IMG/VR virus record: IMGVR_UViG_3300035670_000817
Coordinates: 1-33,131 of that record
Direction: 5' to 3' (one strand)
DNA: 33,131 nucleotides
DNA from: a virus
A program made the position numbers and the translations under genes. The notes below the pieces were generated by a model. The model ran no database searches and was not told where the DNA came from. It saw nothing but the letters and a program-made list of their open reading frames with translations. Position 1 is the first letter of the stretch; each line of letters opens with the position of its first letter. Shown here piece by piece: positions 1 to 33,131 of this stretch.

Positions 1-317
1 CGACCTAAATCTACCTGTTTCCAATTGGTACCTGTTGATACTGTTTGTACTGGAGAGGATTGGCTTATGGTTGAATCGTTACCTAATTGACCAGAAGAAC
101 CAAACCCCCATAACCAAAGAGTACCATCTGTTTTAATAGCAGCTGAATGCCTATAACCTAAACTTAAAGCGTCTATATAGAAATTTAAATCACCATCAAG
201 TTGCCAAATCGAGTCTTTCAGATTTGCTGGGAAACAGATGGAACTTCCGGCAGGAACATCCAAAGTTTCTAAGTAAGAATCTTTAAATCCGGTACAAAAT
301 GGTACGCCGTTAGGCAT
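1..317 (-). CDS. RCC1-repeat tail protein, partial (C-terminus beyond window)
   Basis: This gene starts at ATG 317 and runs off the left edge, so only about 105 residues are visible. The first 55 or so residues (MPNGVPFCTGFK...) are unrelated to the propeller and include a segment reading DSIWQLDGDLNFYIDALSLG. A first RCC1-type repeat follows with the signature HSAAIKTDGTLWLWG, then GQLGNDST and SSPVQTVSTGTNWKQVDLG. The repeat is nearly identical to those of the gene at 996-2165, so the two are paralogues. A GAGGG Shine-Dalgarno lies about 7 bases before the start, and the preceding gene ends 2 bases upstream, so both are one transcript. RCC1 repeats form beta-propellers; in a phage tail locus a receptor-binding or fibre-tip role is likely, but this is inference from position. 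Confidence 0.8.
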   Translation of the reverse strand, partial: MPNGVPFCTGFKDSYLETLDVPAGSSICFPANLKDSIWQLDGDLNFYIDALSLGYRHSAAIKTDGTLWLWGFGSSGQLGNDSTISQSSPVQTVSTGTNWKQVDLG

Positions 318-319
318 TC

Positions 320-964
320 TTAACCCTCAGTTAAAGACACAGAAGTGAGTTCTGCGTGAGTTGCTGATGCGTCGAGTGTCATTGCTTTGCCAAGTTCCCA
401 TGCAAACGCAGACTGAACATGATTGTTGACTGCATTGACAACATCTAACATTTCTGATTTCGTTAATGTCATCCAACCTTCTGGAAATTTCCATTCGATT
501 GTGTCAGAATCACCCATCAGAAGATACTTTTGTGCATAGAGTTCTCTGTCACCACGCATTGTTGTCAGAGAAACTTCCTGTCCTTGTAATGTGACTTTAA
601 CACCAGAGACTTCTTTTTCATATCTCTTTGCAGCAAGTTCTTGTTTGATTTCACCACGAACAATGTCGATGTTCTTATATTCAACATTATAAGTTGCAGT
701 TGCTTCATTCTCGGTATAAGACCAATAAGGACCTACAAGAAACTGGGTTTTGGGGTCATGGTCCGGAGTAACAAAAGTGACTGGTCTAACTCGAACATTT
801 TCAACAATGTCGTAAGGAACTCTGTCTTTATCTGTATCTTTTATGACTGGTCTGAATGGAAGGTCTAAGTCTGTTTGAAGAACCGATGCGATGAATCTTG
901 GATTCCATTCGATTGGTCCGAGAAGAACTTCGTCATAGTCATGATGATGTGTGATTACATACAT
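320..964 (-). CDS. DUF4376-type tail fibre/tail accessory protein
   Basis: A 214-residue protein whose C-terminal half (residues about 100-205) has the layout of the DUF4376 family seen in phage tail fibre loci: RGEIKQELAAKRYEKEVSGV, then a short strand region, then IEWKFPEGWMTLTKSEM and a helix with NAVNNHVQSAFAWE. The N-terminal part starts MYVITHHHDYDEVLLGPIEW, a short beta-rich stretch. It sits between two RCC1-repeat genes, with a GGAG ribosome site 10 bases before the ATG. The function of DUF4376 is not established; association with tail fibres or with chaperoning fibre assembly is inferred from neighbourhood. No frameshift or truncation is visible. Confidence 0.7.
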   Translation of the reverse strand: MYVITHHHDYDEVLLGPIEWNPRFIASVLQTDLDLPFRPVIKDTDKDRVPYDIVENVRVRPVTFVTPDHDPKTQFLVGPYWSYTENEATATYNVEYKNIDIVRGEIKQELAAKRYEKEVSGVKVTLQGQEVSLTTMRGDRELYAQKYLLMGDSDTIEWKFPEGWMTLTKSEMLDVVNAVNNHVQSAFAWELGKAMTLDASATHAELTSVSLTEG

Positions 965-992
965 TTTAATTGAATCTCCATAGTTAACTCTC

Positions 993-1000
993 TATTTAGA
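993..1000 (-). promoter_or_regulatory. Candidate T4-like late promoter -10 element (TCTAAATA)
   Basis: The minus strand reads TCTAAATA here, close to the T4 late consensus TATAAATA. It lies 28 bases upstream of the ATG at 964, leaving room for a short leader that carries the GGAG ribosome site. It overlaps the stop codon of the upstream gene. Supported only by the match and the spacing. Confidence 0.35.
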
Positions 1001-2165
1001 ATTCTGTGAAGGTAACAGCACCTGAATGATAAACACCTAAACTGACTTGTTTCCAATTGGTACCTGTGGTTATTGTTTGTACTGGTGATGATTGGTCTAC
1101 TGCTGAATTGTTACCAAATACACCACATCTATTTCTACCCCATAACCAGAGTGTACCATCTGTCTTGATAGCAGCTGCGTGACATGTGCTCATACACACT
1201 TGTTTCCAATTGTTGCCCGTAGTTATTGTTTGAACCGGAGAACTTGAACCCGTTGTTGAATTGTTACCTAATTTACCACAAGAACCAGGGCCCCATAACC
1301 ATAAGGTACCGTCCGTTTTAATACCAGCTACTGATACGGATCCAAGACCACCGTGTCCTAAACTGACTTGTTTCCAGTTAGTTCCTGTTGATACTGTTTG
1401 GACCGGACTACTTCGAAGAGTGGAACCTGGATCAGAACCCCATAACCAGAGAGTACCATCTGTTTTAATAGCAGCTGCTGATGCACCACCACCCAAAGAT
1501 ACCTGCTTCCAATTCGTATCGGTTGATACTGTTTGGACTGGTGATGAACTGTTTAGTGATGAATTGTTACCTAATTGACCATATTTTCCACATCCCCACA
1601 ACCAAAGCGTACCATCTGTCTTTACAGCAGCTGAATGACCCGAACTTATACTGATTTGTTTCCAATTGGTACCTGTGGATACTGTTTGTACCGGAGAGGA
1701 TCGAATTAGTGTTGAATTGTTACCTAAATTACCACTAAAGCCTTCACCCCATAACCAAAGAGTTCCATCGGTTTTTATAGCAGCTGAGTGATAAACACCT
1801 AAACTAACTTGTTTCCAATTGGTACCTGTGGATACTGTTTGTACTGGAGAGGAACGAGATGTTGTTGAATTATTGCCTAATCTGCCACAAGCAGCATTAC
1901 CCCACAACCAGAGTGTACCATCTGTTTTAATAGCAGCTGAGTGAGAAAAAAGTGCGAATCCTGCATCAAATTGTTTCCAATTGTTACCTGTTGATACTGT
2001 TTGTACTGGAGAAGAACGGTCTGTTGTTGTATTGGTACCTAATGTGCCAACACCTCCATCCGCACCCCACAACCAAAGTTGATTACCAACATACCTGTCA
2101 ATAATCTCGGCTTCAGTTATGAAAACTTCTTTTAAGTCGCCTTGTCCGTTTCGAATAAACGCCAC
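996..2165 (-). CDS. RCC1-repeat (seven-bladed beta-propeller) tail protein
   Basis: This 389-residue protein consists almost entirely of RCC1-type repeats. The core LWLWG occurs seven times, followed in most repeats by GxLGNNST and SSPVQTVSTGTNWKQVSLG...HSAAIKTDGT. The N-terminus supplies the first strand (YVGNQLWLWG) and the C-terminus the closing strands (YHSGAVTFTEF), as expected for a circularly closed seven-bladed propeller. One repeat (SDPGSTLRSS) is shortened. The variation is concentrated in the loop just after LWLWG and around the NNST segment. Translation starts at a GTG (2165) with GGAGAA 7 bases upstream, directly after the stop of the S74 fibre gene. RCC1 repeats were defined in eukaryotic RCC1 but also occur in uncultured aquatic phages. 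A receptor-binding role is inferred from its place beside fibre genes. Confidence 0.85.
   Translation of the reverse strand: MAFIRNGQGDLKEVFITEAEIIDRYVGNQLWLWGADGGVGTLGTNTTTDRSSPVQTVSTGNNWKQFDAGFALFSHSAAIKTDGTLWLWGNAACGRLGNNSTTSRSSPVQTVSTGTNWKQVSLGVYHSAAIKTDGTLWLWGEGFSGNLGNNSTLIRSSPVQTVSTGTNWKQISISSGHSAAVKTDGTLWLWGCGKYGQLGNNSSLNSSSPVQTVSTDTNWKQVSLGGGASAAAIKTDGTLWLWGSDPGSTLRSSPVQTVSTGTNWKQVSLGHGGLGSVSVAGIKTDGTLWLWGPGSCGKLGNNSTTGSSSPVQTITTGNNWKQVCMSTCHAAAIKTDGTLWLWGRNRCGVFGNNSAVDQSSPVQTITTGTNWKQVSLGVYHSGAVTFTEF
1013..2090 (-). repeat. Tandem RCC1-coding DNA repeats (about 160 bp unit, seven copies)
   Basis: Near-identical DNA blocks recur in register with the propeller blades, for example copies of CCATCTGTTTTAATAGCAGC and of GGTACCTGTGGATACTGTTTG on the plus strand. 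The same blocks appear at 1-170 in the neighbouring paralogue. High DNA identity between blades favours recombination, blade gain or loss, and gene conversion between the two genes. The repeats are in-frame coding sequence, not CRISPR repeats. Confidence 0.8.
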
Positions 2166-3170
2166 TTAACGATTCTCCAGAGTTTTGATTCTTTCGTTTA
2201 GTTCTTTTATTGCTTCAATCAACACAGACACAACAACCGCATAATTGACAGATTTTGTTTCTGTATCAGACACAACTTCTGGAAGAACTCGTTCGACTTC
2301 CTGAGCAATCATACCTAATTGGTCAATACTTGAACCTTTCCAATTAAATCGCACACCACGAAGTTCAATGACTGTATTGACTGCATTTTCAATTGTTCGA
2401 ATATTTTCTTTTAAATTGAAATCTGAAGTGGAGTAGAAGTTGTTTGCATATAAATCTGCATTTTCGTCTCTGAGTGCAAGCGTGTTCGCAATTGCTTGTG
2501 TACTTTGAGCACCACCTAGAGAACCGCCAGTTGAGGTAATTGTAATCGTATTTGATGACGGTTCTGTGGTAATTGTAATATTATCACCAGCAGCAAGATT
2601 CAAAACCGTATTATTTGAAGATGCGACAACATCACTCTGGCCAGAAACCGCAATCGTGCTGAATATATTTCCGGAGGTTGTGTTTGCTTTGTCGAAAGCT
2701 GCTTGTGCATGAACATTGGCCGATGAAGCTAAATCGTATGCGTCATTAGCGCGTTGATATGCCAACGCAGCAATGATATTTGAGGTCGCAGCATTTGCGG
2801 CTAAAATTGCTAAGTTTGCAGTATCATATGCCTGCTGTGCCACAACTGTTGCAGAATTTGCAGTATCAAATGCAGAATTTACATATGAACGAATGTCATT
2901 GTAAACATTTACTGTGTTACTATACGTCGAAGTGGTGTTAATGAAAACATTTACCGTATTGCTGTATACCGCTGTTGTATTTAAGAAAACATTTACCGTA
3001 TTACTATACGTCGAATCAATGTCTACAAGATATACATTTGCAACAGTATTTGCGGTGTCTATAACGACATTTAGATTGTTTTCATAATAGTTTTGGTTTT
3101 CAATTAACGCCTGCGTAGCAGTTAACCATTGGGCAAAAGTATTGCTTGTTGTAATTTGTTTGATTGGCAT
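2166..3170 (-). CDS. Tail fibre protein with C-terminal S74 intramolecular chaperone
   Basis: A 334-residue fibre-like protein. Residues about 45-90 hold three tandem copies of a YSNTVNVFxNTT unit. Residues about 90-175 form an alanine/asparagine-rich helical stretch with AxDxAN spacing (AFDTANSA, AYDTANLA, AYQRANDAYDLA, AFDKANTT), typical of trimeric fibre shafts. The C-terminal 85 residues match the S74 peptidase/endosialidase chaperone domain: SDFNLKENI, VIELRGVRFNWK, LGMIAQEVERVLPEVV and a final coiled helix (IEAIKELNERIKTLE). In this family the chaperone trimerises the fibre and then cleaves itself off before the SDxxLKENI region. Directly upstream of the RCC1 gene and directly after the coiled-coil gene. 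No clear Shine-Dalgarno; translation is probably coupled. Confidence 0.85.
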   Translation of the reverse strand: MPIKQITTSNTFAQWLTATQALIENQNYYENNLNVVIDTANTVANVYLVDIDSTYSNTVNVFLNTTAVYSNTVNVFINTTSTYSNTVNVYNDIRSYVNSAFDTANSATVVAQQAYDTANLAILAANAATSNIIAALAYQRANDAYDLASSANVHAQAAFDKANTTSGNIFSTIAVSGQSDVVASSNNTVLNLAAGDNITITTEPSSNTITITSTGGSLGGAQSTQAIANTLALRDENADLYANNFYSTSDFNLKENIRTIENAVNTVIELRGVRFNWKGSSIDQLGMIAQEVERVLPEVVSDTETKSVNYAVVVSVLIEAIKELNERIKTLENR

Positions 3171-3377
3171 TTACTTGTCTTCGCTAGTTAATTGTTCCAA
3201 AACTTTTTTGATTGAATGGTTCTCATCAAGAAGATAATCAATCTTTTTTTCGAGTGAAGAAATTTTTCTATTCAATTCCTTTTTACTCTTGTAATTTAAT
3301 AAACTAGAATTGTCTCTATTTATCAGAGCGCCACTATCTTCTCTATAAACTCCAGGAATGTCTGTTTTAATTTCCAT
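3171..3377 (-). CDS. Small coiled-coil tail-locus protein of unknown function
   Basis: A 68-residue protein. The first half (IPGVYREDSGALINRDNSSLLNY) resembles short conserved proteins that I recall in marine T4-like phages, with a D-SGA-I-N-D pattern; the second half (residues about 33-63) is a heptad-like coiled coil (ELNRKISSLEKKIDYLLDEN). It starts 2 bases after the giant DUF4815 gene and ends immediately before the S74 fibre gene, so it is surely cotranscribed with virion genes. It could be a small structural or assembly protein; the function is not known to me. Confidence 0.6.
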   Translation of the reverse strand: MEIKTDIPGVYREDSGALINRDNSSLLNYKSKKELNRKISSLEKKIDYLLDENHSIKKVLEQLTSEDK

Positions 3378-3379
3378 GA

Positions 3380-6300
3380 TTACATTTGCAACGCAATGGC
3401 TTTCAGGTCGGTTACTCTAGGAATTACAGAACTATTTGTTGCGAGTAATCCAACCTTAACGGCAAATTGTTTGAAGCCACCAAAAGTAGAGCCATTTGAT
3501 GTGTATTCAAATGAACCGTAATCTCCACCTGTCATGTAAGATACAGGGAATTTGAACTTCAATTCAATGAAATTATTTTTATCGGAGAGTGAAGAGACCG
3601 CTGTAGTGTTTTCTCTCTCAAGTTCAATATATTGTTTTTCATCGAATCCTTGAGGGTCGTTTGCATTTCTAACTTTGACCCAAACTTTAACATCTGTCGT
3701 GGGAGGAATGTATGCGGACAAGTAAACAATTAAATCTTCCGCATCTTGGCCATCCGCTAAAGTGACGGTTTTTGAAATGTAACGATTGAGTAGATTACCG
3801 CCGCTCGGATTAGTTTCACCCGTAGTGTTTGAATTGACTATGTTTCTGACGGCAATTATATTGCTACCATCTAAGTCAAACACTACAGGAGAAACATATT
3901 CGTTTTCCGAAGTGAATGAGGCTGACAACTGTGTCGAATTCGCACCAGAATAACTTGAGACCTCAGTAGAGCGAGACTTAATAGTATATTCATTTTCGAA
4001 TTCTATCGTTTCGTCGGCCGGCAAAGTGGTGAATGAACTGTCTAGTGTTCCTGTAGATGTTTTGATACCCTTAAATCCGAAAGTGCAAGTTGTATTTGGA
4101 ATTAAAAGATTTCTAGGTTTGATTTGTACTGTTGAGTATCTCCACTCATTGATACTCGTAACTGTCGAAACATTATTTGAAGTCAAACCGCGAATACTTC
4201 CGTTGGCAAAGAAGTTGCCTGTAGAATCGGCCAACTGAATCTCTGAATTTGAAGCATAATATTGTTTCAATTTTGCAGTTGGATATGTGATTGTCGCAAC
4301 TGTTGCTGTTATTGACTTTGACACTCCAGTTGAACTGAATATCGATATTGAATCATTGGCCTCCAAATTGAATCCGTTCGTGTAGTAAGTTGATCCAGAA
4401 ATTGAAACTACATTTGAGAATCCATTTGGCCCACTAATTCTATCTGTAACAACAATTGTATTCGAGCCGACAACATTTGTGAGTGTGAGGAATGAACTAC
4501 CTTGAATTGTTTCTCCGTAGTTTGTGTATTCGCCTATAGAATTATTTGCGACTGTGAAGAATTCATAACCCTTATTACCGACAACTGCTTGTCCGATAAC
4601 GTTATTAGAGAAACTTGCTCTTCTAAGAACAAATTTCAAATCGACGCCATCAACGGGAATCCAGTTTAAATTATTATTTGTTGTGAAGAAGGTGCCAGTT
4701 AAGGCTCGTCCAGTTACAGGTGTTCTCGTAATAACATCGGTTTGGCCAACATTGGAAACCCAAAGATAATAATTTGGATTGAGACCCTCTGTGTGAATCA
4801 CAAATGCATATTGTGTATCGTTCAGAAGATATACTGGTGCTGGGAAAGTTACTGTGTGTGCAACAGCAGCATTAGAGGTAGTCACAACTTCACTAGACTT
4901 ATACCAAACCTCACTAAAGGGTACTTGAGTTCTTGTTATTCCACCATCTGGACTCATTTCTCTTATTTCAAACCAGATGCCAAGTTTGGGGTCTTTAGAT
5001 TCTATAAACACATCAGCCGAAGTCACGAAAACTCCAGGCACTCCTGGAGGAGCCTCAACTTTGAATGAATATGCTGAACACGATGGACCAAAAATCTCAA
5101 CCGTTCTTGTGCTAGGCAAAACTACTGTTTGTGTTTCAGAGACTTCTCTCTGAGTGACCACAGCATTTCTAGTCGAAACAAAAGTCCTTTGGCTAGTTGC
5201 ATTTAATCCTGAAGCAAAGAAGAAGGCCTTTGCATATGAGGACGCATCAACTGAATTTGTAGGATTATCAGTAAGAGTAACTTCCCTAGAACCAGTTCTA
5301 AATCTCTTAGCATTTCCTGCCGGCAATCTGAGATTTGCAGTCAATCTACCATCAGCATCAGAATATAAAGGATCTCCCTCCGATGGACTAGTATTTGTCA
5401 CACCTCTCGGTAAAGAGGACTGTTCGTAAACAGGAGTAATATAACTAGACATATTTTCGTTGTCGAAGTAGGTGTAATACCTTGTGTTTGCCTTTAAACC
5501 TTGAGCAAAAATCTTAATATTCTGTGGTCGAATGTATGGAATTACTGAAACATCTGTAATGAATGATCCGATTTCCTGAGTTTGTTGTACAGTTGTTACC
5601 GTAGTTTCAACACCAGTTCTTGTACTAGTCTCGGTACTAGTTGTCAAAGTTTCTAATTTTGTTCTTAGTCTAGATCCTGCTGCCGTTTGAGCTGAGGCAT
5701 AGTCATTGAACGTACCTAAAGAAGTTAGCCCAGAAGTTTTTTCGTTTCTATTTCCTTTACCTCTAGTATAAACATTATAAGTCGAAGTTCCAGTAATATG
5801 TGTTGACCAAGAATCCCAGGACGTGGTTATGGTTACTGGTGGAAGTGGGCTATTATCAAGATTGAAAGTTTTATCTACGAGGGTTGTATCAACCCAAACA
5901 TCTTGCGGTGGAGTTAATGTGATTCTTCCAATATATCTGTAAGAACTCAATTCCACATTTCGAGTTGTAGTCACTCTGTTTTGGCTAACTAAAACTTTTT
6001 CTGTATAGGGTAAAACAATTAAAGGACCTCTTTTTACTGCATTCGTTAAAGAAATGACGTTGTTACTATATTCGAAAGCGTCTAGTTCAAAATGTGGACG
6101 AATTACACCCTCTTTGTTGTCAACAGCGATATCATAATCTGGATTTGTTGTAGCACCAAGAGAATGGTCTAAAAATCCGTCAACAAAAAATCCGTTCTTA
6201 AATCTGTCAAGACCATTTTCGTCAAGTATCAATAGGTCACTAGCTGATTTTTCAAGGAGATTTACTGCGTTATAATACTCGAGGTTGTCTATTCTTTGTT

Positions 6301-9208
6301 GCAATACGTTAATGTCTTTCATTGTGTAACGACGATTTGATAGTGTTCTTGCGAGAACACCAGAGCTCTCTTTACCCAATATTCTAGCGTAAGTGTAAGA
6401 TAATGAAGGATATGGTGGTATAGACAAGCTTGCCAACACCATGGAATTTTCTGGTGTTGTTGGGAAATAAGGATTAATATCAGGGACACCCTGCACTATT
6501 GTTACAACACCATCAGTACCACAAATAACCATATCATTTCTTGCCAAATAATATTGGTAGTCTGTAATCAAATCAGAATCAGGCTTTGGAATTCTGAGAC
6601 CATTTGTGTCTTTAAAGATGAATGTGTTTGATGATGCGGGATTTGTTGTCGCATCGGAAATCGAAGTTGTATCATTTGCAGTTCTTTCCTTAACTGGTCT
6701 GAAATCTAAACAGTTTCTAAGTTCATATGTTGAACCTGTCGTAACAGACGTATAAACAGGAATTTCATGCGTAAATATTGTTGTGGTTGATGCGTTAGCA
6801 TCGTCAATTGGATAAGAATCGATGGAGAAATAACCCGCACCTAAAGAAAAGTCAGGATAAAAATAATCAAGTTCTACAAGAAGGTGTTCACCATTAGCTA
6901 AAGGCACTCTAGGAATAATTTTTGCGGTGTCGTACATGTCATCTTTTTGGCCACTATCGAAGACGAATGAACTTGTTACTAAAGTGCCTTGTGTGTTTGT
7001 AGTAAACTCTGAAGAGTCTTTTCTTATCTGGCGAATCTGAAACACATCCGAGAATCCAAGACTTATCGCACCAGTTTTTGAAGAAAGTGTGGTACAGTTT
7101 ACTTTGACATAACGGCTTGGTCTTAAAGTTTTTGCGATTTCTCTTGCAGTATTTCTTGTTGCACTAAACGAAACATTTGCACTTAATGTAGAAGAATATG
7201 TTTCTTTCAAATCGAAAGATAGTTGAGTGGTTGTTGTTCCTGTTACTGTTCTAGTTTCACCAGCAGCAACTCCTTTACCCGTCAAGTCGATAATATCACC
7301 AACTAGATAAGATTTTAGAGCTGAATTTGCGACAACCAAGTTATTGTCTATGCCGATGTTTGAAGTAAATGCTGAAGTTACAGTCAGTTGTGTATCTGAG
7401 ACAATAGAAGAAACGTATCTTGGGACATTAGCAGAACCAACATAAATTCTATCACCCACATTCAGCCGGGTAAAGCTAGTTCCTGAACCAATTACTGTGG
7501 TGCTAGAGGTACTCACATTTACGAAAACAGTTCCGGGTAGAGAAATGTTAGCTGAAGAATTGAGAGACAGTATAATTCCACTTTTGTCAGAAGTTGACAA
7601 AGAACCAACTCCATAAGAGTGTGTTTCTGGAGATGGAGAAACTGTTACTGTGAAAGTTCCATTTGTACCAACTGTTACACCATCCTCGGTTCTGAAGAAA
7701 GAAAATGTTGTGTCAATAGAACCATCAGAACTTCTGTTAGTTTTGGTAAAGTCCGATCCAAGTCTGTAAATTAAAGTCGATTCGTTTCCATTTTGAAGCA
7801 CCGCGTTGTTGCCTGTCAGAACAACATCAGCAAAAAAACTAGAAGTACCCAAAGATTTGACGTTGGATGTAAACGAGTTTGATCCACTCATAGAAACGTC
7901 AAAAAGATAAATCAAATAGTTTGAACCACTTCTGACGACACTTTTAACTTTTGCGGTGCCGACAACATCTCCAACTGGCGTAGTCGTGCTCAAAGTGTTA
8001 TTGGCAATTCTTCTTTCTGGATGATTATAGAGATTGACGGTAACAGCATCATCTAAAATGACTGAACCAACAACTTGGTTTGCGGTAATATAATTACCGG
8101 ATTCCAACGAAATAATTTCTGAGTTTACATTGACTGAAGTCGTGCTTTTTGGTGTTGTTATGTACTCTGTCTTGTCTTTGTTGACCTCATAACCAAAAAC
8201 GTATGCAGTACCAGGTTCAACGCCTACTGCAATTAAATTTGGATTTCCCGTAGTTAACAGGCCTTCATTTTCTCCGGTGTCTCTATGTTCTCTCGTTCTT
8301 ATCTGAAATCCTCTGACAACATAATTTCCTGACTCATCATAAGTTCTTTTTGCAAACTCATCTAAAATTCTTGAATATTGTGTCCTCTCTTTTACTTGAG
8401 AAATGACACCATTTTCTATGATAAACAATGAATAAAATTCTGGTGCCGTGGTTGTATCATCAAGTTCGAGACGAATTAATTGAGGAGATATTTTTAATCT
8501 ATCTGCACCAGGAGCAGAATAGTTGTATGATCCCAAAGCAGGATCTAAAAGTGAAGTGTCTTGTGAAGATGTGGTGATGGACTCGACAGCATCAAAACCC
8601 ACTTTACAGTCAGGCTCTTGGTCTAATGGATCTAATATGATACTTTGTTTCGAAAATTTACTGAAGAAACCGCTAGTGAATGCTATACCCTCTTCAATTT
8701 CGAAAATTGAACCTTTGCCTGTGGCTGAAGTAGACGTTGCCGTAATTGTTGAAGTGGTATCCTCAATCAACAATTCTTCACCGTCAGCAAAAACTGTTGA
8801 ACTATCGACTGCACCGGCCGCCGACACATAACGAACCATTAATACATCAAAAGAATAGTTCCACTCAGCCCTGTAAGCAACTTTGTAGACATATGCTCTT
8901 ATTCCTGTAGTTTGTCCCAAAACAAACTTACCTTCAAGGTCACCAATCGAAGATTTTAGAGAATCTAAATCGTTTGTAATTTTTACATAGTCTATGTTTG
9001 TGTCAATATTGAACAATCCTCCCAGAACAATTGAACCGTCCTTGAAGAAGTGTTGGCCAAATTTTTCAATTTGACTTTGAATTGCCGTTTGTAACTGAGT
9101 GAGTTCTCTCGCTTGAACAGCGAATCCTGGCTTGAAAAGGACTCTCTGATATCCTTTATTCTCATCAAAATCGTCGTAGTAGGGATTGGTGTTGAAGTTA
9201 TATGACAT
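3380..9208 (-). CDS. Giant DUF4815-type baseplate/tail fibre structural protein
   Basis: A 1942-residue protein, the largest in the window. Its N-terminus (YYDDFDENKGYQRVLFKPG, FAVQARELTQLQTAIQSQIE, HFFKDGSIVLGG) is the conserved start of the DUF4815 family found in T4-like cyanophages and relatives. The rest is rich in Ser, Thr, Asn and Val with repeated short beta-strand segments. A stretch near residues 980-1010 (RRYTMKDINVLQQRIDNLEY) looks like a short coiled coil. It ends in VTDLKAIALQM. It occupies the slot after gp8 where T4 has genes 9-12, so it is likely a peripheral baseplate or fibre-anchoring protein. AAGG lies about 9 bases before the start. No catalytic motif was recognised. Confidence 0.75.
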   Translation of the reverse strand: MSYNFNTNPYYDDFDENKGYQRVLFKPGFAVQARELTQLQTAIQSQIEKFGQHFFKDGSIVLGGLFNIDTNIDYVKITNDLDSLKSSIGDLEGKFVLGQTTGIRAYVYKVAYRAEWNYSFDVLMVRYVSAAGAVDSSTVFADGEELLIEDTTSTITATSTSATGKGSIFEIEEGIAFTSGFFSKFSKQSIILDPLDQEPDCKVGFDAVESITTSSQDTSLLDPALGSYNYSAPGADRLKISPQLIRLELDDTTTAPEFYSLFIIENGVISQVKERTQYSRILDEFAKRTYDESGNYVVRGFQIRTREHRDTGENEGLLTTGNPNLIAVGVEPGTAYVFGYEVNKDKTEYITTPKSTTSVNVNSEIISLESGNYITANQVVGSVILDDAVTVNLYNHPERRIANNTLSTTTPVGDVVGTAKVKSVVRSGSNYLIYLFDVSMSGSNSFTSNVKSLGTSSFFADVVLTGNNAVLQNGNESTLIYRLGSDFTKTNRSSDGSIDTTFSFFRTEDGVTVGTNGTFTVTVSPSPETHSYGVGSLSTSDKSGIILSLNSSANISLPGTVFVNVSTSSTTVIGSGTSFTRLNVGDRIYVGSANVPRYVSSIVSDTQLTVTSAFTSNIGIDNNLVVANSALKSYLVGDIIDLTGKGVAAGETRTVTGTTTTQLSFDLKETYSSTLSANVSFSATRNTAREIAKTLRPSRYVKVNCTTLSSKTGAISLGFSDVFQIRQIRKDSSEFTTNTQGTLVTSSFVFDSGQKDDMYDTAKIIPRVPLANGEHLLVELDYFYPDFSLGAGYFSIDSYPIDDANASTTTIFTHEIPVYTSVTTGSTYELRNCLDFRPVKERTANDTTSISDATTNPASSNTFIFKDTNGLRIPKPDSDLITDYQYYLARNDMVICGTDGVVTIVQGVPDINPYFPTTPENSMVLASLSIPPYPSLSYTYARILGKESSGVLARTLSNRRYTMKDINVLQQRIDNLEYYNAVNLLEKSASDLLILDENGLDRFKNGFFVDGFLDHSLGATTNPDYDIAVDNKEGVIRPHFELDAFEYSNNVISLTNAVKRGPLIVLPYTEKVLVSQNRVTTTRNVELSSYRYIGRITLTPPQDVWVDTTLVDKTFNLDNSPLPPVTITTSWDSWSTHITGTSTYNVYTRGKGNRNEKTSGLTSLGTFNDYASAQTAAGSRLRTKLETLTTSTETSTRTGVETTVTTVQQTQEIGSFITDVSVIPYIRPQNIKIFAQGLKANTRYYTYFDNENMSSYITPVYEQSSLPRGVTNTSPSEGDPLYSDADGRLTANLRLPAGNAKRFRTGSREVTLTDNPTNSVDASSYAKAFFFASGLNATSQRTFVSTRNAVVTQREVSETQTVVLPSTRTVEIFGPSCSAYSFKVEAPPGVPGVFVTSADVFIESKDPKLGIWFEIREMSPDGGITRTQVPFSEVWYKSSEVVTTSNAAVAHTVTFPAPVYLLNDTQYAFVIHTEGLNPNYYLWVSNVGQTDVITRTPVTGRALTGTFFTTNNNLNWIPVDGVDLKFVLRRASFSNNVIGQAVVGNKGYEFFTVANNSIGEYTNYGETIQGSSFLTLTNVVGSNTIVVTDRISGPNGFSNVVSISGSTYYTNGFNLEANDSISIFSSTGVSKSITATVATITYPTAKLKQYYASNSEIQLADSTGNFFANGSIRGLTSNNVSTVTSINEWRYSTVQIKPRNLLIPNTTCTFGFKGIKTSTGTLDSSFTTLPADETIEFENEYTIKSRSTEVSSYSGANSTQLSASFTSENEYVSPVVFDLDGSNIIAVRNIVNSNTTGETNPSGGNLLNRYISKTVTLADGQDAEDLIVYLSAYIPPTTDVKVWVKVRNANDPQGFDEKQYIELERENTTAVSSLSDKNNFIELKFKFPVSYMTGGDYGSFEYTSNGSTFGGFKQFAVKVGLLATNSSVIPRVTDLKAIALQM

Positions 9209-9217
9209 GAATAAACC

Positions 9218-10822
9218 TTAAAATTGAAATACTAATTTAATTTCTTCTGCTTGGCCAATAGACCGGTCTACTTTCAAAATATTATTATTATATAGTATGT
9301 CGCCAGCATAAGGTTGAAATTCTGAGTTTTGCAAAGAAACAACAGGCCTCGAAACACTGGAGTTTGCGCCAATTAATGGCGCGCCGACAGAAATTGTTCC
9401 GTAAACATTAGACAATTTAACAACAGTAGATGTTTGGCTCACAACATAACCTTCAAATGTTTTGGACGTTGGAGAGCCTTGAAATACTTGTTCATTTTGC
9501 AAATATTCCGCACCACTCAAAAGCGTGACATTAGACAATTGTGAAATGACAGTATTCGCGTTAGCATAATCGACTGGAGATGAATTGCCATATTTTATAG
9601 GGCTTGTAAGAAGGCCGTATTGTCTAAATGATACGTCTGTTGGAATAATTCCCGATTCAGAGGCATCAACGTCTCCAATTCTAGAAAGTACCATTACATT
9701 ATTTGCTGCGAGCTCGACCGCTGGATTATAACCATGCCCAAATTTTGGAGGCAAAACAACTCTAGCCGAAGCTCCTGTTCCAGATCCATAAATTATGACA
9801 TTTGCTCTAGTGTAACCAACACCGCTGTTTATGACTTCTATTTTACTGATTTGCGTGTTTGCGTATATGTAGTCTGTAAGCGTTCCAGAACCATCACCTT
9901 CAATCACAATTCTAGTTGAAAATGTAATAGAGTTGGCGAAAGTGCCTCCACCAGCAGATATTGTTGGATTTGAGAGTGTGACTGTTTTTGTTTCGGTTGT
10001 TAAACCCGTTATGTAGGTTCCATCGATTATTCCCTGTCCACTAACAGACATATTTAACTTTATGTTGGACGAGGAAAGGTCTATATCATCACTTATGATG
10101 ATTGAATCCGAGCTTATAGCGAACGACTGTACATTTACTGTAGTGTCTGTATATCCTTCACCGCGACTAGTTATAACAATTTTACTGAGTCCACCATCGA
10201 GCAAATTGTTATTTCCTATGTCATAATTGATGTTCGATACATTAGCTATTGCATAGGGTACCGGCATCCAATCGTCTGTCAAGAATTTATTAGAATCCCT
10301 GACATTGTAAAGATATTTCCACAAATAACCGGTGGAATCGGAGATAGAATCTGCGGTATATATGAACCCGTCATTTTCGTTATAATTTCCTGTGGGTTCG
10401 ACGGTCGACAATCCTGATACGTTATTGCACAGGCATTTATACACATCTCCCTGTGTGTTCATAACATACATCGGATATATGATTCTTTCGTCATTCTCAT
10501 CATATGTTGTTGATAATAAAAAATCTAGTTCGACAGTATCATCATATTGTTTGTATTTTGTATTTGCAGACCAAACATATCTTGGAATCACATATTCAAT
10601 GTCACCGGGAAAAACTTTTTTGGCTGCAATCATATTATCCCAAATACTTTTTTCATTCACAGCAGTATCCGTGATTGTAGAAACAACATTGTCGTTTGCA
10701 TAGTTTGTCGATTTTGAAAGATAAATGTAACCGACAGTCCTATTATCATTTTTTGCAAATACTTCTTTAAAGGATTTTGCCGCCTCTGTTTTGTATTTTC
10801 TAGAAAGATAGTAATTAGCCAT
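9218..10822 (-). CDS. 8: Baseplate wedge protein gp8, enlarged
   Basis: The protein has 534 residues against 334 in T4 gp8. The N-terminal part follows T4 gp8: IWDNMIAAKKVFPGDIEYVI with PRYVW, then YPMYVMNTQGDVYKCL, GYLWKYLYNV and DDWMPVPY. The C-terminus ends EEIKLVFQF, matching the EEINILFTF end of T4 gp8. Between residues about 205 and 400 there is a large insertion with glycine-rich repeats (SKIVITSRGEGYT, SKIEVINSGVGYTRANVIIYG followed by GTGASARV). gp8 dimers join gp7 and gp10 in the wedge. The stop of the gp7-like gene lies 12 bases upstream; ATAAATAA lies between the genes in place of a Shine-Dalgarno. Confidence 0.85.
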   Translation of the reverse strand: MANYYLSRKYKTEAAKSFKEVFAKNDNRTVGYIYLSKSTNYANDNVVSTITDTAVNEKSIWDNMIAAKKVFPGDIEYVIPRYVWSANTKYKQYDDTVELDFLLSTTYDENDERIIYPMYVMNTQGDVYKCLCNNVSGLSTVEPTGNYNENDGFIYTADSISDSTGYLWKYLYNVRDSNKFLTDDWMPVPYAIANVSNINYDIGNNNLLDGGLSKIVITSRGEGYTDTTVNVQSFAISSDSIIISDDIDLSSSNIKLNMSVSGQGIIDGTYITGLTTETKTVTLSNPTISAGGGTFANSITFSTRIVIEGDGSGTLTDYIYANTQISKIEVINSGVGYTRANVIIYGSGTGASARVVLPPKFGHGYNPAVELAANNVMVLSRIGDVDASESGIIPTDVSFRQYGLLTSPIKYGNSSPVDYANANTVISQLSNVTLLSGAEYLQNEQVFQGSPTSKTFEGYVVSQTSTVVKLSNVYGTISVGAPLIGANSSVSRPVVSLQNSEFQPYAGDILYNNNILKVDRSIGQAEEIKLVFQF

Positions 10823-10827
10823 AGAGT

Positions 10828-10835
10828 TTATTTAT
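10828..10835 (-). promoter_or_regulatory. ATAAATAA motif just before gp8 start
   Basis: The minus strand reads ATAAATAA ending 5 bases before the gp8 ATG, at the stop codon of the upstream gene. It resembles the T4 late -10 TATAAATA, but transcription from it would leave almost no leader. It may instead be an AT-rich translation-initiation context, as no Shine-Dalgarno is present. Confidence 0.25.
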
Positions 10836-13321
10836 CACACAATTTTAATAATTTTGTTGTTTGAATTGGTGTTAAATTGTCCGCCACCATAAACGGTGAA
10901 GGTCGCATTATTTCCGTTCGTGCTAGGAGTTCCCGTAGGAACATCAGCATAAGACCCTCCAGTATTCAACACAACTTTAACTATCGAACCTGTGCTGTTA
11001 GTGGTGAATGCGGCATTCGCTGCAACATTATCGGTGTCTGTACTACTAAAGACAATGAATCCGTTAGTGTAACCGTTACCCGAGTTTGCAATTTCAATAG
11101 ATGTTATTGGTCCTCTGTCGATAGTCATTACTGTGTTACTCAATATCGAATTGATTGTCCTAGTTTCGTCGTTAATTGCAATTTGTGTGCCTGGGCCAAT
11201 AATGCCGACCGCGTTAGCATCTTCGAAATAGGTATTAGTACCAATTATATAAATTGAACTATTAATATTAACTGTACCAGCAACAGTTTTCGTTATTGTG
11301 CTATTTACCATGCCTTGCAAATTCGAATTCGCAAGCACCGCAATTTTGTAGCGAGCATAATTTATTAAGCCCGAAGGATGCAATAAGTCTTTTAGTAAGG
11401 TTTTATATCTTTTGAATTCTGTTTGAGAACTCAAAACATATGCATAATCTAGATAGTAATCTCTACCCTGTAATCTAATTTCTTCCGATGAGATAATACC
11501 ATCTAAGGATTTCCAACGACCAGGAATATCTTGAACCGAAGCCGTCAAATTGGCATACGCTTTAGCTGTTCCGTCTCCAGATTGTGATAAATCTATTCCA
11601 GGAGTTATTCTGTAACCACTACCGGATTCAAGAATTTTGATTCTTAATATTTCTCCCGCAGGGTTTTCTGCTGGAACAGATTCGAATGATTCACCAGTAG
11701 CCATTAATAAAGAAACATTCAATATTGCATTAGATCCATTTGCAGAAGAAACTGTTATCAGAGGAGGATGTGCAATATTATAACCGAGGCCTCCGTCTAC
11801 AATCGTTATCTTACTAATACCATTTGTTCCTGCTGTGACAGCTGACACAAACGCATTGGCACCTTGACCGGAAAAGTGCGGAGGAACATTTGTGAAAATG
11901 AGTCTGTCACCAACAGAATAGTCCGAGCCACTTGAGGTAACATTTATTTTACCAATTATATCCAAGTCCTTTAATCTTAAACTTGTGTTCGATATTTGCG
12001 TGGAAAAAATTCTCAGGTCTAGTGGTTCAGAGGAAGTAACCAAACTCACCTGAACATTAGTAGAAGTGATAATTCCAAGGTCACTTATGGTTTCATAAGT
12101 GAGTGATTCTGAGATTATTGAATTGGCATTTTCAGTCAAGGCTCCTGGAAATCCATAATCCAAATCAGAAATGTTTACATTCGCATAATCGGATATGATA
12201 TCTATGTTAACATTTACAGTATTTGGTGTCGTTATTCCTGTTGAGTCTACAATATCCACAACAGCAGAGAAAAATGTGTTTGAATATCCATTGGCTTGTA
12301 TTTGGTTGTTTAATTTGAAACCCACACCGCCAGATAACACATTTAATTCTTCAACTACACCAGAAGCAACTTCATCAACTATGGCTAATGCTTTAGTTGT
12401 TGATGTACCAAGAATGATTACTGGGTCGCCGACATTATAACTAGATCCACCATCAGTAATAGTTATTTTTTGAATATCTGAATATGCTTGAAGTGTTAAT
12501 GGTATTTCATTGTCTGTATCGTCTATAATGGAAGTTGTTAAAAACTCTCCATTTATAAAACTACCCGTAGTGTTTTTTTCGTTCAAGAACAATTGAAAAA
12601 ATGTTAAACCACCAACATTTCTTTTTGCCGTGTTTTCAATTATAGAAAAGGCACTCGACAGTCTGCCTGTTATTTTTCTATTTTCTATGAAAGAAATAAT
12701 GAAATTATCATAATATATCTTAATTGTTGTGTTGGATGCTGGTGATTCGTTGAAAACCACCCTTCTATATTCTTTTTGGTAATAATAATCGTTTGTTAAA
12801 ACGTCATTAACATAAATGCTCAAATTGTCCGCATTTGTTTCATAGGGAACGTAATAAACTTTCTTGGTGCCATCTGAAATGTACTCACTATATACGGTGG
12901 GTTCAACACGAAGAATTTGTTCTTTCGTCCATCTACCATCAGAAGCTCTAAGTATATTATCTGATAGGCTATCAACTGACGCACTATCGTTGAACAACAT
13001 TCTAAACAAAAGTTTATAAGAACTTTCAGAGCCCTTTGAAAGATATAATGGAAGAATATTCTTTATCAGAATATCTTTGCTTAATTTTGCGTCTAGTGGT
13101 ATAAAAGGTAGAAAACTATTAAAAAAATTCTTTTCAAATTCATCGAGTGACGAATCTACATCTGTTATATAACGTAAATCTTTTCCCTTACCATAGACAC
13201 TATTTTGACTATCCAAATATTCATAATAAGCCTCTAAAAAAGAAATGAACAATGGATATTCATCTCGAATGAATTCCGGTACTTGTCTGTTTATCAGTAG
13301 TGAAGTTTTTAAATCAGACAT
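10835..13321 (-). CDS. Baseplate wedge gp7-like structural protein
   Basis: An 828-residue protein placed between gp6 and gp8, exactly where T4 has gene 7 (1032 residues). The N-terminus (VPEFIRDEYPLFISFLEAYY, YLSKGSESSYKLLFRMLFND) is a conserved helical domain that I recall from large baseplate proteins of marine T4-like phages. From about residue 280 onward there are at least six glycine-rich modules (IQKITITDGGSSYNVGDPV, INVTSSGSDYSVGD, KITIVDGGLGYNIAHPP, LRIKILESGSGYRITPG, SIEIANSGNGYTNG, IVKVVLNTGGSYADVP) interrupted by unique sequence. gp7 assignment rests on synteny more than on sequence. It starts 3 bases after the gp6 stop with no obvious Shine-Dalgarno. Confidence 0.65.
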   Translation of the reverse strand: MSDLKTSLLINRQVPEFIRDEYPLFISFLEAYYEYLDSQNSVYGKGKDLRYITDVDSSLDEFEKNFFNSFLPFIPLDAKLSKDILIKNILPLYLSKGSESSYKLLFRMLFNDSASVDSLSDNILRASDGRWTKEQILRVEPTVYSEYISDGTKKVYYVPYETNADNLSIYVNDVLTNDYYYQKEYRRVVFNESPASNTTIKIYYDNFIISFIENRKITGRLSSAFSIIENTAKRNVGGLTFFQLFLNEKNTTGSFINGEFLTTSIIDDTDNEIPLTLQAYSDIQKITITDGGSSYNVGDPVIILGTSTTKALAIVDEVASGVVEELNVLSGGVGFKLNNQIQANGYSNTFFSAVVDIVDSTGITTPNTVNVNIDIISDYANVNISDLDYGFPGALTENANSIISESLTYETISDLGIITSTNVQVSLVTSSEPLDLRIFSTQISNTSLRLKDLDIIGKINVTSSGSDYSVGDRLIFTNVPPHFSGQGANAFVSAVTAGTNGISKITIVDGGLGYNIAHPPLITVSSANGSNAILNVSLLMATGESFESVPAENPAGEILRIKILESGSGYRITPGIDLSQSGDGTAKAYANLTASVQDIPGRWKSLDGIISSEEIRLQGRDYYLDYAYVLSSQTEFKRYKTLLKDLLHPSGLINYARYKIAVLANSNLQGMVNSTITKTVAGTVNINSSIYIIGTNTYFEDANAVGIIGPGTQIAINDETRTINSILSNTVMTIDRGPITSIEIANSGNGYTNGFIVFSSTDTDNVAANAAFTTNSTGSIVKVVLNTGGSYADVPTGTPSTNGNNATFTVYGGGQFNTNSNNKIIKIV

Positions 13322-13324
13322 TGT

Positions 13325-15379
13325 TTATATTGGTATTAAAGTTATTCCAATTGCGGAGGAATCATTTTCATCAATGGTTAAAATGGTATTTCTATTGGAC
13401 TGAATTATGTTATCTTGAAGACCACAATTCACTCTCACATAACCATCAGAGGTTGAAGAAGAAAGTATATTCAAATCATTTAATGTTATGACACCTGACA
13501 AATAATTTATCTCACCCAAATCGGGAATGACAACAACTCTTTCAGCACTAGAGGTATAGTAAACGGCTCTTAATTTTCCAATACTGTTATCAATAACTGC
13601 CTGAGCAGAAGCGCCAAATCCATTGCCTCCACTTATCACTACTGTAGCTCTATTATAATCAATACCGGGATTAGTAATTACAATACTTTGAATTCTACCA
13701 AATTCAACAATTGCTCGAGCTGTTGCTCCAAATCCATCACCAACAATAGTTACTGTTGGTTCTGTTGTATAACCGGAACCAGAATCTAGAATATCAATTG
13801 AATTTATTCCTGTCGATGATTTAGGAATTTCTTCTATGAAAACCGTCCTACGAATATTGTCTGCATCTAAAACGTCAAACTCCGAAGAACTTACCTTGTT
13901 GATTGGTGTTCCCTGAGTTATTGCTGCATCAAAATCTAGAACATAGTTATTTGTTGCGTTTAATGTAGGCAAAAATCTTTTTTGTGCTCGAAGAATTGTC
14001 TCTGAACCCAAAATTGAATTCACATCAGTATTGTCTATAGCTTCTTGAAATTTGGAAATAGCAAACTTAGATTTAAATTTATTGAGATTTTCGTTTTTGT
14101 AAAAAAACACCGACTGTCTAATCGAAGTTTTTAGAGCTTCAGATGTGCTTATAGTTTTTTTAGGATCGTATTGAACTTTGATTGAAAAATTCAAGTACAA
14201 ATATTCTGGGTCTCTAAATTCATTTCGAATAGTTATAATAGATTTTGGTTTAATTATATCTTTTAAAATTCTATCTTTTTCCGACTCAGAAATGAAATAA
14301 CCATCTGTCGGTTTAAGAGAAATGAAAACTTTACCATAAATCGGCGGAGATTCTTCTTCACCACCCCAAACTGAAATGGAGTCTAGTTTTGGATATTTTC
14401 TGATAATATATGATTCATAATCAGAGATGGCGACTAATCTATCTTGACTGGTGAATTGTGTTGGGGCCAGTTTTTTGATTGAATCGACAGTTTCTCTTAA
14501 CGAACCTCCCGAAGATTCTTGTACCGTTTGTAAGGTGTAAGAGTAAGAATTGAAATCTGTATCTACAGTATCCGCAACAACAAAATTTGAAATCTTATTC
14601 GCGTCTGGCCCGTTAGTTACCAAATATTCGACCGTAACAATCGACTGATTTTTTGGTCTTTTACCCAAAATATTATCACCAAAATATATTTGATATCTAT
14701 TATTTCTACCTTCTTGTAAATAGAAAATTTTTGAATCTGGAGTCACTTCAGTAACATCATTCACCAGTTCATAGACTTCCGACGAAGTATTTGATAATGA
14801 ATCGCGGACTTTAACAGTAATTGTTTCGGTGTCTATATTAGTTTCTGGTATGGTAAATATGTACTTTGGATTAGTTTGTTCATCACAGACAAAATTGTAA
14901 ACCAATAATTCGCCCTCATTTATTTCTAAATTTTCAAAATAGAATTCATTGTTGGCTTTAGTTACTGTTGTTTCATTAAGTACAACAAAATTAAATGAAC
15001 GATTGTCCACAAGACTGGTTTTAAATGAAAACCCTCTTCTCAGAGAGAGTGTCGTATCTGTTGTTGAGGCTCCAGAAAAAGTTAAATTGATTGTTGCTCT
15101 AGAAGATGATACCGAGAATGGAGTATATCCTAAAGTCTTTGCGTGAGAGACTACTGAATCTCTCAGACTTGCACTATCTAAAAAAGATTCATTAGCTACC
15201 ATGTTCAAATAATAAGCATTGTAGTGCGTATTATATGCAAGAATGTCCAAGAGAATGTTTAAACCAGATCCTTCAAAATCGTAATCTTGAAATTCAGATT
15301 GACTTCTTAAAAAATTTTTAAGATTATTTTTGATTGTATCGAAATCTAATTCGGTAACAGTAAGTTGCTGATTTGACAT
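13325..15379 (-). CDS. 6: Baseplate wedge protein gp6
   Basis: A 684-residue protein (T4 gp6 is 660). The N-terminal region LTVTELDFDTIKNNLKNFLR and GSGLNILLDILAYNTHYNAY is the signature of the gp6/baseplate J-like family, which forms the inner wedge ring and dimerises with gp25. A central region (residues about 330-420) holds ESYIIRKYPKLDSISVWGGE and the conserved VFISLKP. Near residues 530-600 a pair of glycine-rich repeats (DILDSGSGYTTEPTVTIVG, IVITNPGIDYNRATVVISG) is inserted, absent from T4 gp6 as I know it. It lies 4 bases downstream of gp25, in conserved order gp25-gp6-gp7-gp8. The start at 15379 has no Shine-Dalgarno but gives the expected N-terminus. Confidence 0.9.
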   Translation of the reverse strand: MSNQQLTVTELDFDTIKNNLKNFLRSQSEFQDYDFEGSGLNILLDILAYNTHYNAYYLNMVANESFLDSASLRDSVVSHAKTLGYTPFSVSSSRATINLTFSGASTTDTTLSLRRGFSFKTSLVDNRSFNFVVLNETTVTKANNEFYFENLEINEGELLVYNFVCDEQTNPKYIFTIPETNIDTETITVKVRDSLSNTSSEVYELVNDVTEVTPDSKIFYLQEGRNNRYQIYFGDNILGKRPKNQSIVTVEYLVTNGPDANKISNFVVADTVDTDFNSYSYTLQTVQESSGGSLRETVDSIKKLAPTQFTSQDRLVAISDYESYIIRKYPKLDSISVWGGEEESPPIYGKVFISLKPTDGYFISESEKDRILKDIIKPKSIITIRNEFRDPEYLYLNFSIKVQYDPKKTISTSEALKTSIRQSVFFYKNENLNKFKSKFAISKFQEAIDNTDVNSILGSETILRAQKRFLPTLNATNNYVLDFDAAITQGTPINKVSSSEFDVLDADNIRRTVFIEEIPKSSTGINSIDILDSGSGYTTEPTVTIVGDGFGATARAIVEFGRIQSIVITNPGIDYNRATVVISGGNGFGASAQAVIDNSIGKLRAVYYTSSAERVVVIPDLGEINYLSGVITLNDLNILSSSTSDGYVRVNCGLQDNIIQSNRNTILTIDENDSSAIGITLIPI

Positions 15380-15383
15380 TTTT

Positions 15384-15788
15384 TTAACGTAATCTTTCTA
15401 AGAAAAATGTTACTACTATGGGTTCTGTCCTATTAACTATAGAAAATTTTAAAGTTACCTCAAAAGAATTTCTGTCATAATCTGGTCTAACTGAAACATC
15501 AATCACTCGAGCTCTGGGCTCGAAGTTTTCAATAACTTCTTGTATCTCTCTCTGAAGAGCGCTGGCGGTAACAACATCCATATTTTCGAAAAGCAATCTT
15601 CGAACATTTGAGGCGATTTCTGGATGAAAAGGCTTTTCATATGAATTCAGAGATACTAAATTTTTTACCGCGTAGACAACAGCCATCTCATCAACATGTT
15701 TGTTAATATCTTTTCGCGATGGATGAACTATAAACTTCAAATCCAAATCGCTAAATTTTCTTATTGTTTTTGTGACTACTGTTGCCAT
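15384..15788 (-). CDS. 25: Baseplate wedge protein gp25
   Basis: A 134-residue protein matching T4 gp25 in length (132) and layout. Visible family features are the N-terminal FSDLDLKFIVHPSRKDI, the middle VKNLVSLNSYEKPFHPEIASN with VRRLLFEN, and a C-terminal beta pair (RARVIDVSVRPDYDRNSF, EVTLKFSI). gp25-like proteins (also TssE in type VI secretion) connect the wedge to the first sheath ring and carry the conserved EPR-like motif; here NFEPRARV is present. It begins 7 bases after the unknown gene at 15796 and is followed by gp6. An ATAAATAA element sits 3 bases before the ATG instead of a Shine-Dalgarno. Confidence 0.93.
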   Translation of the reverse strand: MATVVTKTIRKFSDLDLKFIVHPSRKDINKHVDEMAVVYAVKNLVSLNSYEKPFHPEIASNVRRLLFENMDVVTASALQREIQEVIENFEPRARVIDVSVRPDYDRNSFEVTLKFSIVNRTEPIVVTFFLERLR

Positions 15789-15791
15789 CTG

Positions 15792-15799
15792 TTATTTAT
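15792..15799 (-). promoter_or_regulatory. ATAAATAA motif just before gp25 start
   Basis: The minus strand reads ATAAATAA, overlapping the stop codon of the upstream gene and ending 3 bases before the gp25 ATG. Same arrangement as at gp8. It could be a late-promoter-like element giving an almost leaderless message, or only an AT-rich start context. Confidence 0.25.
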
Positions 15800-16614
15800 G
15801 TTGGGTTTAGTCGTTGTTTTATTTTTTCGGTGCCTATAAAATTGTCAACCAGATACGATTTCGATTGTCCCATTGACGGACCGGAGAAAAATTCGACTTT
15901 ATCGTAATCGGATAAAACACTTAAACTTTGTGTATAAAAGTTTTCATCATGGTCTATTCTCGCCTGCAAAAAGTTTCCGAGATCCGTAATAAAAGTTTCT
16001 ATATCACTTATTTGTTGTGATGTTAAGTTTGAAGTTTTTTCGAACATAGTCACAGAAATACTATTGTTTACGGTTTGCTGTATGTCTCCAAGTTGATTGG
16101 CGTAATTATTTAATGTATCCCCCACTAAAATGCTTGTGAAATTTCCTAGAGTGGTTGATGTGTTCGATACGCCATCATATTGATAAGTCAAATATGATAA
16201 TGTTGTACCAACACCTAGCCCAGTAATCAAAAATGGTTTATCTTCTACCAATAAATCAATATTTCCATTTGATGATTCAAAATTCGTTACTCCAGAAATT
16301 CTATTCGTATGGTCCAAATAATCTTGTGATACATTCGAAACCACCGCACACTCAGTCTCTACAACATTGAGTGATGTGACGTTGTTCGAATCTGATGCAA
16401 TCAAATTTGAATACGATATGATTTCATTTATTGCGTTCGCTACAGGATTAACAAAGTAACCATCAGTATCAGTATTTGCAATATCCTCAAATTGCCAATT
16501 CTCTAGTAATGGAGGCAGCGATTGTAGGTGTTCCAAAACAGGCTGGTCATAAGGTTTTACCGCATTATCTGGGTCACTAAAATTATATTGTAATCTAGAA
16601 AAAATACTTGACAT
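15796..16614 (-). CDS. Unknown baseplate-operon protein
   Basis: A 272-residue protein that I do not recognise. It has no signal peptide or membrane segment. The N-terminus (FSRLQYNFSDPDNAVKPYDQ, LPPLLENWQFEDIA) is followed by a mostly helical, Ser/Asn/Thr-rich body, and the C-terminal part (YDKVEFFSGPSMGQSKSYLV) ends in KQRLNPT. It lies between the spike beta-helix gene and gp25, so it is probably a virion or assembly protein of the hub or inner wedge. AAGGAAA lies 4 bases before the ATG. It could be a diverged equivalent of a T4 hub component that is otherwise missing here (such as gp28), but nothing in the sequence proves this. Confidence 0.55.
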   Translation of the reverse strand: MSSIFSRLQYNFSDPDNAVKPYDQPVLEHLQSLPPLLENWQFEDIANTDTDGYFVNPVANAINEIISYSNLIASDSNNVTSLNVVETECAVVSNVSQDYLDHTNRISGVTNFESSNGNIDLLVEDKPFLITGLGVGTTLSYLTYQYDGVSNTSTTLGNFTSILVGDTLNNYANQLGDIQQTVNNSISVTMFEKTSNLTSQQISDIETFITDLGNFLQARIDHDENFYTQSLSVLSDYDKVEFFSGPSMGQSKSYLVDNFIGTEKIKQRLNPT

Positions 16615-16628
16615 TCAATTTCCTTTCA

Positions 16629-17450
16629 TTATACAAATTTTGGTCTAGCTCTACCGGTTTTAGGGTGTCTATGTACGTTAAAAATTGTTTTGTTGATTGA
16701 GTCCGTCATTAGAACTGCTCTCGAAACTCCCCAAAGTCCCAGAGGAGAATTCATAGAAACACCCGCAAATATCGATCCAGAACAAACTATGGTGAATGGT
16801 GCGGCAGCAGGAACACCTATTGAAAGTCCTCCAGTTGTTGAAACAAAACCTAACGCTCCAGCTCTAACTCCAGTTCCAGCATCAACTCTAGTTTTAGAAG
16901 TGATAATATCTCCTGTGATTGAACCACCAACACTCAGGTCGCCGTCAACATACAATTGGTCACCAACAGCTAGTCTCAAAGTTCCTAAAAGACTTTGATT
17001 GCATCCAATCGTCGTATCACCTTCTGAAACAATTTCAGATTCTCCTTGCACAACTTGTGTGAAGTTGCCATCAACCAAGAGTTCGTAGTTACCCTTCACA
17101 CGTTCTTTTTTGTTGCCCTCGACTGTCATTAAACAGTCGCCTTTAATTGTTATGTTGCAAATACCCTCGATTAGTACATTTTTATCTTTAGCGATTATCT
17201 CGTAACCATCACCAACAATTTTATGTACTTCAGTACCATCGGCTTGCATCTCTATAAACGTGCCAGTCCTATGATTTAACCTAACTCGTTCTCTACCAGG
17301 AGTATCGTCTAATTCGAAAAGATGACCGGACTCAGTTTCAGTAACATTATTATACGGATACTCCGGTGGAGTATCTCGGTTAGCGTCCGACTCTGGTTCT
17401 AGCCAGGTTGTATCTCCGGCAGGTTTTCCTTTTTTATATTCATCGACCAT
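16629..17450 (-). CDS. Spike beta-helix protein (separate gp5 C-terminal domain)
   Basis: A 273-residue protein resembling the C-terminal membrane-piercing beta-helix of T4 gp5/VgrG. Residues about 55-140 show short alternating strands with regular Gly and Asp turns: GTFIEMQADGTEVHKIVGDG, KNVLIEGICNITIKGDCLMT, GNYELLVDGNFTQVVQGES. A further repeat-rich part (DQLYVDGDLSVGGSITGDII) ends at NVHRHPKTGRARPKFV. AAAAGGAAATAG precedes the start. In T4 this fold is fused to the OB and lysozyme domains of gp5; here it is a stand-alone gene 24 bases downstream of the OB-fold gene. It should trimerise into the needle under the gp27 hub. The lack of an enzymatic domain is clear. Confidence 0.75.
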   Translation of the reverse strand: MVDEYKKGKPAGDTTWLEPESDANRDTPPEYPYNNVTETESGHLFELDDTPGRERVRLNHRTGTFIEMQADGTEVHKIVGDGYEIIAKDKNVLIEGICNITIKGDCLMTVEGNKKERVKGNYELLVDGNFTQVVQGESEIVSEGDTTIGCNQSLLGTLRLAVGDQLYVDGDLSVGGSITGDIITSKTRVDAGTGVRAGALGFVSTTGGLSIGVPAAAPFTIVCSGSIFAGVSMNSPLGLWGVSRAVLMTDSINKTIFNVHRHPKTGRARPKFV

Positions 17451-17474
17451 TACTATTTCCTTTTTTCAATTTCA

Positions 17475-18614
17475 CTATGGAGTTTTGGTTACTGAAGATA
17501 AATCAAATTTAGTTTTAGTTAAACTATCTTGGCCAAACGAATTAGTTTGTTTCAGGATATTGTCGATAGCTAATTCGCCGTTTTGTAAGTCTTGTGATGT
17601 TGGTGAAAAAATTGTTTTACCCATATCTCCTAGAGCGTTACCGGCATTACTAAAAGTATTTAATGTTCCATTAGCGACTTCTGTGGCTGCATTTCTAACA
17701 TCTTTTGCGGCAGTTATCAATTCATTTAATGCAGACTCTCCAGAACCTGATGACAATTCATTTCCGAGAGAAGAAAATTGAGATTTGAGTGAGTCTGTTA
17801 GTCCGTTAACTAACAATCCAACCGCAGAAGAAATAGAACCTAAAAACTCTCTCAAACATTCTCGCAAAAATGCCAGTAATTTTGCAGCTAAACTTAGAAT
17901 GTATGCAAGAATTTGCGCCAATAACAATAATGCTTGCCGTATTTTCTCTATTACTTCATTTATTTTTTGTAGAACTTTTAGAACTTTTCGTATTTCTCTA
18001 GCCAACCACTTTAAAAAATTATAGAGCCAAGAAACTTCGCCACTAGGCTCGAGGCCAAGTTTTGACAATAAAGCTCTTATTGCATTTCTGATTAAAGTGA
18101 GTCCTTCATTAAATTTAATTACTACTTGTCCAACAATCAGTTCAAGTTCTGGATATATGTTGCACACATGGCTTCTTTTTTGGTTTGAAGAATCGACTTG
18201 TGTGCCTTCCATCACACCTCTAGACATTCTTGGTGTTATTGGTTCTCCCACGGGACGAAAAACTATGCCATCCGGTAATCTAGGACCATTCTCTTCGATA
18301 ATGATTTGTGAAGTGATGCCACCATAAGTTCCATCAATGATGGGCATTTGTTTATTTTCACCATCAAGAAAATAACCAGTTACCCACTCACCCAAGACTG
18401 GTACCGAAGTTGTTCTTGACTGATTAGGTGAAACTTTTACTTGAGCTACAGGAAGTTTATCGGTAGGTACCAGAGTCGTGTCGGGTTGACCGTTTGGTAA
18501 CCAAGGATGTACTCTTGGATTGAAAATCCGAACACGAACACCGCCAGTTTTAAATGGATCGTTCCTGTCCTCGACAATTCCATCCCAACGAATCATTTTA
18601 ATGTTGTCTGACAT
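17475..18614 (-). CDS. 5: gp5-like hub OB-fold protein without lysozyme domain
   Basis: A 379-residue protein. Residues about 1-105 match the gp5/VgrG OB-fold: WDGIVEDRNDPFKTGGVRVR, then HPWLP, LPVAQVKVSPNQSR, PVLGEWVTGYFLDGEN and PIIDGTYGGI. T4 gp5 would continue into a lysozyme domain, but here residues about 155-300 are long leucine/isoleucine-rich helices (VSWLYNFLKWLAREIRKVLK, QALLLLAQILAYILSLAAKL) with no lysozyme catalytic motif. The end is Ser/Asn-rich. It follows gp27 by 2 bases, the expected hub partner. The helical segment could be a trimerisation domain or a membrane-active segment; this is inference. Confidence 0.75.
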   Translation of the reverse strand: MSDNIKMIRWDGIVEDRNDPFKTGGVRVRIFNPRVHPWLPNGQPDTTLVPTDKLPVAQVKVSPNQSRTTSVPVLGEWVTGYFLDGENKQMPIIDGTYGGITSQIIIEENGPRLPDGIVFRPVGEPITPRMSRGVMEGTQVDSSNQKRSHVCNIYPELELIVGQVVIKFNEGLTLIRNAIRALLSKLGLEPSGEVSWLYNFLKWLAREIRKVLKVLQKINEVIEKIRQALLLLAQILAYILSLAAKLLAFLRECLREFLGSISSAVGLLVNGLTDSLKSQFSSLGNELSSGSGESALNELITAAKDVRNAATEVANGTLNTFSNAGNALGDMGKTIFSPTSQDLQNGELAIDNILKQTNSFGQDSLTKTKFDLSSVTKTP

Positions 18615-18616
18615 TA

Positions 18617-19933
18617 TTACATTTCTCTATTTGTAGAATCTGTAGCGATTTCAATAACAGTTTCATGCTTTTCGTATCTGATGATGTGTCTAGCTCCAAG
18701 TATTATGTATTTGCCTCGCATCGTATCATCAAATCTTTCGGTCTCACCTTCATCAAACGAAGCATATTTTGGAAATTCTAATTGAACTACGGTTCCAGAA
18801 AACAACCCAAAGTTACCTGCCATAACAAGACGAAGCCTCTTCTGCATTAAATTTTGTAGTATTGCCTTTCTTTGAAGAACATATTCATGCGTGTTGTCAA
18901 TGAAATTAGAAGCAGTAGGGTAGTTATCTTTTATGTATTCCGATGCAGGATTGGTTTCCATTCTAGGCAATTGAAATGGGTAAGTAATTACTCTCGAATC
19001 AAACATTCTTTCTGTTGAAACTGCTCTAGAATCATTTGCTAAATTGGGATATCTATTCGCATATTGAGATTTGAAAATGTCATCATGCGAATACTGATTT
19101 ATCTTGATAGTTCTCGTCAATGGGTCAAAACCAAAAAAAGTTCCTGAGTAAACACCAGAAAAGACATTCTCAGAGGTGTTTGTTTGGGAAAGTATTTTCA
19201 TATCACGAACACCAAACAAATCGTATTTGTCGCCCTGATTCAGATTTTTAGGATTAAAATTTAACTGATATCTTGACGGTAACTGAAAGTACCAAGAAAG
19301 TGAGTTAAAATTATAACCAAATTGAGTTTCGAAAAATAAGTAGTCGGGTTTGTTGTTGACACCTGTTGCTCTTTTGGCGAGCCAGTCTATCGCAGAGAAA
19401 GGAGACAAATTGGGAACAATAATCTCGAAAATTCCTAAAGACGGTAAGAAATTCTGTATGCCCGACAAACCATTTCCTGGAGAAGAATCGGGCACTCGCA
19501 AATAGTCGGTCAATATACTTTTTGCTATATTTGTATATGATCCATTATAAAATTGATTTACTTTAATTTGTTGTGACAACAAAAATTCAGGAGAGAAAAA
19601 ATGTAAAACATAAGATTCTGATGTTAAACTTTCTTTTCTTCGATTTGTTATTTTGTATATCCTGAATACTTTTTGAAAGAAGAAACTCTCTTCATCGACA
19701 GATTCTCCTTTGTCAATCGTAATCTTTAAATACTCATCACCGTTCAATTTCAAAACGTTTATCAAATTCTGTGCATCTTTTATTAGAATATTGCCAGACA
19801 TGCAGGGAGTGAAAACGTTATCGAAAATATTCAGTTCATCGAAAATTTGAGTCACATCAAAGGCTTCATTAAAACTGGTTATGAGTTTTAATTCTACGAT
19901 TCTAAATTGTGTAGTTTCTTGGAGCGATGACAT
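18617..19933 (-). CDS. 27: Baseplate hub protein gp27
   Basis: A 438-residue protein (T4 gp27 is 391). It has the hub-family order: an N-terminal beta domain (RIVELKLITSFNEAFDVTQI, NVFTPCMSGNILIKDAQNLI), a middle with FFQKVFRIYKITNRR and SESYVLHFFSPEFLLSQ, and the conserved PFSAIDWLAKRATG followed by YLFFETQFGYNFNSL. The C-terminus has GKYIILGARHIIRYEK, a typical end of hub proteins that host the OB-fold partner. Its start overlaps the gp53 stop (TAATG), suggesting coupled translation. The trimer should form the cup that holds the gp5-like spike. Confidence 0.88.
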   Translation of the reverse strand: MSSLQETTQFRIVELKLITSFNEAFDVTQIFDELNIFDNVFTPCMSGNILIKDAQNLINVLKLNGDEYLKITIDKGESVDEESFFFQKVFRIYKITNRRKESLTSESYVLHFFSPEFLLSQQIKVNQFYNGSYTNIAKSILTDYLRVPDSSPGNGLSGIQNFLPSLGIFEIIVPNLSPFSAIDWLAKRATGVNNKPDYLFFETQFGYNFNSLSWYFQLPSRYQLNFNPKNLNQGDKYDLFGVRDMKILSQTNTSENVFSGVYSGTFFGFDPLTRTIKINQYSHDDIFKSQYANRYPNLANDSRAVSTERMFDSRVITYPFQLPRMETNPASEYIKDNYPTASNFIDNTHEYVLQRKAILQNLMQKRLRLVMAGNFGLFSGTVVQLEFPKYASFDEGETERFDDTMRGKYIILGARHIIRYEKHETVIEIATDSTNREM

Positions 19934-20583
19934 TATTCAGAAAAAACTCGTTTAAGTTCATTTTCTAATGGATTTACAAATTCTCTTTTGAGAACAATTA
20001 TGTTCCTCTTGTTTTCGTTCTCTCTAACTTCATAGTCAAAATACGATATCGTTTTTTTATCGAAAGAGACCGTAAGATTAGTGCCATCATCTAATACGAA
20101 ATTTGAAGAAGAACCAGGTTTCATGTAATCATTATTTGCATATGTGATACTATCGACCTCCAGCTCTTTTTCAACCTCATTAAAAGAAGTAGTTTCATTA
20201 ATTATTAAATAATACGATTGTATGTTTGTTTTTGCCCAATTTATACCAGAACCCACAGAAGTGAATCCAGAATTTGCTCGGTATTTTTCATCGATATATT
20301 TCATCAATGTTTGTTCTTGAAGTGGCCAATCAAACTGTGGGTCTACGATATCATTCATCATTAAAATCATCCAATGACGTTCAGAAGAACCATAAATCTT
20401 TGATGCAATCGTTTCTGGAGTTTCGCCATCTGCAATATTATATTCGTAGTAAACTGACGAATTATTTTTTAAATCTTCTTCTATAGTAAATCTTGAAATA
20501 ATATTTGTGACAATATCAAGACCACTACCATTTGGTCCAAATGAGTAATATGTTTTAGGAAATTTTGAAAAATATACGGGCAT
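19933..20583 (-). CDS. 53: Baseplate wedge protein gp53
   Basis: A 216-residue protein (T4 gp53 is 196). The middle, YNIADGETPETIASKIYGSS followed by RHWMILMMNDIVDPQFDWPL, is the conserved gp53 core with a LysM-like fold; T4 has the equivalent PEELANAIYG and YWVLLMCNDNYDP. The start MPVYFSKFPKTYY is also typical of marine T4-like gp53. It starts in a TAATG overlap with gp48 and ends in a TAATG overlap with gp27. gp53 clamps neighbouring wedges together during baseplate assembly. Confidence 0.88.
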   Translation of the reverse strand: MPVYFSKFPKTYYSFGPNGSGLDIVTNIISRFTIEEDLKNNSSVYYEYNIADGETPETIASKIYGSSERHWMILMMNDIVDPQFDWPLQEQTLMKYIDEKYRANSGFTSVGSGINWAKTNIQSYYLIINETTSFNEVEKELEVDSITYANNDYMKPGSSSNFVLDDGTNLTVSFDKKTISYFDYEVRENENKRNIIVLKREFVNPLENELKRVFSE

Positions 20584-21899
20584 TATCTACCATCCCAAGT
20601 TGTTGTAACACCAGTCACCTCTCCGCCAATTATTGCGCCAGAGGCACCGCCCTGCGTTTCTCTATTAACCGTTACCGTTGGTTGACTTTGTGAAAATGTA
20701 GGTACATTTGATTGTGATAGGTTGTCGCCTTCACCAACAGAAGGTGACGCATAATATTCTTTTGTGAGGTACAAGGTTTCTTTGAATTGCAATGAAACTC
20801 GAACTGCAACAGGAGTACCTGTTCCTCCTCTCGAAGGACTATTTTCGCCGGGAACTTCATAAGCCGCAAATCCATTTGGTGCGTAATCAACATCTATCGA
20901 TTCAAGAACACAAGTTGATATCTTCGGAATGTTTGGATTTTCTCTGCCATTATAAAAAAACTTGATATCAAATTCTGAGGGCGGCACCATGAAGTATCCA
21001 TTTCCCTCTGGTGCAATTTCTGGTGCTTGATGAAACTTTAATGTATTAATTATATTCTGCACTTCCAACGCTTCTTGACCACTTCTTGGATAGAATGCAA
21101 AATCAAAACGGAAGGTTCTAAGTTGTGGAGAACTATAAATCACATCTAAGAGTGGATTTGAAACCGTTCCAAATAACGCCGAAGTTCCAGCATTACCTAA
21201 GAAATAATTTGCTAAAAATGGTCCCAAGTTATTTACAAACTCGGTCCTAGGAATACCAGCTCCGTATTTTTTAACCATATCTGCCATAGAAACGCCGGCA
21301 AAAAGTCCGGTGACCAAAGTGTTTCCACTAAAAGACAGGTCTTGATAAGATTGATTTTGTGTAAAATTTAAAGTGTCAGGCATGTAGAGAGCAATAGCTC
21401 TTGAAGTTCTTCTGAGTTTTCTTGTAAATTCAATACCAAAATTTTCGTTAGATATGTCAGACAAATTTAAGTTCGGGTCATTGAAAGTGTCTCTTATGCT
21501 TTGAGAGATACTTTGTCCCAAGGACTCAATTCTACCTCCAATTGAACCATTTTGCGTGCTATTTGTGAAAATTTCTCTGGCAGCATTTCTAACATTGTTT
21601 CCTATTTCTGAAAGTAACCTATCAGCAGTTCTTGCCACAGAACTTACGCCACTACCTAAAGTTGGAGTTCCAGACTCCGTTCTATTTTTATAAATTGTTG
21701 GAATGTCGGGACCTGGTGAACTTCTATATTTCGTCCTCACCTGTTCATTCACATATATCACCATGTAATGTCCCTTATCTGTGGAACCAACATCAATTGG
21801 ATACCTAAGGAAATTATAACCGGACTCAAATCTAGAAACTCCGTCGAATCGACGGTTATCTGAATTGAAAGATATGTCTGCGATAGAAAATAGGGGCAT
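20583..21899 (-). CDS. 48: Baseplate tail tube cap gp48
   Basis: A 438-residue protein (T4 gp48 is 364). The N-terminus, RFDGVSRFESGYNFLRYPID followed by GHYMVIYVNEQ, is characteristic of gp48, and the C-terminal half contains RTFRFDFAFYPRSGQEALEV, QNIINTLKFHQAPE, FMVPPSEFDIKFFYNG, NIPKISTCVLESIDVDYAPN and VRVSLQFKET, a tube-like fold shared with gp19/gp54. The tail end (after about residue 385) is a Ser/Gln-rich extension. It heads the long minus-strand baseplate operon. A late-promoter-like element and an AGGA site 8 bases before ATG precede it. Confidence 0.85.
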   Translation of the reverse strand: MPLFSIADISFNSDNRRFDGVSRFESGYNFLRYPIDVGSTDKGHYMVIYVNEQVRTKYRSSPGPDIPTIYKNRTESGTPTLGSGVSSVARTADRLLSEIGNNVRNAAREIFTNSTQNGSIGGRIESLGQSISQSIRDTFNDPNLNLSDISNENFGIEFTRKLRRTSRAIALYMPDTLNFTQNQSYQDLSFSGNTLVTGLFAGVSMADMVKKYGAGIPRTEFVNNLGPFLANYFLGNAGTSALFGTVSNPLLDVIYSSPQLRTFRFDFAFYPRSGQEALEVQNIINTLKFHQAPEIAPEGNGYFMVPPSEFDIKFFYNGRENPNIPKISTCVLESIDVDYAPNGFAAYEVPGENSPSRGGTGTPVAVRVSLQFKETLYLTKEYYASPSVGEGDNLSQSNVPTFSQSQPTVTVNRETQGGASGAIIGGEVTGVTTTWDGR

Positions 21900-21923
21900 G
21901 TCGAATCCTAGTTGACTAGATAG

Positions 21924-21931
21924 TATTTATG
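21924..21931 (-). promoter_or_regulatory. 48: T4-like late promoter (CATAAATACTATC) for the baseplate operon
   Basis: The minus strand reads CATAAATA followed by CTATC, a close match to the T4 late -10 TATAAATA and its downstream context. A start about 7 bases downstream would leave an 18-base leader holding the AGGA ribosome site of gp48. It lies in the divergent gap between gp48 and gp4 and overlaps the gp4 start codon on the other strand. The spacing makes this the best late-promoter candidate in the window. Confidence 0.55.
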
Positions 21932-22360
21932 TCTTATAAAGGATGGTTTAAGCCCAAAAACACAAATAAGTACAATGGCGATGCAAACAACATCGTCTAT
22001 CGTTCTTCTTGGGAACTTCGCGTCATGAAGTATCTTGATGAGAATCCAAACGTGATTTGGTGGTGTTCAGAAGAACTCGTAATACCGTATTACGATCCAA
22101 TCCAAAACAAAAAACGCAGATATTTTCCTGATTTTGTTGTAAAGACAAAACGCAAAGACGGTACTGTAATGACCTACGTTCTCGAAGTCAAACCCGAGAA
22201 GCAGACTAAACAACCACAACAAAAGAGAAAAACACAGAAGTTCATCAATGAATCTGTGACGTACATTATTAACCAATCTAAATGGAAAGCTGCGACTGAA
22301 TTTTGCAAAGACCACGGCTGGGAATTCAAAGTCATCACGGAGAAAGACCTCGGCATTTGA
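21929..22360 (+). CDS. 4: Head completion nuclease-like protein gp4
   Basis: A 143-residue protein matching T4 gp4 (head completion). Conserved blocks are YKGWFKPKNTNKYNGDANNI, VYRSSWELRVMKYLDENPNV, WWCSEELVIPYYDP and RRYFPDFVV, followed by a lysine-rich segment (LEVKPEKQTKQPQQKRK). The pattern E(42)...D of FPDF...LEVK is that of a PD-(D/E)XK-type nuclease fold, as described for this family. It is the first gene of the plus-strand operon, divergent from gp48. It has no Shine-Dalgarno; the ATG is nearly at the divergent late-promoter motif. Confidence 0.9.
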   Translation: MSYKGWFKPKNTNKYNGDANNIVYRSSWELRVMKYLDENPNVIWWCSEELVIPYYDPIQNKKRRYFPDFVVKTKRKDGTVMTYVLEVKPEKQTKQPQQKRKTQKFINESVTYIINQSKWKAATEFCKDHGWEFKVITEKDLGI

Positions 22361-22368
22361 TATAAATA
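22361..22368 (+). promoter_or_regulatory. Exact TATAAATA late-promoter consensus
   Basis: An exact TATAAATA lies directly after the gp4 stop codon and 4 bases before the next ATG at 22373. It fits the T4 late -10 sequence, but a transcript starting 6-7 bases downstream would begin at or inside the start codon, so it may drive the genes from 22958 onward or give a leaderless message. Confidence 0.35.
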
Positions 22369-22372
22369 GTCA

Positions 22373-22957
22373 ATGGCGACTAAAAGACTAATCGATAGAA
22401 TCAAAACATCACTCGCAAAAGAAGGTCTGACAATCAGAACCAATGCTGCGAGGGATTGGCTTCGAGCAAAAGTTAAAAATCTCAGGCCTTCAAGAAACGA
22501 ACTTCTATCGGACAGACAGAGATTGAAAAGTAAAACCATCATTGGAAAAATGTACTTTTACTTTTACAATCCAAAGACTGCCGATAAACTACCTTACTAT
22601 GATACTTTTCCTTTGGTTATTCCCATCGAAATGTATCCAGATGGATTTTTGGGTTTGAATCTGCATTATCTGCATCCAAAGTATCGACTCATTCTTCTGG
22701 ACAAATTAAGCGATACACTCACAAATAGTCGTTATGATGAAAAAACAAGATTTAGAATCAACTATGATTCTTTGAAGGCAATGTCATCTGTATATGAAGC
22801 ACAACCATGCATCAAGCGTTATCTGTTCAATCACATTGAGTCTAGATTTTTGGAGATTGATGCGAACGAATGGGATATCGCGGCACTTTTACCAGTAGAA
22901 CAATTTGTTAAAAAATCTCAAGTCCAAGTTTGGGCTGATTCCAAAAAGAGTTTCTAA
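22373..22957 (+). CDS. Conserved T4-like late protein of uncertain role
   Basis: A 194-residue protein with a basic N-terminus (MATKRLIDRIKTSLAKEG) and a strongly conserved-looking core: GKMYFYFYNPKTADKLPYYD, FPLVIPIEMYPDGFLGLNLH and YLHPKYRLILLDKLSD, then FLEIDANEWDIAALLPVEQF at the C-terminus. I recall such proteins beside head-completion and tail genes of marine T4-like phages, but I am not sure of the T4 counterpart. A gp2-like DNA-end protector is one possibility from the T4 order 2-4-53, and it is not gp53 because a clear gp53 is at 19933-20583. It has no Shine-Dalgarno; TATAAATA precedes the ATG. The next gene begins right at its stop (TAAATG). Confidence 0.55.
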   Translation: MATKRLIDRIKTSLAKEGLTIRTNAARDWLRAKVKNLRPSRNELLSDRQRLKSKTIIGKMYFYFYNPKTADKLPYYDTFPLVIPIEMYPDGFLGLNLHYLHPKYRLILLDKLSDTLTNSRYDEKTRFRINYDSLKAMSSVYEAQPCIKRYLFNHIESRFLEIDANEWDIAALLPVEQFVKKSQVQVWADSKKSF

Positions 22958-23734
22958 ATGTCCTTCGCACCACAATTCTTTTTATCAAACATCAGAGCAA
23001 AAGGTGGTTTAGCAAAGCCATCTAGATTCCAGGTTATATTACCTGTACCGACATATGTTAACAGTTTTATCAGTCAGTCATTTTTTGAACAACTTTTAAA
23101 CCTTCCTAACAATTTAGTCTCAGATATTACAAGTTTTTTGCAGGGTGAAAATCCAGATCCACAATCGAATTCGTCAAACCCGTCGATTTCTAGATATTTA
23201 GCGTTACAATGTGAACAAACAGAATTGCCAGGTAAAACTCTACAAACCGCAGACGTTAAGATTTATGGTCCAATCTATAAAGTGCCCTATCAAACTCAGT
23301 ATCAAGATATCACACTTTCATTTCTTTGCACAGCAGATTTCTATGAAAGAAAATTATTTGACAGATGGATAGAATCTATCATGCCCTCGGACACCAACAA
23401 TCTCAGGTTTCCTAAGGGCGAAAACACTCGTTACATGACAAACATCAAAATTATACAATATGACGATTTTATCAAACAAGTTTATGCCGTTGAACTAATT
23501 GATGCCTTTCCTATAGGCATAAGTTCTCAGTCTTTGAGTTGGTCCGAGGACAATTTCCATAGACTAAACGTGCAATTTGCATTCCAAAAATACAGAGTCA
23601 TATACGAAGGACAATACGACTTGGTTCAAGCGGCCATCTCAATATTTGGAAGTAGAGCTGCAAGATGGTTTGATGCGACAACTGGCGGAATTTTGTCGCC
23701 AGTTATTGGAAGCGTTTTTGGTGCGATTACTTAA
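22958..23734 (+). CDS. 54: gp54-like baseplate-tail tube initiator (gp19-fold)
   Basis: A 258-residue protein of the tail-tube fold. The start GGLAKPSRFQVILPVP, the middle CEQTELPGKTLQTADVKIYG and ISSQSLSWSEDNFHRLNVQF near the end follow the gp19/gp54 pattern, including LSFLCTADFYERKLFDRWIE. A tube subunit normally neighbours the sheath gene gp18, but here the gene sits between gp4 and the gp26/tape-measure genes, which favours gp54, the tube initiator above gp48. The C-terminal tail (residues about 228-258) is Gly/Ala-rich and hydrophobic. Alternative: an extra gp19 tube paralogue. Confidence 0.6.
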   Translation: MSFAPQFFLSNIRAKGGLAKPSRFQVILPVPTYVNSFISQSFFEQLLNLPNNLVSDITSFLQGENPDPQSNSSNPSISRYLALQCEQTELPGKTLQTADVKIYGPIYKVPYQTQYQDITLSFLCTADFYERKLFDRWIESIMPSDTNNLRFPKGENTRYMTNIKIIQYDDFIKQVYAVELIDAFPIGISSQSLSWSEDNFHRLNVQFAFQKYRVIYEGQYDLVQAAISIFGSRAARWFDATTGGILSPVIGSVFGAIT

Positions 23735-23753
23735 TACTTAATGGAGAAATTTT

Positions 23754-24494
23754 ATGTTACCCAAAATTGATGTGCCCACCTATGAATTGAAGTTGCCCCT
23801 ACTTAAAAAATCTTATAGATTCAGGCCGTTTTTAGTTAAAGAGGAAAAGATTTTGCTGATGGCTATGGAGTCGGACGATGATAAGGCCATGGTAGATGCA
23901 ATCAAACAAATAATTAACAACTGTTGCATCGAAGATATAGACGTTGAAGAGATGCCGATGAGTGATTTAGAATTTTTCTTTTTAAATCTTCGAGCCAGAT
24001 CCGTTGGAGAAATTGTTGACTTACAATATAAATGTAACAATAAAGTTTTAAACGAAAAAAATGAAGAACAGACCTGTGGAAATGTTGTAAAATTTGATGT
24101 AAACATTTTAGAAATAAATCCACAAATACCTAAAAATCATGACACAAAAATCGAACTTTCGAAGAACTTGGGAATTGCAATGAAATATCCAAGTTTCAAA
24201 ACGATAGAAAGTGCTGAAAATTTAAAAACTGACAATGAAGTTGAAAAACTCATGCATGTCATTTTAGAATGCGTAGATTACATTTATGATTCCGAATCCA
24301 TCTATTATTCGAAAGACGTTGATAGACAGGAATTGATTGATTTTTTTGACGGTCTCACTAGAGAACAATTTGCGAAGATACAAAACTTCTTCGACACTTT
24401 ACCAAAGATTTCGAAGGAATTAGATTTCAATTGCAGTAAGTGTGGTCATCACGAAAAAATAACCGTGGAGGGCCTCCAAAATTTTTTCGTCTAA
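23754..24494 (+). CDS. 26: Baseplate hub assembly protein gp26 (tail assembly chaperone-like)
   Basis: A 246-residue protein of the T4 gp26 family (T4 gp26 is 208). The start PKIDVPTYELKLPLLKKSYR with FRPFLVKEEKILLMAMESDD and the middle SDLEFFFLNLRARSVGEI are typical. Two cysteine pairs are present, YKC...TCG in the middle and NCSKCGHH near the end, suggesting a zinc ribbon. GGAGAA lies about 8 bases before the ATG. The final codons (EGLQNFFV) contain the slippery heptamer A AAT TTT, from which the gp51 frame can be entered by -1 slippage. Gene order gp26-gp51-tape measure resembles lambda G-T-H. Confidence 0.85.
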   Translation: MLPKIDVPTYELKLPLLKKSYRFRPFLVKEEKILLMAMESDDDKAMVDAIKQIINNCCIEDIDVEEMPMSDLEFFFLNLRARSVGEIVDLQYKCNNKVLNEKNEEQTCGNVVKFDVNILEINPQIPKNHDTKIELSKNLGIAMKYPSFKTIESAENLKTDNEVEKLMHVILECVDYIYDSESIYYSKDVDRQELIDFFDGLTREQFAKIQNFFDTLPKISKELDFNCSKCGHHEKITVEGLQNFFV

Positions 24495-24676
24495 CTTTTC
24501 GTCATGATAATCTGAGAAACTACTATGAGACAAATTTTGCACTCATGCAACATCACAAGTATAGTTTAACAGAATTGGATAATTTAATACCTTGGGAAAA
24601 AACGATTTACATAACAAAACTCATACAGTATCTCGAAGAAGAAAACGAGAGGCAAAAAAACAGGAATAAGAGATAG
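24440..24676 (+). CDS. 51: gp51-like C-terminal domain, probably expressed as a gp26-gp51 frameshift fusion
   Basis: This reading frame is -1 relative to gp26 and overlaps its end by 55 bases. The conserved part is NYYETNFALMQHHKYSLTEL followed by DNLIPWEKTIYITKLIQYLE, which I recognise from small genes after gp26 in marine T4-like phages, annotated gp51 hub assembly catalyst; T4 gp51 itself is much longer (249). The only in-frame start before the conserved segment is a GTG at 24440 with no Shine-Dalgarno, and the residues it would encode (MWSSRKNNRGGPPK) look like an antiphase reading of gp26. No start codon lies between the slippery site and an internal ATG at 24545. Expression by -1 frameshifting from gp26 (a 307-residue fusion) therefore explains the arrangement best. 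Confidence 0.7.
   Translation: MWSSRKNNRGGPPKFFRLTFRHDNLRNYYETNFALMQHHKYSLTELDNLIPWEKTIYITKLIQYLEEENERQKNRNKR
24466..24485 (+). promoter_or_regulatory. -1 programmed ribosomal frameshift site A AAT TTT with upstream GGAGGG
   Basis: In the gp26 frame bases 24479-24485 read A AAT TTT, a canonical X XXY YYZ slippery heptamer. Slipping one base back gives AAA TTT and enters the gp51 frame directly (..QNFF then RLTFRH..), 7 bases before the gp26 stop at 24492. A purine-rich GGAGGG (24467-24472) lies 6 bases upstream and could act as a stimulatory Shine-Dalgarno-like element; GGAGG/CCTCC can also pair as a small hairpin. No strong downstream hairpin is apparent by eye. Confidence 0.65.
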
Positions 24677-24678
24677 AA

Positions 24679-26835
24679 ATGACAAACTCACAATTCAGAG
24701 AATTAGTAAAAAGAAAAAGGACTGAGGGAGAAGGCATATTCTCTTCTCTGTTGACTGCCTCTTCAGAAATATCTAAAGAAAAAAGAGATATAAGAAATTT
24801 TCTATTTAAAAGGGGTTCTTGGTTGAACGCACTTTTTCCCTCAGTTAGTGGTTATAAAACGTCTAAAACAGGTAAAAAGTTAAAAGATGAAAGTGCATCT
24901 GTTGGTGGAATGTCATCATTACAGAATGAAAAATTAAATGAGTTAGTTGTTAAAATTGATATAGTTGCAAAAAATTCAATGGCTTTGCCGGTGATGATGC
25001 GGGACATGAATGTTGTTAAACAGAGCATGATGAAATTGGTGAAGTTGCAAGGAGTCACGCAGAGAGACAGGGCTGATAGGTTTTTCTTGAGTGCTAAAGA
25101 GAGAGAAGAAAAACTTGAAGCTGAATTTGATAAGAGAAAATCTAAAAAATCTGAATTAATGCAACCCAAAGAAAAAACTACTAAGAGTGGTGTTTTAGGG
25201 CCATTATTTTCAGGATTCAAAACTTTGACTGGCGGTGTTGGTTCAATAATAGGATCAATATTTTCCGGCATAGCAGGCACAGTAGGAGTAGCTGGTCGAG
25301 GATTATCATTATCAGCATCCATTTTAGGCAGTCTAGGTTTTATCGGAATAATCTTAGCTTTAGCCGCAAGTTCTTTAATTACTGCGTTGTTCAGTCAAAC
25401 AGACTTTTCTATTTTTGGTCGTGGATTGAAACAATCTTTCGATGAAATCTCGAAGGGCATTAAAAGTTTTTTTGGTCTTGATGCAGATTCCGAAAAATCT
25501 TTCGCCAGACAAGTTACCGAGTTACTTGATAAAAAACTTAATACAACAATATTTACAGATAGCCTAAATGCATTTTCTTCATCATTAAATGGTATAATAA
25601 ATCGAATGAATAGGATTTTTAATTTCCTATCGGATAGTGTTATGGCTTTTGGTAAAGACTTAAAATCAATCGCACTAAATTGGTGGGATGAAAATAGAAC
25701 ATTGATATTTGGAGCCATTGGCGCGGGCATCGGGGCTGGAGTTGGTGGTGCATTTGGTGGTATTCGCGGTGCTGCAATTGGTGCTGCTGCCGGAGGAGCC
25801 GCTGCAGCTGCTGGCGCTTGGATAACATCCGACACACAATGGAAAAGTAGACAAGAATCGTTATCCGCGAAAGAAAAAACACTATCTGGTGTCGAAAAAA
25901 GTATTGATGAAAAAGAAAAACGATTAATGGTTCTTCGAGAAAGAGGGTCATCTAAGGGCCTTATAGAAAGAACCGAAAGAGAATTAAAACAAGAATATGA
26001 TAGGAGAGATTATCTAAAAGGTCAGATAGACACTCTCAAATCGCAAATATCTGAAAGAACTGGAGGCAATTTAGAGAGATTATGGTTTGATGAAAAACAA
26101 GAAATGCCAAAAACGGAAAGAGTTTATAGTGCAACTGGAAACACATCTTCGTTGTTTGGTTCAGGAATCTTATCAACTGTCAAGAACAATGCAGAACCAT
26201 ATGATGGAAATATGCAAAAAATATTAAATACGATAAAGATTCGAGAAAGTGGAGGAAATTATAAAGCTCAAAATCCGGGTTCTAGTGCATCTGGAGCTTA
26301 TCAATTCATGCCAAAAACCTGGCAAGCTCTTACGAAAAAATTTGGCATAGGAAGAGAGTATATGAGAGCTAAAGATGCTCCACCAGAGATACAAGATGCT
26401 GTCGCAGCCGCATACATCAAAGACATTTTGAAACGTAGTGGTGGAGATGTTTCAAAAGTCCCACTTGAATGGTACACGGGAAATCTTGAAGGAAAAATGA
26501 CAGAAAAACAGTTGACGGCAAACAAAGGTTTATCTTCACAACAATATCAGGCTATGTGGATGTCTACCTATACTGGCAAAAAAATTCAAGATACAACTAT
26601 GTTAGCGCAAAATCAAGAACCAAAAATGAAAGGTGATGCGTTAAATTCAATGTCAGGAAATTGGTTGTCTTTTATGAAAAATATAGGAAGCACAGGCGAA
26701 ACAGTAAATATAGTCAACAACAACGTTACTGGAGGACAAAAGGGCGGAAGTGCTATTCCTGCTATGATTGCGAGTGTAGTTGACGAAGATATGATGAAGT
26801 TATTAACGGAGAAAACGTATTCTCCTTCATCATAA
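24679..26835 (+). CDS. Tape-measure-like protein with C-terminal lytic transglycosylase (SLT) domain
   Basis: A 718-residue protein. Residues 1-175 are charged and helical with coiled-coil character. Residues about 185-240 hold a long hydrophobic stretch (GSIIGSIFSGIAGTVGVAG then GSLGFIGIILALAASSLITA), and about 343-385 a glycine-zipper membrane-like stretch (GAIGAGIGAGVGGAFGGIRG). A coiled coil follows (SLSAKEKTLSGVEKSIDEKE). Residues about 510-640 are a lytic transglycosylase domain: ILNTIKIRESGGNYKAQNPG, SGAYQFMPKTWQALTK and MWMSTY, with catalytic Glu at residue 523 (IRESGG). This architecture is typical of tape-measure proteins that open peptidoglycan at injection. It follows gp51 by 2 bases, the place expected for gp29. 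It could also be described as a hub lysozyme. Confidence 0.7.
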   Translation: MTNSQFRELVKRKRTEGEGIFSSLLTASSEISKEKRDIRNFLFKRGSWLNALFPSVSGYKTSKTGKKLKDESASVGGMSSLQNEKLNELVVKIDIVAKNSMALPVMMRDMNVVKQSMMKLVKLQGVTQRDRADRFFLSAKEREEKLEAEFDKRKSKKSELMQPKEKTTKSGVLGPLFSGFKTLTGGVGSIIGSIFSGIAGTVGVAGRGLSLSASILGSLGFIGIILALAASSLITALFSQTDFSIFGRGLKQSFDEISKGIKSFFGLDADSEKSFARQVTELLDKKLNTTIFTDSLNAFSSSLNGIINRMNRIFNFLSDSVMAFGKDLKSIALNWWDENRTLIFGAIGAGIGAGVGGAFGGIRGAAIGAAAGGAAAAAGAWITSDTQWKSRQESLSAKEKTLSGVEKSIDEKEKRLMVLRERGSSKGLIERTERELKQEYDRRDYLKGQIDTLKSQISERTGGNLERLWFDEKQEMPKTERVYSATGNTSSLFGSGILSTVKNNAEPYDGNMQKILNTIKIRESGGNYKAQNPGSSASGAYQFMPKTWQALTKKFGIGREYMRAKDAPPEIQDAVAAAYIKDILKRSGGDVSKVPLEWYTGNLEGKMTEKQLTANKGLSSQQYQAMWMSTYTGKKIQDTTMLAQNQEPKMKGDALNSMSGNWLSFMKNIGSTGETVNIVNNNVTGGQKGGSAIPAMIASVVDEDMMKLLTEKTYSPSS

Positions 26836-26858
26836 AAAACCCCGCACTAGGCGGGGTT
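26834..26858. terminator. Bidirectional rho-independent terminator between convergent operons
   Basis: AACCCCGC and GCGGGGTT form an 8-base-pair GC-rich stem around a 5-base loop. On the minus strand it is followed by six T residues, so it is a canonical terminator for the gp32 operon, whose last gene ends at 26880. On the plus strand the downstream sequence is only TTCTT, so termination of the tape-measure transcript is weaker. It starts immediately after the tape-measure stop codon. Confidence 0.85.
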
Positions 26859-26879
26859 CTTAACTGCATGTGACTTTAA

Positions 26880-27770
26880 TTAGTCTGCATCAGCGAGAGA
26901 CTTGAAATAATCAAGGTCTTCATCTTCTGCAATAGACTTGTCAATTACTGAAGTATCGACTTCTTCACGGAAAGTGTCGATTACTGCATCTTCAGCCTTG
27001 CTCTTGGGAACGACGGATTCGAAACCAAGAACCTTATCAAGACGAGCACGAAGAACATCATAAGACTTGAAGTTCTTCTTGTCAAGAAATTCCTTCAGAG
27101 AATGTTCTGACTTCCAAAGCGCTTCGAGCTTATCATCGTCACCATCAAGCAGAGCAGACTTATCGGCAAACTCTGACTTATCATAATTACGATAACCTTC
27201 AACATTACGAATCTTCAACTTGAAGTTTGCACCTTCCCACAAGTCGAAGGGATTGACAGGAGTTTCGTCAGCAAATTCAGGATTCATTGCTTCAGTAATC
27301 TTGTCGAAAATCTTCTTGCCAAACTTGAACAGGCGAACAGTACCTTCGTTCTCAGGATTGCTAGGATCCGAGACAACGTAGATGTTCGCAACGTAAGAGA
27401 GCTTGCGCTTTTGCTTGCGAGCAACGTCCTTGTTTGCTTCGATGCCTGAATTCCAAAGAGTGCTGTTGTGTTCACAAACAGGACACTTTTCGTTGACCGT
27501 TGTCAGACAGTTATCAATCAGCCAACCGCCAGGACCTTGGAAGCCGTGATTGAAGACACGAACCCAAGGAAGTGCATCGTCACCATCAACTGCTGGTGCA
27601 GGGAGGAAACGAATGACTGCCATACCATTACCTGCCTTATCGACAGATGGTTGCCAGAAACGGGTGTCATCCTTAGAACCTTCAGTAGAGGATTGTGTAA
27701 CAGATTCAATCGCCTTCGTGAGTTTGTCAAGTGAAGAACGATTGCGCTTGAGATTAGCAAATGAGCTCAT
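26880..27770 (-). CDS. 32: Single-stranded DNA-binding protein gp32
   Basis: A 296-residue ssDNA-binding protein. The start is taken at 27770 (MSSFANLKRNRSSLDKLTKA), which has AAAGGAAATAC before it and gives the Lys/Arg-rich LAST-like N-terminal motif used by T4 gp32 for cooperative binding; the longer reading from 27821 lacks a ribosome site. The core contains FWQPSVDKAGNGMAVIRFLP, and the zinc module is HGFQGPGGWLIDNCLTTVNE followed by KCPVC. The end is acidic (IAEDEDLDYFKSLADAD), as in T4 gp32, and should contact gp43, gp59 and other partners. The gene looks more GC-rich than the tail genes. The terminator at 26834-26858 follows. Confidence 0.93.
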   Translation of the reverse strand: MSSFANLKRNRSSLDKLTKAIESVTQSSTEGSKDDTRFWQPSVDKAGNGMAVIRFLPAPAVDGDDALPWVRVFNHGFQGPGGWLIDNCLTTVNEKCPVCEHNSTLWNSGIEANKDVARKQKRKLSYVANIYVVSDPSNPENEGTVRLFKFGKKIFDKITEAMNPEFADETPVNPFDLWEGANFKLKIRNVEGYRNYDKSEFADKSALLDGDDDKLEALWKSEHSLKEFLDKKNFKSYDVLRARLDKVLGFESVVPKSKAEDAVIDTFREEVDTSVIDKSIAEDEDLDYFKSLADAD

Positions 27771-27844
27771 TGTATTTCCTTTCGTATAACGGAGTGTAGT
27801 TAGTATAAACGACTTGTCCACAAAAACATAATATAGGAATATAT
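27771..27844 (-). promoter_or_regulatory. 32: gp32 leader and candidate promoter region
   Basis: This 74-base gap between the HAD gene and gp32 reads ACTAAATATATTCC at its start (27842-27849) and TTTATACTAAC in its middle on the minus strand. The first resembles the T4-like late -10 element, the second a sigma70-type -10 (TATACT). A separate gp32 promoter is expected because T4 gp32 is expressed at all stages and made at high level. No clear -35 element was found, and no operator pseudoknot could be established by eye. Confidence 0.35.
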
Positions 27845-28342
27845 TTAGTGGCCACCCAACAACGACTTCAAAATAGGCAAAGTTTCTGAGATATCTTTAT
27901 GCAAGATTGCCGTACCGCCGGCCTTATTGAAGTTTTCAATCACATCAGGAGTATCATCGATTAAAATCGTGTCTGGTTTTGCGTAGTCTTTCTTGAAACG
28001 CCGACCAGGTACAAAGTTGCGTTTGAAATGAATGTTGTGATTGTCCAACCAAATACTCTTTTGGTCACGAACTTGGTCGTGAAAACGATTTCCGCCAGAA
28101 GAAGATAGAATTTCGATTTCAATATCGGGAACACTTTCGAGATACGCAATCAACTCTTGCGCTCCTGGAAACCATTCCAGCTTCGTGAAACCTTTTTGAT
28201 TCTCCACCCAATCTGGCCAAGAACCCGTGAATAACTTATTGTCGCGGGTCACTAGAGCACCTTCACCATACAGAGAAATGAACAACTTGTCAAAGTTGCA
28301 CAGAACTCCGTCCATGTCCAAATAAACCTTCTTATACTTCAC
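27845..28342 (-). CDS. HAD-superfamily 5'(3')-deoxyribonucleotidase-like phosphatase
   Basis: A 165-residue protein if translated from a GTG at 28342, where GTGA overlaps the gp59 stop and AAAGGTG stands just upstream. An in-frame ATG at 28435 exists but would overlap gp59 by nearly 100 bases and add a tail absent from the family. HAD motif I is KVYLDMDGVLCNF (D-x-D, both nucleophile and acid), motif II is EILSSSGG, motif III a Lys near KKDY and motif IV ILIDDTPDVIENF. This layout fits the 5' nucleotidase C family, which dephosphorylates deoxynucleotides in nucleotide salvage. It sits inserted between gp32 and gp59, genes adjacent in T4. Confidence 0.75.
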   Translation of the reverse strand: MKYKKVYLDMDGVLCNFDKLFISLYGEGALVTRDNKLFTGSWPDWVENQKGFTKLEWFPGAQELIAYLESVPDIEIEILSSSGGNRFHDQVRDQKSIWLDNHNIHFKRNFVPGRRFKKDYAKPDTILIDDTPDVIENFNKAGGTAILHKDISETLPILKSLLGGH

Positions 28343-28935
28343 GATATCACCTTTTTCAGTATCAACTTGTATTTTACTATGTCCTTCGGAAGAAATGCGG
28401 CAAACTTTTGTATCTTCATCCGATGATTTGGCCATACAATGGTATCAGAAATTTTCCTATTCCACAAGCCCATGAAACCGAGAATTTGGTTAAGTATGCA
28501 CAGAGTTTCTATTTGAATTTCTTTCTGTAGATACATCTTCAACAGAATTGGGTACTCGCCATCTTCAACTGTTAGAACGTCATTTGGATTCTCAATACCA
28601 TCAAAAATCTTTTGGCAATCATTCTCAAAGAAATAAGAGAGTGATTGAAGGACTTTTTGACGCTTTCTGAAATTGAGTTCGCCCTGTTCTTCAAGTAAGG
28701 ATCCAACCCAACTCTTTTCATCCTCAATAAAGTTTGCAACGATGTACTTGACTAAATCGTCCTTGTTTGAAAACTTTCGAGACAACTTGGCAAAATGCCA
28801 CTTGTCTTTACGGTTTTCAAACGCAGACACCGTTACTTTACTTTTACCGCCGTACTTGAAGAAATCAAATGAATCAGTTGTGAAATGAAGTTTTAGGGCT
28901 TGATACAAACAAAACGATTCATATGCAGTAATCAT
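28339..28935 (-). CDS. 59: Helicase loader gp59
   Basis: A 198-residue protein; T4 gp59 is 217. The segment FDFFKYGGKSKVTVSAFENR, KDKWHFAKLSRKFSNKDDLV and KYIVANFIEDEKSWVGSLLE parallels T4 gp59 (KYDVIKYN...KRRDKYFFQKLSEKYKLKEL...VANQDAWIGD), and the C-terminal half is all helical. gp59 binds gp32-coated forks and loads the gp41 helicase. The gene lies between gp32 and gp33, as in T4. Its ATG overlaps the gp33 stop (ATGA), and its TGA overlaps the GTG of the HAD gene, suggesting coupled translation. Confidence 0.82.
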   Translation of the reverse strand: MITAYESFCLYQALKLHFTTDSFDFFKYGGKSKVTVSAFENRKDKWHFAKLSRKFSNKDDLVKYIVANFIEDEKSWVGSLLEEQGELNFRKRQKVLQSLSYFFENDCQKIFDGIENPNDVLTVEDGEYPILLKMYLQKEIQIETLCILNQILGFMGLWNRKISDTIVWPNHRMKIQKFAAFLPKDIVKYKLILKKVIS

Positions 28936-29156
28936 AGAGGCAATCGAGCGATTTTTTCCTTCATCAAATTGTGGTCGTGTGCAACAGCAGCAATCTTGGA
29001 TTTTAAATTGGAATTAATAAGAGATGCGGCAACTTCAATCTCAAGTCCAGTTTCAGCACAATGTTCGACAATCGCCTCTATATAATTCAGTCCAGATTTT
29101 TGTACGAGAGAATCGATGGCTCTCGAAAATTTAAGCATTTCATCTTTTGTCGGCAT
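28932..29156 (-). CDS. 33: Late transcription coactivator gp33
   Basis: A 74-residue protein. The segments FSRAIDSLVQKSGLNYIEAI, VEHCAETGLEIEVAASLINS and LKSKIAAVAHDHNLM match the short gp33 form in marine T4-like phages, and T4 gp33 (112 residues) has the equivalent FGMSYLEATTAFLEE. gp33 bridges RNA polymerase and the sliding clamp with gp55 to activate late promoters, which fits the TATAAATA-like elements in this window. Its ATGA overlap with gp59 and the gene order gp32-gp59-gp33 support the call. Confidence 0.8.
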   Translation of the reverse strand: MPTKDEMLKFSRAIDSLVQKSGLNYIEAIVEHCAETGLEIEVAASLINSNLKSKIAAVAHDHNLMKEKIARLPL

Positions 29157-29157
29157 A

Positions 29158-29451
29158 TTAACAATCTTCCGGACGAATCAAATCCGAAGAGTGTAAGGAA
29201 TGTGGTGTTTCTGGGTCATTATTCGAATAAATTTTTAGTTCCTCATCAATGTCGAATTGTGGTGATGAAAATTCACACGAATCATCCACAAAATCTAAGT
29301 GGCCGTCAAAAATATAACCGTTGCCCCTCAAAAAATCTTCAAATCTTTCTAAAAGTTGATATGTTGTTTGCTCACCCTCAACAACTGTGGTGTTTACTAT
29401 TTTCGGACCAAATAGATCCATTTCACGTTCACAGATAAAAGTAAATTTCAT
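29158..29451 (-). CDS. Small conserved phage protein of unknown function
   Basis: A 97-residue acidic protein with no recognisable domain. The N-terminus (MKFTFICEREMDLFGPK) is followed by TTYQLLERFEDFLRGNGYIF and a DGHLDFVDD stretch; the C-terminal half is poor in hydrophobics and probably disordered. I recall similar short proteins beside gp33 and DsbA in T4-like cyanophages, but with no known role. It is packed 1 base from its neighbours, clearly part of the gp32-gp59-gp33 transcript. Confidence 0.55.
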   Translation of the reverse strand: MKFTFICEREMDLFGPKIVNTTVVEGEQTTYQLLERFEDFLRGNGYIFDGHLDFVDDSCEFSSPQFDIDEELKIYSNNDPETPHSLHSSDLIRPEDC

Positions 29452-29452
29452 T

Positions 29453-29728
29453 TTAGTTCACCACCGTTTCATATAGAGTTTGAAATTGTTCGTTCACAGT
29501 TACTTCTTCATCAAAATTCTGCTTGTGATAAGTCTTAACCAAACGATTCACAAGTCGCTTCGGAAGTTCCAGCTTATCACAGACAGACTTCACTTCATCC
29601 TTAATCAAATCGCGTTCAGCGGAAATACGAGTCAAAGAATCGGAACAGGTGCGAAGAACTCGCATCAACATTTCCTTGTCCGCCGGATTTGTAATTTGAT
29701 TAATAACCATTTGTTGTGTTACTGACAT
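29453..29728 (-). CDS. dsbA: DsbA-like double-stranded DNA-binding protein
   Basis: A 91-residue helical protein. Residues about 27-75 (SDSLTRISAERDLIKDEVKS, VCDKLELPKRLVNRLVKTYH then KQNF) look like the T4 DsbA family, a small basic DNA-binding protein that in T4 lies next to gene 33 and binds late-promoter regions. The match is by pattern (LTRxxAERDxIKD, LPKxLVxxxxKTYHKQNF) and by position. AAGGAG lies 11 bases before the ATG. Alternative: an unrelated small helical DNA-binding protein. Confidence 0.65.
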   Translation of the reverse strand: MSVTQQMVINQITNPADKEMLMRVLRTCSDSLTRISAERDLIKDEVKSVCDKLELPKRLVNRLVKTYHKQNFDEEVTVNEQFQTLYETVVN

Positions 29729-29742
29729 AATATAATTTCTCC

Positions 29743-29988
29743 TTACTTGGGAACATTAATGCGTTGACTATTAGATGCGAAGGTTACACAAACAATATCA
29801 TCACTCTTTGCATAAGAACAACGAACCGAAAGCGGATCGATACCCTTTTGAACCGCAGTATCGATATTTGAGGCCATCAACTTACGTTCTTCAATATTGT
29901 AGTGGGTTAAAGAACCGATAAATGCAAGGAAAATTAGTGTGATGCCAATAGTCATTGTCTGATTGGAATAAGTATTTTTGTTTGTCAT
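29743..29988 (-). CDS. Small membrane-anchored protein in the lysis cassette
   Basis: An 81-residue protein starting at ATG 29988, with AAAGG before it and ATGA overlap with the SleB hydrolase gene. A longer reading from TTG 30054 is possible but unneeded. One hydrophobic segment (residues about 12-26, MTIGITLIFLAFIGS) follows a polar N-terminus, then a soluble part with two cysteines (VRCSYAKSDDIVCVTF), ending INVPK. The pairing with a cell-wall hydrolase suggests a lysis helper such as a holin- or inner-membrane spanin-like protein, but it has no clear family match. The cysteines could form a periplasmic disulfide. Confidence 0.6.
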   Translation of the reverse strand: MTNKNTYSNQTMTIGITLIFLAFIGSLTHYNIEERKLMASNIDTAVQKGIDPLSVRCSYAKSDDIVCVTFASNSQRINVPK

Positions 29989-30530
29989 GCTACACCTTTC
30001 TTTTGATAAAAAATGTGTCGGCCAATAACTGCGGTACGAATCATGTTTGGCCAACGAGGATTTACATAATTTGCGTGGTAAAACAATGCACCATTAGAAG
30101 GGTCATCTAACATTTCATGGTTAACATAGAAATATGTTGCTAGTTCATGAATCTCATTATACAACGAATTCGATTCTCTTGTCAAGAGCTTATTTTTAGA
30201 AATGTAATGTGGTTTCGTTTCACAATACCATGAAAACTGGCATACTGAGCTATCTCTCTGTTTGACAACTCCACAAATCGTATTAGGAAATCTTCCACTA
30301 TTAACACGGTTGAGTGTCACAAACGCAACTGCTAACTGTCCTTTTCTCGGTTCTTTGGCAGCTTCAAAATAAATGTTTTCTGCAAGGCAGTCAATTTCTC
30401 TCTGTTTATCTTTTGAGAGAGAAATGTATTTCAACCTCAAAGGTTCGTTATGAAAATTCTGTGTCATGTTATAACCGCAAAATAAAATGGTTACAGCGAC
30501 GACAATAGATGCGAAAATGCGTAAGAGCAT
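29985..30530 (-). CDS. SleB-family cell wall hydrolase, probable endolysin with signal anchor
   Basis: A 181-residue protein. Residues about 1-21 form an N-terminal membrane segment or signal anchor (MLLRIFASIVVAVTILFCGY). From about residue 45 it carries the SleB/hydrolase-2 domain: IDCLAENIYFEAAKEPRKGQ, LAVAFVTLNRVNSGRFPNT, ICGVVKQ, CQFSWYC and, near the end, FYHANYVNPRWPNM. The likely catalytic Glu is in ENIYFEA. Such domains cleave peptidoglycan. AAAGGAGAA precedes the ATG. A signal-anchor endolysin that acts in the periplasm would explain the hydrophobic start. Confidence 0.82.
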   Translation of the reverse strand: MLLRIFASIVVAVTILFCGYNMTQNFHNEPLRLKYISLSKDKQREIDCLAENIYFEAAKEPRKGQLAVAFVTLNRVNSGRFPNTICGVVKQRDSSVCQFSWYCETKPHYISKNKLLTRESNSLYNEIHELATYFYVNHEMLDDPSNGALFYHANYVNPRWPNMIRTAVIGRHIFYQKKGVA

Positions 30531-30553
30531 ATTTTCTCCTTTTATTGATAGGA

Positions 30554-30567
30554 AGAACCGAAGTTCT
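30554..30567 (-). other. UUCG tetraloop hairpin in the SleB leader
   Basis: On the minus strand AGAAC-TTCG-GTTCT forms a 5-base-pair stem with a C(UUCG)G tetraloop, a very stable RNA loop. It lies in the 158-base gap upstream of the SleB gene and is not followed by a T run, so it is more likely an mRNA-stabilising or translation-control element than a terminator. Nothing else clear was seen in the gap apart from an ACTAAATA motif at 30680-30687. Confidence 0.45.
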
Positions 30568-30679
30568 CTTTCTCACATCAAGTAGACTTTTTGCTTATAG
30601 TCTTAAATGTGTATATTAAGGTGGGATTTTATGTGTCGGCTTAGTTGAAGTAGAGTAGAGTTATTTTATGCCGATAGTT

Positions 30680-30687
30680 TATTTAGT
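30680..30687 (-). promoter_or_regulatory. Candidate late-type promoter element ACTAAATA upstream of the lysis genes
   Basis: The minus strand reads ACTAAATA 1 base after the stop of the gene at 30689-31264 and 150 bases before the SleB start. The same octamer occurs at 27842-27849, 31882-31889 and 33108-33115 on the same strand. It may drive the SleB/membrane-protein/DsbA/gp33 transcript. Supported by the recurrence only. Confidence 0.35.
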
Positions 30688-30688
30688 A

Positions 30689-31264
30689 TTAATCCCAGAG
30701 ATTGCGATAGTATTTACCGAAGAGTCGAAGGCCATTATCGATTCGATTCGAATGTTTTTCGTATCTGTCTTTGTCGAAGTGACGGCCATCTTCGGTATCA
30801 CAATCACTAAAAAATTGTTTTTCCCAGTCAGAATTCAATTGTTCGAAAGTCCAAATCATTTCATCAAGAATCCATTCCCAACGCTTGAACCAATTATCAT
30901 CTGTATCCCACTTATCGGCTTTGGGTGGTGCAGAAGTTGAACGAAGTTCTTCGGGAACATCATCGTCATCCGTGCCAGGAGCACCGTGTTTACTTTCTTT
31001 AAGCTGCTTGAGCATGGGAAGAACAATCATGGAAAGTGTTGAATCCATATTCCAAGTATCCCATCGGTCAATCTTCACATAGTCAATCTTCGGATGTACA
31101 AAGTCCATAACCTTCTGATAACAAAAACTGAACGGATAGATGACATTGTGCCAGAATTGAACCATCGGTTCATCATAATCAATGTCTCGCCAGAACACAA
31201 CCTTTTCAATGATTGTATATGGGCTGATCCAATGATAACGGTAATTTGAGATGTAAACTTTCAT
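30689..31264 (-). CDS. Conserved phage protein of unknown function
   Basis: A 191-residue acidic, tryptophan-rich protein. Regions that stand out are YRYHWISPYTIIEKVVFW, IDRWDTWNMDSTLSMIVLPM, LKQLKESKHGAPGTDDDDVP and WFKRWEWILDEMIWTFEQLN. The two central motifs (D-W-D-x-ST-L..P-LK-LK and RW..ILDEMIW-FE) occur in a widespread family of phage proteins of unknown function. GGTGA precedes the ATG, and the tmRNA coding piece ends just upstream. No catalytic motif or membrane segment was seen. Confidence 0.75.
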   Translation of the reverse strand: MKVYISNYRYHWISPYTIIEKVVFWRDIDYDEPMVQFWHNVIYPFSFCYQKVMDFVHPKIDYVKIDRWDTWNMDSTLSMIVLPMLKQLKESKHGAPGTDDDDVPEELRSTSAPPKADKWDTDDNWFKRWEWILDEMIWTFEQLNSDWEKQFFSDCDTEDGRHFDKDRYEKHSNRIDNGLRLFGKYYRNLWD

Positions 31265-31284
31265 TTCTTCACCATAATGAAAAG

Positions 31285-31483
31285 AAGTGAGACTGTTTCT
31301 GTTGCCAAGTACAGTCTCGAAACTCCGGTCTTACTGCTTAAGCAGCAAGAGCCAGTTCGTAATCGCTATCGTTTGCGTTTACATTTTTCGCTTCTTCGGT
31401 CGGGAAGTCCCAACCCTACGGCTTTCGCATTGCCGTGCTGTCCATCTTCCTATTCAACGCCCTGTCGAAACCTGTGCGACCCC
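31285..31483 (-). ncRNA. ssrA: tmRNA (ssrA) coding piece of a circularly permuted, two-piece tmRNA
   Basis: The RNA 5' end on the minus strand is GGGGTCG (31483-31477), followed by CACAGGTTTCGACAGGG, the tmRNA D-arm signature. The tag reading frame (31376-31338) is GCA AAC GAT AGC GAT TAC GAA CTG GCT CTT GCT GCT TAA, encoding ANDSDYELALAA and stop. The 5' strand GGGGTCG pairs fully with CGACTCC of the acceptor piece, with the third pair a G-U wobble as in alanine tRNAs. A hairpin (GGTTGGG-ACTT-CCCGACC, 31398-31415) precedes the tag; a palindrome spans the tag stop, and an 8-base-pair stem ends the RNA (31289-31318). The 3' boundary is approximate. tmRNA rescues stalled ribosomes and tags their products for proteolysis. 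Confidence 0.88.
31338..31376 (-). other. tmRNA tag-peptide reading frame (ANDSDYELALAA)
   Basis: Twelve codons from GCA to a TAA stop encode ANDSDYELALAA. As in other tags (for example ANDENYALAA in Escherichia coli) it begins AND and ends with small hydrophobics and Ala-Ala, the signal read by ClpXP-type proteases. The upstream bases GTAAAC before the resume codon also match tmRNA practice. Confidence 0.88.
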
Positions 31484-31665
31484 ATCGAAAATGCACGATA
31501 TGACTCTTCGAATCCTTCGTGATACAAAAATGCTTCTTCATTGTACCACAGACGCTTTGTATAATCTTTTATGATTCCTTCAAGGTCATCATCTTCAAAC
31601 TTTTTTAGATGACCTTTTACAAGGTAAAATAGTTCGTAAGCGTATTTGCGTCTTTGTTCGTCCAT
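31450..31665 (-). CDS. Small ORF nested in the intervening segment of the permuted tmRNA gene
   Basis: A 71-residue reading frame starting at ATG 31665 between the two tmRNA pieces. The sequence MDEQRRKYAYELFYLVKGHL, KKFEDDDLEGIIKDYTKRLW and YNEEAFLYHEGFEESYRAFS is protein-like, acidic and helical. The last 11 residues (GSHRFRQGVE and stop) read through the first 34 bases of the mature tmRNA coding piece, so processing of the 5' end would cut the message inside the frame. The Shine-Dalgarno is weak (AAAGTG). No family was recognised. It is either a real small gene or a protein-like spacer. Confidence 0.5.
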   Translation of the reverse strand: MDEQRRKYAYELFYLVKGHLKKFEDDDLEGIIKDYTKRLWYNEEAFLYHEGFEESYRAFSMGSHRFRQGVE

Positions 31666-31677
31666 ACAGTACACTTT

Positions 31678-31720
31678 TGGTGGAGTCGGTGGGAATCGAA
31701 CCCACGTCCAGAACACCTTT
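31678..31720 (-). ncRNA. ssrA: tmRNA acceptor piece (3' tRNA-like end with CCA) of the permuted tmRNA
   Basis: Minus-strand sequence GGAC, then T-stem GTGGG, loop TTCGATT, CCCAC, acceptor strand CGACTCC, discriminator A and encoded CCA (31680-31678) has the full form of a tmRNA 3' end. No anticodon arm lies 5' of it, so it is not a tRNA. It lies upstream of the coding piece in transcription order, which is the permuted gene arrangement, with about 194 bases between. The 5' end of this piece is not defined; a possible P2 half (GGTGTTCT) is included here and could extend into the end of the BFD-like gene. Confidence 0.85.
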
Positions 31721-31872
31721 CAGTCAACTTCATACAGCAATTCTTTATCTTTGTCAATAAACTGCAACTGACAAAGCCCGCAACAAAAATCATTTTCCAT
31801 GATGCGTTGTTTCAACTCTTCTTCAGACTCATATTCTGAAGATTTAATGTTTCTACAAACACAGACTATCAT
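31720..31872 (-). CDS. BFD-like [2Fe-2S] mini-ferredoxin
   Basis: A 50-residue protein, too short for most gene finders. It begins MIVCVCRNIKSSEYESEEEL and has the cysteine pattern C4-x-C6 then CC-GLC (30, 31, 34), as in the bacterioferritin-associated ferredoxin (BFD) domain CxC...CxxC, which binds a [2Fe-2S] cluster. Escherichia coli Bfd has 64 residues with a longer spacing between the cysteine pairs, so this is a shortened form. It lies immediately upstream of the tmRNA acceptor piece and just after the nuclease gene. No Shine-Dalgarno is visible; an ACTAAATA element lies 9 bases before the ATG. Role in the phage is unknown; iron-sulfur or bacterioferritin iron handling in the host is a guess. 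Confidence 0.6.
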   Translation of the reverse strand: MIVCVCRNIKSSEYESEEELKQRIMENDFCCGLCQLQFIDKDKELLYEVD

Positions 31873-31881
31873 ATAAGATAT

Positions 31882-31889
31882 TATTTAGT
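31882..31889 (-). promoter_or_regulatory. Candidate late-type promoter element ACTAAATA upstream of BFD-like gene and tmRNA
   Basis: The minus strand reads ACTAAATA overlapping the stop codon of the nuclease gene and just before the BFD-like ATG. It could start a transcript across the BFD-like gene and both tmRNA pieces. It is one of four identical octamers on this strand. Confidence 0.35.
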
Positions 31890-32583
31890 TTGTCAAGCGA
31901 TAATTTGAAATATACTGCTTCAATTGTGAAACATATAAGTGTTTATCTCTCACAAAAAATTGAGGATTTTCATCAGCGACAGCAATTGCAACGACAACTT
32001 GATTAACTGGCCGACCGGTTATTTCTTCAAACATCTCTGCATATGCGGTACATTGCATGAAGTAGTTCTGAATATAATCTTCATTCTTTTCTTTTGATGA
32101 AGTTTTGTAGTCAATGATTGAAAGTTCTCCATCCCATTCTGCAATGCAATCACAACGACCAGCGATTTGCAGAGTCTTAGAATATAGAGCCTGTTCTAAA
32201 CCATAAACATCTCCAATGCATTCATCAAGTTTTGGTTTGAGTTGCAAAAACAATTCTTTAGTGTCAGGCATTATACTCTGCATTTTCATAGGTGTCAACT
32301 CATTTCGCAGATAATCTTCACACATGAGATGCAGTTTAGTTCCACGATTTGCAGCTTTGCGCGATACACGATTGGCCTCTTCTTCACCAACTCTTTGGCG
32401 CCATTCGTAGATTGCTTTCTTATTGTAACTTGAAAGGACTGTCGTAATAGAAGGATACACCTCACCATTTGGTGCGGTGTATCTTCTACCTGATTCTGTT
32501 GTTACTGCGTTTAGTTCGAAGTCTAGTTCCGGTAATTTTACAAAACTAAATTTACATTTTGTATCGTCTTCGATTGTGTTCAT
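31885..32583 (-). CDS. PD-(D/E)XK (RecB-like/Cas4-like) exonuclease
   Basis: A 232-residue protein. The N-terminal part has GRRYTAPNGEVYPSITTVLS followed by KAIYEWRQRVGEEEANRVSR and GTKLHLMCEDYL, the start of phage RecB-family nucleases. The catalytic motif is GRCDCIAEWDGELSIIDYKT with the invariant D...DYK pattern and SSK following, and the C-terminus has YFMQCTAYAEMFEEITGRPV with QVVVAIA, the Q-x-x-x-Y motif. These nucleases process DNA ends in phage recombination or replication. It overlaps the upstream gene by 32 bases, so the start could be later, but no nearer in-frame ATG fits. Confidence 0.8.
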   Translation of the reverse strand: MNTIEDDTKCKFSFVKLPELDFELNAVTTESGRRYTAPNGEVYPSITTVLSSYNKKAIYEWRQRVGEEEANRVSRKAANRGTKLHLMCEDYLRNELTPMKMQSIMPDTKELFLQLKPKLDECIGDVYGLEQALYSKTLQIAGRCDCIAEWDGELSIIDYKTSSKEKNEDYIQNYFMQCTAYAEMFEEITGRPVNQVVVAIAVADENPQFFVRDKHLYVSQLKQYISNYRLTN

Positions 32584-32764
32584 CTATAAATTTCTGCTGA
32601 TTCTGAATGTATCTTTCTCTGTTTCGAGCAATGTTGTCATTACTCCATGGGTCATTTGCGGCGTCATTCGTTTTATATTCTAATAACCACTCTTTATTCT
32701 CTAATCTTTCTGCGTCTCCTGCAAGATTAGGCATTTTTCTTGATGCGCCGAGTCTGCGTCCCAT
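32552..32764 (-). CDS. Small hypothetical protein upstream of the exonuclease
   Basis: A 70-residue polar, basic protein with MGRRLGASRKMPNLAGDAER and a helical, Asn/Arg-rich C-terminus (NIARNRERYIQNQQKFIDEH). AAGGAGAAC before the ATG is a good ribosome site. The end overlaps the start of the nuclease by 32 bases. No family was recognised. Confidence 0.6.
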   Translation of the reverse strand: MGRRLGASRKMPNLAGDAERLENKEWLLEYKTNDAANDPWSNDNIARNRERYIQNQQKFIDEHNRRRYKM

Positions 32765-32792
32765 AGGTTCTCCTTTTTATTATAGTTGAACA

Positions 32793-33101
32793 TCATGTAT
32801 TCTTCCACTTTTTGTAGTGTTGGTCCACAATCTGTTCTGTACGAACTCTTTTAATGGATTTTTGGCCATATTTTCGACCAACAGCACTATCTGGATGGGC
32901 TTCAGCAACTTTGGAAAGAACTTCTTTCCAACCGTTATCTGTCCGTTGGTCTAGTGTTTTTGTATTTGAAACAAAATTTGGTGCAGTAGGTAACTGCTGA
33001 ATGTGCGGATTTTTCTCAAGCAATTCCTCTTTGCGAGAAATGCTAATCATATCTTCGAAAACTTCGCCAGTTTCAGTATTAAGAAAGTTGTAAATTGGCA
33101 T
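32793..33101 (-). CDS. Conserved small phage protein with FmdB-like N-terminus
   Basis: A 102-residue protein. The start MPIYNFLNTETGEVFEDMIS resembles the N-terminus of the FmdB family of small zinc-ribbon proteins, but it lacks the cysteines, so metal binding is unlikely. It continues with NPHIQQLPTAPNF, and the C-terminus is basic (AVGRKYGQKSIKRVRTEQI). I recall similar proteins in T4-like cyanophages without known function. A GAAGGA lies 14 bases before the ATG, farther than usual, and an ACTAAATA motif sits in between. Confidence 0.6.
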   Translation of the reverse strand: MPIYNFLNTETGEVFEDMISISRKEELLEKNPHIQQLPTAPNFVSNTKTLDQRTDNGWKEVLSKVAEAHPDSAVGRKYGQKSIKRVRTEQIVDQHYKKWKNT

Positions 33102-33107
33102 TAATCT

Positions 33108-33115
33108 TATTTAGT
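33108..33115 (-). promoter_or_regulatory. Candidate late-type promoter element ACTAAATA before the FmdB-like gene
   Basis: The minus strand reads ACTAAATA, 6 bases before the ATG at 33101. The close spacing means a transcript from it would be nearly leaderless, so it could instead belong to the translation context. Same octamer as at 27842, 30680 and 31882. Confidence 0.25.
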
Positions 33116-33131
33116 CCTTCGGTGTACCAAA

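Follow-up and report, generated by a model that had tools for sequence, protein, structure and literature searches.

The window analysed here, a stretch of 33,131 nucleotides from the virus record IMGVR_UViG_3300035670_000817, carries on its minus strand a circularly permuted tmRNA gene whose intervening sequence (IVS) is, as judged from its conservation, occupied by a protein gene of 71 codons. We consider it likely that the spacer has been taken over by this small gene and that one transcript serves first as its mRNA, being cut afterwards to yield the tmRNA. The tmRNA, the nested gene and its conservation, the helix that joins the ends of the IVS, the overlap of the gene with the mature tmRNA and the recurrence of the arrangement in phages can all be read in the DNA; from these features we infer the single-transcript origin, the translation of the frame, the order of processing and any regulatory use.

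A permuted tmRNA in a T4-like neighbourhood

A previous sequence-only reading had proposed a two-piece tmRNA on the minus strand and had suggested ARAGORN and the Rfam covariance models as a check. Both called it: ARAGORN reported a single gene in the window, a permuted tmRNA (tmRNA*) at 31247-31770 with the tag ANDSDYELALAA, and the Rfam model tmRNA_permuted (RF04321) matched 31739-31338 minus over its full length (model positions 1-213) with 123.8 bits (gathering threshold 47, E 5e-24). The model alpha_tmRNA (RF01849) also matched, at 31787-31286 minus (64.0 bits, gathering threshold 50); despite this, the T-loop and 5' piece of the window read TTCGATT and GGTTTCGAC, as opposed to GCGGTAC and AGGATCGAC in the alpha type, and it is beta_tmRNA, instead of alpha, that matches the close relatives L002, L003 and L054. 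The complete permuted tmRNA spans about 31739-31286 minus and is made up as follows:

31678-31739, minus strand: 3' (acceptor) piece of the tmRNA, comprising the 5'-flank strand, the T-arm GTGGGTTCGATTCCCAC, CGACTCC, A and CCA (ARAGORN, and Rfam RF04321 from model position 1; 5' end predicted)
31484-31677, minus strand: IVS of 194 nt, predicted to be absent from the mature two-piece tmRNA (sequence, Rfam)
31286-31483, minus strand: 5' (coding) piece of the tmRNA, from GGGGTCG through the tag (ARAGORN, Rfam; the 3' limit is the end of the alpha_tmRNA match and is predicted)
31338-31376, minus strand: tag reading frame ANDSDYELALAA with its stop codon TAA (sequence, ARAGORN)

On this strand the acceptor piece comes first, its CCA ending at 31678, and the coding piece follows with GGGGTCG from 31483, so that the separation of about 194 bases noticed earlier is exactly 194 nt. 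The two acceptor strands, GGGGUCG and CGACUCC, pair at 7/7 positions with G3-U70, again as first read, and are followed by A and CCA (Ala-type); the tag codons occupy 31376-31341, the stop TAA 31340-31338, and the tag ends in ALAA. A second T-arm-like motif was not found near the coding piece, in agreement with the statement that no CCA end follows it; together with the permuted call of ARAGORN, this rules out a gene in one piece that ends in a further CCA. The window thus carries a phage-encoded, circularly permuted tmRNA that looks intact, its acceptor being of the Ala type and its tag normal. The tmRNA of L002 (4896-5451 of that record) has an unusually long ARAGORN tag, ANTSKFGTAKVSMGRGFRFGTRSAEAVAA, of 29 amino acids, and the tag of L090 is likewise of 29 amino acids.

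The tag, whose comparison had been proposed as a way to place the donor, gives no host, as the degenerate tag pattern found no exact match in the GTDB genome set. No exact match to the 5' piece was found in IMG/VR, and when the locus was compared with phage records by blastn, tRNA-domain matches alone were obtained, to phages of other hosts. SmpB was not found in the 33-kb window record or in seven related records, all of them fragments; therefore, host SmpB would be needed. The role proposed for the tmRNA, rescue of ribosomes on cleaved mRNAs or replacement of the host tmRNA, is plausible as a predicted function.

The assignment to a T4-like genome held, with genes for gp32, gp59, a late-transcription regulator and tail proteins nearby. 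A PD-(D/E)XK nuclease gene (31885-32583) lies upstream of the tmRNA, and the genes downstream of it include those for a transcriptional regulator of phages (29453-29728, Pfam Phage_DsbA) and for the helicase loader gp59. Elsewhere in the window, 996-2165 minus encodes a phage protein of RCC1 (regulator of chromosome condensation) repeats that adjoins tail-fibre-like genes. Two-piece tmRNAs of marine myophages, such as that of phage Melnitz, have been published; that work counts 53 two-piece forms among 133 unique phage tmRNA structures, 50 of the 53 being marine or aquatic (PMC9004378). Methylophilales phage Melnitz (MZ577097) and Pelagibacter phage Mosig (MT647606) resemble the window in having a permuted tmRNA in a T4-like phage and a similar neighbourhood, their tmRNAs being flanked by a PD-(D/E)XK nuclease and a late-transcription coactivator. 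A phage two-piece tmRNA is thus not new as a kind, and its genomic place is apparently known too. Unlike the window, Melnitz has an IVS of 142 nt in which lies an ORF without annotation, 54 amino acids long from its ATG and belonging to another family, and a glutamine riboswitch after the tmRNA (1687-1735); in Mosig, the match to the permuted model is only 215 nt long, so that its IVS must be short. The Melnitz ORF lies beneath the SsrA feature (L378:1334-1546), and the available text of the published analysis makes no mention of a gene nested in this tmRNA (PMC9004378).

What the sequence-only reading concluded overall, a phage-encoded permuted tmRNA in a T4-like genome, stands; it overlooked the nested protein gene and a nine-pair extension of the acceptor helix. 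The further features of the locus are these:

31450-31665, minus strand: nested protein gene, 71 amino acids and stop, MDEQRRKYAYELFYLVKGHL...FSMGSHRFRQGVE* (conserved phage family, dN/dS, shuffle test, three-helix model)
31450-31483, minus strand: overlap of the 3' end of the nested gene, stop included, with the mature 5' tmRNA piece, 34 bases (sequence)
31669-31677, minus strand: 5' strand of the extended acceptor helix, AAAGUGUAC, pairing at 9/9 positions (two G-U) with 31496-31488 (MFE fold, covariation)
31488-31496, minus strand: 3' strand of the extended acceptor helix, GUGCAUUUU, doubling as codons of the nested gene (folds, covariation)
31720-31872, minus strand: small upstream ORF, 50 amino acids with cysteines, MIVCVCRNIKSS...YEVD* (MIVCVCRN...), running into the 3' piece (sequence)

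The nested protein gene and its relatives

The gene, from ATG at 31665 (an alternative start is GTG at 31674) to the stop at 31452-31450, almost fills the 194-nt IVS. Single-sequence searches of IMG/VR retrieved 32 relatives and alignment searches 109, and the family alignment contains invariant K, R, W and F residues and an RLWYNEEA-like core. Over 69 codons shared with L002, the nearest nested homologue, pS is 0.56 and pN 0.15, giving a dN/dS of 0.16, and a shuffle test of the ORF returned p 0.003. AlphaFold models the protein as three helices (mean pLDDT 80) with a tail, encoded by tmRNA sequence, that is predicted to be disordered. Sequence and fold searches of Pfam, PHROGs, PDB and BFVD yielded no significant match, and tblastn against phage records no match. 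The ORF is short, belongs to no Pfam or PHROGs family and is preceded by no clear Shine-Dalgarno sequence, as a chance open frame might be; with more than a hundred relatives, the invariant motif, the low dN/dS and the shuffle result, a chance frame is scarcely credible and is refuted as far as sequence allows, because non-coding DNA would not be so conserved. The nested ORF is therefore, on this comparative evidence, a real gene. Its translation may be weak, given the lack of a clear Shine-Dalgarno and an AUG within a predicted helix.

Members of the family are nested in the IVS in six phages (the window, L002, L058, L109, L479 and L480); in at least six further phages (L003, L054, L005, L011, L032 and L090) the gene immediately precedes the tmRNA. 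The nested copies fall in two clades that lie apart, and each clade has upstream copies beside it, from which we conclude that the gene has entered (or left) the IVS on more than one occasion. In L054 the small upstream ORF is followed by the gene and then by the 3' piece, the IVS and the 5' piece; in the window the upstream ORF again stands first, but the gene comes between the 3' piece and the 5' piece. The family also occurs in records, many of them fragments, in which no tmRNA is present, and is thus not a tmRNA-dependent protein. In L007 (4234-4500) and L008 a family member appears to be cut short just before the 3' piece of the tmRNA and its frame continues into the tmRNA; this copy is possibly a decaying gene.

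The cysteine-containing upstream ORF has no Pfam or PHROGs family, and a similar ORF also precedes the non-nested copy in L054. As this ORF enters the 3' piece and the nested gene the 5' piece, both tmRNA pieces of the window are overlapped by protein frames. With regard to promoters, 100/231 phage permuted tmRNAs (e.g. L095 and L479) are preceded within about 110 nt by TATAAATA, the late promoter word of T4 type, as compared with 5/632 control windows and 1/104 bacterial genes; most loci with the word also have a -35-like element, early and late use being both possible. The word is absent upstream of the window tmRNA.

Intervening sequences in phages and bacteria

The complementarity between the IVS ends begins directly after CCA and stops four bases before GGGG, thereby extending the acceptor helix. 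It recurs widely, at least 8 pairs being formed in 88% of phage IVSs versus 20% when partners are swapped, and most of ten helix positions show several Watson-Crick pair types among phages and bacteria. Since it covaries in bacteria too, the helix was rejected as a phage invention. The precursors of the window and of L002 both folded in support of it: the minimum free energy fold of the 301-nt window precursor contains the acceptor and its extension, and pairs the AUG with C-terminal codons. Taken as a whole, the 301-nt fold has no unusual stability (z -1.0); a z of -5.3 was obtained for the stem when its loop was shortened.

Three DNA-pattern scans for 3' pieces, blind to reading frames, assembled 221 distinct phage permuted tmRNAs, most with a short IVS; 23 IVSs reach at least 130 nt, 21 after dereplication. 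An ORF covers at least 85% of the IVS in 14 of these 21 (13 with ATG starts) against 0.79 expected (P 7e-21), and in 9 of the 24 IVSs of 100-129 nt against 1.89 expected (P 3e-5), the expectations coming from dinucleotide shuffles and the P values taking dereplicated IVSs as independent. The 410-nt IVS of Phosso (L384) has no ORF filling it. The proteins fall in several unrelated groups, many of them short membrane-like or basic; a PHROGs search with ten of them gave no match, and several homologous pairs of nested genes have dN well below dS.

The permuted tmRNAs of Alphaproteobacteria (RF01849) and of the merged family RF04321 share with the window the 3' piece before the 5' piece, the tRNA-like domain, the tag frame and the helix closing the IVS. 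They differ in the spacer itself: the 108 alphaproteobacterial IVSs do not exceed 116 nt, and the longest bacterial spans inspected in a Pseudomonadota sample (398 genomes, 158 above the cut-off) are structured, none having its IVS filled by an ORF, a control that is strong for Alphaproteobacteria and weaker for beta and cyanobacterial genes. In the bacterial genomes G373 and G286, two permuted tmRNA genes occur in one genome, and one of the two has a longer IVS. From these comparisons, the nesting of protein genes in tmRNA spacers appears to define a class specific to phages. As far as the literature could be searched, no earlier description of a protein gene in a permuted tmRNA IVS was found. 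The nearest precedents are tmRNA genes interrupted by group I introns with homing-endonuclease genes and a permuted tmRNA with a tRNA-Ala in its IVS (PMC11915505); as in the window, a second gene lies inside a removed segment of the tmRNA gene. In those cases, however, the arrangement consists of a self-splicing intron in the T-loop or of a tRNA gene, whereas the window has an ordinary protein gene in a permuted IVS, and the 3' end of this gene is read from sequence of the tmRNA itself.

One RNA with two proposed uses

It is established that RNase P makes the 5' ends of tmRNAs and that permuted precursors are cut into two pieces (PMC3985003, PMC11915505). In the mechanism we favour, the precursor would fold into a tRNA-like acceptor domain, prolonged by the IVS-end helix, with the gene as its loop. 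As long as it is uncut, the transcript could be translated into the phage protein of 71 amino acids and three helices. Cleavage by RNase P before GGGG, together with processing after CCA, would afterwards set free the IVS and both pieces of the tmRNA. For the window, the RNase P cut would fall upstream of the stop codon of the nested gene, so that production of the full-length protein would end and a stop-less message would be left, which the tmRNA itself might clear. As for the reason for nesting, the most parsimonious is that the IVS gives a compact genome room for a gene in a stretch that is transcribed and can be discarded.

In the window (+34), L002, L058 (+13) and L479 (+13), the nested gene reaches its stop codon within the mature 5' piece, as do unrelated nested genes such as L030, L436, L476 and L437; the stops cluster at -1 (the UGA of UAUGAU before GGGG), at +12 to +14 (e.g. 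the UAG of GGGGGCGAAAUAG, with tails like VFMMGAK) and at -12. Other nested genes stop at -1 or 12-18 nt upstream of the cut, and thus a stop-less message is not general. A rule that nested stops fall in the mature piece was rejected, -1 and -12 stops being about as common.

The IVS may simply be a tolerated insertion site in a dense genome where genes are parked neutrally, with no functional tie to trans-translation and with an incidental overlap of stop and tmRNA; this rivals the regulatory reading of the architecture, not the architecture itself, and we give it somewhat better than even chances. It fits nested proteins that are mutually unrelated, many of them short membrane-like or basic, stops whose position depends on where the frame happens to provide one (-1, +13, -12) and the predicted disorder of the C-terminal tail that the window protein draws from tmRNA sequence. 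Two families found both nested and adjacent to the tmRNA may, on the other hand, hint at a placement that is not due to chance; these are the family of the window and that of the L189 nested protein, which resembles the gene adjoining the L058 tmRNA. Because about half of the nested genes stop before the cut, parking is favoured as the general cause.

The same half argues against a tighter coupling, in which the uncut RNA would be the message for the nested protein and the RNase P cut would produce both active tmRNA and a stop-less mRNA cleared by trans-translation, the two outputs being inverse. By analogy, such a switch might be likened to ArfA, which is repressed by trans-translation. The genes with a stop inside the mature piece and the pairing of the AUG with C-terminal codons in the predicted precursor speak for it, and we regard it as tentative and rather unlikely. 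Finally, it is improbable that the tmRNA is decayed or a decoy at a locus mainly expressing the small protein; some phage tmRNAs are defective inhibitors (DS6A, cited in PMC11915505), but here the diagnostic features, from the 7/7 acceptor with G3-U70 and CCA to the ALAA tag end and stop, are all intact.

The spacer of a split tmRNA is not mere waste, as phages repeatedly place protein genes there. The cultured phage Melnitz apparently has one such gene, hidden by its SsrA annotation, and genes are overlooked when tmRNA regions are masked in the annotation of phages. A compact RNA that would serve in turn as mRNA and as structural RNA would tie processing by RNase P to translation and trans-translation during infection, in a way that can be tested; if the switch were true, the output of the nested protein and the capacity for ribosome rescue would be set against each other.
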